Source of the DNA: Anadara kagoshimensis
Lineage: Eukaryota; Mollusca; Bivalvia; Arcoida; Arcidae
Length of the DNA: 64,000 nucleotides
Direction: 5' to 3'
Assembly (NCBI GenBank): GCA_021292105.1
Contig: CM037870.1
Coordinates: 50,222,747 to 50,286,746 of the forward strand
Shown: positions 1 to 64,000 of the stretch, one piece after another
Position numbering within the stretch: position 1 is the first letter of the stretch
Layout: every line of letters starts with the position of its first letter
Translations under genes and position numbers: made by a program
The notes under the pieces: model-generated
What the model was told of the DNA's origin: nothing
What the model saw: only the letters and a program-made list of their open reading frames with translations
Database searches by the model: none

Positions 1-269
1 ATTCACACAAAAAGTGTTTTACCAGTATTTGAGAATAATATTACAGGTGGTTCACAATTTGAGGGAAGAGTTCATAAACATGAGTGATCTTATCAATATA
101 ATCCTTGAAAACTGCACGTTGATGTGTGTATAATCATGGCCTTCTCACATTTTATTTTTACACAAAAAAGAATCACTGTATACAATGCCATATGATTGTG
201 AACAATCTATAATATCTTAACATGACAAGAACAACAATGAACATTCAATACAGATAATTAAAGTCAAAC

Positions 270-470
270 CTTTTATCTGGGATACATTGTCGTTATGAAG
301 AGTTATGTCCATATTTTCTGGACTCTTTACATTCTCCACATTGTTCTTTAGATCAAGCTTTGATTTCTCAGGAAGAACTTTTTTCTCAATTTGTGAACTT
401 TTGTCGATATTTTCAAGAGATTGTTGAACTTTACTTCTGGTAGCATTGGTCATGGACTTGGGATTATCCT
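270..470 (-). CDS. SET gene tail exon, repeat copy 1 (201 bp)
   Basis: This is the last tail exon visible in transcription order. It carries the NVSQIK variant. Its downstream intron runs to the window edge still inside the repeat unit, so more copies or the terminal exon lie outside. Confidence 0.8.
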
Positions 471-3400
471 CTGTAAAACATGTAAAATCATTCAATAAAT
501 GGCATAACACAAATAAAACAGGTGGACAATTTTGAATTATTTTTTTAGTCATTTATAAAAGCCAAATAAGCACTAAATAGTCAATATGTAAAGGTGAACA
601 ACTATTCAAACTTAATCTTACACAAGCATATGCATATTTAAATGAATAAAAACGTATAGGAATATAAGCTATAAAATACAGTGTATGTAGATGTGTGTGT
701 GTCATAGAGTACCATCAGGCTTGTCCTCACAACAATACACAATTATTTTCTATATCAAGTTCATCAATATGGTATGAAGGTCTCTCTTCAATACACACAC
801 TGTGTTAGTTTGAGAGTACACAAAATATGTATCTAACAGAGTACCCTACTACAAACATTAAACACCAAACTTTGGCACAGATGTAATTACAAAGTGTATC
901 CTCTAAAATTCACACAAAATGTGTTTTACCAGTATTTGAGAATAATATTACAGGTGGTTCACAATTTGAGGGAAGAGTTCATAAACATGAGTGATCTTAT
1001 CAATATAATCCTTGAAAACTGCACGTTGATGTGTGTATAATCATGGCCTTCTCACATTTTATTTTTACACAAAAAAGAATCACTGTATACAATGCCATAT
1101 GATTGTGAACAATCTATAATATCTTAACATGACAAGAACAACAATGAACATTCAATACAGATAATTAAAGTCAAACCTTTTATCTGGGATACATTGTCGT
1201 TATGAAGAGTTATGTCCATATTTTCTGGACTCTTTACATTCTCCACATTGTTCTTTAGATCAAGCTTTGATTTCTCGGGAAGAACTTTTTTCTCAATTTG
1301 TGAACTTTTGTCGATATTTTCAAGAGATTGTTGAACTTTACTTCTGGTAGCATTGGTCATGGACTTGGGATTATCCTCTGTAAAACATGTAAAATCATTC
1401 AATAAATGGCATAACACAAATAAAACAGGTGGACAATTTTGAATAATTTTTTTAGTCATTTATAAAAGCCAAATAAGCACTAAATAGTCAATATGTAAAG
1501 GTGAACAACTATTCAAACTTAATCTTACTACACAAGCATATGCATATTTAAAAGAAATAAAAACGTATAGGAATATAAGCTATAAAATACAGTGTATGTA
1601 GATGTGTGTGTGTCATAGAGTACCATCAGGCTTGTCCTCACAACAATACACAATTATTTTCTATATCAAGTTCATCAATATGGTATGAAGGTCTCTCTTC
1701 AATACACACACTGTGTTAGTTTGAGAGTACACAAAATATGTATCTAACAGAGTACCCTACTACAAACATTAAACACCAAACTTTGGCACAGATGTAATTA
1801 CAAAGTGTATCCTCTAAAATTCACACAAAATGTGTTTTACCAGTATTTGAGAATAATATTACAGGTGGTTCACAATTTGAGGGAAGAGTTCATAAACATG
1901 AGTGATCTTATCAATATAATCCTTGAAAACTGCACGTTGATGTGTGTATAATCATGGCCTTCTAACATCTTATTTTTACACAAAAAAGAATCACTGCATA
2001 CAATGCCATAAGATTGTGAACAATCTGTAATATCTTAACATGACAAGAACAACAATGAACATTCAATACAGATAATTAAAGTCAAACCTTTTATCTTGGA
2101 TACATTGTCGTTATGAAGAGTTATGTCCATATTTTCTGGACTCTTTACATTCTCCACATTGTTCTTTAGATCAAGCTTTGATTTCTCGGGAAGAACTTTT
2201 TTCTCAATTTGTGAACTTTTGTCGATATTTTCAAGAGATTGTTGAACTTTACTTCTGGTAGCATTGGTCATGGACTTGGGATTATCCTCTGTAAAACATG
2301 TAAAATCATTCAATAAATGGCATAACACAAATAAAACAGGTGGACAATTTTGAATTATTTTTTTTAGTCATTTATAAAAGCCAAATAAGCACTAAATAGT
2401 CAATATGTAAAGGTGAACAACTATTCAAACTTAATCTTACACAAGCATATGAATATTTAAATGAATAAAAACATATAGGAATATAAGCTATAAAATACAG
2501 TGTATGTAGATGTGTGTGTGTCATAGAGTACCATCAGGCTTGTCCTCACAACAATACACAATTATTTTCTATATCAAGTTCATCAATATGGTATGAAGGT
2601 CTCTCTTCAATACACACACTGTGTTAGTTTGAGAGTACACAAAATATGTATCTAACAGAGTACCCTACTACAAACATTAAACACCAAACTTTGGCACAGA
2701 TGTAATTACAAAGTGTATCCTCTAAAATTCACATAAAATGTGTTTTACCAGTATTTGAGAATAATATTACAGGTGGTTCACAATTTGAGGGAAGAGTTCA
2801 TAAACACGAGTGATCTTATCAATATAATCCTTGAAAACTGCACGTTGATGTGTGTATAATCATGGCCTTCTCACATTTTATTTTTACACAAAAAGAATCA
2901 CTGTATACAATGCCATATGATTGTGAACAATCTATAATATCTTAACATGACAAGAACAACAATGAACATTCAATACAGATAATTAAAGTCAAACCTTTTA
3001 TCTTGGATACATTGTCGTTATGAAGAGTTATGTCCATATTTTCTGGACTCTTTACATTCTCCACATTGTTCTTTAGATCAAGCTTTGATTTCTCGGGAAG
3101 AACTTTTTTCTCAATTTGTGAACTTTTGTCGATATTTTCAAGAGATTGTTGAACTTTACTTCTGGTAGCATTGGTCATGGACTTGGGATTATCCTCTGTA
3201 AAACATGTAAAATCATTCAATAAATGGCATAACACAAATAAAACAGGTGGACAATTTTGAATTATTTTTTTAGTCATTTATAAAAGCCAAATAAGCACTA
3301 AATAGTCAATATGTAAAGGTGAACAACTATTCAAACTTAATCTTACACAAGCATATGCATATTTAAATGAATAAAAACATATAGGAATATAAGCTATAAA

Positions 3401-6400
3401 ATACAGTGTATGTAGATGTGTGTGTGTGTCATAGAGTACCATCAGGCTTGTCCTCACAACAATACACAATTATTTTCTATATCAAGTTCATCAATATGGT
3501 ATGAAGGTCTCTCTTCAATACACACACTGTGTTAGTTTGAGAGTACACAAAATATGTATCTAACAGAGTACCCTACTACAAACATTAAACACCAAACTTT
3601 GGCACAGATGTAATTACAAAGTGTATCCTCTAAAATTCACACAAAATGTGTTTTACCAGTATTTGAGAATAATATTACAGGTGGTTCACAATTTGAGGGA
3701 AGAGTTCATAAACATGAGTGATCTTATCAATATAATCCTTGAAAACTGCACGTTGATGTGTGTATAATCATGGCCTTCTCACATTTTATTTTTACACAAA
3801 AAAGAATCACTGCATACAATGCCATAAGATTGTGAACAATCTGTAATATCTTAACATGACAAGAACAACAATGAACATTCAATACAGATAATTAAAGTCA
3901 AACCTTTTATCTTGGATACATTGTCGTTATGAAGAGTTATGTCCATATTTTCTGGACTCTTTACATTCTCCACATTGTTCTTTAGATCAAGCTTTGATTT
4001 CTCGGGAAGAACTTTTTTCTCAATTTGTGAACTTTTGTCGATATTTTCAAGAGATTGTTGAACTTTACTTCTGGTAGCATTGGTCATGGACTTGGGATTA
4101 TCCTCTGTAAAACATGTAAAATCATTCAATAAATGGCATAACACAAATAAAACAGGTGGACAATTTTGAATTATTTTTTTTAGTCATTTATAAAAGCCAA
4201 ATAAGCACTAAATAGTCAATATGTAAAGGTGAACAACTATTCAAACTTAATCTTACACAAGCATATGCATATTTAAATGAATAAAAACGTATAGGAATAT
4301 AAGCTATAAAATACAGTGTTTGTAGATGTGTGTGTGTCATAGAGTACCATCAGGCTTGTCCTCACAACAATACACAATTATTTTCTATATCAAGTTCATC
4401 AATATGGTATGAAGGTCTCTCTTCAATACACACACTGTGTTAGTTTGAGAGTACACAAAATATGTATCTAACAGAGTACCCTACTACAAACATTAAACAC
4501 CAAACTTTGGCACAGATGTAATTACAAAGTGTATCCTCTAAAATTCACACAAAATGTGTTTTACCAGTATTTGAGAATAATATTACAGGTGGTTCACAAT
4601 TTGAGGGAAGAGTTCATAAACATGAGTGATCTTATCAATATAATCCTTGAAAACTGCACGTTGATGTGTGTATAATCATGGCCTTCTCACATTTTATTTT
4701 TACACAAAAAAGAATCACTGTATACAATGCCATATGATTGTGAACAATCTATAATATCTTAACATGACAAGAACAACAATGAACATTCAATACAGATAAT
4801 TAAAGTCAAACCTTTTATCTTGGATACATTGTCGTTATGAAGAGTTATGTCCATATTTTCTGGACTCTTTACATTCTCCACATTGTTCTTTAGAACTTTT
4901 TTCTCAATTTGTGAACTTTTGTCATTATTTTCAAGAGATTGTTGAACTTTACTTCTGGTAGCATTGGTCATGGACTTGGGATTATCCTCTGTAAAAAGTA
5001 ACAGCATATAAAATGGTATATTGCAAGTCTGATATAAAAAACAAGGTTTCAAAAAACTTGGTGATGTTTATTATGAATTAAATTCCATTTTTAGTAATCA
5101 TTCACTCTCCCATACTGAAAATCAAATCAACAATTAAATTTCAACATGCAAACATAAATAAGTATCTCAATTTGAAAAAAGAACATAACTGATTAAAACA
5201 TTATTAGTATAAGTAATCAACATCTAAGTCTGCCAAAATTTATAACAAGAATCTTTAAAAAAAATCAAACTACATGGAGAGTACCAATATACATGTATGA
5301 CCTACAAAAAAAAAGAATTCAGCTTCGTTTGGAACTTGCTCCTATACAGGTTCTTGAAATAAAAAAAATAAAATAATAAAACAAAATAAAAAAAAATAAA
5401 TAAATAAAAGTTATAACAAAATTTCATGTCTTGAAATGTTTTTAAATGATATAAAATTGAATGATGCAGAGGTTATATTAATTATGCAAGGTAGAATTAT
5501 CTATGTAAATTTAGTTTTACCCCATGATGACTATAAAACTGTACAGCAAAAGGCATGTTTAACTCCACTGAATACAACTAAATGAAATCCGATAAGCTAT
5601 TATTTAAATATGCTATTTTCGACAAAGTTGATAACCTCTAAATACTGTATACGGGGTAATTTTTGAGTTTTGAAATTTTCACGGTTTTTAGTATAAAAAC
5701 CCTCTAAATTATTTTGGCGTTTTTAAAATTCGCGGTTTCTGTAATTTCAAAACTATTTCTTTAGTCTGTGCAATTTCAAATCACAAATTTTATCCTGAAT
5801 ACGGTATAACAAGTTAGACTCATGTGTTATTTATTGACTCCGGAAGCTACAAACGGAAACTAAAATCCAGAAATGAAAACGGTACTTCATAATATTTAAT
5901 ATTTTATTTCATATATAGACACATGTTGCAGACTTAAAATAAATCAAGCAATGAATAAAATCGTCATTAAAAACTGGTATGGAGAGTACAGGGATTGATC
6001 AAGGACCTATTTAGGGCCGAAATTCTGTCCCATTCCCAATGCAAAAGACATAGATTTTTTCCCAAAATGGGCTGAGAAAATTCCCAATTAGAAAAACGTA
6101 CCAGATACATGGCTGAAGTCTGGCCATAAATGTGGCTGCTTTTCTCGATCTTCAATCAACTCAATACACTAAACACTGAAAGCATTAGATTTAATCATTA
6201 ATGGCATCAAATATGATGTCAAAGTTTTCCCAAAATGAGCAAAAAGTTGATAGTTTTTCCCAATTTTTAGTCTAGGGCCTTTTCCCAAAAGACCCTGATA
6301 AATCCCTGGAGTAATGTTAAAACTGTCGATACTACATTTGTTTTGAAATATTTACGCGTTAATTTTTTGTGGTTAAAACGTGACCGCAAAATACCGCGAA

Positions 6401-9400
6401 CATTAGAATACTGCGAACATTACCCATTAAACGGTAGCACATTGTATTAATATCAAACATCTTGATACTGGATTAAAAAATTGCATAGATAATTGCTTTG
6501 CTTTATTAATACCATCTCTTCATTAAATTTTACAAATTATATTTCTTACCAATTTCATTAGAATTTCTAGTTGTTTTCTGAGGAAAAAAGAAGATTAATA
6601 ACAAATAAGACACAGTAAAATGTAAGAACACAAACTAGATGCAAAACTGCCAAGGACATGTTTAAAAAAAATTGTTTTCTACCAATGCACTGTAAAAAAT
6701 AAGGATCAGTAGATAGGCAAAATATTTTATTTAGAAGTATTTATCAAGGGTCTATGGGAAACATATCTTGACTTTATACATGTAATATTTAACAGGACTT
6801 GTTTAAAAATAATAAAAATTTTGGGCAGATACAAAAATTACAGGTATGGAGGGCTAGTAGAAACTCCAGATTTTTTTTTTACATGGCCCAGTGTATTCAT
6901 TGCATCATATCTTTTCGAGTCTGCTCAAAATTTATATGCTTACATGACTTACCTGTTTTTTCTCATGAAACAAGAAAAGACATACAGGAAGGATTTTATT
7001 TTTTACTTATACATAAAATCTTGACCATTGTCATAAATTGGTGAACATTTGTGCTACATCGGGGGTTTAAAGGATAAACAATTCTGTATAACAATTTGTT
7101 GGACACATAAATTTAAACAAATGTGTCCTTTGGGATGCACAAATCCAGTCAATTTGATTGAACTTGGAAAATGTCTGCAAGAACTACAATGATACGACAA
7201 AAAACCGATTTTATAAAACTTCTTAATGTTAGAACTCCTCATGTATACTATAAATGCACCATTGTGTATTAAAAGTGCTTGCAACTTTTTGGAAACAGTT
7301 TGATTGGCTTGTAGTATTATTCAAATTACTTCAGTTCTAAATGTGACATCAACTTAAGTGTCAAGATGGCCAAATGCCTAAGACTAAGTATTCATAGTAT
7401 GATAAAAATTGTACAAACATCATTCTCACCGGATAACATGATTATGATTCTTAAATTATTTCAGCCATGTGACACAGATTTATGAGCCATTTATTTTCTT
7501 ACTAGTGTCCCAAAAACCAACATTTTTGAAAAGTTGTGAAAAACCCTGCTAAGCTGTTTGAATAAACCATGGAACCTGTTTAAATTGGTTATCTGTCAAG
7601 GTTTATGACAGTATGAATTATATCATAACTGATACTTCAACAATACATGTATAATGACTGTATAAATATCACCATTTTAATGGTTACTAATCACCTTTAA
7701 AAAAAAAATCTGTCGTGCAATATAATTCTACATCAGATATCAAATATCACACAACTACAAAAAAATACTAGAAAATATTTGTATTTATACAGCATGTACA
7801 GTATAGCAGAACCTTTCAATATGAATTCAATGTAGCATGAAAATGCCAACTTTAGAGAAGTAAATCTAGGAGGTTTGAGGAATGAAAAGAATAACAAAAC
7901 AGTTCCAGATTTGTTCTATTTGGTCTGGCTAAAACCATCTAGTCCAGTAAAATTCATTTGACTTGTGAAAAAAGGTTTGGAAATCCATTATATTTGCAGC
8001 AGTCTACATCTCTATATAATAATGTGATTCTTTATGGTTAAGAAGACAACACTGTGAACCCATAATATTAAAAATTCACAAACTTATTACCTTTCTCCAC
8101 CAAGAGTTCTCATCCCCATAATCATATAAAATTTCGTCGCCAATGTTTATTTCTTTTGTGGCAAATAAAGCTAAATGCATAGTCCCTTTAACTATAATTT
8201 TCCTCATTTTTGAGTTCTTCTCTGATGGTATATCACTATCATTTACCATTCTTCCCATTCTACTTTTACTGGCATGTGTGGCATCAATACTACAATGAGA
8301 AAAGAAATTACTTAATAATAGATCACGAAAAGTGCACATTTATTATAGTTCAATGAATTGGAGTCAAGTCAAAATAAAAATAGTCATTAAGCGACCACCT
8401 ATGGGAAAGTACAAAAGTGGTCGTTATAGACAGATGGTCTCTTAATACAGATTTGGATAATGTGAACAAGAGTTGTAACCCTGGAGAGTTCAGAGAAATC
8501 AATACAATTGTGGAATAAAAATTAATATTCATGTACTCAGTTAATCGGATTTGGACATGTTGACCACAACAATGACAGTGGTACATGCAGGGGTACATAT
8601 GGGTAACACCACCAAAAATGACAAATCGCAACTTACCTACAAATATGAAACATCAGGAGTGAAACTTATGATCAAAATTAATCAAAATATATTCTATTCT
8701 TAAGCAAAAAGTTTTGTGTCTGTTCAAGACTGCAGCATGAATTGTATTTTAATTTGTTTTCATGAATTACATGTATATAAAAAAACTGCAGATATCACAA
8801 AAGTAAAGTTCTGGAGAAAAAGGCAAAATATACAGCGTTATCATCCATCAGTATGTTTGACACCTCATAGTTTCAGATGACTTTCTTGTTGAATTTTTGA
8901 TACACATGTTGCAGGTGTCATTAACGAGCAAGGAGGCGCTCACTCTTCTTGAGCATCCGGCCTCGCTTCCATACAGAAAGTTCTCATGATTTTGTCATAA
9001 TTACATCAATTTTTGACTAACGAGTCAAATGACACTTAATAAAGGTCTAATAAATTTAACATCATTGATCAAATGACATACAGTCGAACCTGCCTTAAAA
9101 GCAACCTCTATATAAGGGCCACCTTCTTATAAAGTCCGATAATTTGCATCCCAACTCCTCTTTAACCTTGTTGTTTGAACCTGTATATCAAGGCCACCTG
9201 CTCACAAAGGCCATTTTTTAAAGTTCCCTTGGGTGGCCTTTATAGACAGGTTTGACTGTATATATTGCAAGTACAGTACTTGTAATAGATCATTTTATCC
9301 GGGTGAAAATGTATCTGGGAGGATGTAATTTCACAGTAAAATCTATCTGGCAAAATAAATATCATGGTTTATTATGTAAAATATTATCCATGGCTAATAT

Positions 9401-12400
9401 TTATCTATGAAATATTATCCATTTAACTAATTTCACAAGCAAATATTACCCTAAGATAATATTTCATGGGGTATAAAATAAACCCTTACATACTCACCAC
9501 CAAATTTTTTCATTGTGTCTAAAATAAAACATGAAACATCTTGGGTATTTAGATTTATTGTCCTCTTTGTATATTTTCTCCCTTTTCTCTGCTGTATGTG
9601 AATCTACACACTCTCCTACATATTCTAAAAGAAATTCATTCTTCTGAAAGGCCTTCTTGGCAAAAACTCCATATCCTGCAAATAAATTTCACCCAAAACA
9701 GTTAAATTTCTATGAGACCCTATTAGCAATGCTAAATTTATCAAATTACTCAAAACAAAGAGAAACAGATGCTATATTATACTATTTGAATAATAAGATA
9801 TATATGTCACATTCATTATATGATACACAATTTGTCTAATAATATTAAAAGAAACAGAAAACACTACCATGTGTTCTTGAAAAGAAAAGATTTATTAAAT
9901 TGGTTTTATCTTCTTTTGATTTAAAATTTAATGATTGCTAATTCCAATTGCTTATCTTATGACATAATGCACATGAATGATTGGAAATCCTGTATTTTTT
10001 AAATGGCAGTACAGAACTGCTTGATGATTAACATAATTTTGGAACATGATAATGTTAATAATTTGACTAAAACTATTTAATTCAGACTATAAGAAATTAT
10101 TTAAAAACTAGACGAAAGTTGAGTCTGTAAAACTCAATGGATGCCCCAGTGCACCCCTCGATCCTGGAGCATTTCCTCAAAAATACTTTTTGTCGAAAAA
10201 TTTGTCAGAAAAGTATGAATGAATATAAATTTTAAATATATCTATAATGAAAATACATCATATTCTTGCAGTTTATTTTGTCATTTCCTTAGTTTAACAA
10301 ACTCAATTTTCATAATAAAATAAGGCGTTCAACAAAAGGTATTTTCGACGAAATGTCATGGATCTCTTCATCCAAGTGAACCAAATTTTGGAAAAAAATG
10401 TCAAGGTAAAGGGTACATGGTTCATTACAAAGGAATTGGTAGAAATGTTGTAATTTTTCAATGGATTTGCAATTTACCTTACAGGCTATAGTACTTTAAT
10501 TTTAAATATTACATAAAGTTCAATCACATCTTCAATATCAATATGTGCACAATAATAGTGAAGAATTTTAATGTGATTGAAGGGAAACTGTAAGAGGAGC
10601 TGATTATATAAACTGTATACCCTGAATACCCTATAGTAAAGTTTACTGTAATACATGTTGAAAAAGCACAAAAATCAAAACCCAGTAAAATGTGGGAAAT
10701 TTTAGCAATCAATTCTACAATACCACATGCACACCTTCAATTTGTATACTACAAACATGCCAAGTTTCAGAAAGATCAAAAAGAAACTGTAAGAGGAGTT
10801 GATTACACAAAATAAGCACCCAAATGCGGATGGACGGACAGATGGATTGACAGAATGCCAGAGTGATGGATAGATGCAAAACAGAATGCCCCCTGACTAG
10901 TCACTGCAGGGGCACAATAAAAACATGTTGCAAACTTCCAATGCATGCAATATCACCTTTCATGTCATTTATAAACTGAACTGAAAAACCATCTGGATCC
11001 ACATTACATTCCATCCATCTTCTAGCAATATCATCTGGGTTTTGACGTCTTTTAGGCTGAAACTAATAGAAATTGACAAAAATTATAATTGAAAAATAAC
11101 ATCAAGGAAAGTAACCCTTTAATTAAAAGTTTAAGAAGCAAGTGGTTAAAATAAGAGGAAAAGTAGGCTAGCTCACATACCCCCACCTCCCCAACATAAG
11201 CCGATACAATTTGATTTGACTGTTATCTTGGCCTTCAACCTGTACTAAATCTTACACATGACAAATTTTTTAATACTGGTTTATATTTGTATAAAGTTTC
11301 ATCAAAATCCATTTAGAAATGTAAGAGATAGGGACAATGGCAGCTGATATGATTGGCTCAATGAATGAATTAGTAGATTTACTGACAGTAACTTTGAGAT
11401 CCAAACATATACATCACTACAGGCATGTGTCTGATGATGTTACATGTCTGGTCCAGGTGTCTGCCTATGGAAGCATTTTTTAATTCACTTTTTTCATTTT
11501 TTACACTTTAAACTGTAAAATTTACATTTTTTTTTTGTTTGTAAAATTTATACACTTTAATCTGTAAATTTATACTTTTTTCTGTAAAATTTATACACTT
11601 TAATCTTTAAATTTTACACTTTAGTCTGGAAGATTTACACTTTTTTCTGTAAAATTCACACTTTAATCTGTAAATTTTACTTTAATCTGTAAATTTTACA
11701 CTTTTCTTCTAGCCTTCAGGGCAGTATACGTTTTTCTTCTTAACAATACAAAATAAATAACGAAGAAGCCATATAATATATATCTACCTAGTGATTCAGT
11801 GGCAACAATTGACTAGGACCTTACTAATTGCAGAAAACTGACAAATGAACCCCATTGCCATTTCACCCCCAATATCTTTGTACATGTTTGAAAATAAAGT
11901 GTTGCATATGAAAAAGCTATTTGGTTTTAGATGAGACAAATTAAATTTAAAAGTTAATTATTGAAAAGTTAATCTGTAATTGAATTTCTCAAAAAACAAG
12001 TTTTGGCTCACCTGGGCGAAAGGCCATGTGAGCTTATGGCATGGCACTTTCGGAATTTAAAATTGGAGCTAAATAAAGTGTTCCTGGCAAAAAATTATAG
12101 CTCCCAGATAAAATGATAACAAAAATATTTAAGATACAATCTCCAAACTATTGGTATCCAAATGGAAACTAACTGTGACCTTGACCTTTGACTCCATGCC
12201 CTAAACCTATATATCAAAATGGGTAAAAGACTCAATGGGCCGGGTCGTTTATAAAAATCCTGAAATATTTCCATAAAGTCAGTTGCACATCTTCAATATA
12301 TATAGAAACATTCTGTGAAGTTTTAAGGTTTTTGGTTGAAAACTGTAGGATGAGTTAAATTCACAAAGTAGGTACCCTCAGTTCAAAAACTTGCTAAAAA

Positions 12401-15085
12401 AGGACTAAGTTTTAAAGTCTGGAAAAATGGGGAAAAAATCTTGAAATATTTCCATAAAGTCAGGTGCACATCAGACACCAAAAACCTAGATTCTTACCTT
12501 TAACATATTTTAGGTCTGGTGGTCAATTCTCCATCAGGACATATTTATAAATTAGAATATGATTATTGTTACAATAAAAAACACAAGCATAAAAATCAGG
12601 CAAAGAAAAGAAAACTAAGTAGTTAAAACCATTTATATATAATTCCAAAACATCCAAATTGAAGGTGGAGCAAAAGGTACAGGTTTGTGCAAAATCAATG
12701 TTAGAGAGAAAAAAAATAAAACCATATGGTATATCATTTAAATCCATTCTAAAAAAAATAAAAATGTCCTGATTTTATGGCTGTCTATTACATGTCTGCA
12801 TCAAGACAATCTAAACCATTAACCTAAAACAATTAAGAACATTAGACAATTACTGACTTTTGATTAGATACAGAGGTAGACATAAGGATTTGTCAACCTA
12901 AAAAAACCATGACATTTACCTCAGGCTACTGCCTCGATGAATATCATATGTTTCTTTAGGTTAATAAATAGAGATTCTTGTAAATGATTTATTGGAATTT
13001 CATTTTGAGGAAGGGGCATAAAATGTGTAGGTGGGCTGGCAAAATTATACAACCCAATTTTCATTTATCTATATTTCAATTAATAATTATGCTATGGATT
13101 TCCATTACATTTTCACATAATATCCAGCATGACCCATATTTTCAAAATATATTTTCCACAGAGGCAGGATGAGTGAGCCTTGAATATATTGAGTGGTATT
13201 TTTTAAAATAATAGGTTGTTTTTTTTTTTTTTTTAAATTCACACTTAATACATGGTGGATGTTAATATGTTTAATTTCCAAAGGGTTTGTCAAAAGTCAC
13301 AGTAGTTTTGTTGAAATATTGGATTTCGCCGAGTGAATCTTAAAAATTGATTGATATCAAGTGTGTCTATTAAAATTCACAACAAATATGCGGTCGATAT
13401 AAGTTTTAAGTACAAACTTCATCCTGGCTTACAATTATTTATTTCTTCAACATTTGGTAAATTTTAAAGCAGCCATCTGCAGACTTTCGATCAATTTTCC
13501 GGTGAAAATAAAACAAATTGTGCGACAAAAATTGAAATCATTTTTCTACTTTCGGTTTAATGGTAGACAGGTACCTACGCGCAATGAAATAATAGAAGCG
13601 CTTTGTTTATCATTGAAATATTTGCAGACACCTGCCATTACTTCCGGATAAGAAAGATAACATCGCATGCACTATCCTTTTGAACAAAACCATGTGTTGT
13701 TTCATTATCAATTTTTTTTCCCTTCACAAAAGTACCAAATCCCGTTACTAAAAACACATGGAACACTGGTGTAAATTGGGAAAATTCACTAACATTTTTG
13801 GGAAAAGATATACATTTTGGACATTGGGAATGGGGCCGAACTTCGGCCCTAAATTAGCCAGGTCGACGGCCCTGAGATCACCATTTTGGTTTACGCAGAC
13901 GACTGGTACACGAATAGTTGAACCAAATCAAAAAGTGGCACTATACAGATATTTAACCTTAAATCGATCGTTTATTTTTTAAAAAAAATTCTTTTGTTTT
14001 TAATACCAATATTTGCAATGGAAATCAACAGTAACAAGAGAAAAAGGATAACAAACATGATTTTTAGTATGCAGAACATTCCTTTCAAATCCGGAAAGCA
14101 GAATTTCTCTTGGAAAATGGGAAAAATTCCGGGCAATACGGAATGGTTGGCAGCTATGCCGTTACAGTATGTAATAGGAGGAGAAAAAATGCAGGGTCCG
14201 ACTGGGGATTGAACCCCACACTTTAGGCGATGCACTACCAACTGAGCTAACCAGACCCCTATATTCCTCCCATTTTTCTCAAGTTTCCCACGGTCCCGCA
14301 TGTGGGAAATCTCACATTAGCCCACCCTCGGATAGACTTTCAACAATATTGATCACTTCCGAGGGCCACACTGGCCACCAAACTGTAACAGGAGCAGAAA
14401 AAAATGCAGGGTCAGGAGGGGGATCGAACCATGGGAACTCCCTCACTAAGAGACTAAAGGCAAGTGCTCTACCAACTGAGCTACCCAGACAGCTACACAG
14501 TATAATAAAAGGTGTTACAAGCCAGGAAACTACAGGTCTAAAGTTTCCTACGTTCCTATAGTGCAGGAGGCTCGGGTTCGATCCCCGGAACCCCCCCCCT
14601 AACAAACATACTTAAATACATGCCATATATTTCATACAAAATAATATTTGAACATAAATTGTTTTTACCATGTCGTTGATTAAATAACCAAGTCCAAACT
14701 GTGTCTTATTTGGCAACAATACGAGTACAAATCATAAAATGTTGACGGTCTTAAATTGAAAATCTCTCCGATAAGCAAACAATGAAAGTCTATGTAAGCA
14801 TTGTCGGCAAAAAAGGTATAATAAATGGCAATTATCTTTAGAGATATCCACGTGAAATGAAAGAAGATGAGTTTCACAGTATGCTCGCAATTCATCAAAT
14901 TCACGGCAGCTTTTTGTTTCCAAGTAGCCGACAGCTTTTATCCCCGCCATTTTATCATTGTGTGTGTGAATCTGGGGTCTTTTTTAACATCATTTCCTAT
15001 GAAGTGTTGATCAAATGGGTGTACAACTTAAACTTACCTCAACGTTACCATCGCCTCCACCTTTTCTTTTCTGGTTTAGCGCCAT
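270..15085 (-). CDS. KMT5A-like SET-domain lysine methyltransferase with a tandem-exon C-terminal tail (3' end off window)
   Basis: This gene is assembled from eleven exons that join in frame: 15085-15038, 11056-10957, 9675-9498, 8289-8091, 6577-6550, 4988-4812, 4104-3904, 3195-2995, 2288-2088, 1377-1177 and 470-270. The first five encode about 184 residues: a short basic N-terminus, then a SET domain with GYGVFA near residue 50, EYVGE near 70, WCIDATH near 108-114, RMGRMVNDS and ILYDYGD. SET proteins transfer methyl groups from S-adenosylmethionine to lysine. The order and wording of the motifs are closest to KMT5A/SETD8, the histone H4K20 monomethylase, and to its invertebrate relatives. 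The substrate is not known. The remaining six exons add a hydrophilic tail rich in Lys, Asn and Ser, made of 67-residue modules (59 in the first). At least 578 residues are visible and there is no stop in the spliced frame, so the gene continues left of base 1. Confidence is high for the SET part, and good by phase for the tail. Confidence 0.85.
1177..1377 (-). CDS. SET gene tail exon, repeat copy 2 (201 bp)
   Basis: This is the same module with Gln in place of Lys near the end (NVSQIK), a change shared only with copy 1. Splice sites and phase are unchanged. Confidence 0.8.
2088..2288 (-). CDS. SET gene tail exon, repeat copy 3 (201 bp)
   Basis: This copy has the same module, splice sites and phase. 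Its intron carries the gcatac/cataag variants and an extra T in a T-run, both shared only with copy 5. Confidence 0.8.
2995..3195 (-). CDS. SET gene tail exon, repeat copy 4 (201 bp)
   Basis: This copy encodes the same 67-residue module as copy 5, with the same splice sites and phase. The surrounding intron has the gtatac/catatg variants shared with copies 1, 2 and 6. Confidence 0.8.
3904..4104 (-). CDS. SET gene tail exon, repeat copy 5 (201 bp)
   Basis: This symmetric phase 1-1 exon encodes a 67-residue module that runs from EDNPKSMTNATRSKVQQS to ENMDITLHNDNVSKIK. Acceptor (ttttacag) and donor (AAAG|gtttga) are identical in every full copy. The module is lysine- and asparagine-rich, has no cysteine and looks soluble, perhaps disordered. 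I recognise no domain. Confidence 0.8.
4812..4988 (-). CDS. SET gene tail exon, repeat copy 6 (short, 177 bp)
   Basis: This is the first tail exon in transcription order. It matches the other five but lacks 24 bp in frame (the residues PEKSKLDL of the other copies) and has an Ile-to-Asn change in SLENNDKSS. Its upstream intron is unique sequence, unlike the other copies, so it marks the 5' edge of the duplication. Phase is 1-1. Confidence 0.8.
4997..5640. other. Intron, no gene seen
   Basis: AT-rich intron of the SET gene. It has an A-rich simple stretch at about 5360-5410 (runs of A with single T) and nothing else that I can support. Confidence 0.6.
5640..5813. mobile_element. Short inverted-repeat element (MITE-like)
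   Basis: The ends are imperfect inverted copies: tactgtatacggggtaattt at the left and a complement of ttataccgtattcaggat at the right. It is about 174 bp long, has no coding capacity and lies in a SET-gene intron. Confidence 0.5.
5989..6308. mobile_element. hAT-like MITE, 320 bp
   Basis: It begins CAGGGATTGATCA and ends TGATAAATCCCTG, the CAGGG-type ends typical of hAT elements. The interior repeats the phrase 'ttcccaa' and has no transposase. A relative in the opposite orientation lies at about 13760-13860 (shared 'ggccgaa.ttc' and 'cattcccaatg' segments). I see no clear 8 bp target duplication. Confidence 0.6.
6550..6577 (-). CDS. SET gene exon 5, 28 bp linker microexon
   Basis: This very short exon (KTTRNSNEI plus one base) has a good polypyrimidine acceptor (ttttttcctcag) and donor (G|gtaagaaat). 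It enters in phase 0 and leaves in phase 1. That is exactly the shift needed to join the phase-0 SET exon to the phase-1 repeat exons. No family motif supports it, so the evidence is splice sites and phase only. Confidence 0.7.
6578..8090. other. Intron, no gene seen
   Basis: 1.5 kb intron between SET exons 4 and 5. Open frames here have no motif or splice support. No repeat family recognised. Confidence 0.5.
8091..8289 (-). CDS. SET gene exon 4, catalytic half of SET domain
   Basis: The 199 bp exon lies between acceptor ctcattgtag and donor AAAG|gtaataag. It encodes IDATHASKSRMGRMVNDSD, then HLALFATKEINIGDEILYDY and GDENSWWRK. The RMGRMVNDS segment aligns with the canonical R(L/F)(G/I)..INHS motif, but His is replaced by Asp. 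YDYGD carries the catalytic tyrosine region. The exon ends in phase 0. Confidence 0.93.
8910..9000 (+). mobile_element. Small remnant of the dispersed RT element 3' tail
   Basis: The phrase ggaggcgctcactcttcttg then gagcatccggcctcgcttcc is a degenerate match to the shared 3' tail (cttccggagcacccggcctc) seen best at 62950-63040. Confidence 0.5.
9077..9260. mobile_element. GGCCACC-type palindromic MITE
   Basis: The left end cagtcgaacctgccttaaaa and right end ggcctttatagacaggttt + gactgta are inverted copies. The inside iterates 'aggccacc'. Relatives lie at 18366-18510 and 60059-60762, with a fragment near 8375-8455. Confidence 0.7.
9498..9675 (-). CDS. SET gene exon 3, N-terminal half of SET domain
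   Basis: The 178 bp exon lies between acceptor tttgcag and donor gtgagtatg. It encodes YGVFAKKAFQKNEFLLEYVG, then ECVDSHTAEKREKIY and CFMFYFRHNEKIW. The G.GVFA loop is part of the S-adenosylmethionine site, and EY.GE is a standard SET strand. The last two bases join the next exon to make the Cys of WCIDATH. Confidence 0.92.
10105..10920. mobile_element. Dispersed non-coding repeat, ~0.8 kb
   Basis: It starts with actagacgaaagttgagtct and 'aaactcaatggatgcccca' and ends 'ctgcaggggcacaata', with a penultimate 'gatggacggacagatgg' run. This structure (end boxes with 'gcccc', tail with 'gacggac' repeats) resembles a common bivalve repeat. No transposase is present, and it lies in a SET-gene intron. 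Confidence 0.45.
10957..11056 (-). CDS. SET gene exon 2, pre-SET lead-in
   Basis: The 100 bp exon lies between acceptor ttagtttcag and donor G|gtgata. It encodes PKRRQNPDDIARRWMECN followed by VDPDGFSVQFINDMKG. The pattern DDIA..W...VDP.GF.V.FIN is typical of KMT5A-like proteins immediately before the first SET motif. It enters in phase 0 and leaves after one base of a Gly codon. Confidence 0.9.
11510..11710. repeat. AT-rich degenerate tandem repeat (~33 bp period)
   Basis: Variants of 'tacactttaatctgtaaat' recur about six to seven times with variable spacing. Non-coding, intronic. Confidence 0.8.
12001..12480. mobile_element. Dispersed 'gctcacctg' element, single copy
   Basis: It starts ggctcacctgggcgaaaggc and 'catgtgagcttatggca', and contains 'ctgtgaccttgacctttgac'. 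The same end phrases and 'gaccttgacc' block are found around the 145 bp array at 25.0-27.8 kb, so this is probably an unexpanded relative. Confidence 0.6.
12500..13960. other. Intron, no gene seen
   Basis: Part of the long first-to-second-exon intron of the SET gene. It contains a T-run near 13220 and a fragment of the hAT-like MITE family near 13760-13860. No supported exon. Confidence 0.5.
14194..14258 (-). mobile_element. tRNA-like SINE head, copy A
   Basis: Read on the minus strand this has a box A (ttagctcagttgg), a box B (ggttcaatcccc) and matching ends (gggtctgg / cggaccc). It is about 65 nt, too short for a proper anticodon arm, and continues into 'tgcattttttctcc'. I call it the head of a tRNA-derived SINE rather than a tRNA gene. 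Its body extends toward about 13980. Confidence 0.7.
14408..14491 (-). mobile_element. tRNA-like SINE head, copy B
   Basis: Minus strand: gtctgggtagctcagttggt (box A), then tggttcgatcccc (box B), followed by the same 'ctgcatttttt' body as copy A. The 84 nt length with a long variable arm is tRNA(Leu/Ser)-like. A lone box B (gggttcgatccccgg) lies on the plus strand at 14574-14590. Confidence 0.65.
15038..15085 (-). CDS. SET gene exon 1, initiator methionine
   Basis: The start codon is at 15085-15083. Sixteen codons read MALNQKRKGGGDGNVE and stop exactly at a strong donor (GAG|gtaagttt). The next exon begins in phase 0 with PKRRQNPDD, the expected lead-in to this SET family, which supports the start. 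The context (gaaATGGCG) is favourable for initiation. The preceding ~185 bp up to a plus-strand ATG at 15270 would hold the promoter and 5' UTR. Confidence 0.8.
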
Positions 15086-15269
15086 TTCTACGTCGTATGT
15101 TTATAAAGAAAATCCCTCCACTGTTGGAACACCTCTTCGAGTAACAAATAATTTCCGCGACGGTGAAAGTTGTACTGTTGGATTTTGGTTGAGTTAAACG
15201 TCTGCGTTGAATGCAAATATACTATTGTATTTATAATTTTAAAATTTAATTTATAAATATCTGTTATTA
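15086..15269. promoter_or_regulatory. Presumed promoter/5' UTR interval of the SET gene
   Basis: Only about 185 bp separate the SET gene start codon from a plus-strand ATG at 15270. The interval has higher GC than its surroundings on the SET-gene side, including cgcgacgg. I see no clear TATA box. The assignment is by position only. Confidence 0.35.
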
Positions 15270-15514
15270 ATGGACAGTCAATACACAGTAAACGAGGTCC
15301 TTGGTCACGTGAGAATTTTTGCCATATATGGACGAAATGTGTGTGCTCTGGTTAAGGTCGATACGGCACGTGGTGTCAAAATTGTGAACTACTCACACAC
15401 TTTTACACAGTTTGGTTTGTCATATTACCCGGTTTTGGGGTCCTGTATAAAAAATGCATTTTTATTTAATAGTAGACGCATGTATTTACTTTAAACCATT
15501 TCTAGCGTTAAAGT

Positions 15515-15600
15515 AAATTCGAGGTCCGAATTTCGGACCTCTAAATGAAGGTGGACCTCAGACTAAAGGTGTGCAAACCGATGTCTGGACCTCGAATATG
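15515..15600. repeat. Short palindromic repeat 'gaggtccgaa'
   Basis: tcgaggtccgaatttcggac followed by ctc is a near-perfect palindrome, and 'ggacctcga' recurs near 15590. It may be the end of a fold-back element. Confidence 0.5.
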
Positions 15601-15610
15601 GGTATTTGTC

Positions 15611-15637
15611 AACACACACACACACACACACACACAC
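15611..15637. repeat. (CA)n microsatellite
   Basis: Thirteen or so CA dinucleotides, uninterrupted. Confidence 0.95.
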
Positions 15638-16189
15638 CGAGTTTCCAAATCGGGAGTTTCATAACCAACAATGATCTCAATATGTGATCATATGTGTTAA
15701 CATATTTTATTTTATTTTTATATAGCCTTCTTTGTTTTTGGTTGACTATTGAAACATATATATTTATAATTTTTTAACATAAATATGTATACTCTCAACT
15801 CGGTTTAGGTAATTCGCCATTCCATACTTTGGTATTTTTATGCTTTCATTTATTCAATTGCAGTTATTTGTAAAAACTGATATTTTGTTATGAAAGAATG
15901 TAAGATCAATCCATAAATTAATGTGAAACTAAAATGGTGCCAAGTGGTCCTAGACATCGATTTTCGGATCACACTACACCTCTCAGCTTAGAATCCAATC
16001 CCGTTCGGACAGGTCCTAGTATGAGAAAGTGTGTAGGTTTGTTTGACAAAGGTCGGTTCATTTGATTGGGTAATATGGTTTCTCAAAATGTCCACCTCGA
16101 CATAGATGAAAAGATCTTCGGCGTAAAACATAATTCCATTCCACTCTCAATATAAGTTTAATAAGCCTATAATATAACGCACGGTAAAC

Positions 16190-16624
16190 ATTGTGACCAC
16201 CGGCGCTGGACATTTGAGCGAAATTATAGGACAAAAAAAGGAAAATTAACGGACCTTTGAGCGACGAAGTAATGGACATTTGAGCGACAGAATTTTAACC
16301 CATTTGAGCTAAATTCCAAATATATGGTAGACATTTGAGCGACATTTTTTTTGTCCCCTGCTCATCATTGGGGATGTGGATGTAGGATTTTGAGCAGGGA
16401 TAAAGTTTTTGAAAAGCACCACATTAAATTTTATAAAACCCATAAATCCATTAACAGTCATCTACTACATTTCATATCACTGTTAAAACTTGGTACAATT
16501 TACAGGATAAAGCTTAAAGTAAAATAACATATCTTTTCTAGCCGGCTATTTAGATTCCAGGGTACATAAATCTCTTACCGTAGACTTCACTATTTGCATA
16601 TTTCAGATAAAATTCTTGCAAATA

Positions 16625-16672
<48 letters not shown>

Positions 16673-16806
16673 TGGAACAGAAAGTAGATTTAAACTGTCT
16701 CTCAAATGTCCATCGTATGATAAGTTAATTTAAAAATCTGTCGCTCAAATGTCCACTATGAGGTTTTTTTTTAATTTTCGCTCAAATGTCCTGCGCTCGT
16801 GACTAC
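16190..16806. mobile_element. Inverted-repeat element with iterated GGACATTTGAGCGA
   Basis: The left part carries five forward copies or variants of ggacatttgagcga (16208, 16250, 16273, 16300, 16329). The right part carries three inverted copies (16698, 16742, 16780). The outermost bases also pair (gcgctggacattt / aaatgtcctgcgc). A (CT)n stretch lies inside at 16628-16668. It has no transposase, and the iterated subterminal motif suggests sites recognised by a transposase supplied elsewhere. Confidence 0.75.
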
Positions 16807-17034
16807 ATACTGATCACCGTTATCCAGGGGTGTAGTTAAATATTTTGATCAGTCATATACATCAAGAGGTACTTAAAGCCATAAAGTGTTATTTCTTTTC
16901 ATCCTCGACCAAGATTTGGATATACGTCTTGATAATTTTTATGATATACTATTTTAGTAATGTTAGCAAAATGTGGGTTTTATTGACGTCATCACTTTCT
17001 GGTCAATGTAATTATAACTGTTCACAGAAAGCAA

Positions 17035-17275
17035 TCTGGTCTTTGTTTCAAATCAAAAACAAACATACTAATCCATGTCCGAATCACAATCGAGAAGCAA
17101 AGTAAAAACTTTGGAACTGAATGTCCCGTGAGTCACGTGAACTTCCACCAGAAAGTGAGGCCGGATGCTCCGGAAGGGTAAGCACCTCCTGTTAAGCTAG
17201 CTACACCCTTCACGTGTGTAATCAAAATTGTGTGAAAGGAACATGTAACTCTGGGACGTCAAATATATCTAGAAA
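17035..17275 (-). mobile_element. RT element 3' tail remnant
   Basis: It matches the minus-strand image of the 62.8-63.1 kb element: 'cacgtgaacttccaccag', 'gaggccggatgctccgg', 'aagctagctaca', ending with the 'gacgtcaaatatatc' that encodes the last residues of the RT-type frame. Truncated. Confidence 0.75.
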
Positions 17276-17790
17276 ATCATTTCTTAATTAAGATTTTCCT
17301 TAACTAAAACTGTAAAATTTGAAATCTTAATCATTCTGTTGATATTCAGGGATTGAAGGCGTCATTTAAATGATCACTTCAGGTTGATAACATTAAGATA
17401 TTCGTGCATTTTAGGTTTCAGCTTATTATTTACTTGTTCTAATTTTGACTAATTTTTATTCAGATTACCATAAAATATTGCAAATAAAAATCCGGGTTTA
17501 ATTTAAGGGAAATCTAAGTTTAGGACTGATTATAAAGGGTAGCATATAATTAGTTGCAATTATAATAATGAGAATTAGTTACAATGGCCGTTTATTTCAT
17601 AATCAGTTATCTCAGTATGTGTTGATCGCTATTGTCTTGTTTGCTTTTTTATAAACATTGTTGTTACATCGGCTATTGTCAAGAACATGCTTTTAAGTTA
17701 CTCCTTATATCTTCTATTTGTTTACAATCAATTATTTCTGAAAAATATTTTTTGTTAAAAAAAAAACAAAGGAAGGCATATATTCTACGT

Positions 17791-19049
17791 TAAGGTCAAG
17801 TGGTACAAATGGGCACTATCCTACATGTTTCTGATTTTTTCATACTGGTAAATCTTTTTGAGGCGCATATGAAAATATAGGGGCCCTCTTTTTACAGTTT
17901 TCGCTATAAAGCTTAAAAAGTTAACAAATCGTAAAATTTTAACATAGGCTTAATAGGAAATCGCAATTTAATTTTCAGGCTCTGGATTTGGAAAAGTGTA
18001 GAAAAATAACAATTTGTCCTACAAGTTTTTGAAAATTTTACACAATGTAGTTAAAAATTTAATATTCTGAAAATGTAAAGAAAAACATATGTAACCTTGC
18101 TAGATTATTAGGTATAAAACTTCAAAGACGTAATCTGATGCGAAAATATGACCAAAATTAGCAATAACGTCATGATTTTGAGGTTCGGAACACTTGCAAA
18201 CTTTAACGTCATCGTGTCGTAAACTCGGAGTGTTTTGTTTGTGCTTCTCGCTGTTATAGTACATATACTATTTTCATGATTTTTGTACAAATAACTTTAT
18301 AATTAGATTATTTTGTATCCATAACCACTTAAATTATTGAAATAATGATATTAAGAAACATTATTACAGTCTAACCTGCTTTAAAGGCCACCTCTTTACA
18401 AGGGCCACCTGCTTATAAAGGCCAGAACTTTATCTCAATTGTTCTTTTTTCATATTATTTGAAATTGAATATAAAGGCCACTTTTACTGGTTCCTTTTGG
18501 GAACTGGAGTATACAAATTTTGATTGGAAAAAAAATTAAATCAATGTTGATCAATACATTTTACTTGGCCAGAGAAGGCGACAGACTGAAAACCACATAG
18601 GTAGTAAAAATACGTCACTCAGAAATTATGAGCGTCATTAAATCAGTATTTTCATGACGTCATTGTAAATATATTTTAAGAGTCATGTCATATGTATGAC
18701 AAAATATTGAAAATGCTAAATTTTCAAAATCTGAAAGAATTTTGTAAATCGAAACAATATTAAAAAGATATCAGCAATTCAGTTTTGTGAAAAAACGCCT
18801 TTTTTCAATTGAATGTATCAAATGCAATTCTTTAGTGAATCATTGGTATCTGCTGCATTTATCCTGTAGCGTATTTATGATACTTTTTTGTATATTCTTA
18901 TTTGTCTTCAATTGATACATATTATGTATTTCATTCCCTGTAAGTTATTTATAAACATATTACAGTTATTTAATTTAAGTTAGGACTTACATATCACCAG
19001 AGCGGATAGAATTTTACCCATCAGCATCCATTTGTACCACTTGGCTTTA
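17791..19049. mobile_element. ~1.26 kb inverted-repeat element
   Basis: The left end is aaggtcaagtggtacaaatg and the right end is the complement of catttgtaccacttggcttt. The interior has no credible transposase frame and includes part of a GGCCACC-type MITE at about 18366-18510. Confidence 0.6.
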
Positions 19050-19266
19050 AACATCATTGATCACGAAAGCAATTCAATTTCATATTAACACTAACATACA
19101 ATTTTGTGCTCCATTTTATTCACTCTCATAAGATTTATCCCAGAAGAAAATAAGGCATGGAAAAAGTTGAATTGAAGAACTGTGATTTGTTGAAGGAAAA
19201 TAGCCCAATATTGGATGGAAAATGGAAATGTTTACAAAAAATGTTTATACATGACTCTAGCGAAGA

Positions 19267-19268
<2 letters not shown>

Positions 19269-19292
<24 letters not shown>
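19269..19292. repeat. (TA)n microsatellite
   Basis: About twelve TA units immediately before a SINE. Confidence 0.9.
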
Positions 19293-19297
<5 letters not shown>

Positions 19298-19317
19298 ATT
19301 ATATGCGCATCTCCTAC

Positions 19318-19607
19318 CCGGCCGGGTCTGACCCAAGACTTGAAAGTGGGTAGTGACTGTTCTTTCGCCAAGCACTCGGCATTACGAAATGAAAGTCACG
19401 GTTCTTTCGGATGGGAACTTAAAATAAACGAGGTCCCGTGTCTTGGTAGGCATGGCACGATAAAGAACCCTGCTGTATAATGCCATAAGCGAAACGCACA
19501 GGCAAAATTTCTGCACTTTCGCCTATAGCTGGCGACGTCTCGATATAAGTGAAATATTCTTGACTGGGACGTTAAACACCATTACTCACTCACTCATTCC
19601 TATCCAC
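19318..19607 (+). mobile_element. tRNA-derived SINE, copy 1
   Basis: The shared body reads 'cccaagacttgaaag', 'gactgttctttcgccaagca', 'acgataaagaaccctgctgt', 'gctggcgacgtctcgatat' and 'gggacgttaaacacc', then a 'cactcactcatt' tail. The same body occurs at 46010-46265 and 53785-54015 on the minus strand. Confidence 0.8.
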
Positions 19608-19619
19608 GTTGATGCTTTG

Positions 19620-21890
19620 CTCCAAGTTTCGTTAAATAGCTCTTTATTCTTTTGGAGAATGACACCGGAATAGAACTGTGTGGACGAACGGGGGATAAAC
19701 GAGAGGACAGAAGTTCTAATTTAATACAACCCTCTTTTTTAAAAAAGCCGGATTAGTAGTTTGTGAAAATCTATATCGCTAAGCTACCAATAGACAGGAT
19801 AATAACCATGCAGAGCAAATGGACGTGGTGAACGATTTTACCTGCGCAAATCTACACATATAAGTAATATAATAGTTCGACTACAAGTATCAACTAATAT
19901 TTACTTCTTACCACACGATATTTGAGAAATATGGTATTGTAAATGTTTTTCAAGTGTGCATTGTTAACATTCGGTTATCTTATGTTAAGGTAATGATAGT
20001 GTGCTATATAAATGTCATGGCTTAAGAAGGGAGCGAGAAGATTTATGATTTCTGATCATTTATAACTACACATAAGTAAGCAAATAAAAATAAATTCTAA
20101 ACACATAAGACCAGAAGAATGGACTAATATTTGGCTGATTTCCCTTCGCTTTACGACTTTGATAATTCGGGATCTAAAACAAGCATGCCAGGTCATTCTC
20201 ACAAGCATAGTAAAATACTGCCACATTGAGTTAATCGCGAAAACCACCACCAAAGAACTGAGGCTGAGTGCAGAGGAACAACTAATATGGTCATTTGAAA
20301 CAATTTATGTAATCTGAAGTTTTTAAAACTGTAGTTGTTACATAGCTTGATGCATGATGATACCAAACTGTTCTATCCATAAAGTTCAACTGTTATTGTT
20401 TCAAAAGAAGAATAAATAATAAAAGAGTTGATGGATAAGAATCAAACCTTGCATACATTGACATAATAAACTGCAAAGTTACGTCACAGGATTTAAAAAT
20501 CAATTTCTGAAGTTTTGAACGATATGATTTTATTTTAAATTTTATTCATTTTAAAGCGTATTTTGTTCACTTTATAGTTGTTATATTTGAGCAATTCCGT
20601 CATTAATTTTCCAACCTAAATTAATTTATGATACCACATTATCTTATTGCACAAACCATATGCAGCATAGTTTTAATTATTATCTAGAAATAGACGACTT
20701 ATAAGGTCGCTATAATGAGGAATACACAAATCAGTCTAGTAAGTAGTTTATAAAACAGCATATCATCATCTCAAGTGTTCATTTTCTTAAACTAAAACCT
20801 TCACAAAAATAATAAATTTCATGGATTAGTATGTGTATTTTGATATAAAGTACGAATCATGGCATGTAAAAATGCAGTTATAAATTCTATGATAAATTTT
20901 AGCTTACCCCAAACATTTAAATTTATATTAAACTTTAATCAATTCCCAAAATTCAAAGAATTTTCTCCAATCCATTGTTAATAATGTGTTCAAACAACTA
21001 TTAATGAAAAAAAACAACTTTTTTAACGCTTCAAATGGTACTGAGTTGTAGATTCTATGTGCTGAATTGGTGCTCTATTGTGCTTAAATACTATTGACAT
21101 ATATCCATTTAAATTTTCACTTTATTGTCAATTCTAAAAATACTAATACCACCATTCTATATTCTGAAATGGCGTTTTTCCTTACATTTTGACCTGGACG
21201 AAGATCCAGACGCACGACAATGAATCCCCTTTCTTCCAAAATTATTTTAATCATATATTTATTTCCGTTTGCAAAATAGTTTTATAAATGAGTTTGCTGT
21301 AACTAAATTATTTTAAAAATTAAAATGTAAAAGTTTATTATGAGAAATTTAAAATAAACAAATACAGTCATAATATATTTTGTTTTTATTAAATGATATA
21401 TTAAAACAAATTATTCAATTTTCAATTCAATGTTCACATATAATAAATTTAATTAATAAATTTTTAATGTTTTATCCAGAAAATTTTAACTTATATGACA
21501 ACGTCCATATTATATATTCTCAAGTTCATGTTGATTGAATTTTTATACAGGTAATATGTAATAAACAAAAACAATATTCACTTACCATTTCTCCCTTTTT
21601 TCAATGAATTGCTGTTGGTCCTTCGTTTTCCGTTAAAACTGAACCATTTAAACGACACTATAATTTGTGTATAAGTTGCCACAGGTAAGCGATTTACCTG
21701 TTTTACGTGGACTCTTTATTGTTTTATGGGGGAACATGATTTGTAAATCGTACAAAGATTAGATATGCCTTTCATATTCTAGTACCTTTGTTGGGAGGGT
21801 AGTGGTGTCTCTTGTCACATTTAGTTACCATTTAAATAGGAATGACCGTAAAAAATCCGGGTAGCTGGTTTAAGTTAACCGTCCCCGTGG
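19620..21890. other. Intergenic, no gene seen
   Basis: AT-rich. It starts with a fragment of the 'ccaagtttcgt...gacgaacg' family near 19600-19700. I see no exon with motif support on either strand. Confidence 0.5.
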
Positions 21891-21909
21891 ACACAAATAC
21901 ATGTATGTA

Positions 21910-23018
21910 CGAGGGGAGGTCAAAAAGTTCATAGAACGGGATATATATTGCCGCAACAAACCATACGTTTTATTATTTTTTAATATAGTCCCCATTTACC
22001 CCAATGCATTAAGCCCACTTTTCTTTCAGACTTTCTATACCCTTTGTTTTAGTCCTGAAACCAGGCCTCTGTGGCAGCCTCAAGTCCATCATCATCACCA
22101 CCATCATCATCAGGGAATCTGATTCCCCGTAAATTGGATTTCATATTTCTAAATAGGAAATAATCACTGGGTGCCAAATCGGGACTGTAGGGTGGGTGAT
22201 TAAGTTGTTCGAACTTGCATTCACGAATCGCTGCTTGTGCAATCCTTGACTTGTGCACAAGAGTATTGTCGAGAAGAAACAAAACCCCTTGACTCAACTA
22301 TCCCCTCCTTTTTAATTTAATAGCAGCTCTCAGCTGCGTTATTAGATCAGCATAGTAAGCCCCAGTGATAGAGATTCCAGCAGGTTTATAATTGATTAAC
22401 AGAACACCCTTAGAATACCAAAGCACAGTGGCCATGACTTTACCAGCTGATGGTTGGGTTTTGAATTTCATTGGTTGGGGGAGCCAAGGTGCTTCCATTG
22501 CATGGAGTCTTTTTTGGTTTCTGGGTCCCAATGATGAATCCATGTTTCATCACCAGCTACTAAACGTCAATGGAAACTCTCCGGATTATTATTATAAATG
22601 CAAAGAAGCTCCCGACTTGACTGGAGTCTTTGGAAGCGATCCTGTACGTTAAGGTTTCTGGGGACCCATCTTGCGGATACTTTTGACATCCCAAGATGCT
22701 CGTGGATAACTGTGGACTAGGCAGGACCACTGTCACCGTGCATCTTGGCCATTCGCCGGTGAATTTCTTTGGCATTTGATTACTCTACTGTGAGGAACTT
22801 TAACTTACCATTACTGCCCTAAACTCAACATTTTGAGTTGCCATCATTGCTTGATGGTCACCAACTTTGAATGCTTTTGAGAATTACACAAATGTGTTTG
22901 TGACAAATAAACTTGATATGTTTAAAATGCGGAATGTTGTGTTGTCTAAATAAGTAAAGAAAATGTGTGTTACGCTTGGCTGAATACGCTGTTCTATGAA
23001 ATGTCTGACTTCCCCTCG
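21910..23018 (-). mobile_element. Mariner (Tc1/mariner) DNA transposon, inactive
   Basis: Terminal inverted repeats are cgaggggaggtcaaaaagtt at the left and the complement of ctgacttcccctcg at the right. Each end is flanked by TA (21908-21909 and 23019-23020), the expected target duplication. The ~1.1 kb length and coding strand fit mariner. Confidence 0.85.
22049..22775 (-). pseudogene. Broken mariner transposase
   Basis: Piecewise frames show QKRLHAMEAPWLPQPMKFK, then KVMATVLWYSKGVLLINY, and after a frameshift near 22298 FLLDNTLVHKS and PPYSPDLAPSDYFLFRNMKS. The second and third catalytic acidic residues of the D,D34D motif are the Asp in LLDN and in LAPSD. The first half is scrambled by frameshifts (near 22550), and an expanded GAT-type run (22085-22112) follows FPDD. 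It cannot encode an active enzyme. Confidence 0.85.
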
Positions 23019-23439
23019 TATGTATGCACTTTTTGCACTTAAAATATCAGTTTTACTTTGAACCTCAGAAAACACACTGAGTTATCATGTAAATGGAAAA
23101 TCCATGTAACTGGCTTACGGTAACCGTTCTCGTGAATACATATATGTATGCACTTATAATTTTAGTTTTACTTTGGACCTTAGCTACAAAATTGGTGATT
23201 AAGAATGGAAAGCCTAGACTGCGTACTTGATAACATCCAATGGAATCAAGAACAGGCAATAAGAAACAAACTAAATAGAAAAAACAATAAACAAGATCAA
23301 CACAATGTCATATTCAGACTGCTTCATATATATATAAAAAACTCTGCATCCGATATATAGTATTGACCACGTGTTCACTTCAAAACAAGGATATAGCATG
23401 TCACATTAATTTTGAGCTTGATGTCCTTACGTGGATTTC

Positions 23440-24410
23440 TTGATGATTTTGGTTAACGATGATTTCATAGCATCGCCGATGATAGCATAAATTCAATAGG
23501 CAATACTATTCTATTGTCAGAAATATACTATTTTCTGAATTGTCTGCTAGATAAAATACAAAAATCATCAAAAACTAAGATATACTACCTCATGCAAAGT
23601 ATTTCCAAAAATATATTTTAGTCATTTGGATACTGTATCAACCCCTATGAAAAGAAAATTGGTTTCACATTTTTTAGTCAAAACACTATCGATGAGGAAT
23701 TGTATTAATATTAATTAACGGTCGTCTGTAAAACTAAAACTGGTATAATATGTAACTTAAACCAATTAGTCAGAATCTCTGCTTGTTTTACTAAGCACCT
23801 CCGAGGATAGTATAAAATTAGTATGCATTACTTTTGTATCGTCAGAACTATGCTGTTGCCTAATTCTGCTGCAAGATCAAATACGAAAATCCTCAAAAAA
23901 GAAGATATATTCCTTCATAATAAGTATTCCCTTAGCAAATTTGGTTAAATATATGTTTGTCGTCCTTTGAAAATATTAAAATGGTTTCACATTTTTGGTC
24001 CAACAGTACTGGTGAAGATTCAAGAATTGTATTCAGAAACGGCCGTCCAGTGCTGAAAAATTAACATTTGTAATATGTAATTTAAACTACTTGGCCTGCT
24101 GGCGGACTAAGCCACCCAGGTGATAGCATGAACTGAGTAGGCATTGCTTTTGTATTGTCAGAAATATACCTTTGTCTAAATTTGCTGCTAGTTGAAATAT
24201 GAAAATCCTGAAAACTAAGGTACGCCCCTCATTCAAGTATTTCCTTAGCTAGATCTGGTTCAATAAAGTTTGGTTCTTCGGATACTGTTTCAACCCCTTG
24301 AAAAATGGTTTAATAATTTTGGTCCAAGCACTACTGATGAGGAATTGTATTCAGAAACAACCGCCATGTGCTGTAAAATTAACACTGGTATAATATGTAA
24401 TTAAGATGAG
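23440..24410. repeat. Degenerate ~325 bp tandem repeat, three copies
   Basis: Equivalent phrases recur: 'gatagcataaattcaatagg' (23478), 'gatagtataaaattagtatg' (about 23810) and 'gatagcatgaactgagtagg' (about 24121). 'gaattgtatt' follows each about 230 bp later. Copies are well diverged, hence old. Confidence 0.75.
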
Positions 24411-25004
24411 AAGAACAACTCTAGAAGTATGCCCCATATCTGTTTCACAAATATTATGCATTTCCCCTTAATCTATTAAAACCCTGTTTTCGAGATTGTT
24501 AAATGTCAATCTTTGCTCAAACTCTTACTATAAAACGTATGCACACGCCGTACAATTTCCACAATTGTCACTTCAAACTGGAAAAAAATCTATGTCGAAC
24601 TACCCTACCTTTTGATCCTTGAAAACAAATGATTGATTACTGGTAATGTAGATTACATCATAAACTACCTGAGAAGATTATAATGCTACATGTAAGTAGT
24701 TTTTACACCTGGTATAGTCACATGCTCAATGTTCAGAGGTGTTCAATACCATTTTTTACCGTTATAATATAGTCAGGTAACTTATTAGTCATCCATACTT
24801 TCAGCTATTTTTTCGTTTTAAGGATAAAAAGGGTGGGGTGCTGGATATAGCCTTTTATTACTTTGAAGTGAAATTGGAAATTTTCCAGAGGGTGCAGACT
24901 TTATAAGTAAAATTTGGAGCAGAGACTGATATTGTATATTATTTCACTTTATAATAAAACGACGGCTTTCGAGTTTTTTTTTGTAAAATGTGCCTACAAT
25001 TTCT

Positions 25005-27770
25005 AAACAAGAGGCCCATGGGCCTGATACGCTCACCTGATAACTAACGGCTAGCTGATAGATTTAAAGAACACATAAATACTAAACCCCAATGAATTTT
25101 TTCTTAACATCATGATAACCATTGTATCAATACCTACAACATTCTAATATATATGCCTATACAAAAAGTTTATAGTTTTTGAGATAATTAACCATTTTGG
25201 TATTGTTTCACATCTGTGACCTTGACCTTTGAACCCATGACCTTTTTCTATACATCAAAATGAACGTTGTATCAATACCTACAACATTCTAATATACATG
25301 CCTATACAAAATGTTTATAGTTTTCGAGATAATTAACCATTTCGGTATTGTTTCACATCTGTGACCTTGACCTTTGAACCCACGACCTTTTTCTATACAT
25401 CAAATGATCGTTGTATCAATACCTACAACATTCTAATATACATGCCTATACAAAAAAGTTTATAGTTTTCGAGATAATTAACCATTTCGGTATTGTTTCA
25501 CATCTGTGACCTTGACCTTTGAACCCATGACCTTTTTCTATACATCAAAATGAACGTTGTATCAATACCTACAACATTCTAATATACATGCCTATACAAA
25601 ATGTTTATAGTTTTCGAGATAATTAACCATTTTGGTATTGTTTCGCATCTGTGACCTTGACCTTTGAACCATGACCTTTTTCTATACATCAAAATGATCG
25701 TTGTATCAATACCTACAACATTCTAATATACATGCCTATACAAAATGTTTATAGTTTTTGAGATAATTAACCATTTTGGTATTGTTTCGCATCTGTGACC
25801 TTGACCTATGAACCCATGATCTTTTTCTATACATCAAAATGATCGTTGTATCAATACCTACAACATTCTAATATACATGTCTATACAAAAAGTTTATAGT
25901 TTTCGAGATAATTAACCATTTTGGTATTGTTTCGCATCTGTGACCTTGACCTTTGAACCCATGATCTTTTTCTATACATCAAAATGATCGTTGTATCAAT
26001 ACCTACAACATTCTAATATACATGCCTATACAAAAAGTTTATAGTTTTCGAGATAATTAACCATTTCAGTATTGTTTCACATTTGTGACCTTGACCTTTG
26101 AACCCATGACCTTTTTCTATACATCAAAATGAACGTTGTATCAATACCTACAACATTCTAATATACATGCCTATACAAAATGTTTATAGTTTTCGAGATA
26201 ATTAACCATTTTGGTATTGTTTCGCATCTGTGACCTTGACCTTTGAACCCATGACCTTTTTCTATACATCAAAATGAACGTTGTATCAATACCTACAACA
26301 TTCTAATATACATGCCTATACAAAATGTTTATAGTTTTTGAGATAATTAACCATTTTGGTATTGTTTCGCATCTGTGACCTTGACCTATGAACCCATGAT
26401 CTTTTTCTATACATCAAAATGATCGTTGTATCAATACCTACAACATTCTAATATACATGTCTATACAAAAAGTTTATAGTTTTCGAGATAATTAACCATT
26501 TTGGTATTGTTTCGCATCTGTGACCTTGACCTATGAACCCATGATCTTTTTCTATACATCAAAATGATCGTTGTATCAATACCTACAACATTCTAATATA
26601 CATGCCTATACAAAAAGTTTATAGTTTTCGAGATAATTAACCATTTCAGTATTGTTTCACATCTGTGACCTTGACCTTTGAACCCATGACCTTTTTCTAT
26701 ACATCAAAATGATCGTTGTATCGATACCTACAACATTCTAATATACATGCCTATACAAAAAGTTTATAGTTTTCGAGATAATTAACCATTTCGATATTGT
26801 TTCACATCTGTGACCTTGACCTTTGAACCCATGACCTTTTTCTATACATCAAAATGAACGTTGTATCAATACCTACAACATTCTAATATACATGCCTATA
26901 CAAAATGTTTATAGTTTTCGAGATAATTAACCATTTCGGTATTGTTTCGCATCTGTGACCTTGACCTTTGAACCCATGACCTTTTTCTATACATCAAAAT
27001 GATCGTTGTATCAATACCTACAACATTCTAATATACATGCCTATACAAAATGTTTATAGTTTTCGAGATAATTAACCATTTCGGTATTGTTTCGCATCTG
27101 TGACCTTGACCTTTGAACCCATGACCTTTTTCTATACATCAAAATGATCGTTGTATCGATACCTACAACATTCTAATATACATGCCTATACAAAAAGTTT
27201 ATAGTTTTCGAGATAATAATTATAATCAGAGGTAAAAAAAATTAGGTCACGACCTTCACAATCGACCTTGACCTCATTTTGAAGATACTAACAAGAAGAT
27301 GTCAAAACTGAAAACCCCATGTCATTATCTGGTCAAATAGTCAAGTTATAACAATTTGAAGCTATTTTACGATTTTTTCAAAATTAAACGCAAAAACGCG
27401 TAACCTATTTTTTATCCGAATTTCACAAAATGAACAAACTATAGGCTTAAGACCCTAGAGAAGCCAAATATCACATCAGATTTTTTCTCCAATTAGTACT
27501 TTCGAAGAAGAAGATTTTTTAAGATTTTTGCACCCCTAGGTCACCTTGACCTAGTTATGGTAGCCATAGCAACGCCACGAACAAATCTGAATTGCACCGG
27601 CCCATATATACTTCTGACAAAGTTTCATTAAAAACTGTCCAGTAGTTTCAGAGGAGAAGTCGAAAATAGGTGTTAACGACGCACACACGCACACACGCAC
27701 ACACGCACGCACACACACACGCTGCGCTATGCCATAAGCTCACATGACCTTCGGTCAGGTGAGCTAAAAA
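25005..27770. mobile_element. Dispersed 'gctcacctg' element with internal tandem expansion
   Basis: The left end reads gaggcccatgggcctgatac + 'gctcacctgat'. The right end reads 'gccataagctcacatgacct' and 'ggtcaggtgagct'. These ends are loosely inverted. The middle is the 145 bp array listed next, and a cacacg microsatellite lies at 27679-27722. An unexpanded relative is at 12001-12480. Confidence 0.6.
25108..27215. repeat. 145 bp tandem array, about 14.4 copies
   Basis: The phrase 'cgttgtatcaatacctacaa' recurs every 144-146 bp from 25120 to 27150. Each unit has 'ctgtgaccttgacc' and 'ttgaacc', then 'tttttctatacatc'. Units differ by only a few bases, with some substitutions (cggt/tggt, cctttg/cctatg) shared by neighbours. 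Confidence 0.95.
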
Positions 27771-27854
27771 TAGGGATTTAGTAATAATATATATGGTGAA
27801 TTAATAGTTTTGTTCTATTTATGACAAAAGCGACAATGTGGGGAGATTGGCAAA

Positions 27855-27960
27855 AGAAGTCACTACTGATTTCCAAGTCTTGGTCAAAGCAGGCCAGGGT
27901 TCGAACTCTGACCTTCACCACTTTACCAACTACGCTAACGTAGTGATCGCACCATTACAT
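27855..27960 (-). mobile_element. SINE head fragment
   Basis: It contains a box B complement (ggccagggttcgaactctga) preceded by 'ccaagtcttgg', as in the SINE at 46010-46265. Partial. Confidence 0.5.
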
Positions 27961-27964
27961 GAAA

Positions 27965-28930
27965 TTATTTGAAATATCGGTCGAAAAGTAGTTTTGTATA
28001 ATCAGTGGTATCAGCATGTTGCTTTGTGATTCTTCTTGTATTGTTATTTCGGGTTTTTTGTGGCTTTTGATACTGCCAACCCCATGGTATAGTTCAATGT
28101 TCCATTTTATTTTATTTCAGACGTTTAAATTAAAAAATATACTAGAATATAATTTTTTCAAATTCTTGAACTATTTATAAAATCAGATCAGTAATTATTT
28201 AAAGAAAGTTCGAAGGTCAAACATAAACGTGCTAAACAGAATATATAATCCATGACAATGAATAAACAGCAATGTAATTAAAGAAACCCTGTTTTCTCAT
28301 AAAGTAGTACCACCTATTGCCCGCTAATGACTAAACGATAGTGTATATGAACTCCTAAAAGGACAAACCAGTAAAAACGCTATTTGAACGTTATTCTTCC
28401 AAAGCTAAAATTAGTTCAACATAAACACGTTGAATGTGGAAAATGGTAATTACTGTGATATAAATAGAAGGTTCGTCCCAATATAACATAAAGGGACCAA
28501 TTTTAATTGTTCTATGGCACCATGAGACAACATAGCATCTTAGCTTGCACCCAAATAAAATTCACAAAGATGCGTTTATCAAAAGAGAAAAAGACCGTTT
28601 TCAATTATTCTGTCTAATTCTTCTCAGTTTTGTTTTTGTTCAAAGAAGTAACCATAATCTAAATAAACTCTGCATGCACTACCACAGAATGATAACGTTG
28701 TTCTTGTTAATACACAGTCTCACGTTTAAACACATAGTTTTTCATAAGTCCACGATTTCCATATTTTGTATCATTATGTCATTTTATAAAGTATTTACTA
28801 ATTGTGGTGAATTGTGCAAATATGTTAACACACTGTGTAGATGAAAATGATCCCTTACTAAAATGATATTATATTTAGTTTGATATATAACTCTGTCGTG
28901 GTCAGCTCTCTTTTCTGGGTTCTTAAAATA
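27965..28930. other. 3' flank of SLC6 gene 1, no gene seen
   Basis: Downstream of the transporter stop. It would hold the 3' UTR and poly(A) site. I see no unambiguous AATAAA on the minus strand close to the stop. Confidence 0.4.
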
Positions 28931-28938
28931 ATCCTTTA

Positions 28939-29223
28939 TCAGAATTTTGTTAATTCGTCATTTTGAACATTATTCAGATATTCATCATGAGGAACATATC
29001 CTGTGTTTTCAACCCCTCCGCCTTTTCCCGGTGATGATACCGAGTGAATGTTGACTTTATCTTGATAATAATGTTCCTCCTGGTACGGAGCTTTCTTCGT
29101 GAACCCATTCGTTGGAGCAGATGTGTAATCTGTGAAAGGTAAGTCATCAGCATATAGTCCTGTTCTGTCCTCCGGATTTGCCGGTCCCCAGGCTTTTGTT
29201 GGCGAGTTTAATCTGATGCATGT
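28939..29223 (-). CDS. SLC6 gene 1, C-terminal tail exon and stop
   Basis: 285 bp including the stop. The tail starts [20 protein letters not shown]; the SP...WGPA.(P/L)E phrase is shared with gene 2. It contains ENTGY and ends ELTKF, a possible class I PDZ ligand (T-x-F). Acceptor ttttaaaacag. Confidence 0.93.
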   Translation of the reverse strand, partial: TCIRLNSPTKAWGPANPEDRTGLYADDLPFTDYTSAPTNGFTKKAPYQEEHYYQDKVNIHSVSSPGKGGGVENTGYVPHDEYLNNVQNDELTKF

Positions 29224-32200
29224 CTGTTTTAAAAAAAAACACAAGAAGACATGAAATAACGGCTTTTATCGGTAGTTATCGTGGTGTTTTATGAACACAT
29301 TGCAACAAATATTATCAGATTTTGGTTCTTATGGCAAATGTCAAACCAAAATATACTAAAGCCATTTGACAGAGGAAAAACATCGAGCAAAAAAACCAGT
29401 TTGTTTCAAAATCGATAAAAATGACCCAAACACGCGTGACACAACATTTTAGCATACTGGACCTATAGCTAATATCAATACAACAAATGTCTTTATAATA
29501 TGCAGGAACAGCGTTTAGTAAACGTCTTCTATATTTATTTCTAATCATTCAAAAACATCAATCTCCCAAAATGTTAGAAGTAACAACGCAAATAGTTATG
29601 GGTTTTTTCTGCTCACCTGTCCGACGCCGTTCATGCAGGTGTAAACTACGAACCAAACCGGGATCAAGAAAACGACCGCTGCTACCATCAACCATCCCAA
29701 AGCGTTGGCAAAGTCAGGATATCCTTTTAAGGGTTCATATGTTCTGGACTTCATTACAATGATTGTCTGTAGGTAAAACAGTACAAATTAAATACATAAA
29801 CAATCTGGTTAGTTATCAGTTGTCATATGGGTCAGTAAGATATATTCTGAATGGACGCTGTCCATACTAAGAAATTTATTTCTAAACCGGATGGGGTAAT
29901 TGAAAAATAGCCTGAATGGTCGCTGTCTATGCTAAGAAATTTGTAAAGGAGATGGAAGGGAGTCGGAACATGTATCTCAAATATTCTTAATACTTGAACG
30001 GCATTGACATTTTTAGGTATGTCTATTGACCAGTAGGAAATATCTATGTCAAACTTGTAAGAGCGGATATTATTACTAAAGCTGTTTTAAGTTTAGTACT
30101 TAAACGGCCTTTTAGGAATCAAACTCCCGTTCAGTAGTGCTCTGATGGACCAAAATTGATTGTGGAAATATATAAAATTTTGGAATGTTGGAATGTGTTT
30201 TAGAGAAAAACCAAAACGCATTTTCCACATCCAACTAAGGCAATACTTTAAACGACTAAGCAAAGCTTAATTTTTTAGGAGTTTTAAAATTAAAGCAGAA
30301 AATGTCGATGAATAACGAAAAATAATCAAACGATGATTTCAGAGAGTGACAGATATACTCACCAACAGGGCCACTGGTGACAACAATATCCACGTGAGTC
30401 CAAAGTAGATAAAACTGATAGAAATACAAATGTTTGAGCCCAGCATCATCTCAATATCTCGCTTAAATCGGAAAAATCCTAAAATATAATCACTAAAATC
30501 GAAAGTTTCTGTATAATTTATTAAAGAAATGATAGAATTTTGAAAGATGTATAAACTAAATTAAAAACTGTTGGTGTCTTTCTTTTTTTAAAGTGACAAC
30601 TTGGTGTCTTATATCACGAGTTTAATAAAATTGTATTTTATTGCATCAGACAGGGTTAAATTCTCTATTATATATACATTAAGTATATTTTAGAGTGAAA
30701 AACAGAGTAACATTTAATAGAAATTTAAAACAAAACCCACAAACATACCAGTCAATGTCAAAAGCAAAATTAAAACTTTGAAAACTAGCAAATTGATTAA
30801 AGTATATGAACCATAGTGGTGAGACCGAACTACGGAAGGGTACGCATATCCTGTCAGCTAGCTACACAATTCAAAATTTTGAAGCTGCATCAGTCCGAGT
30901 GACGGTGGACAGCAGTTGTTTGTTTCCTTTAAGAATCTTGATGGAAGAAAGTCCCGTAAGTCATACAAACCGTAAATATATATAATGGAGATAAATTCAA
31001 ACAGTCCAATAAAAAGTAATGGGAAGCCACCAACATATGTGTCCTGTACGTTCAGTAGGTAGGATCCACCCTGAAACACAAAGAATTTGATTACAAAAGA
31101 CTTTGTAATAGAAATGGAACTTGGACGTTTCACGATCTAAATTTTTGCTTGACAATACCCAGGTCAACCAGACACCATACCAAAAGTGAAAACATGACAA
31201 GTGGAATGAAGAAAAGAGCGGCCAATGCACGCCATAAGTGGGAACACGAGAAGAGAGCTAGAAAAACCAGGAACACAAAAAGAAAATACAAACCAAATAA
31301 AAATAACAACCAAAGCACAAAAAAGTGAGATCTGTAGGCCTATAACTACATATCTTATACAAAAACATTGAGAAAATATTATTATATACAGTGATATATT
31401 TCTGAAAGTAAACACATTCTAAACCAGTAGACTGAAAACCTACCCGTGTTGCCATTGGTAAACCTAACAGGAACCCGGCCATACAAATTGAAAACCGGAA
31501 CAGTGTAGTCCGAAATTTATTATTCAGCACATCTCTCAACTCATCAACAAGTCCTGTAATTATGGTCTCTACGATGGAAAACTGAGGTAAACATAAATAC
31601 AAAACTCTAATTAATGGTCATATATATATATATATTTAATTTTCTGAATGAAATATTCCATTATTTGTAATATTACAGGCAGTCAGCAGCAAAACGAGTT
31701 TGACTTTTCCGTGTTTTCCAAAATCAAATTAATATTTCTATTACATATATTTCTAAGTACGTATTATAGACTTACATACATACACATAACTCTATATATT
31801 TTAATAATAGCTTTTATTTATCAGGAAAATGGCATTTTGTTGAATTCACAAAAAAACGGAAATAATTTTGAATATTTAAGATTACAAGCATCTTGAAAAA
31901 ATCAACACTAGTACAATGTGTAAAATAAATAATAAATAAGATCACACATTGACCATTGTCTTAAACATTGTATTAGTCAGTAAATCTATAGTTTGACCTC
32001 GAACTAAATGCAACAGAATAGGTGCTCTTGTATACACACAATGTTTATGATAACAAATCTACAAAAATCTGATTAGGGCAAAGCAGTTTTTCGGGGTTTT
32101 AACTTCTTATGGATTTTCTATAGACTAGGAACTCTTGGGTTTTAGTCCCATTATCATTTGGTGTTTTTAGATGTGAACAAAATGTAAAGCAAAGATACTG

Positions 32201-35200
32201 GAATTACTCAATCATAATGATCAAATACACATTTAACAATTCTGATCCCATGTTGAGTTAAATGATCAGATTATTTTAATTTGATTGCATTTTAGTTTTA
32301 GTCTGTCACAATGTAATATTTCTAGTGAAGAAAAATTAATTACTCAGAGTAATGATGTAGAAAAATAGAACAATATGTTTTTTAACCCAAGATACACTTA
32401 ATTTTTCATTTATGTGCATATTAAAATCTATCTGACGTTAATTCTTCTTTTGTTCAATTTTTCACCATTCCATTTTCGCTGGTTATTATAAAGTCTTTCA
32501 ACAAAATAATTTAATATTTATACATTCTATATACATATTGCAATCAAAATGTTTGAATTGAAAAATATCTAAATGTCTGTGTAAAATTTAGGCTCATGGT
32601 GCAATTTATCTCCCTTTTGTGTAGAAAAACTATTGACAACTTCAGTTGGCGACAAAAAGGCATATTCCACTGATTTAAAACTGTTATTTAATAATGATGA
32701 ACAATAATACTGTCTTGAAAACAATCACATTAAAATATTTTCTGTTGCAATTACTTTGAGGTTTGATCCTATTTTTTTCTTGGATTGACTGGACTATATA
32801 AGAACTTCATATATAGAGCTTTTTACCTGTCCGCATCAATAAAATAAAATAATTTTGAAAGGATTGTGCGTAATATTTCATTTATTCATGCGGTTATGTT
32901 TTTTCATGGAGTCCCGTGTCCAAATACCATTTGTTTGTCATCAAATCAAAGCTTTCGTTTAATTTTCAATGTGAGTGATTGTTATTTATATACAACAAAA
33001 TTGACACATACCAGAGAACTAAAGCCTAACGTAGCCATCATAAAGAAGAATAAAATTGACCATAAAGGAGCGACTGGCATCTGGGCTAATCCCTCTGGAT
33101 AAACAACGAAGGTTAATCCTGGTCCTTGTAATTAAACAAAAACATATATTATATATAATGTTACATAATTATTAAAAGACACTATGATTTTTTTTTCAAA
33201 ATGTTTTCAAACATGGGGTTCGCCGCTGTACCATGTGATCAGTACTTTAATGTTTATGCGGGACGTGTTGGAAAACGTTTATGCCTCAAACTTCTGGAAA
33301 AACGTAGTTTTTACGGAAAAACATGAACTTATATTATTCCATATCCAATGGGAATAATAATGCCGCACAAAAGGCAAGGAGTACGTGGTCAAGCGGCGAC
33401 TTATGCCACTTTTTTAAGGTACTATAGATTATTTCGACAAACGGATTGTTCGTTTAAGTCTTGATTAGTTAAATTAATGCTTAACAAACCTCAAATTAAA
33501 TAATCGATAAAGAAAAGAATGTTGACTAATTAAATGAAAACTGTCTAAGCTTCGAACAACTGGAGCCAGATAAATTAGAGCGATCTTCAAAACTTTTGAG
33601 TTTCGGAATAAATTCAAAAGTAACGAAATTATTTCGATTTTAAATTAGTCAGATCAAAATATAAAAGTACTGTTATCTGATGCATGATTTGTTTAAACTG
33701 GGCAAATATACTGGTAGTATAGAAACATTTTACCATCTTTAGCCACTTCATGGATGTGAACACCTTTTGCTTTCGCCATGAAACCCAGAACAGCAAATAT
33801 AACAAATCCTGCATAGAAGCTGGTCATACAGTTAATGATAGGTATCAGAAATGCGTCTCTGAAATAAAGAACATGTACATTATGAATACTAAAACATATT
33901 TACCTTGCTCCTATGTAACGTTATGTGTTTTTGTGCGTTTTTATATTGTAAACTAGGTTTGAATGATTTTTTAGAAAAATAAATCAATCAAAAACAAACA
34001 AACTAATCCATGTCCAAAGCACAATCCCAAATAAAAGTTAAAAACTTTAAAACTGACAAATTAGGTAAGTCACGTGAACTTCCACCAGGGAAGTGAGACC
34101 GTGTGTTTTGGAAGGGTAAACACCACAAGTTTAGCTAGATACAAACGCCACGCGTGTTATCAAAATTGAGAGTAAAAGGAATATGAAACTATGGGACGTC
34201 GTATATATCCAGACAACCCTGGATACAGAGACATGGGACGTCGTATATATCCAGACAACCCTGGATACAGAGACATGGGACGTCGTATATATCCAGACAA
34301 CCCTGGATACAGAGACATGGGGCGTCGTATATATCCAGACAACCCTGGATACAGAGACATTGGGGCGTCGTATATATCCAGACAACCCTGGATACAGAGA
34401 CATCAATGGGACGTCGTATATATCCAGACAACCCTGGATACAGAGACATGGGGCGTCGTATATATCCAGACAACCCTGGATACAGAGACATGGGGCGTCG
34501 TATATATCCAGACAACCCTGGATACAGAGACATGGGACGTCGTATATATCCAGACAACCCTGGATACAGAGACATCAATGGGGCGTCGTATATATCCAGA
34601 CAACCCTGGATACAGAGACATCAATGGGACGTCGTATATATCCAGACAACCCTGGATACAGAGACATCAATGGGACGTCGTATATATCCAGACAACCCTG
34701 GATACAGAGACATCAATGGGACGTCGTATATATCCAGACAACCCTGGATACAGAGACATCAATGGGACGTCGTATATATCCAGACAACCCTGGATACAGA
34801 GACATCAATGGGACGTCGTATATATCCAGACAACCCTGGATACAGAGACATCAATGGGACGTCGTATATATCCAGACAACCCTGGATACAGAGACATGGG
34901 ACGTCGTATATATCCAGACAACCCTGGATACAGAGACATCAATGGGACGTCGTATATATCCAGACAACCCTGGATACAGAGACATCAATGGGACGTCGTA
35001 TATATCCAGACAACCCTGGATACAGAGACATCATACTTATCAATATAACTGTGTGATGACGTTTATTAAAAAATTGTGAGGGTCCTGATAAGACTGTGCT
35101 TGCGATATCCTTGGGCCAATCATTTATTTATAAGCCGCTGGGTCCTTTGTATAATGTTCCCGTAATGGGAACAAACTCTTCAATACCGATATAATTGTGA

Positions 35201-35413
35201 AACAAATATACCATAAGCACGAGAATCGGGTATATTACTGCATAGAAAAGGAAAGTTGACAATAGAACAATTGAATTCATCACGCTTGTCATTAACTTCA
35301 AATTTGTCTTTTTTTCTATCAATATCAAATTTGTTACTGGAAAATATAAATTGGCCAGACTTATTTCACTACATGTGGTGAAATACTTTAACTGAATATA
35401 ATACCTGTCAGAG

Positions 35414-35465
<52 letters not shown>

Positions 35466-35881
35466 GTACCGAAGAGTAAGATTTCTGAATTTGTTATAAC
35501 TGGCCATTGCAATGAGACCACCAGAACATGTACTCAAGGAGTAGAAAATTTGCACAGCAGCATCACTCCAGGCCTGTCAAAAGGAAACAATATATAAAAT
35601 TGTTTTTAAAAAACCTAGTATTATGTAACAAAGTATTTTATGGCATCAAAACTCTGTAAATCGCATTCAGAATGTATGGACATTTAAGATGGGCTGTTAC
35701 GCCGAGTTATGTAATGCATGTCAAGTAATGATACACTTACCTTGTAGTGTAATAACTTTTTCGTGTAATCTAATAACACCTTGTTATGTAATTGAAAACG
35801 ACGAAGGTTCATTAAACCTACACAAAATTTATTTGAAAATAAAAACACATTACAACTTAAAAAAAATTGAAAATATATTGA

Positions 35882-35923
<42 letters not shown>

Positions 35924-38900
35924 TACCGCTCGCTATATTACCTCAGCATTAAGTAATTTAGAGACATCTGGTTTCAGATAGTACATAATACCATCATAGT
36001 ATCCGTCCAGAGTTACACCACGGATAAGTAGAGCAGTAAGCAAAATGTACGGAAATATCGCTGTAAAATACACAACCTGAAAAATATATCTAAATATCAA
36101 AAATCAAACAATTTAAACCAATTGCAGATGATTAGTACAATTTGTCATAACAATTCATACCAATGATGCTTTCAAAGTCAAGTCTCTGATAATAGAGCAA
36201 TTGCTTTGCCGGGAAAATGCCGAAATCGGTAAACATATATCGGAACCATTAGCCGTGAAATAAGTCGATAAAACACACAACTGGATTCCACTTTACGTTA
36301 CGTTGTTGTCTGCCAAAAGCAAGACGAATCTAAATATTAGTTTTTCTATCGTCTTTTTCTTTGCCTTCTTTTTCTTTGGGTTATGGTACATTCTTGGTTT
36401 CTCTTTATGTTGCCATGTTCACCCTTTTCTGTTGCAAATTAAAAAAAAATCATCGATACAACACAATAATACGATGATCTATCAGGAAATTAAACAATTA
36501 AAACAAGAAATCCAAAAAGCGATTTTTGTTTTTCCTAACAGTACGGAAAATAAAAGTCCTGTAGTCAACGCTGTTGTAATGTCTAGTGTACCCGGCTTCA
36601 TTTTTACATTTTTTCGGTTAAAGTTTTTCAACAAGTCTGTACTTTGGCTTTCAAACCACATATAGACGTAAAACTCGGAATATCTAAAGTTTTTGTCAAA
36701 TGCAGTGTTTTTCAGGTTAATACTTTCGTCTAAAGCCTTTCTTACAATGAAGAAATACAATGTACTAGTAACTGATCATGAAACATAAAAATTGTGCTAG
36801 ATGAGACGATAACAGCAAGATTTAACAAAAATATAACCATTACATAAAGAAATATGAATAACTGTCACATTTAAAAAAAATATTTGCCAGAAAACGATAA
36901 ATGACAAGAATCTAACTTCTAGAGTAGGTTCTAACAAACGGTCTTTTAAAACCCAAGTCAAACTTGGCAATTAGAATCGGGTTAAATCAGGTTACTCGAT
37001 ATTAAAACCAACTTCATCTCGAGCCTTGATTGTAGTGGCTTAAAGCAGGTAAATATGTATTTGCTTGGGCATTTATCAAGTGTTTTAATAATTATTCCAG
37101 ATAAATAAAATACTTAGTAAATGATTTCATTTTTAAATAAAGATTTTTTTCTACATTTTATGTATATCAAGATTTCTCATAATAATTGCAGTTTTGCATG
37201 ATCTTTTTAAAACATTTTTTCAGAACATGTAACCTACAACCAAAGCAATAAATTCCGATATTTTAAATATACCTCCTAGTTTCTGGTAGGTAAAATGACC
37301 CTTTAAATATACCCAAACACCAGTAACAGATAAACACTCAAAAAGGTAATTTTTCACATTGATCCTATAAATAACCAATAAAGTACTTCTTAAATATTGT
37401 GAGTATCTCTCATGTGTTATATTCTGATTTATATACGAGATGGAAATAGTATTTATTAGACACGGTAAATCTGGCAACAACATGAATCACAAAAATCTAT
37501 TTTTTCATAAAAGTAAACCCATATCCAATGCATTATCTAACAATTATGTACCCTATGTTTCTTAAAAAGAAATAATTAAAAACATCGACTGGAGCATAGA
37601 CTGAAATGCATATATTTTAACATATTTTATCAACATAATTGCTTTATGTGAAAACAGGCACATTTAGTGAATTAGGACACCCACCAGTAGATACTTTTTG
37701 TGATTTGCACATATAATTAAAGCAAAATGGGCAAACCAACTCGAGTTGATTGATATGCGTATCTGCTGCTAATGTTGATGCTTTGTACAAAGTTTCGTAT
37801 AATGTTTCAAAGTTTGTAGAATTACTCCGCATAAGAATTGTCTCGATTGACGGAATGGCGACAGAAAGAATGGACGGACGGACGAACGTATAATATACAT
37901 CAGAAATAAGTTTTTCGCTTATAGAGATGGTTCATTTGAAATGGGGTATTTTATAATTGATGTTAGTTAATCTCGACCTGACTTTGTGATTTGTAACTTA
38001 AAACATATGTATTGCAACAACAAACGAAACCAAGAACACCAGTTGACAGATAAGACAAGCAAGACCATAAGCCACAAGATGTATATAAAGACAACTGATA
38101 ACAATATTTTGGAGTTTGAATGGACTTTGGTCTATTGGAGAACTAACAACAATTTAAATTATTGAAATTTGATTAGAGTCATTAATCTAATAAAACGAAT
38201 TTTCTTAATCGATTGTTTCCATGTAAAGCATTTCAGCCTAACCCTAACAGAGGTCACAAATACCTTTCATTTAAATTCTTGTAAGTAAGAAATATTGGTA
38301 TAACTCATAAGTAGGACTTGGGATGAGCCCGATTGGTGAAACCGATACATAGAGTACTTGTCTGTTAAATTGCGGAAAACACGCGTATGTATGATAAATA
38401 CCTTGCCCAGAGTCTGGACGCCTTTTGACAGCACCAGAAAACAAATCACCCAGGCTAATAACAAACATAGTGCCAAGTCCCACTTGACGCCACCGAGGTC
38501 CTCAATCCCGCCAGTAATTTCCAAAGCTCGATTGCTGAAATAATACAATAAAATTAGTGAAATTATTAAGTCAAACTATTCATAAAACAGTGTCAAAACT
38601 AACCTGATAATAGGGATCCAGCTGTTATAAAGTAAAACCAGGCCCAAATCCCATCATCATTGTCAGAACCCAATTTTGTAAAGGCAGACTCCAATACGCC
38701 GTTGCCGAAGCACACCATGGGTAGCAGAAGCCATAAATGTGAAACAGGTTCCCAATACGCCGGTGTTGAACGCTATCAATAACCATTAGTGTAAATCCAG
38801 ACCTCACTATTCCGCTGCCGAACCCTATCATCATTACTAGAACCTATTCATGTAAATCGGTTCTCAAAATGCCGTCGCTGAATCTTATCATCAGTTGCAG

Positions 38901-41900
38901 AACCAAAATGATACAAAGGAAAAACGGTCCCTGACATGTCGCCATTGAACTCTACGATAAGTGCCAGAGTGCAACTGATATAAAATAAAACCTGAGCACA
39001 ATATACCTATACCGACGTCAAACCTAATCGGCAGTCTAGGAAGAAGTAGGAAGTAAAAATGGTGACCCCACTAGATGTGGGCATCTTTTAAACATTTCAA
39101 CGGAATATAAAAAAGAATTCGGTAACATTTAATTCATATTTTATTACGTTTTGTCTCATTAAATCTATTGATAAGCTTTAGGTTAACATAGTGTTAACAT
39201 TTGTATCACCTACTTACTTCCAGAATTCTTCACTTGCTGTCTGGGTCTTGTTCATCATATCGGTAGAATTCACTGAAAATAAACAAGAAGTACATGTTTT
39301 ATTATGATAGTTGTTGCTTTATTATCAGCACTCATAACTCTCACACACACATCTGTATGGACAAGATTTACTCTAATTCTTATATTGTTGGTTTATAACT
39401 TTACAGTAAAACACGTTTATAACGAAGCCCTGAAGACTTCATAAAGATTTTATTACAGAAAATAAATTATATCGTTAGGTGTGGTGCCAAGAAGTGTATA
39501 TTAAGACCAGATACGGCAGAAATGTACAGTTCTTTAAGGACAGTTGTTCTTAAACTTTCTATAATCACGCGTATAAGAGAGTTCTTGCAATCACTCATAA
39601 TCTTATGAAGTATACAATATTAGAGGTTTTGTGAACAAATTATAGATAAGAGAGCAAAAAAAACCTTTATATTTATACAAAATAAGTCTTATTGATAAAG
39701 AATATTCAGGTGCACCAAGATATCTCATTATGTAAGCTACTCCAATATAGCATCTACTCCGTAGGCTTTAGAGTGGGCCTGTTAATATTTCCATCCAAAG
39801 CGTGATAATTAAGTTGTTAAAGTGCTAATTAAAATCTCTTTTAGCGGAAGTTTCCAGCTGTCTACATCCCACACAACTGAAACTGTCAGTTTATTTACTG
39901 AAGTGTAAATTAGTCAGCTTGTAATAAGATGGGATTTACACCTTCTTTTTACCTTTGTCTGGTCAAGTTAAATCATATTAACTGTTCAAGACGTCCATCA
40001 CCACCCCAAAAACAATAGACCTTTTTAACTATGTATGGTCAAGTAACATCATATCAACTGTTCAAAACCCCCGTCGAAACTCCAGAACCTCTATAAAATG
40101 TAGGAAAAAAACAACAAAAAACCAATGGTTGTTCTTACCACAGTGTGGAAATGCTCCATGCCATTGTTCTATTAACGTTTTGTTCTGTGACATGATTCTA
40201 CATGCACAAGTGTTCCAAGAATTGTCACATGAATCCCAAGGCAACACAGACGCCATGGAAACGAAAAAATAATACAGACACCATCCAATGACCATGCAGT
40301 AATAAATCGCTATTAATGCTGATACTATAACCATAGCATAACCAAGACCTGCAAGGAACAACATAAAAGAAACAACTTGAATAATGATTGCACCAATCCG
40401 CATGTAGCAAAAAAAATTGGGCTAACGGCCGACTTGGCAACTGGGTATAACGTTGCACCTATCCGAATTAACAGGTTTGCTATCTTAAGACTAATATAAC
40501 CTGGTATGAATCCTGTGTAATAAATGTATAAGCGGTGTTCCAAGTCAAGTATTTATTTGAAAACATATCAAATATTTACAACAAATTAAACTCATTTGAA
40601 TATAACTGCTTTCGTATAATTATATAGTTTTAGGTGTGTTTTGAGCATTGGAATTGACTTGAGACCGTACAATCGACCGGCCTAAATGTTCTATTCTTGA
40701 CTTTGGCTAAACTATTCAAGGGATAATTATCCTACGTCTTTGACTACTATTTGACTTTATGGTAACTGGATTAATAATAAAAAAGTCTGGTTACGGTTGT
40801 GTATTTCGATGTCTTTTAAACAACCGAAAATTATTTTAGGTCAAATGGAGAAAATGATTGAAAACTGTTCGTTAAATATATCATTTTGGATCTTACCTTT
40901 TAAAGCCGGATTCATCTCCCATATTTTAAGAGGTCCAAGACTGGCAAACTGTCCAAAACATAATTCTAAATAGAACACTGGTATCCCTATCACTACCAAA
41001 CATGTAAAGTATGGAATCAAAAATGCACCTGAAAAATCATCATAAACCGCAAAATATAACATGTAATAAATAAGACAATAAGCTGAAAAACATATACTCG
41101 GCAACAGTCAAAACGACAAAGACAAAGAGTATGAGAGGAAATCAAAAGACCAAAATGCAATTTAGTGTACGTAAATACATATATTTTAAATATAACTTTG
41201 TAGATAAAAATGCATTTAATTCTGAACAACCAAGAAAAGAAGGGTTTATAGTATATCCACAGAAAATATTTGTACGGAAATACATTTTTAATACAAGATT
41301 TGTCTATTCAAATGTATGCTGTATTCATTTCTGGCTAACCACCACGCCACGTATTCGGACGTCTAGATACTTGTCCTAGGAATTTATTGCAATTTAGGAG
41401 AAAGAACAGAATCTGTTAAACGACGTTGTACAAAAAACGATCAAACCCTTTATCAAATCATGTTTGATTAGAGATGTCCATGTAGTCGGCCATGAAGTAG
41501 TCCTAAACATATTGCTTAAAGTTTTTTTACAAGTAACTAGACGTCCCATGCAATTCACAGCAGTTTCAGCAGCATTATAATGTATAAAATTGACTAAAAT
41601 TTGTGACAAGCATGTTTTTTGTATTTGTGTAGAATGAAAATTGTTAAATAATTCTTTTAGTCTGTAACACACCGGCTTGATTTTAATAATTTTGTACAAT
41701 TACCGTTTTTTGTCGACAATAATTCTTTTGGACAAAAAATCAAAAATAATTTTTTAACCTGAAACGTGAAGTAAATAAACATTTACTTCGTGTATATTCA
41801 TGTTGTGTTCAATTTATTAAATCGATTATAAATTATTTCATATCTATCGACGAAAATACTTAATAAGGAACTTTGGTGACTTATAGTTATGTTTTCCTGT

Positions 41901-44900
41901 TTAGAATGTTTGATCTACATGTCAACTAAAAATACCTCCTCCATGTTTGTAACACAGGTATGGGAATCTCCAAACATTGCCAAGACCAACAGCAAATCCA
42001 ACACACGTCAAAATGAACTCAAGCTGATTTCCCCACGCCCCTCTCTCCTTTTGCTGTGATATAAATAAAAAATGTATCAAAATAACATATGTGAATAAAC
42101 ATTATATCAAATACTTGTTTGCGTAAAATAAAATTGCAAGTCTAAAGCATATCACTTGTCAAAAGATTAAAGTACAAAAATATCATAAAAACCAAATCCA
42201 TCCTTTCCTACCCTTTACATTCACAATTGGTAGAGAGGCCTAGTGTAACAGGTATAATTTCTCTGGTACCTTTTTTTCACCATCCTCCAAATACTACAAT
42301 AATACAATTAATAAATGCTTAAAGATATCGAGGCTTTTAACGGAACACTAACCATATATAACACCTAAAACTTATTTTGAATCTCGATAACATTTTATCA
42401 GAAACAAAAAATCTTGTGAAAACCGATGTGCTTTCGTAATACAATTTTATGCCTATTTAAGTCCCGCCAACGGTAGATAAGCTTTGCACAAACTATTTTC
42501 AATAGAACAGCGTACATCTTCTTGGATATGAAAATCATTGGTCAATTGGAGCGTTCGTTAATTTCAATCAATTATATGCTCTCATTTTCCATTTTAAAAG
42601 CCATGTGAAAACTGTCATGGTTATACACGCCATACTTCATGCATGTTTTACGAGTTGTAAACGCACATTTTTGTTGACCCACATAATACATACGCATCTT
42701 TAACCATATATAAAACAACGATTTCAAGGCTTTCAAAATTTTCGAAATCATGTGGAAAAACTTTCATAAATATGCACACAATAATTCATGCATGTTTTAC
42801 CCATTGTAAACGCACATGTTTGTTGGCCCGCATAATTTACAAGTATCTCTAACCATATACAAAACACTGGTTGTCCTTCCAGGGTTCATTAATACATATA
42901 CAATCAATCATATACTGTACATGTATATATTATATATGTATATTTTATCTTATTTAATTTATATTATTTTAGAAACTGCTAATTAAACAAATGGACAGTT
43001 CTGTAATGTACAATCGTATATTGTATTCCGTTTTAAAACGGACACAGCTGTGTTTGCAGAATTCAATGAATCATCCACATATGTTTCTATGATTCTACGA
43101 ATACCACTCAGTGTCATACTTTGCGTCTTGTATATATTGTTTTGCTCCAGTTAGAATAAAAAATCAAGTTAGTTTTTCTAGTTTCGTGGGACATAGCAAT
43201 ATGATCCATGAAAACATATAGGGATCAACGCTATTGTCTATATATAAATATCTCTCTCTCTCTCTCTCTCTCTCAGAAGCAGCACTGTAAACAACCTACG
43301 ACTCATCAAAACCCTCAAAACGTTTAATGGCTGTCATCACAATATTGTTGATAAGTATGCCTCTGTATCTAATTCTTCCATGGATATATTTGACGCCCCA
43401 TAGTTCAATGTTCCTTTTATTCTCAATTTTAATTTCACACGTTGCGAGTGCCTTCCGGAGCACCCGGCCTTACTTCAAGGCTCTGGTGAAAGTTCACGTG
43501 TTTAACCTAATTTGCCAGTATTCAAAGTTATTACCCTGCTTTAAGGATTGTGATTTGGAAATGGACTGGTATGTGTTAGCATATATGTAATGTTTACTTT
43601 CCTATAGGATTTTTCTTGTACTATGAAACGCAATGCTTAAAAAATCCAAATACCAAAATCGCATGCACTTAAATATATGTCGTGACGTGATAAAAAGTGT
43701 TTTATTTGCACCTGAATAACTTATTTATCATTTTTATTTATATAAACACACGTTCAAGCATGTGATATGAACTATATATGTACATCAATTAATGAATTGA
43801 TGACAATATGCACTCACAAAATGAAACAACAAAGTATAAAATGACAAAGAATTATATTTTCTTTTCAGAATGTAAAACGTCGTATACTGAAAATGAATTA
43901 AACAAAACCCTTTTTAGATTTGTAGTAACCCTTTTTGTTACCATTGAAATTCTCTGAAAGTATTTTTAATCAGATCTCCTTCAATAGGTAAATATGTTAA
44001 CATTGTAATTTTGATACTTTTAATAAAATAAGATAAAGCAATTTATAACTGAAAACATTGTCCTCGGCAAATGCCAATAAAATGGTTATGAAAATTAATG
44101 CAAGACACATACAGGAATATTGTTGAAACCATTGTAATATGGAGTGGTATTCATGTGATTTTAAAGTGATATTTTTTTCATAAGATTTATCTTTTGATTA
44201 TCATTTTTTTTACCTTGGGTGGTGTTCATGTGATTATAAAGTGATAAATATTCTTTTTTTATTAGGTTTTTTTCTGACTGTCTATACATGTGATGAGATA
44301 TCACGTGGTAAGCTTATAAACACATTGTTTATTACAACAATCCTAACGCCAGTCCCGTTTCTAAAGAAAACGTTTAACCTTTACATGTTACCCTTATTAT
44401 ATAGCTATAACTTATTTCAACGACTGTTTCGTTCTTTCATTTAAAAGGACTGGCAGGCTGGTTCAGGGTAAAGTAAGATCCTGTATGTTATTATGTAAAC
44501 ATGGGAACACCCTAAATCCGAGGTATTTTGTAAGGTTAAAGATATGCTATCTAAGATCATGAACTTAAACAAAAAAAAAATGTCCACGACGGAAAAAAAG
44601 CGCATCACTGATGAAATCCAAATTTTGTTTACCCCGCAATACAGAACACGTAGTACCCCCTTTTTATATTTATTTATTTATTTATTTATTTATTCATTTA
44701 TTTATCTGTGTATTTATTTATTTATTGTTGACAGATGTGCGTTTCGCCTTTCTGTCAATCTGTCTGATATCTGTAGATTTCAAGAAGATAACCTGATAAA
44801 AATCAAAGGATTTTTTTTCAAACTTTTACAAAAAGTTAAGTACTATAAACTACAGTTCTACACAATCAGAAAGAAAAAAATGTCGGGCAACAACTATTGT

Positions 44901-47300
44901 AAAGCATGATCTGACTGACACGGGAACCAGGTAAAATACTCAACGAGACGGGTACTGGAAATAATACTCAACAAGACGGAAGACGGATATACTAGAATGT
45001 ACCGCATAAATACTCAACGACACGGGCATCAAATAAAAAACTCAACAAATAAAACTACGCTAGGAAAACAATTTTAAAAAGGATCGAATGAAGTTCATAT
45101 GTTAGGGTTTTTCAATTTTTCAATGGGTGGAATTTAAATACGGTGAATCAGGAATAACCCCTCTCCCGTGAAATACTCAAAGGCACGGACATTGGGTATA
45201 ATATTCACAGAGATGGGAACGTGACAAATTCCACAAACCACAGTCAAGGTTGATAAAGTGCGTATGGACTTTATACAACGTTCTTATGTAACATTCTTAT
45301 TTACAACCAGGCAAGGAGGATCCAACAGAACTAATATTGAAATATATGATTATCTATAAATTATCCATGATGTCATTTTGTCTAATAAATCATTTGAAGG
45401 AGTATTGCGCGCAGAAGTGCTGCGATTATAAATTGTTATCAAACTTTAGAAGTACGTTTGCATGCTCCAAACATAAGTCTAGACTACCAACTACTTAGCA
45501 TTACACTATTGAGTAAACATTGATGGTCCTATAATTAAACAATAATTTATTACGGTTTGTCCATAAGAATAGAAAACCAGTTCATATATACTATAGAGAG
45601 TAAGCAGAAAAACGTGTCACTGATAGGTAGCAATTAGTATGTAGGATATATTTGAAGAATCAAGTACATGTACTTATCTTCGTTGTCAATGGCCCAACCA
45701 TCTCTAGACTGATTCAACTCAATACTGCCGTGTCTCTGTACTTTTCAATTTTTCTCAGACAACTACTGTGGTTACTCTTAAACGTGTTTTGTGAACACGA
45801 TCAAATCATTGTATATAACCACATATTAGATTGTTAAAGCGACCTTTTGATAAATCATAGACAACCTCACTCCTAAGACGTGTGATGCTCAACCCGATCA
45901 ATATGACATGGTATATCCCAGCTCGTGCCACTCATTTTTTTAAGATATTTTTTCATCAATCGATAAGCTAGACACCGCATTTAGTAATCATAGATTGGTT
46001 GTCTGTGGTTTTACGTCTCAGTTAAAAATAGTTTATTCATATCGAGACGTCACCAGCTATAGGTGAAATGCCACAAATTTTTACCTCTACGGTGCGCTCA
46101 GGGAAGTTTGCATGAGGTTCTTCATCGTGCAACGAAGGCATTTCATTACTAAATGTCGAGTGCTTGGCAAAGAACAGTCACTATCTATTTTCAAGTCTTG
46201 GCCAGACCCAGCCAGGGTTCGAACTCACACATACGGAGCGAGCACTCTACCGGCTGAGCTACAATAGTGGTAGTAATCATAGATCTGATATTCAACATAA
46301 ATTACAGAAATTAGAGAGAAAATTTTCTTCAAATTGAGCTTAGCAAAATTAAATCCTTTCTAGAGTTTGATTGGAGATGTTCATCTAGTCAGTCATGATG
46401 AAGTCTTAAATTAAACACAATGTTTACTTCACATACCTAGACACAATCTAGCAAAGCAGTTTAAGCAGTATTGGATCAAATAGAAATACTCTATAACACC
46501 AAAGTGATTTATACCGTATTTAGAATGTTTAGTTAATTCAAAAATTAATTGTTCAAAAACAAAATTACAAGTCGATTAATTAAAAGATGTCAAAGAAAAC
46601 AGCAATGTTTTTATCATAATAAATGTTCAAACAAAAAACAAAGCAACCAATCCATGTCCAAACCACAATCCCAAAGCAAAGTAAAACTAAACATATACAT
46701 GTCTCAATCAAAATTCCAAAGCCATACCAATACATGTCCTATTCACAATTCTAAAGCTAAAGAAAAACTTTGAAACTGACAAATTAAGTTAAACACGGAC
46801 TTCCACCAAAGAAGTGAGGCCGGGTGCTCTGGAAGGGAAACGCCTCCCGTGTAGCTAGCGACGCCACCTACGTGTGGAGTTAAGAATGAAAGGAACATGG
46901 AACTATGGCTCAAAATGTGTAGCAATCACAAACAAACTAAATGATTAGTCAATTAATAGATAACTGAATACGGAATTGCTACTATCTAACGATTAGTTAT
47001 CTCAATAAATAAACACGGGTCAGGCCAATAGATAAACAAATAAATGAATAAATAAATAACGGAATTATATTTATTTAAGTTCTTAATTTGTGCCACTGCA
47101 TTTCAGTCTTACATCAGATGAACCCCGCATCAAGCCTTTTTATTGAACTAACTTTCGTGTACAAATGTAAACATTTAGAATTGTAACAGCTATAGATTTT
47201 TTTTCTAAAAAATTGTAAACAGTCTAAAACATAAAATTGTAAAGGGAAAAAATAAATTCTGGAAAAAAAAGCTAATTTCATACTTTACCTCTTTGGCCAT
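28939..47300 (-). CDS. SLC6-family Na+/Cl- dependent amino-acid transporter (glycine-transporter-like), gene 1
   Basis: A twelve-helix plasma-membrane symporter coupled to Na+ and Cl-. Well-supported exons are 42053-41936, 41028-40897, 40348-40139, 39272-39218, 38534-38402, 36076-35942, 35573-35470, 33858-33734, 33124-33012, 31581-31444, 31070-30971, 30478-30363, 29766-29617 and 29223-28939; two tiny 5' exons (47300-47289, 42293-42270) are tentative. All phases join, giving about 649 residues, normal for SLC6. TM1 has [15 protein letters not shown]; Gly rather than Asp in AVGLGN argues for amino acids, not monoamines. TM7 NCMTS has the Ser expected of Cl- dependent members. EL2 has three N-glycosylation sequons and a Cys-x8-Cys pair. 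TM6 ([12 protein letters not shown]) and TM8 (LGFSSLFS) differ from vertebrate glycine transporters at substrate and Na2 positions. The nearest relatives seem to be SLC6A5/A9-type. A tandem paralogue lies upstream. The substrate is inferred. Confidence 0.92.
29617..29766 (-). CDS. SLC6 gene 1, TM12 exon
   Basis: 150 bp. [20 protein letters not shown], then [20 protein letters not shown]. It contains the GW...(P)..P family signature of the last helix. Confidence 0.95.
30363..30478 (-). CDS. SLC6 gene 1, TM11 exon
   Basis: 116 bp. [20 protein letters not shown], then [18 protein letters not shown]. The pattern F..DIE.MLG is conserved in SLC6. Confidence 0.95.
30800..30880 (-). mobile_element. 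RT element 3' tail remnant, short
   Basis: 'gtgagaccg...acggaagggtacgc' and 'cagctagctacac' match the shared tail. About 80 bp. Confidence 0.55.
30971..31070 (-). CDS. SLC6 gene 1, TM10 exon
   Basis: 100 bp. [20 protein letters not shown], then [14 protein letters not shown]. Same length and phase as the paralogous exon at 54178-54277. Confidence 0.95.
31444..31581 (-). CDS. SLC6 gene 1, TM8 end and TM9 exon
   Basis: 138 bp. [20 protein letters not shown], then [19 protein letters not shown]. Phase 0 both ends. Confidence 0.95.
31645..33005. other. Intron, no gene seen
   Basis: AT-rich SLC6 gene 1 intron between the TM8 and TM9 exons. A short (TA)n lies at about 31622-31636. Open frames lack motif support. 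Confidence 0.5.
33012..33124 (-). CDS. SLC6 gene 1, TM8 exon
   Basis: 113 bp. [20 protein letters not shown], then [18 protein letters not shown]. The Na2-site segment reads GFSS instead of the usual GLDS/GLDT. Confidence 0.95.
33734..33858 (-). CDS. SLC6 gene 1, TM7 exon
   Basis: 125 bp. [20 protein letters not shown], then [20 protein letters not shown]. It carries N (Na1) and S (Cl-) in NCMTS. Confidence 0.96.
33985..35390 (-). mobile_element. RT element remnant in SLC6 intron, with internal minisatellite
   Basis: Read on the minus strand, 35390-35040 gives broken frames matching the RT-type protein at 62.4-62.9 kb ([12 protein letters not shown], then AYGIFVSQL, then RVCSHYGN). 34188-33985 is the shared non-coding tail ('cacgtgaacttccaccaggg'). 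Between them lies a 19-copy expansion of the segment encoding [11 protein letters not shown]. Stops and frameshifts throughout. Confidence 0.8.
34189..35031. repeat. 42/46 bp minisatellite, 19 copies
   Basis: Units run 'gggacgtcgtatatatccag', 'acaaccctggatacagagac', 'at' (42 bp). A variant has a four-base 'caat' insertion (46 bp) and one copy an extra T (43 bp). 46 bp units cluster in the right half. The long overlapping frames on both strands are by-products of the repeat. Confidence 0.95.
35427..35463. repeat. (GA)n microsatellite
   Basis: About 18 GA units, preceded by (CA)n, ending seven bases before the TM6 exon boundary. Confidence 0.95.
35470..35573 (-). CDS. SLC6 gene 1, TM6 exon
   Basis: 104 bp. 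[20 protein letters not shown], then [15 protein letters not shown]. This is the unwound TM6 with the Q and S residues used for Cl-/Na1. The position that is aromatic in LeuT (F259) and Trp in GlyT2 is Ser here. Its donor abuts a (GA)n tract. Confidence 0.96.
35885..35921. repeat. (CT)n microsatellite
   Basis: About 18 CT units, in the same short intron as the (GA)n tract upstream and in opposite sense, so the transcript could fold GA on CT. Confidence 0.95.
35942..36076 (-). CDS. SLC6 gene 1, TM5 exon
   Basis: 135 bp. [20 protein letters not shown], then [20 protein letters not shown]. Phase 0 both ends. Confidence 0.96.
36080..38400. other. Intron, mostly unassigned
   Basis: 2.3 kb SLC6 gene 1 intron. 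A dispersed repeat at about 37640-37895 ends in 'gaatggacggacggacgaac' and has relatives at 54480-54680 and 19600-19700. Nothing else recognised. Confidence 0.55.
38402..38534 (-). CDS. SLC6 gene 1, TM4 exon
   Basis: 133 bp. [20 protein letters not shown], then [20 protein letters not shown] and TLGK. The pattern G.EDLG..KW.LALCL.LAW is typical of SLC6. Confidence 0.96.
38625..39015. repeat. Degenerate ~60 bp tandem repeat, about six copies
   Basis: Variants of 'caatacgccgttgccgaa' followed by 'ctatcatcattgcagaacc' recur near 38690, 38755, 38810, 38867, 38935 and 39008. Heavily diverged. Confidence 0.65.
39218..39272 (-). CDS. SLC6 gene 1, EL2 exon
   Basis: 55 bp. [18 protein letters not shown] with two N-glycosylation sequons (NST, NKT). 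Acceptor ttattttcag, donor gtaagtagg. Confidence 0.9.
40139..40348 (-). CDS. SLC6 gene 1, TM3 and EL2 exon
   Basis: 210 bp. [20 protein letters not shown] for TM3 (with the conserved IYY), then [20 protein letters not shown]. The two Cys ten positions apart form the usual extracellular disulfide. Sequon NKT lies in EL2. Confidence 0.96.
40897..41028 (-). CDS. SLC6 gene 1, TM2 exon
   Basis: 132 bp. [20 protein letters not shown], then [20 protein letters not shown]. The Tyr of PYF corresponds to a Cl- site residue. Confidence 0.97.
41936..42053 (-). CDS. SLC6 gene 1, TM1 exon
   Basis: 118 bp. It encodes [19 protein letters not shown], then [20 protein letters not shown]. This is the SLC6 hallmark: unwound TM1 with the A and N of the Na1 site and the RFPYL gate. 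Confidence 0.97.
42270..42293 (-). CDS. SLC6 gene 1, tentative 24 bp microexon
   Basis: YLEDGEKK lies between acceptor ttattattgtag and donor AAAG|gtacca. It is phase 0 on both sides. The acidic/lysine N-terminal tail leading to KERGAW is usual in SLC6, but the exon is tiny and could be skipped. Confidence 0.5.
42300..43245. other. Intron, no gene seen
   Basis: Contains two similar ~90 bp passages ('catgcatgttttacgagttg' near 42638 and 'catgcatgttttacccattg' near 42789), so a weak local duplication. Confidence 0.5.
43250..43275. repeat. (CT)n microsatellite
   Basis: About 13 CT units next to an RT element remnant. Confidence 0.9.
43310..43600 (+). mobile_element. RT element 3' tail remnant
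   Basis: It starts in coding remnant ('atggctgtcatcacaatatt', 'ggatatatttgacgccccat') and continues through 'ccggagcacccggccttac', 'gaaagttcacgtgtttaacc' and 'gattgtgatttggaaatgga'. Plus orientation, 3' end nearly complete. Confidence 0.75.
44664..44729. repeat. (TTTA)n microsatellite
   Basis: About sixteen TTTA units with a few interruptions; the ORF across it is a repeat artefact. Confidence 0.9.
44910..45235. repeat. Degenerate 'actcaacgagacgg' repeat
   Basis: 'aatactcaacgagacgggta', 'aatactcaacaagacggaag', 'aatactcaacgacacgggca', 'gaaatactcaaaggcacgga' and 'aatattcacagagatgggaa' recur at irregular 30-140 bp spacing. Confidence 0.6.
45240..46005. other. Intron, no gene seen
   Basis: No exon, repeat or element that I can support. 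Confidence 0.45.
46010..46265 (-). mobile_element. tRNA-derived SINE, copy 2
   Basis: The minus-strand head is 'tgtagctcagccggtagagt' (box A) and 'gagttcgaaccctggc' (box B), then 'ggccaagacttgaaaataga' and 'tgactgttctttgccaagca', ending 'gctggtgacgtctcgatatg' and 'gagacgtaaaac'. The tRNA-like part lacks a correct acceptor pairing. Confidence 0.8.
46615..46930 (-). mobile_element. RT element 3' tail remnant
   Basis: Contains 'gaagtgaggccgggtgctct' + 'ggaaggg', 'gtgtagctagcgacgcc' and 'aaaggaacatggaactatgg'. The 'catgtccaaaccacaatccc' phrase is repeated within it, a local duplication. Confidence 0.75.
47289..47300 (-). CDS. SLC6 gene 1, tentative first coding exon (MAKE)
   Basis: ATG GCC AAA GAG is followed by donor gtaaagta. 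It is in phase with the 24 bp microexon and then the TM1 exon, and an in-frame stop precedes the ATG directly. It rests on phase and donor only, 5 kb from the next exon. Confidence 0.45.
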
Positions 47301-47304
47301 TTAT

Positions 47305-49790
47305 AGATGTTTTGTAGATTGTTCACTTTAAATTTGACCGAACTGCTCAAAATATAAAAACAAATCTCCCTCCTTCGGGTAAAAACACACAACCGAAACC
47401 TTCTCAGACGGTTGTTTCCTCAGTTAAACCCGGCGTTTTTAAGACATTGTTTGTGTTTACAATTTTATCTAGGTGGTGTTTAATTCTGAATTCCAGAATA
47501 TCTCGGCAGCACACGTTTTATTGTGTCACCCTGTCATTTATCTAGAAAGCAGGGCAGTAAGACTAAACTTTTTGTTTCTCGTCCGCGTCTAAATAGATTG
47601 TAACATCAAATAGATAACCCCCTTCCCATCGCTATCATTGAAGGTCAAGGGTGTTTGTAGATAGAAATTATCATTATTCATACACTGAATTATACTCATT
47701 GTCGCCCAAAATAAACGCAAACTTATAAATGCTTCAAAAACATATTTCTGGGAAGATTTCTGGAAATAAAAACTCAATTGAATTCAAACACTGTGTATCA
47801 AGTTCTGTATCGCTGGTGGTGGAAGACATTTCTAACTATTCTCATCAAAAACAAACACACAAGGTCTAAACGTGTCTAAGAAAAAGAAAGTAAAGTAGTC
47901 AAGCGATCAAACCGCAAGTAGGACACATATTTTACCTTTTCATTAGAACGTTGATATATTGACAGTGACGGTACGCGTGAATATCAGATACGCAGAATTA
48001 CCCTCGACACCACTGTATTCGGCGTTATTATAAGTATGGGTGTTTTTTCGCCGGTTGTCGCCATGTCATGAATAATTAAAAACTTGTTTATTCGTGTTGT
48101 GCATTCATTCGATTTCTTGTTACACGTTATTGCAATTGGATGATATGACTTTTTTCAAGTAACGATGTAAAACACTTGTAAATTTTAATTTATGTTATTC
48201 TACAAATTAAGTTTACACGGCCTTACGTGTAAACAACGTTATCAATTAGCAATGTTGAGATAAGAGATATAATGCTCGTCCTTTTTAACTTTTTGATACG
48301 ACTAGAGATTTATGCTACCTGTAATTTGATATCCGTATGGTTTGTGTATGTAGTGCCTGCCTAGTGATGCCATTTACCCTTTCTTGGGATTAAACCTAAT
48401 CTCGCCGACACAACATGTGAAATTGGATTTCCAATCTAAACGATATCCTCCTTATTGTCATTATCAGACTGGACAAGGGGTCATTATCCGTTTATTAGTT
48501 TAAACATACATACCGAACTGTTGGTTAAATGTTCTACAGAAAGGCGCTTAATGTACATTGCATCATCTCAAAGAACACCTGTCGTAAAATGCTCCTTGGG
48601 AGTATTTCAACGCATGACGCTTTCTAACAATGGAGAGCTATATGCGTCAAGATTCCTCATTTTAACGGATAAAGCAAATAACTAATGCATGATGTAGTAA
48701 TTAACAAGTTTACATTTTTATTTTTATGTGAATCATACATTTTAATTAATTTTCGTAAACATGCTACCATAAATGGACCAAAAATAAATATAAACCACCC
48801 GAAGACCATGTGCTCAAAACAGCATGTGGCAACATATAATGATAATGTAAGCTGATGAATTAACAGTTTATAACGCTAACCTTGGGTAGTGGAGGTCAGA
48901 ATTTGTGAAATACACTGCAGGTATTGACAGATGAGGACAAAGCAAGCCAAAACAAAAGTTAACCGACGTATTTCACACGAAACTTGAGTAGTGGAGGTAA
49001 GGTATTGTGCTCAAGAGGGAATGTGGCGATAGACGAGGACCTATGGGACTTTTATAGACCTGTTAATTGTTTCCAGTTTTGGTAATATTTGATTATGTAT
49101 ATAAGGAAATTAGCTAAAATTTTAATCGTAACAATAAACAATATATTCACAATGTATTCACATATGTTCACAATTACATAAGTCAGTTAAGTAACATTGC
49201 AAAACTACAAGTTTGTTCATAAACACGTACAGGTGTTTGTGTATTTGGAAGCTATTAACAAATTACAAAAAAAACCAAAAAACAAAAAAACAAAAAAAAA
49301 AAACAAAAAAAAAAACAACATTTACAATGTTTTAATGACCATAATCTCTGGATGCATTTACACATGTTGTATTATAATTATTTTGCTATACAAAAATGGT
49401 TAATATGTTAGAACCATACAGCGATAAATAGTTGTTATTTAAGTTAGGAGATCGTTATCAAATTTTCAGGAAAAAAAGACAAAGCACATAACAAGAATAC
49501 CTGAATACTCGTTGTTAAAAAAAATTGTGCACATGAAATACTACTGAAAAAAACCCAAGGTCATTCGAGATCATGATTTGACCCAGGGTTCTATATTTTT
49601 TGTTGTCTCCTATGTGAAAATTCGAACATCTGTAAGACTTTAGAAGTAAAAATAGATGTCCCATCCTTTTTTTGAAGTTTTACCTTCTTTTCTGTTCTAA
49701 TGTTTTAAAACAAGTACCTTCATTTAGAATCTTAAGTTTGGTGATTTAAAAAAATATATCATTCCCGAAAATTGTTCGGTGAATAAAACA
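47305..49790. other. Intergenic spacer between the two SLC6 genes
   Basis: About 2.5 kb between the tentative gene 1 start and the gene 2 stop. It should contain the gene 1 promoter and the gene 2 3' UTR. An A/C-rich simple stretch lies at 49263-49317. No further gene seen. Confidence 0.5.
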
Positions 49791-49796
49791 CTTAAA

Positions 49797-50027
49797 TTAA
49801 AACTTGGTTGACGTTTCGACTATTTTAGCTCCTGGAATCACTATAACATTATGCGTGTTTCCTACACTTTCATATCCTTTGTTTTCATATGCGATGCATT
49901 TACACTCATCATCACTTTTATCTTCCGGGATCTCTGTTCCTTTGCTGTTGACTTTCTTTACTATAATTGTGTGTTCCAGACTGGCAGGTCCCCAGGTGTC
50001 CTCGGGGGATGTCAATTCACGACATAA
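49797..50027 (-). CDS. SLC6 gene 2, C-terminal tail exon and stop
   Basis: Starts LCRELTSPEDTWGPASLEHT after acceptor ttattttcag. Acidic middle (EDKSDDE), then ENKGYES and terminal VETSTKF. Confidence 0.92.
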   Translation of the reverse strand, partial: LCRELTSPEDTWGPASLEHTIIVKKVNSKGTEIPEDKSDDECKCIAYENKGYESVGNTHNVIVIPGAKIVETSTKF

Positions 50028-53000
50028 CTGAAAATAAACCAAACCCATGTAATTATATTGACCAAAGCAAACTGCTTAACCAAAAAAAGGTTGACACAGG
50101 GATAATGCAAGCCAAGGGTCTTATCACAATATTGTATAAGTATAGTGTTTGTGTATCCAAAAATTATCCTGAATATATTTAACGTCCAATAGTTCATGTT
50201 CTTTTCTTTCTCAATTTTTAATAAGGCCTTCAAAAAGTTTTTTGACCATCATCTCAAAACTGTTAATAAGTAAAACAGTATAACGTCTCTGTATCCAAAG
50301 TTATCCTGCATATTTGACTTCCACGTTCTCTACATTCTCATTTTTTTATTACACCCTAAGCTAACTAAACAAGAGTCGATTACCCTTCCGGAGCATCCTA
50401 CCTAACTTCCGTGGTGGAAGTTTGTGTTTAAACTAAATTTGTCAGTGTTTAAAGTTTTTCTTACTTGGTATGAACATGGACAGTCATGTTTGTTTTTTAT
50501 GAGCATTTAGTGAAAATACAAAGTCTGGTGTTACAACACTTTCCTATCGATAATGGTGGCTGCACCTAAAGTAATACAAATTTTCCGTAAAACTAAAATC
50601 CAGAATAACTAAATTGTACCACCAGATTTCCCTATATCTCAAAAACAGTATCGAGTGAATATCATAAGAACAAGTTCATTGCAACGTCATTGCTGGCAAA
50701 CAACTGGTAAAGCCATATTTGTTTCCATTGACTACCAAATGAACCGACCAAGTCTTTCGAGTTTAAAGATATTTATATGTTTTACAAATATCAAGAAGAT
50801 TGATAAAACAATAACGACGATTGGTTGGTTGGTTGGTTGAATGTTGCTTAACGTCGCATCAGTAATTTTCAGCTATTCGCGACGAGAACTATTTAATTAA
50901 TCTCTATGGATTAATCTATGAACAATTTTGTGTATGCATGTGAAGTGCTAGTGTGTTGTATGGTCTGCCTTGTACTAGCGCGCACTCAGGGCGACTTTAC
51001 CGTGCTAGCTCACAGAGTCAGTACGCCGCAGACAAGCGTACCACTCCCCCAGTCCATTATACTGATACCAGGTGAATCAGTAAAGGCCAACGGTAAGGAA
51101 AATCCACTTTCCCACATGTGGTCCGAGCGGGACTCGAACTCGCAGCGGTTCGACGACGATAAAATAATTAAAGCGTTTCTGGGAAAACGATTGGCAACAA
51201 TACATAGACTACTTGTTTTATAAATTATATTGTATCTACAAATTTAAAATAAGATGTCAAACTATTGTTTATTTGACAAATAATTCAACGATTTCCATCG
51301 CTCGCTGAACTTTGTGTTATCACTATTATAATTGTAGGCGATTTATTCAGCTGCCAGACACTTGTCTAAAAATAATCCCACTATTAAAACTATTGAAAGA
51401 TAAATACAAATAAAACTGCAGCTTAATTTCTGGAAATTACCGTATTTACATTCCAAGTGTACAAATTATTGAATTTTAAATTTGTAAATCTTTGACAATT
51501 TTGTGGTCCCGTTGCTTCATATTTCATCAAAAAAGGACCACATGTTCAGTTAACATGTGTTCTCCCACCATTAAAGTAAGACCGGGTGTTCCCAAAGGGT
51601 AAACGTCGCCTATTTAGCTAGCCACAACTACCATGGATGTATGGTTGCGACATGGTGATATTGAAATAGTAATCAGTTCCCTTATATTGTTGAACGTTTA
51701 CCTTGAACAGACCATTCCGACAAAAGTAGTAGACAAACCAAACCGGAATACATATCAACGGAAATACAACAATTAACCATCCAAGTGTTGATCCTAGTTG
51801 GGAAACCCCTTCAGAAGGTTCGTATTTGACTGCTTTCAGGGCTATTAAAACCTGAAATACATGAACTGTTAATAGTACATATGTCATATACCATTTTTTG
51901 AATTTAATCATAAAATACATTCAAAAAATGGTATATGACAATACCATTTTTTGAATGTATTTTATGATTAAATTCAAAAAATGGTATATGACACATATAA
52001 TTTAGCTTGCTTGTACGCAACTGTAGAGAGCTTATGCCATATACTCTCCGCGTGAGCGTCTAATGTTAAAGTTTTTTTTAATGTAGATGTTTTCCATGTT
52101 ATAAGTGATCAGTTTTCTCAAACTTGATACAGGAGCTGTGCAATTCAGAGGCTGCTGTGAAAGGTCAAGGCTAAAAGTGCTATTCTTAATAAAGTTTTAT
52201 CTTTGTCATTGTAAAAGTTTTTAAAAGTCGGTATATATCTGAATATATTTGATGGTTATGATAATATGTTTGCAAACCACAAAAGAGCCTGATGACCAAA
52301 GGTCAAGGTCAATACATTAAAAATTAATGTTGAAGTTTGAAATCATGTTTATGATTAGGAGTTCTGTTGCTGCTGCCGGATGATGTATGCAGATGAATGT
52401 AGGCGAATATATCGCCTAGATTATTACAATGAGGAGTTTTGTGTTAATAAAAAGCTCTGCTGCAACTGATGACGATGAAGCAATATGCTATTAATTGTAG
52501 CATCTTAATCTTAATACCGTATTAATAAATGCAAATGCATAATGGGTTAATTTTACATACGACGACAATTGTGTATAGGTTGCAAGCGAGCATTGTTGTC
52601 TTCTGACAACGCTTGTTTATATGTAGCACACAATCTGTTATGTCATGTGCTGCTTTTGAATTTCTATTAAAATAATGCATTCAAAAACAGTTGTCATGTG
52701 CTGTTTTTGACTGCATTATTTTAATAGAAATTCAAAAACAGCACATGACAGTTCTGAAGGGTGGCAATCTATGGTAGTGTTACAGTGTCATATTTTCTTA
52801 TGTTCGTTATCGTGAACAATATAATAATAGTAATTATACCAGAACCACATTATTATGTCTATTGATGAGCTTCTGATTCAACCTTTTTACTTACCGTCAA
52901 ACAGACGGGTGACAAAAAGCACCACGTAATCCCGAAATATATAAAGCTGATTTGAACAGGTAGATTTCTACCTAACATCATTTCGATGTCTCCCTTGAAT

Positions 53001-56000
53001 CTATAAAATCCTAAAAAATAAGAAAAATAGATGATTAATGTGTTTTATCCAACCTTCAGTCACGATTCGTTTACATCGTGTCCGTCACTTCTGGAATTAT
53101 GACGAAAACCGGAGTGAGAGGAGACACCACCTTTCAACAAGCAAACTGGCAAATTTTCTTACACAAGGATGTGGGATCCGAACCTAGTGGGCGAAAAAAT
53201 ATTGTGATACGAAAGCGCACATTTTAAACCACTGTGCACCCGAAGTTCCAAGAATACATGTTTAAGAATGAATCGGGCGTTGTATGTCAAATTAACCCCC
53301 CTCGAAATTGCAAAATATCATTGTCTTGCTTATTTAGTTCCACAATAACACAGAATCTGTTCAAACAAATATCGTGAAAACAACCTGTATGAACATGTTA
53401 TGTAGTTCCGTATAGAGTTCCTGGATTATAGAATTATCCTAGAGTTCCATTTGTTTACGCTCAACTCTCAGAACTCCCAAAAGCTCTATGTCGGGTTCTC
53501 TAAAAGGCATTATTATTATTTTGGAATATTTAAAAGTAACCAAAGTACGAACGGAGAATAACAAACAAATGTATATTGAGCATGTTTTAATCTTCTAATT
53601 TTCTGATGTTTCAGTTAGCATCAACTAACATAAAAAGTGTACAACAACTTTTTATCGATTAAAAAGAGCATTGGTGGCAGAGTAACTATTCATTATTCTC
53701 TTTTAGGAAAATTTACCCGTGTACATTGCAAACTTATTATGAACGACCTATAACTGTTACCTGATAAATAAGAGCAAGCGTAATGCTGTTTAACGCCCCA
53801 GCCAAGAACATTTCACTTATATCTAGACGTCGCCAGCTAAAAGCGAAGATGCAGAAATTTTGCCAGTGCATTATCATTATGCTGATTGTATTATACAACA
53901 GGGTTCTTTATCGTGTCACGCCCACCGTGACACGGGAACTCAGAAAAAAAATCAGCCACTTTCAGTCTTGGGTAATAATTGGTCTGGGTTCGAACCCACG
54001 ACCTCTCACTTACGGACCTGATAAATAAGAATATATATCTTTCATTTTACATACATGAAAGATACAATTTTTAATATAAATATTTGCATTATAGTTTAGA
54101 GCGCAATTAGCATTATTGCAGCTATAAGACACCTGGTTCTAATGTTTTTCACATAACTACATTAATAGAAAACATACCGTAGATGTAAATTATGGATATT
54201 ATTTCAAAAAGTCCTGTGAACAGTAAGGGGAATCCGCCAACACTTTTGTCTACAATATCAAATAGATAAAATCCTCCCTAAAATAAAGAATAAATTACAA
54301 GTGACTATCTTTATTGGTGATTGACAACAGGTATCGTCCCCTATAACATGTCACAACAAACACTGACATGGGATACTAGTAGTACTATAGACGCGCGGTA
54401 CTTTAATGAAGACCTTAATATATATATAAAGATGCTTATGATATCAGGTAGAAACAAGCAATTCAGTGAATTTTGATCCCCTGCTAGCAGTTTTTTTTTT
54501 TGTGATTTGCACTCATGTTCAAAGGGTCATAACTCCAAGAAAAATGAACAAACTAATTCGTGTTAATTATATGCGCATCCCCTATCTATGATAATACTTT
54601 ACGCCAAGTTTCGTGAAATAGTGCTACACAGTTTTGGAGAATTAGCGCAGATAAGAATTTCGGACGGACAGAAACTCGAATTTAAACTTCTTCATTCTTC
54701 AAAAGGCAACGGATACGTATGCAGTTGGTTAGAAGAATAAAGAGAAGAAGAAGAAATAGGAGGAGGAGGAAGAGGGGGGAATAAAACACTAGATACACAT
54801 CAAAAGATACCAATGATTATAAAACTTCCGACTTTGGGCAGGCGCTGGATATAATAGCTAAATAATGTTCACTGGTGTGGTTCAAATACCTGTACTTAGG
54901 AAACTTTTTAAATAAAATAGCATTCTATACTCGATGGGTTTTTGTACTTTAATAATGGTCATGTTGTGGTTTTCAAGTTTGTACGAAGAAAATATTTCAA
55001 AATGACACTTGATGATATTTGATTTGTTTTATTAAAGTTCAAAAACAGCACATGGCGCAAATGAATGTTTCCCCTCGCTACAAGAAAACGTTTAGCCCAA
55101 GACAAATCAGGTTGAGAACAGGCTAGTTGTTGTAACTGCGTTATAATTAACACAGTACATCGGTTATCGCTATAATTACACTAAGATGACATTTGGTATT
55201 TTGGATTGAAAGTGCACGTCATTTTTATTTATTTTTGGTACAATAATTTATACAATGAGAAACAACGAAGGTAACATCAGCATGTTATTTCATCTTTGTA
55301 ATAGTTGGTTTCTATAGAAACGCGCACTTTTCCGAAGTTGTTGACGTCAGTTTTACGTCATACTGTCCGGTTTTTTCCGGTTATCTATCAATGACGGCGA
55401 CCTAACAAACCCACCTGACCAGTTCAGTAGTATGCAACTAGTTAATTTTGAAAATCAGTTTTGCAGGCGAAACAATCTGCATGGTGTTGTTCGAATACAT
55501 TGAAAATAAATAGCGGCATACACCACTATGCTTATTTGTAGCCACGCGTACAATTTGTATTTTTGGTGACAACAAGTCTTTATATTAAGTAATATATAAA
55601 ATGTCTGATTAGAAATGTAGTTTGTACCTGTCGGTCATTCAGTAGGCTGTATAATAGTATACAAAAATATACGTGATATATTGGAGAAAATAAATTTTTC
55701 AATAAACTTAAACTGTCATTTATTTTACGCATTTGGCAAATTTTACCTTGTTATCTGCATTTTAAAATACCCCCATTTATTGACTTAATAAATCAATCAA
55801 CCCACACCACGATCAATAGTAACGGGATCAACAAGAACATCAACTTGAGTTCACGCCTTATTGAGCGGATTACCTAAATCTCTATAGGTTATTTTTTCTT
55901 AACTTTATAAGTTCAAAATTAATGTGGATTACAGATCTGTTGGCTAAGTTAATCACGAAGGTAATGCTAAGGGAGTAGTGCTGATACCGACCCATAGTTG

Positions 56001-56988
56001 CCCATATACCTTTTTCTGTACACATTTCAATCCTGCAAAAGGGTTCGCCAAAATTAAAAACTTTCCAATGTACCCTTTATAGCTTCCGAAAGATGGCTTA
56101 TCGACCATTTTCGTTTCTCTTTCTTTACTAGTCGTTGACTTTATTGACCACTCGCGGCGTCGAACATTCGTTAGTGTAATTTAGTCATGGCTGTGGTACA
56201 AAAGTTAACTGTTTTGAAACTGATATTGACCTGGACCGATAAAGCTAAAGGACCAACCAGGTTTGACTGGGAATATCTAAAAAGGAGTCTCAATATGAGA
56301 CATCTAAGTCAACTGATGCACAAATTTCAGAATGTGCTGTACCAATACCAAATTCTGTGGCTTTGACAATATTTAGATATTTATCTTTTTATCAGATATA
56401 TGTGATATTATAAAAAATTATAGTAAAAGAAATATTTTTTTTCGGATATTAATTAATAGTTTGAAATAGAGATGAACTTTTATTTTTTCGGTACTGGAAA
56501 AGATTGCTTTCCGGTCGCTAACTACCCGTACTATCAGGCACATTTTGATTCATTTTTGTTAGCTTAGTGTGTCATTATTACTAAACATGTTTTAATTTTG
56601 CAACACTCGGCGGTCGTTCATATTCGACAAATGCTACTTCTGAATATATCATTTCTATGGTGTACCATTCGTAATGCCCCTCGCTCTGTTTCGTCAACAA
56701 TACTCACTCTGGTCACCATTGGAAGGCCTAACAGGAAACCAGTCATACATATCATAAACCGGAAGCCAACTGTGTGCCATTTTGTTTTTAGAACTCCAAC
56801 AATTTCATCCATGATGCCGGTCATTACAGTTTCTGTCAGACCAAACTAAGTACAAATTAAAAGGAATCTCTTATTTATCAGTGTCAAAAGTGAAGAATGT
56901 GAATGTCAATTAGGACAAATGATCAAACATGAATGCCACTGATTAAAAAAAAGCACACACCTATACACCGATGATGATGATGATGAGA

Positions 56989-57020
<32 letters not shown>

Positions 57021-57106
57021 AATGATGATGATGTTGATGATGATGATGATGATGGTGATGATGGTAATGATGATGATGATGATGATGATGAGAATGATGA
57101 TGGTGG

Positions 57107-57197
<91 letters not shown>

Positions 57198-60100
57198 GAT
57201 GATGATGATGATGGATTTTAGCGTTGTTATTCTTTCCTAAAGCTCCGAGAGTTGTCGTGAAAACAAGTCTGTTGTCATATACCATTTTTTTAATTTAATC
57301 ATAAAATACATTCACAAAGTGGTATATCACACTGTGAAAAGATCTTTAGATGACAATAACATGCGATTAGTGAATGGTACGAGAGTGTCCAAGGTGGTAC
57401 TAGTATTAAAAAACTGGCTAGACTAAGGCATTCATAGCACCTAATGCGTTGTACAAATCCGCCCTTTGAAAATAATCCCATCGACAACTCTTCAAAATTT
57501 TAAAATATCAACGAATTTGTATTCAATGCAAATATGAAACAACTCTGACAATAAAATATTTTGAATAAAATAAAATAAAACAAAGAAATCCTTTGTTTTG
57601 ATGCACAATGATCGGATACGTCATCATGATTGTTCAATTGTCGCGTGAGGCAGTACCAGACAAACTGGACAAAGCGGAAAAATCTAGCACTGGTTTGCAC
57701 GTGAGATTTTTCTGTCCGAGGTACGAGAATACGGCTACAATGCGGCATCTACATTCAAAGCTACAATACAGCGTCACTATGTACAAGGCTACAATAGGGC
57801 GTCACAATGTACAAGGCTACAATAGGGCGTCACAATGTACAAGGCTACAATAGGGCGTCACAATGTACAAGGCTACAATAGGGCGTCACAATGTACAAGG
57901 CTACAATAGGACGTCACTATGTACAAGGCTACAATAGGGCGTCACAATGTACAAGGCTACAATAGGGCGTCACTATGTACAAGGCTACAATAGGGCGTCA
58001 CTATGTACAAGGCTACAACACGGCGTCACAATGCATACTGATTCTGCAATACGATGTCACAATGTATACGGCTACAATGCGGCATCAACATTCAAAGCTA
58101 CAATAAGACGCCACGATGTACATGGCTACAATACGGCGTAACAATGTACAAAAAGGCTACAATACGGCGTCACAATGAACAAATAGGCTACATTTTACAT
58201 GGCTACAATACAGCATCAGCATTCACATCAATGCTACAATAATACGTCACAATGTACACGGCTACAGTACGGCGACATAATGTACAAAAAAGCTACAATA
58301 CGGGGGGCTCATACTTTAGATTCCACAGAATCTAGGTTTACCTCACTTTCCGTTTCCATCAAATACATTTTCAGTATTTTCACTGAAGCTTGGGTGACCC
58401 TTTTTGTGTTTTCTGCATCTTTGTCATACATAATTAATAACAAGTCCGACGAACTGCAAAAAACGACAAGCCGCCATTGTTTTTGTTTACCAAATGACAA
58501 CACAGTTCTGTTGTGAGAGGTTATCACATGGCTGTGAGAGGTTGTCACACGCTGACAGTGATTCTGTGGGAAATGTCTCATTTATCACATGTCATGTGAT
58601 TGGAAAACATCCAATGAAAAGCGTTTTCATATATGTGAGGTATAATAATAAGGCTTCATCACGCGCCACTATACACACAAAAGGTACAATGCAGCGTCAC
58701 TATGCAAAAGGCTACAATACGACGTCACTGAGCACAATTCTGCAATAGGGTGTCACTATGCACAAGGCTTCAATACAGCATCAACATTCACTTCAAGGCT
58801 ACAATACAGTCACTATGCACAAGGCTTCAATACAGCATCAACACTCACACCAAGGCTACAATAGGGCGTCACAATACACAATAAAGATTCATCACGCGTT
58901 ACAATACATACAAAGGCTACAATACGGCGTCACTATGCATAAGGCTACAATACGACATCAACATTCACTTCAAGGCTACAACACAGTCACTATGCACAAG
59001 GCTACAATACAGCATCAGCATTCACATGAAGGCTACAATAGGGCGTCACAATACATACAAAGGCTACAATACAGCGTCACTATGCATAAGGCTACAAGAC
59101 AGCGTCAATATGGACAAGGCTACAACACGGCATCAGCAGTCACACCAAGGCTACAATAGGGCGTCACAATACATACAAAGGCTACAATACAGCGTCACTA
59201 TGCATAAGGCTACAAGACAGCGTCAATATGCACAAGGCTACAACACGGCATCAGCATTCACACCAAGGCTACAATACAGCTTCATAATACACAATAAGGC
59301 TTCATCACGCGTTACAATACAGAATCAGCATCCACACCAAGGCTCCAATAAGGCGTCACAATGCACACAAAGGTTACATTACAAGATTTCCGAGATTTCG
59401 GGACCGTTGTGTGAAAATGACTTGGCCTTATGTTAAGGGGTACTTTGTGGTTAACATCATACTACATAGAATTTTATGTCATACACTTTGTTTTATTCAA
59501 ATTAAGTATGTGCTAAAGAACGACCGTGAGATCAGTCTTACCCTAAATAGATGTACTATAAAAAGTCTTTTCTTAATAATTGTATGTCTAAACCAATTCG
59601 TTTTCTCTTCGATTCTCTTACTTTAATATCAGCGTAACACCTATTATGCATAATTAAATTGACGAATTGCTGAAAAAGCTTTCACGTGACTGAATGGTTA
59701 ATTACTGAATAATTTGTACTTTGCCGGGAATCTCAGAAATCCCCATTTACTGCTGTAATATATTTTACTTAAATTTAAAATGCAGACTTGTTTACTTTCA
59801 AAGTTACTTACAATTGAGCTAAATCCTAATGTGAACATCATCAGAAAAAACACACATGACCAAAAAGGAGCTATCGGCATCTGTGCAAGTCCTTCTGGGT
59901 AAACAACGAATGCTAATCCTGGACCTAAAGAAACACAAATACACAACGCTTTCAACATTTTGATATTTTATTGCTTAGTTTAATATAAATATAAATGCTA
60001 TGTTACAATGGATGTGGAATTCATTTTAAAACGCAATGCACTGACTAGCATTATTATGCAGTCAAACCTGTCTATAAATACCACCCAAGAAAACCAGTAA

Positions 60101-61383
60101 AAGTGGACTTTGTGGACAGGTGGTCTTTGTATACGTGTTCAAATAATATGAATAAAGAACAACTACTGTATTTCCATTAATTGAGTGCACATGGTTTTTA
60201 TTATTTATTTTTTTTAATTGAAAATGTTTCCATTAAACTATCAATAAAATGCATTTAAAATGCACTGACCTAACCAAATTATATTTTTGATTAAAAATAT
60301 TATTGTTCAGTTCTCCTGTACATAGAGAAATTTTGCGAAAGTTTTGGAAATTTGATCGAGTTTTAACACTTATTGGGCCTCATTCAAAGTTACATCAGGG
60401 CATTTGGGGTCAGGTAGGTTTTTTTCCAGGTGTGATCATCATGAATATCCCAATTATGACATAAGGTTTATAGTTGTTCCAAGTAAGAAGGTACAGAAGG
60501 GATAATTTTGACATATTTTTTTGTTTTGTTATTAAGTTCAACAAATGATCTATGTACAGAATTAAGTTCACTTTTTCATGAATGAAAAATATTTTTTCCT
60601 ATTAGGCCAGTATATTTTGAATTTTTTGTGAGTTTGTTGGAAAATACGACTTTATTCTTGCAATTTCCATGTGGAAATACAGTAGGGTGCGATTCTACTG
60701 GTCTTTATAAGCAGGTGATCCTTATAAAGAGGTGGCCTATGAGGCAGGTTGGACTGTACTTTTAAAAGGTTAATTGATGTATGGCAAAAGATTGTTCAAA
60801 GATATTATTAGACAAAAAATATGGTAATACGTTATTAAGAGTGAAGTGGTACAGAATGAAGCATAAAGTGGCCATTTTTATACAGGAATTTCACTCTTGT
60901 TTCGGACTCCTTTATTGTTTTGTATATGTAATTTTGTACGATCATCCGATAAATACTGTTTGAACTAAACTACGAGGTCAGTTGGATAACATGTACTTTG
61001 CCATGGTCTCTGACAAACTTGATCTGGGGTTTTCCCCACACATAATTGCCTGGTGTCTCTATTGGTTTTGACGTGTTTGCCATTATGGAGAATCGCGGCA
61101 GGGGAAAAATCACAAGTTACCAAAAACAATCATCATGACCTATGATAGTTACAAAATAAAATTATGTATTCTCCTATCACGCAGGTATTTTCTTTAAATC
61201 GCCGTTACACATTGCATATCCATACAGACGTGGAAGAATCACGTATACTTTACTGTACCTTCCTCCGCTACTTTGTCCACCGATACACCTTTTGATTTGG
61301 CCATAAATCCTAACACAGAAAAAATTGTGAACCCTCCATAAAAGCTGGTGAGACAATTAATGATGGGAATCAGGAATGTATCC
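49797..61383 (-). CDS. SLC6-family Na+/Cl- dependent amino-acid transporter, gene 2 (3' half; 5' end off window)
   Basis: Seven exons of a second transporter are present: 61383-61259 (TM7), 59924-59812 (TM8), 56845-56708 (TM8-9), 54277-54178 (TM10), 53010-52895 (TM11), 51851-51702 (TM12) and 50027-49797 (tail and stop). The first six have exactly the lengths and phases of their gene 1 counterparts (125, 113, 138, 100, 116, 150 bp). The proteins are clearly paralogous, for example [16 protein letters not shown] in both. Cl- site Ser is kept (NCLTS) and the Na2 segment again reads GFSS. The cytoplasmic tail is shorter than in gene 1 (76 versus 94 residues) but also has ENKGY and ends STKF. The exons for TM1-TM6 are not in the window; the visible DNA to 64000 contains none. 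Function is inferred from the family: import of a small amino acid with Na+ and Cl-. Confidence 0.93.
50190..50510 (+). mobile_element. RT element 3' tail remnant
   Basis: 'aaggccttcaaaaagttttt', 'ctctgtatccaaagttatcc', 'cccttccggagcatcctacc' and 'gtttgtgtttaaac' in the order of the family. Plus strand, within a gene 2 intron. Confidence 0.7.
50820..51165 (+). mobile_element. SINE-like repeat with tRNA-like box B
   Basis: Begins with (ggtt)n and 'gaatgttgcttaacgtcgca'; near the far end 'gagcgggactcgaactcgca' resembles a box B. Non-coding, in a gene 2 intron. The class is uncertain. Confidence 0.45.
51530..51645 (-). mobile_element. RT element 3' tail remnant, short
   Basis: 'aagtaagaccgggtgttccc' + 'aaagggtaaac' and 'tttagctagccac' match the shared tail. 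It lies right at the TM12 exon of gene 2. Confidence 0.65.
51702..51851 (-). CDS. SLC6 gene 2, TM12 exon
   Basis: 150 bp. KAVKYEPSEGVSQLGSTLGW, then LIVVFPLICIPVWFVYYFCR. Donor AAG|gtaaac. Confidence 0.95.
51882..51993. mobile_element. 112 bp perfect hairpin element (52-8-52)
   Basis: A 52-base arm is followed by eight bases and then its exact inverted copy. Each arm begins tgtcatataccattttttga. The first 59 bases are themselves flanked by inverted ends, so the element looks like a doubled unit; a single 59 bp unit is at 57273-57331. Confidence 0.85.
52641..52750. mobile_element. 110 bp near-perfect hairpin element (50-10-50)
   Basis: Arms begin tgtcatgtgctgcttttgaa and differ at only two of 50 positions; the ten-base loop again contains 'tgtcatg'. 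Same architecture as the hairpin at 51882 but a different sequence. A fragment of the arm ('caaaaacagcacatgg') lies at 55040. Confidence 0.85.
52895..53010 (-). CDS. SLC6 gene 2, TM11 exon
   Basis: 116 bp. FYRFKGDIEMMLGRNLPVQI, then SFIYFGITWCFLSPVCLT. Confidence 0.95.
53785..54015 (-). mobile_element. tRNA-derived SINE, copy 3
   Basis: Minus strand: 'gtcgtgggttcgaacccaga' (box B), 'cacgataaagaaccctgttg', 'agctggcgacgtctagatat' and 'ggcgttaaacagca'. Same family as 19318-19607. Confidence 0.75.
54178..54277 (-). CDS. SLC6 gene 2, TM10 exon
   Basis: 100 bp. [20 protein letters not shown], then [14 protein letters not shown]. Confidence 0.95.
54300..56700. other. Gene 2 intron, no gene seen
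   Basis: Holds a dispersed repeat at 54480-54680 (relative at 37640-37895) and a purine-rich (aag/agg) stretch at about 54730-54780. No exon supported. Confidence 0.5.
56708..56845 (-). CDS. SLC6 gene 2, TM8 end and TM9 exon
   Basis: 138 bp. FGLTETVMTGIMDEIVGVLK, then [19 protein letters not shown]. Donor gtgagtatt. Confidence 0.95.
56971..57214. repeat. (GAT)n trinucleotide microsatellite, ~80 units
   Basis: Long imperfect run of gat/ggt. It lies in a gene 2 intron between the TM8 and TM9 exons; the poly-His and poly-Met frames on the two strands are artefacts. Confidence 0.95.
57273..57331. mobile_element. Single 59 bp TIR unit
   Basis: tgtcatataccattttttta ... gtggtatatcaca, with the interior 'aatcataaaatacattca' matching one half of the hairpin at 51882. 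Confidence 0.75.
57765..58300. repeat. 28 bp minisatellite, block 1
   Basis: Unit 'tacaaggctacaataggg' + 'cgtcacaatg'. About nine nearly identical copies (57770-58020), then diverged copies with insertions to 58300. Confidence 0.9.
58660..59375. repeat. 28-30 bp minisatellite, block 2 with higher-order pattern
   Basis: Diverged units of the same type alternate: 'gcgtcactatgcataaggct', 'acacggcatcagcattcaca', 'ccaaggctacaatagggcgt'. Longer composite units of about 120 bp are repeated at 59030-59150 and 59150-59265. Confidence 0.85.
59812..59924 (-). CDS. SLC6 gene 2, TM8 exon
   Basis: 113 bp. [20 protein letters not shown], then FWSCVFFLMMFTLGFSSI. Donor gtaagtaac. Confidence 0.95.
60059..60762. 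mobile_element. GGCCACC-type MITE, ~0.7 kb, both ends present
   Basis: The left end gcagtcaaacctgtctataa and right end (complement) gtacagtccaacctgcctca, then 'taggccacc', are inverted. Both ends carry inner 'ggtggtctttgt'-type copies. No coding capacity. Confidence 0.7.
61259..61383 (-). CDS. SLC6 gene 2, TM7 exon
   Basis: 125 bp. [20 protein letters not shown], then FSVLGFMAKSKGVSVDKVAE. First exon of this gene visible in the window. Confidence 0.95.
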
Positions 61384-61901
61384 CTGAAATATTCAAAATA
61401 TATTATACATTTATACTATAAATCATGATGGTACTATTTAAAAATCATTATCATAGCTATGTTTGAGGCAACCAAGGCAGTTAAATCACCAATAATATTA
61501 CTACTTACTGGTAAATTCATGAGATGATGAAAATAAGTAATAATTTGAAATTTTCATTATGCTACATTCTTTGATTAAATAGTCTTGAATTATTCTTAGA
61601 GTACTTGTATCATAATGTTCCGATCATACTAGGTCGATTTGATTCACCAGCACCCATTCCAGTAATGTTGGGTCAAGGTCAATACAATAGATCAGTCAGG
61701 ATTAGGGTCTTTTTCTGTCGCCACTAACTTTTTCTCTATGTTATGTCACAAAAATAAAGAGTCTGGCCATATAATCATCAATATATGATAAATGGTATGT
61801 CACTGGTCGGTTCACTGCATCAAATCCGTTGTTTTGTGGCCACGGCATTTTAATGGTTTCATCAGAGATGTACATCAGTCAGTCATGGTAAATATGTCTA
61901 T

Positions 61902-62121
61902 TACTGTAAACAAACTTTTATTCGCGCACGATTAACTGTTACGTGTTTCGCCAAGACAAAGTAATCGCGAAAGTGAATCGTTACGAACTTGTTTCTGAAA
62001 ATGGCGTTATTTTATACTAAATAGTTAGCTCAAGTCCATATCGCGAAAGTTAATAATCGCGAAATGGTTTTAGTAAGAGAATCGCGAAAGTTATATCCGC
62101 GAATAAAAATTAGTTTACAGT
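61902..62121. mobile_element. 220 bp MITE with iterated TCGCGAAAG
   Basis: The left end tactgtaaacaaacttttat + 'tcgcg' and right end 'cgcgaataaaaattagttta' + 'cagtgag' are inverted copies. Between them 'tcgcgaaag' or its variants occur about four times, mostly in one direction. Confidence 0.75.
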
Positions 62122-62389
62122 GAGTTAAACATCTAAAAGTTGGTTAACAAACAAATACTGAATACACGCATTTTATATTACGAAATAATTGGCTGAAATT
62201 GTCTCATGATGTGGAATCTTAAGCTATTTTTTTATGTTCAGGGGGAGCATTGTTACGCCACATAGCGGTGTTGCCACATAAACGTGTTCCAACACGACTA
62301 TGCGGGGAATTTCAACGCATAAAGAAGACGCTTTTATGCGACAAAAAAGCTACATTCCGCCGCATAAAGAAAACATTTACTTGTTAAAT

Positions 62390-63105
62390 CTGGAGAGAAA
62401 ACTGTCGCCAAATCATTCAACTCAACATACAGATACATAGATGCATTCTGTCTCTTAACAATCCTAAATTTGGAGACTATGTAAATGTCATCTATCCTGG
62501 TGAGCTTGAAATAAAAGATACGACTGGTTCCTCAAGTTCTGCTTCATATTTAGACTTATACCTGAATTATGACGCACAAGAAAGGCTACATTTGAAACTT
62601 TATGACAAACGTGATGACTTCAATTTTTCTATTGTCAACTTTCCTTTTTTATGTAGCAATATACCTGCTTCTCCTGCTTATGGTGTATTTGTTTCCCAAT
62701 TAATACGCTATGGTAGAGCTTGTTCCCACTACGGGACTTTGTACAACGAAGTAGGCTGCTTGCAAATAAATTGTTGACTCAGGGATATTGCAAGCCTAGG
62801 CTTATCAAGGCCCTCAAAAAGTTTTATGGCCGTCATCACAGTATTGTTGATAAGTTTGATGTCTCTGTGTCCAGGATTGCCTTGGATATATTTGACGTCT
62901 CATAGTTCCATGTTCCTTTCACACAATTTTGATTACACACGTGACGGGTGACGCTAGCTAAACAGGAGGTGCTTACCCTTCCGGAGCACCCGGCCTCACT
63001 TCCCTGGTGGAAGTTCACGTGTCTAACCTAACTTGTCAGTTCCAAAGTTTTTACTTTGCTTCTGGATTGTGATTCGGAAATGGATAAGTATGTTTGTTTT
63101 TGATT
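62390..63105 (+). pseudogene. Reverse-transcriptase element, C-terminal coding remnant and 3' tail (largest copy)
   Basis: Plus-strand broken frames show TYRYIDA, then LNYDAQERLHLKLYDKRDDF, then [20 protein letters not shown] and LIRYGRACSHYG, and in another frame LLTQGYCKPRLIKALKKFYG. This resembles the palm and C-terminal part of an RT protein common in invertebrate genomes. YIDA would be the YxDD box with the last Asp lost, followed at once by a frameshift. The stop near 62903 is followed by the shared tail ('cccttccggagcacccggcc'). Whether the parent is a Penelope-like or a non-LTR element I cannot tell. Confidence 0.75.
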
Positions 63106-63109
63106 ACTA

Positions 63110-63450
63110 CCATCACCTACACCTTCATCATCTTTACCAACTTCACTAAAAACACCACCACCATCACTATCATCGTGATGATCATCATTATATTATTATT
63201 ATTATTATTAAAAGCAAAAGTAGAAATTCTGCAAAAATCGCAATTTTATGACCACCAACATTACAGTCACCATCGCCACCGCCTTCGGCACGACGACGGT
63301 AACATCGTCGTCGCGCTCCAATCACCCCCGTTCCCGTCCTCCACCTTCTCCTTACAATTATTGTTACCATTATCAACAAAATCCTAAATTCTCAATTGTC
63401 ACCTTCGTCGTCATAATTAATGGCACCACCACCGTTTTTGTCGAGATATA
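63110..63450. repeat. Low-complexity (ACC/ATC/ATT/CGTC) stretch
   Basis: Mixed trinucleotide runs, including (att)n at 63187-63210 and 'gacgacggtaacatcgtcgt'. The frames across it are artefacts. Confidence 0.75.
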
Positions 63451-63668
63451 AGCTCTTTTTAAAATTCACACTAAGTCGTTAAAATTATTTCTCTTTATGC
63501 GCCAAAAAGGCAACCTTGCGCCGCATATAAGCAACACATCTTTATGCGTTGAACGCCGCCGCATAAACGTGGTCGACCTCTTTATGCGTTGAAATTCCCC
63601 GCATAGACGTGTCGGGCGCGTTTATGCGGCAACACCGCTATGTGGCGTAACAGAGCATGCCCCTGCCC

Positions 63669-64000
63669 CTCTAGCAGGCGAGGCGACGAATCCCTAAAGC
63701 TATGAAAATATCTGCCTCGGTAAAATGTAGGGTCTAGCTACGGTAATGAAAACAATATCAAAAAGTAGCCTATAATGGTTAAGCAGACAGTTCAGCTTAG
63801 CAATGCCTTAACATGATACTTTTCCATGTTGTTTCGTGTTCTGGTTACATGGATTATTGTTAAGTGTGGGTATTCAACGCTGCTTTACTTTACTGCAAAA
63901 TATTTACTAATTTTAACCATATGCTTTAATAATTTAATGACCATGAATATATAAAACATGATTGAATATTACTGTTTTAGCCCACATATCCAACATAATT
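63669..64000. other. Gene 2 intron or upstream, nothing seen
   Basis: No SLC6 exon, repeat or element that I can support. Confidence 0.5.

Follow-up and report, generated by a model that had tools for sequence, protein, structure and literature searches.

The window, a 64,000-nucleotide stretch of the Anadara kagoshimensis genome (contig CM037870.1), contains part of a minus-strand gene, for which we obtained a 20-exon model encoding 1452 amino acids from ATG to stop, with GT-AG at all borders. Exon 1, which carries the ATG (15038..15085 in window coordinates; 48 bp, end phase 0), is also matched in two partial copies elsewhere (L013 and L014), and exon 2 (10957..11062; 106 bp) leads from phase 0 to 1. 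The two halves of a SET domain are encoded by exon 3 (9498..9675; 178 bp, phase 1 to 2) and exon 4 (8091..8289; 199 bp, phase 2 to 0), the latter containing the motifs NDS, YDYGD and WWRK. Exon 5 (6550..6577; 28 bp, phase 0 to 1) is followed by a tandem array of seven units, of which positions 1..4988 lie in the window and the end lies about 0.7 kb to its left. The array provides the module exons M1 (4812..4988; 177 bp), M2 (3904..4104), M3 (2995..3195), M4 (2088..2288), M5 (1177..1377) and M6 (270..470), M2 to M6 measuring 201 bp each and M3 and M4 being identical in sequence to M2, as well as the seventh unit M7, just left of the window (window -630..-430). M1 lacks 24 bp that are present in the single copies L010-L015. 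M7 and the exons zf1 and x1-x7 extend left of the window from -430 down to -13607 (C14:50209139-50222316, minus strand).

The predicted protein thus reads, in order, a KMT5A-like SET domain, seven modules, a C2H2-type zinc-finger pattern (zinc fingers were recognized by pattern match only), acidic exons, a tyrosine-recombinase-like part and a basic last exon. Beyond the module array lie about 805 further residues, which refutes the preliminary description of the array as a C-terminal tail. Over the first 19 exons the read frame contains no stop, compared with 108 and 163 in the other two frames; inside the window alone, the stop-free frame covers 580 aa (six array exons, the 28-bp exon, the SET exons and two upstream exons). 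Leaving out the 28-bp exon breaks the frame and produces 97 stops over the same 19 exons, in agreement with the earlier proposal that it adapts phase 0 to phase 1 and joins the SET domain to the array in frame.

The array itself was as first described. The six units in the window are spaced by 907-911 bp, and every exon has AG/GT borders, is open in one frame and is of phase 1-1, five of the exons measuring 201 bp and the remaining one 177 bp, as expected; with the seventh, the suggestion of six or more near-identical modules also proved right. These tandem copies, each exon in frame and symmetric in phase, constitute a tandem-exon array. The prediction that loss of modules would cause no frameshift was likewise confirmed in a sequence test, in which the frame stayed open upon omission of M1, M4, M2-M7 or all seven. 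Each module corresponds to one exon and comprises 59 or 67 hydrophilic residues, with a lower fraction of order-promoting residues (0.23) than the SET and x4-x6 parts (0.33). Because the array exons are copies of one exon, their common phase counts as one observation, not six.

The units are more than 98% identical in exons and introns alike, gaps aside; the introns differ by 0.1-1.6%, and exon divergence between units is about the same. Such identity is evidence of recent duplication rather than of selection, and the copies are too alike for selection within the array to be judged from them. Elsewhere in the genome we found eight other module copies, all single, five of which are damaged (cut short, frame-shifted or with a changed donor). 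On the best reading of these sequences, an exon found singly elsewhere was recently duplicated in tandem here and so gave rise to the array. Searches of other species gave no module homologs at E up to 0.001, nor any at E up to 1 with residues 170-330 as query against candidates of 319-1015 aa; no transcript or protein of the window gene holding modules was found in the length ranges searched.

We compared the module exon with its single copies. It differed by 10-12% from L010-L012, against 1.7-4.5% in the flanking introns (Fisher p 0.004 to 7e-8 by unit), by 8.5-10% from L013 (introns 0-4.6%, p 0.007-0.02) and by 12-13% from L016 and L017 (introns about 2%, p 0.0005-0.003); the excess was not significant for L014 and L015. 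Exons 1, 2, 4, zf1 and x1 showed no significant divergence excess. Array-specific changes affect 13 codons, of which 9 alter the residue and 4 are silent, and the dN/dS of M4 relative to six single copies is about 0.5-0.85. On these figures we do not claim positive selection on the module, and conversion from a diverged copy would explain the excess divergence of the module exon as well as selection does.

The SET domain (PF00856, E 3.2e-18) occupies residues 52-169 of 1452 and is therefore N-terminal. Its proposed KMT5A type was upheld, since the best 14 of 103 PDB matches were all KMT5A/SETD8 (E 8.1e-25 to 1.1e-22). Among the relatives with a W-R/K motif behind YDYG, 17 of 18 have ND (P0053 read by eye), the exception being P0008 with NHG; among those without the motif, 32 have NHS, while P0033 and P0043 have ND. 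Given NDS in place of the canonical KMT5A NHS, methyltransferase activity of the window gene is not assured. The preliminary description knew of no KMT5A relative with this design, a statement that was not supported: when repeats were scored as present at more than twice the best of 20 shuffles, of 16 relatives whose tail measures 60 aa or more, 5 had tail repeats (two Apostichopus proteins, Ptychodera, Fundulus and Carassius). Sea cucumber, fish and acorn worm thus also have tandem repeats following this SET domain. Two of six relatives tried, Capitella P0004 and Hydra P0020, match exon x4 downstream (tblastn 8e-13 and 1e-11). As both have an N-terminal SET domain, SET and x4 are combined within one predicted protein in each of two other phyla.

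The long C-terminal part resembles a tyrosine recombinase. PF00589 was the top Pfam match in four of six intronless paralogs, all below the curated cut-off (best E 5.6e-6, 26.7 bits against 27.1), and gave no match in the other two; a profile of eight copies had the tyrosine recombinase XerA as its best PDB match (E 0.0085). The window gene's own C-terminal part gave no Pfam, PHROG integrase, NCBIfam or recombinase PDB match. In the alignment, read by eye, it retains the aligned R, K, R, H and Y positions; of the R-H-R-Y tetrad, R, R and Y are kept, with Thr for His in all eight aligned members.

SET and recombinase matches are paired upstream-downstream on one strand at 41 of the 72 recombinase loci listed, the window gene included, as against 2 and 1 in the controls. 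One related family (family 1) spans at least 23 kb and is dispersed in about 35 copies that share one common end; each of its 35 left ends has a same-strand right segment within 40 kb, the right segments falling short of the true end. The window gene itself showed no dispersed copies sharing ends among the matches scored (15; and 150 of 352 candidates), and in this same set only one copy has all SET exons plus the array. Partial copies are located on C14 and C10, and in L013-L015 exon 3 and the greater part of exon 4 are missing. In addition, the continuous protein P0003, whose source contig is no longer than 1442 bases, can be aligned exon for exon with a dispersed copy and extends beyond exon 4, suggesting a spliced transcript.

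Taken together, a resident SET-zinc finger-recombinase gene whose linker exon was amplified by tandem duplication is, in our judgement from sequence, probably the best explanation of the locus as a whole. On the best reading the window gene would belong, at low copy number, to a family of SET-zinc finger-recombinase genes, some members of which are mobile in the genome. That it is instead a still mobile element has perhaps the most to recommend it among the alternatives, although we regard it as unlikely: most catalytic-looking recombinase residues are kept, relatives with the same intron positions are mobile, and partial copies exist on two contigs, but only the one scored copy is complete in SET exons and array, and L013-L015 are truncated as described.

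Rather improbable is a decaying or non-coding amplification, in which the modules drift while transcripts either end with the SET exons or omit the whole array. Splice borders and frame are intact in 7 of 7 copies, the 24-bp difference of M1 is in frame, and the flanking exons are compatible only with a phase 1-1 insert; these points stand against the existence of short relatives ending soon after the SET domain (P0002 and P0007), the equal divergence of exons and introns between units, module donors (AAG|GTTTGA) that look weaker by eye than those of exons 1-5, and the damage in five of the eight single copies. We give very little weight to the idea that misassembly multiplied one or two real modules into seven. 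The heterozygosity of bivalves does cover the range of 0.1-1.6% seen between introns, but individual units have substitutions and indels of their own (M1 lacks 24 bp and intron 6 lacks 14 bp), the outer flanks of M1 and M7 differ, and all seven units lie in one assembled run without N.

In the mechanism that we propose, the C-terminal half would be a DNA-binding recombinase inherited from a Crypton-like element. This half may deliver the SET domain to DNA or to chromatin, and the methyltransferase could there modify histones in the vicinity or the complex to which it belongs. Between the two halves, the module array may serve as a flexible spacer or as a docking site in several copies. Because the exons M1 through x3 are all of phase 1-1, unequal crossing-over or exon skipping can change the spacer length without frameshift, and spacer length, rather than a new catalytic function, is most likely the property that varies. 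More broadly, we put at about even chances that animals harbor a class of tyrosine-recombinase DNA elements that are large (23 kb or more) and whose main gene combines a KMT5A-type histone methyltransferase with the recombinase. Their spread would explain the so far unexplained N-terminal-SET KMT5A-like expansion in hydrozoans, in sea urchin and probably also in the mollusc studied here, the window gene being a resident member with a linker lengthened by sevenfold amplification of one symmetric exon. If true, a recombinase with its own chromatin-modifying enzyme would allow a direct test of mobile DNA preparing or silencing its target chromatin, the puzzling "H4K20 methyltransferase" expansion of a developmental paper would become a mobile-element story, and the array would offer, in exons that can be gained or lost without frameshift, naturally occurring linkers of graded length between the enzymatic halves of one protein.

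Several known systems resemble parts of this gene. Coding VNTRs such as LPA KIV-2 also consist of coding units repeated in tandem and in frame, from which a size ladder can arise, but those units are kringle domains with established variation between people, whereas the window array is known from one assembly (PMC12776774). The sea cucumber KMT5A-like proteins P0039 and P0040 have five and three tandem 36-residue repeats directly after the SET domain, unrelated in sequence to the module described here. The SET-carrying Helentrons of Phytophthora are, like the related family here, mobile elements bearing a SET domain, but theirs is Clr4-like and a separate gene in a Rep/helicase element (PMC4067079); we treat them as a precedent only and set aside a Helentron nature of family 1. 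With KMT5A/SETD8 (PR-Set7), the H4K20 monomethyltransferase, the window gene has the SET domain in common, but places it N-terminally in a 1452-aa protein rather than at the C-terminal end, and differs in having NDS for NHS, a WWRK motif and a long downstream part. N-terminal-SET KMT5A-like expansions have been described with up to 65 genes in Hydractinia, 24 in Hydra and 61 in sea urchin; most of the expanded genes have an N-terminal SET domain, and in the longer ones the C-terminal end is conserved from Hydractinia to sea urchin (PMC10368294). By that description, the window gene shares with them the N-terminal SET domain and a long conserved C-terminal part; unlike what is found here, section 9 of that main text names no recombinase domain, mobility or tandem exon array. 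Finally, Crypton tyrosine-recombinase transposons and DUF3504 genes encode a eukaryotic tyrosine recombinase, as is likewise predicted for the window gene, and domestication is known (PMC3212892). The main text of that work on Cryptons contains neither "SET domain" nor "methyltransferase", whereas the recombinase part of the window gene sits behind a SET domain.

The exon anatomy given in the preliminary description (sizes, spacing, splice borders, phase, the 28-bp exon and the SET exons) was reproduced on reanalysis: the window holds six minus-strand module exons at 270-4988, five of 201 bp and one of 177 bp, with a spacing of 907-911 bp, AG/GT borders and phase 1-1, and upstream of them lie a 28-bp exon that takes phase 0 to phase 1 and the two exons of the SET domain. 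When exon 2 (10957-11062, minus strand) and the ATG exon (exon 1; 15038-15085, minus strand) were included, a stop-free frame of 580 aa was obtained within the window, the GC content of which is 30-37%. We searched the genome (1.115 Gb in 36 contigs; window at C14:50222747-50286746) with the module, and a seventh copy, M7, was found on the minus strand at window -630..-430, that is, to the left of the window; it is identical base for base to modules M2, M3 and M4. Beyond M7, in the same direction, follow the minus-strand exons zf1 (78 bp), x1 (90 bp), x2 (129 bp) and x3 (114 bp), all phase 1-1, and then x4 (1285 bp), x5 (280 bp), x6 (196 bp) and x7 (245 bp, with stop), which have GT-AG borders. 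The x7 stop completes a 1452-aa frame, also with GT-AG borders, and the 19 exons preceding x7 contain no stop in the read frame versus 108 and 163 in the other two. Exon x7 showed no family match and is attached to the gene by frame and splice site alone. The closest named protein to the window gene is from the scallop Mizuhopecten (49%). SLC6 neurotransmitter-transporter-like pieces were seen by eye on both sides of the locus, at window 28939-29787 (minus strand) and C14:50196900-50203000.

The modules had been proposed to be skippable without frameshift, and indeed the frame stays open when all seven are left out; it also survives the omission of any one of zf1, x1, x2 or x3, and breaks when the 28-bp exon is left out. 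The M1-x3 stretch therefore consists of symmetric exons, and the array is a linker joining the SET domain to the C-terminal half. The earlier view of the array as a C-terminal tail does not hold, as the frame runs on via zf1 and x1-x7 to 1452 aa.

The C-terminal half resembles tyrosine recombinases. An x4-x6 query of the genome returned at least 78 matches (best 75 of 268 candidates scored), with many equal-score groups and many copies that are intronless and open over more than 1.7 kb. Phage integrase (PF00589) was the top match in four of the six intronless copies scanned (E 5.6e-6, 3e-5, 9.3e-4 and 3.1e-3), all four below the curated cut-off of 27.1 bits (best 26.7), and was absent in the other two. 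A profile of eight copies had the tyrosine recombinase XerA as its best PDB match (E 0.0085). G-K, T-x-L-R-K, G-H-D, H-R and Y-R-L are invariant in the alignments, and R-x-G-E occurs in most rows covering that position. None of these motifs is missing from the window gene; the tetrad His is Thr in every aligned member. Searched by itself, the C-terminal part of the window gene matched nothing in Pfam or NCBIfam and no recombinase in the PDB, and PHROG returned weak matches of unknown function only. In the mobile family, the recombinase-related locus L055 carries a weakly Myb/SANT-like open stretch downstream of the recombinase (4281-4568; PF00249 E 0.0039, below cut-off); x7 also lies behind the recombinase but, unlike that stretch, has no Pfam match.

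Relatives of the window gene are dispersed through the genome. A SET query gave 352 candidates, of which the best 150 were scored; among the matches listed, at least 33 exon-3 copies on many contigs scored 62.0-62.1 bits, and 32 of these 33 had a second SET exon about 1 kb off. Over 8.3 kb the C2 and C7 copies align without a mismatch and with 16 gap positions; at the left end they diverge inside an (AT)n tract, and on the right the C7 copy runs into an assembly gap. A 601-base query spanning the left end gave 35 long matches including its own place, the other 34 of which begin at query positions 26-72, within the AT-rich run. A segment lying about 23-24 kb away was whole or nearly whole at at least 34 places, 24 at the full 1085 bits (best 40 of 542 candidates), and partial at two further places among the matches listed. 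Each of the 35 left ends has such a right segment on its own strand no more than 40 kb away, at 22.9-29.9 kb in 31 cases. The element, which we call family 1, has copies at C2:42802594 to beyond C2:42826634 and at C3:43739112 to beyond C3:43763200 (recombinase-related loci L039, L041, L043, L053 and L055); it is at least 23 kb long, has about 35 near-identical dispersed copies, carries both a SET gene of the KMT5A-like kind and a domain resembling tyrosine recombinases, and adjoins (AT)n at one end.

At 41 of the 72 listed recombinase loci, window gene included, a SET match and the recombinase match form a same-strand pair no more than 25 kb apart, versus 2 with the strand flipped and 1 with the direction reversed; an upstream SET match was missing at the other 31 among the SET matches listed. 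By eye, family 1 and the window gene have intron positions after x4 and x5 in common. One protein from the searches, P0003, aligns with three exons in a family 1 copy (97-98.5%) and runs on from exon 4 into another coding exon; because its sequence is continuous, it probably represents a spliced transcript from this or a near species. Two more SET-recombinase loci, at C6:2419916-2435888 and C14:2761394-2778860, score nearly alike and share the break after x4; their C-terminal parts are 42-58% identical, and they are the nearest low-copy relatives among the matches listed.

Domain and PDB matches identify the SET domain of the window gene as KMT5A-type. Regular expressions (P0053 was scored by eye) found a W-R/K motif behind YDYG in 18 of the proteins that the searches gave, 17 with ND and P0008 with NH; of the relatives lacking this motif, 32 have NHS, and P0033 and P0043 have ND. 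The His of the NHS motif is important for activity, and its replacement may alter activity. Sixteen relatives have a tail of 60 aa or more. In nine of these, tail self-similarity was above all 20 shuffles, two of them (P0031 and P0042) being acidic low-complexity, and five exceeded twice the shuffled maximum (P0005 of Fundulus, P0008 of Ptychodera, P0036 of Carassius, and P0039 and P0040 of Apostichopus). It is therefore likely that tandem repeats behind this type of SET domain arose more than once, with unrelated sequences. In the fish relatives P0006, P0034 and P0053, the same N-terminal SET is joined to a protein-kinase domain (precomputed domains for P0034 and P0053).

To trace how the array arose, the genome matches of the module were compared. 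They lie at 15 places: seven form the array, and the other eight are single copies (L010-L017) at C14 66.5-66.6 Mb, C14 69.3-69.4 Mb and C10 32.9 Mb. Frame and borders are intact in L010, L011 and L013; L012 has an altered donor, L014 and L015 are frame-shifted, and L016 and L017 are truncated. L013-L015 lack exon 3 and retain 64 of the 199 bases of exon 4. Because the single copies have the 201-bp form, the 177 bp of M1 reflect a 24-bp loss. Introns differ by 0.1-1.6% inside the array versus about 2-5% from the flanks of the single copies, so the array postdates the dispersal of the module. Three marker bases common to introns I2 and I4, against I1, I3, I5 and I6, are a trace of duplication by two units. 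Homology ends 8 bp upstream of the start of M1 and about 60 bp downstream of M7. The array is real and a neat example of in-frame amplification of a symmetric exon.

The module exon of the array is 10-12% diverged from L010-L012, which are near-identical and equal to about one comparison, versus 1.7-4.5% for the adjoining introns (p 0.004 to 7e-8 by unit). Its divergence was 8.5-10% against L013 (p 0.007-0.02) and reached 12-13% against L016 and L017, which are both short (p 0.0005-0.003). Relative to L010-L013, L016 and L017, the exon has changed several-fold more than its surrounding introns. For L014 and L015 (5-8%) the excess was not significant, nor was any for exons 1, 2, 4, zf1 and x1. 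Nine of 13 array-specific codon changes alter the residue. This pattern fits a disordered linker that evolves fast as well as it fits conversion from a diverged copy.

The larger finding is what the array links: one half is methyltransferase-like and the other recombinase-like, and some members of the gene family have recently been mobile. No SET-tyrosine-recombinase fusion appeared among the listed titles of openly accessible papers or in the available text of PMC3212892. According to the available text of PMC10368294, KMT5A-like genes number up to 65 in Hydractinia, 24 in Hydra and 61 in sea urchin; the Hydractinia and sea urchin genes mostly have an N-terminal SET, the longer ones resemble each other at the C-terminal end, and some KMT5A-like genes are switched on early in embryos. 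In a sea cucumber, according to the available text of PMC9128100, the candidate sex-determining region holds two male-biased kmt5a copies.
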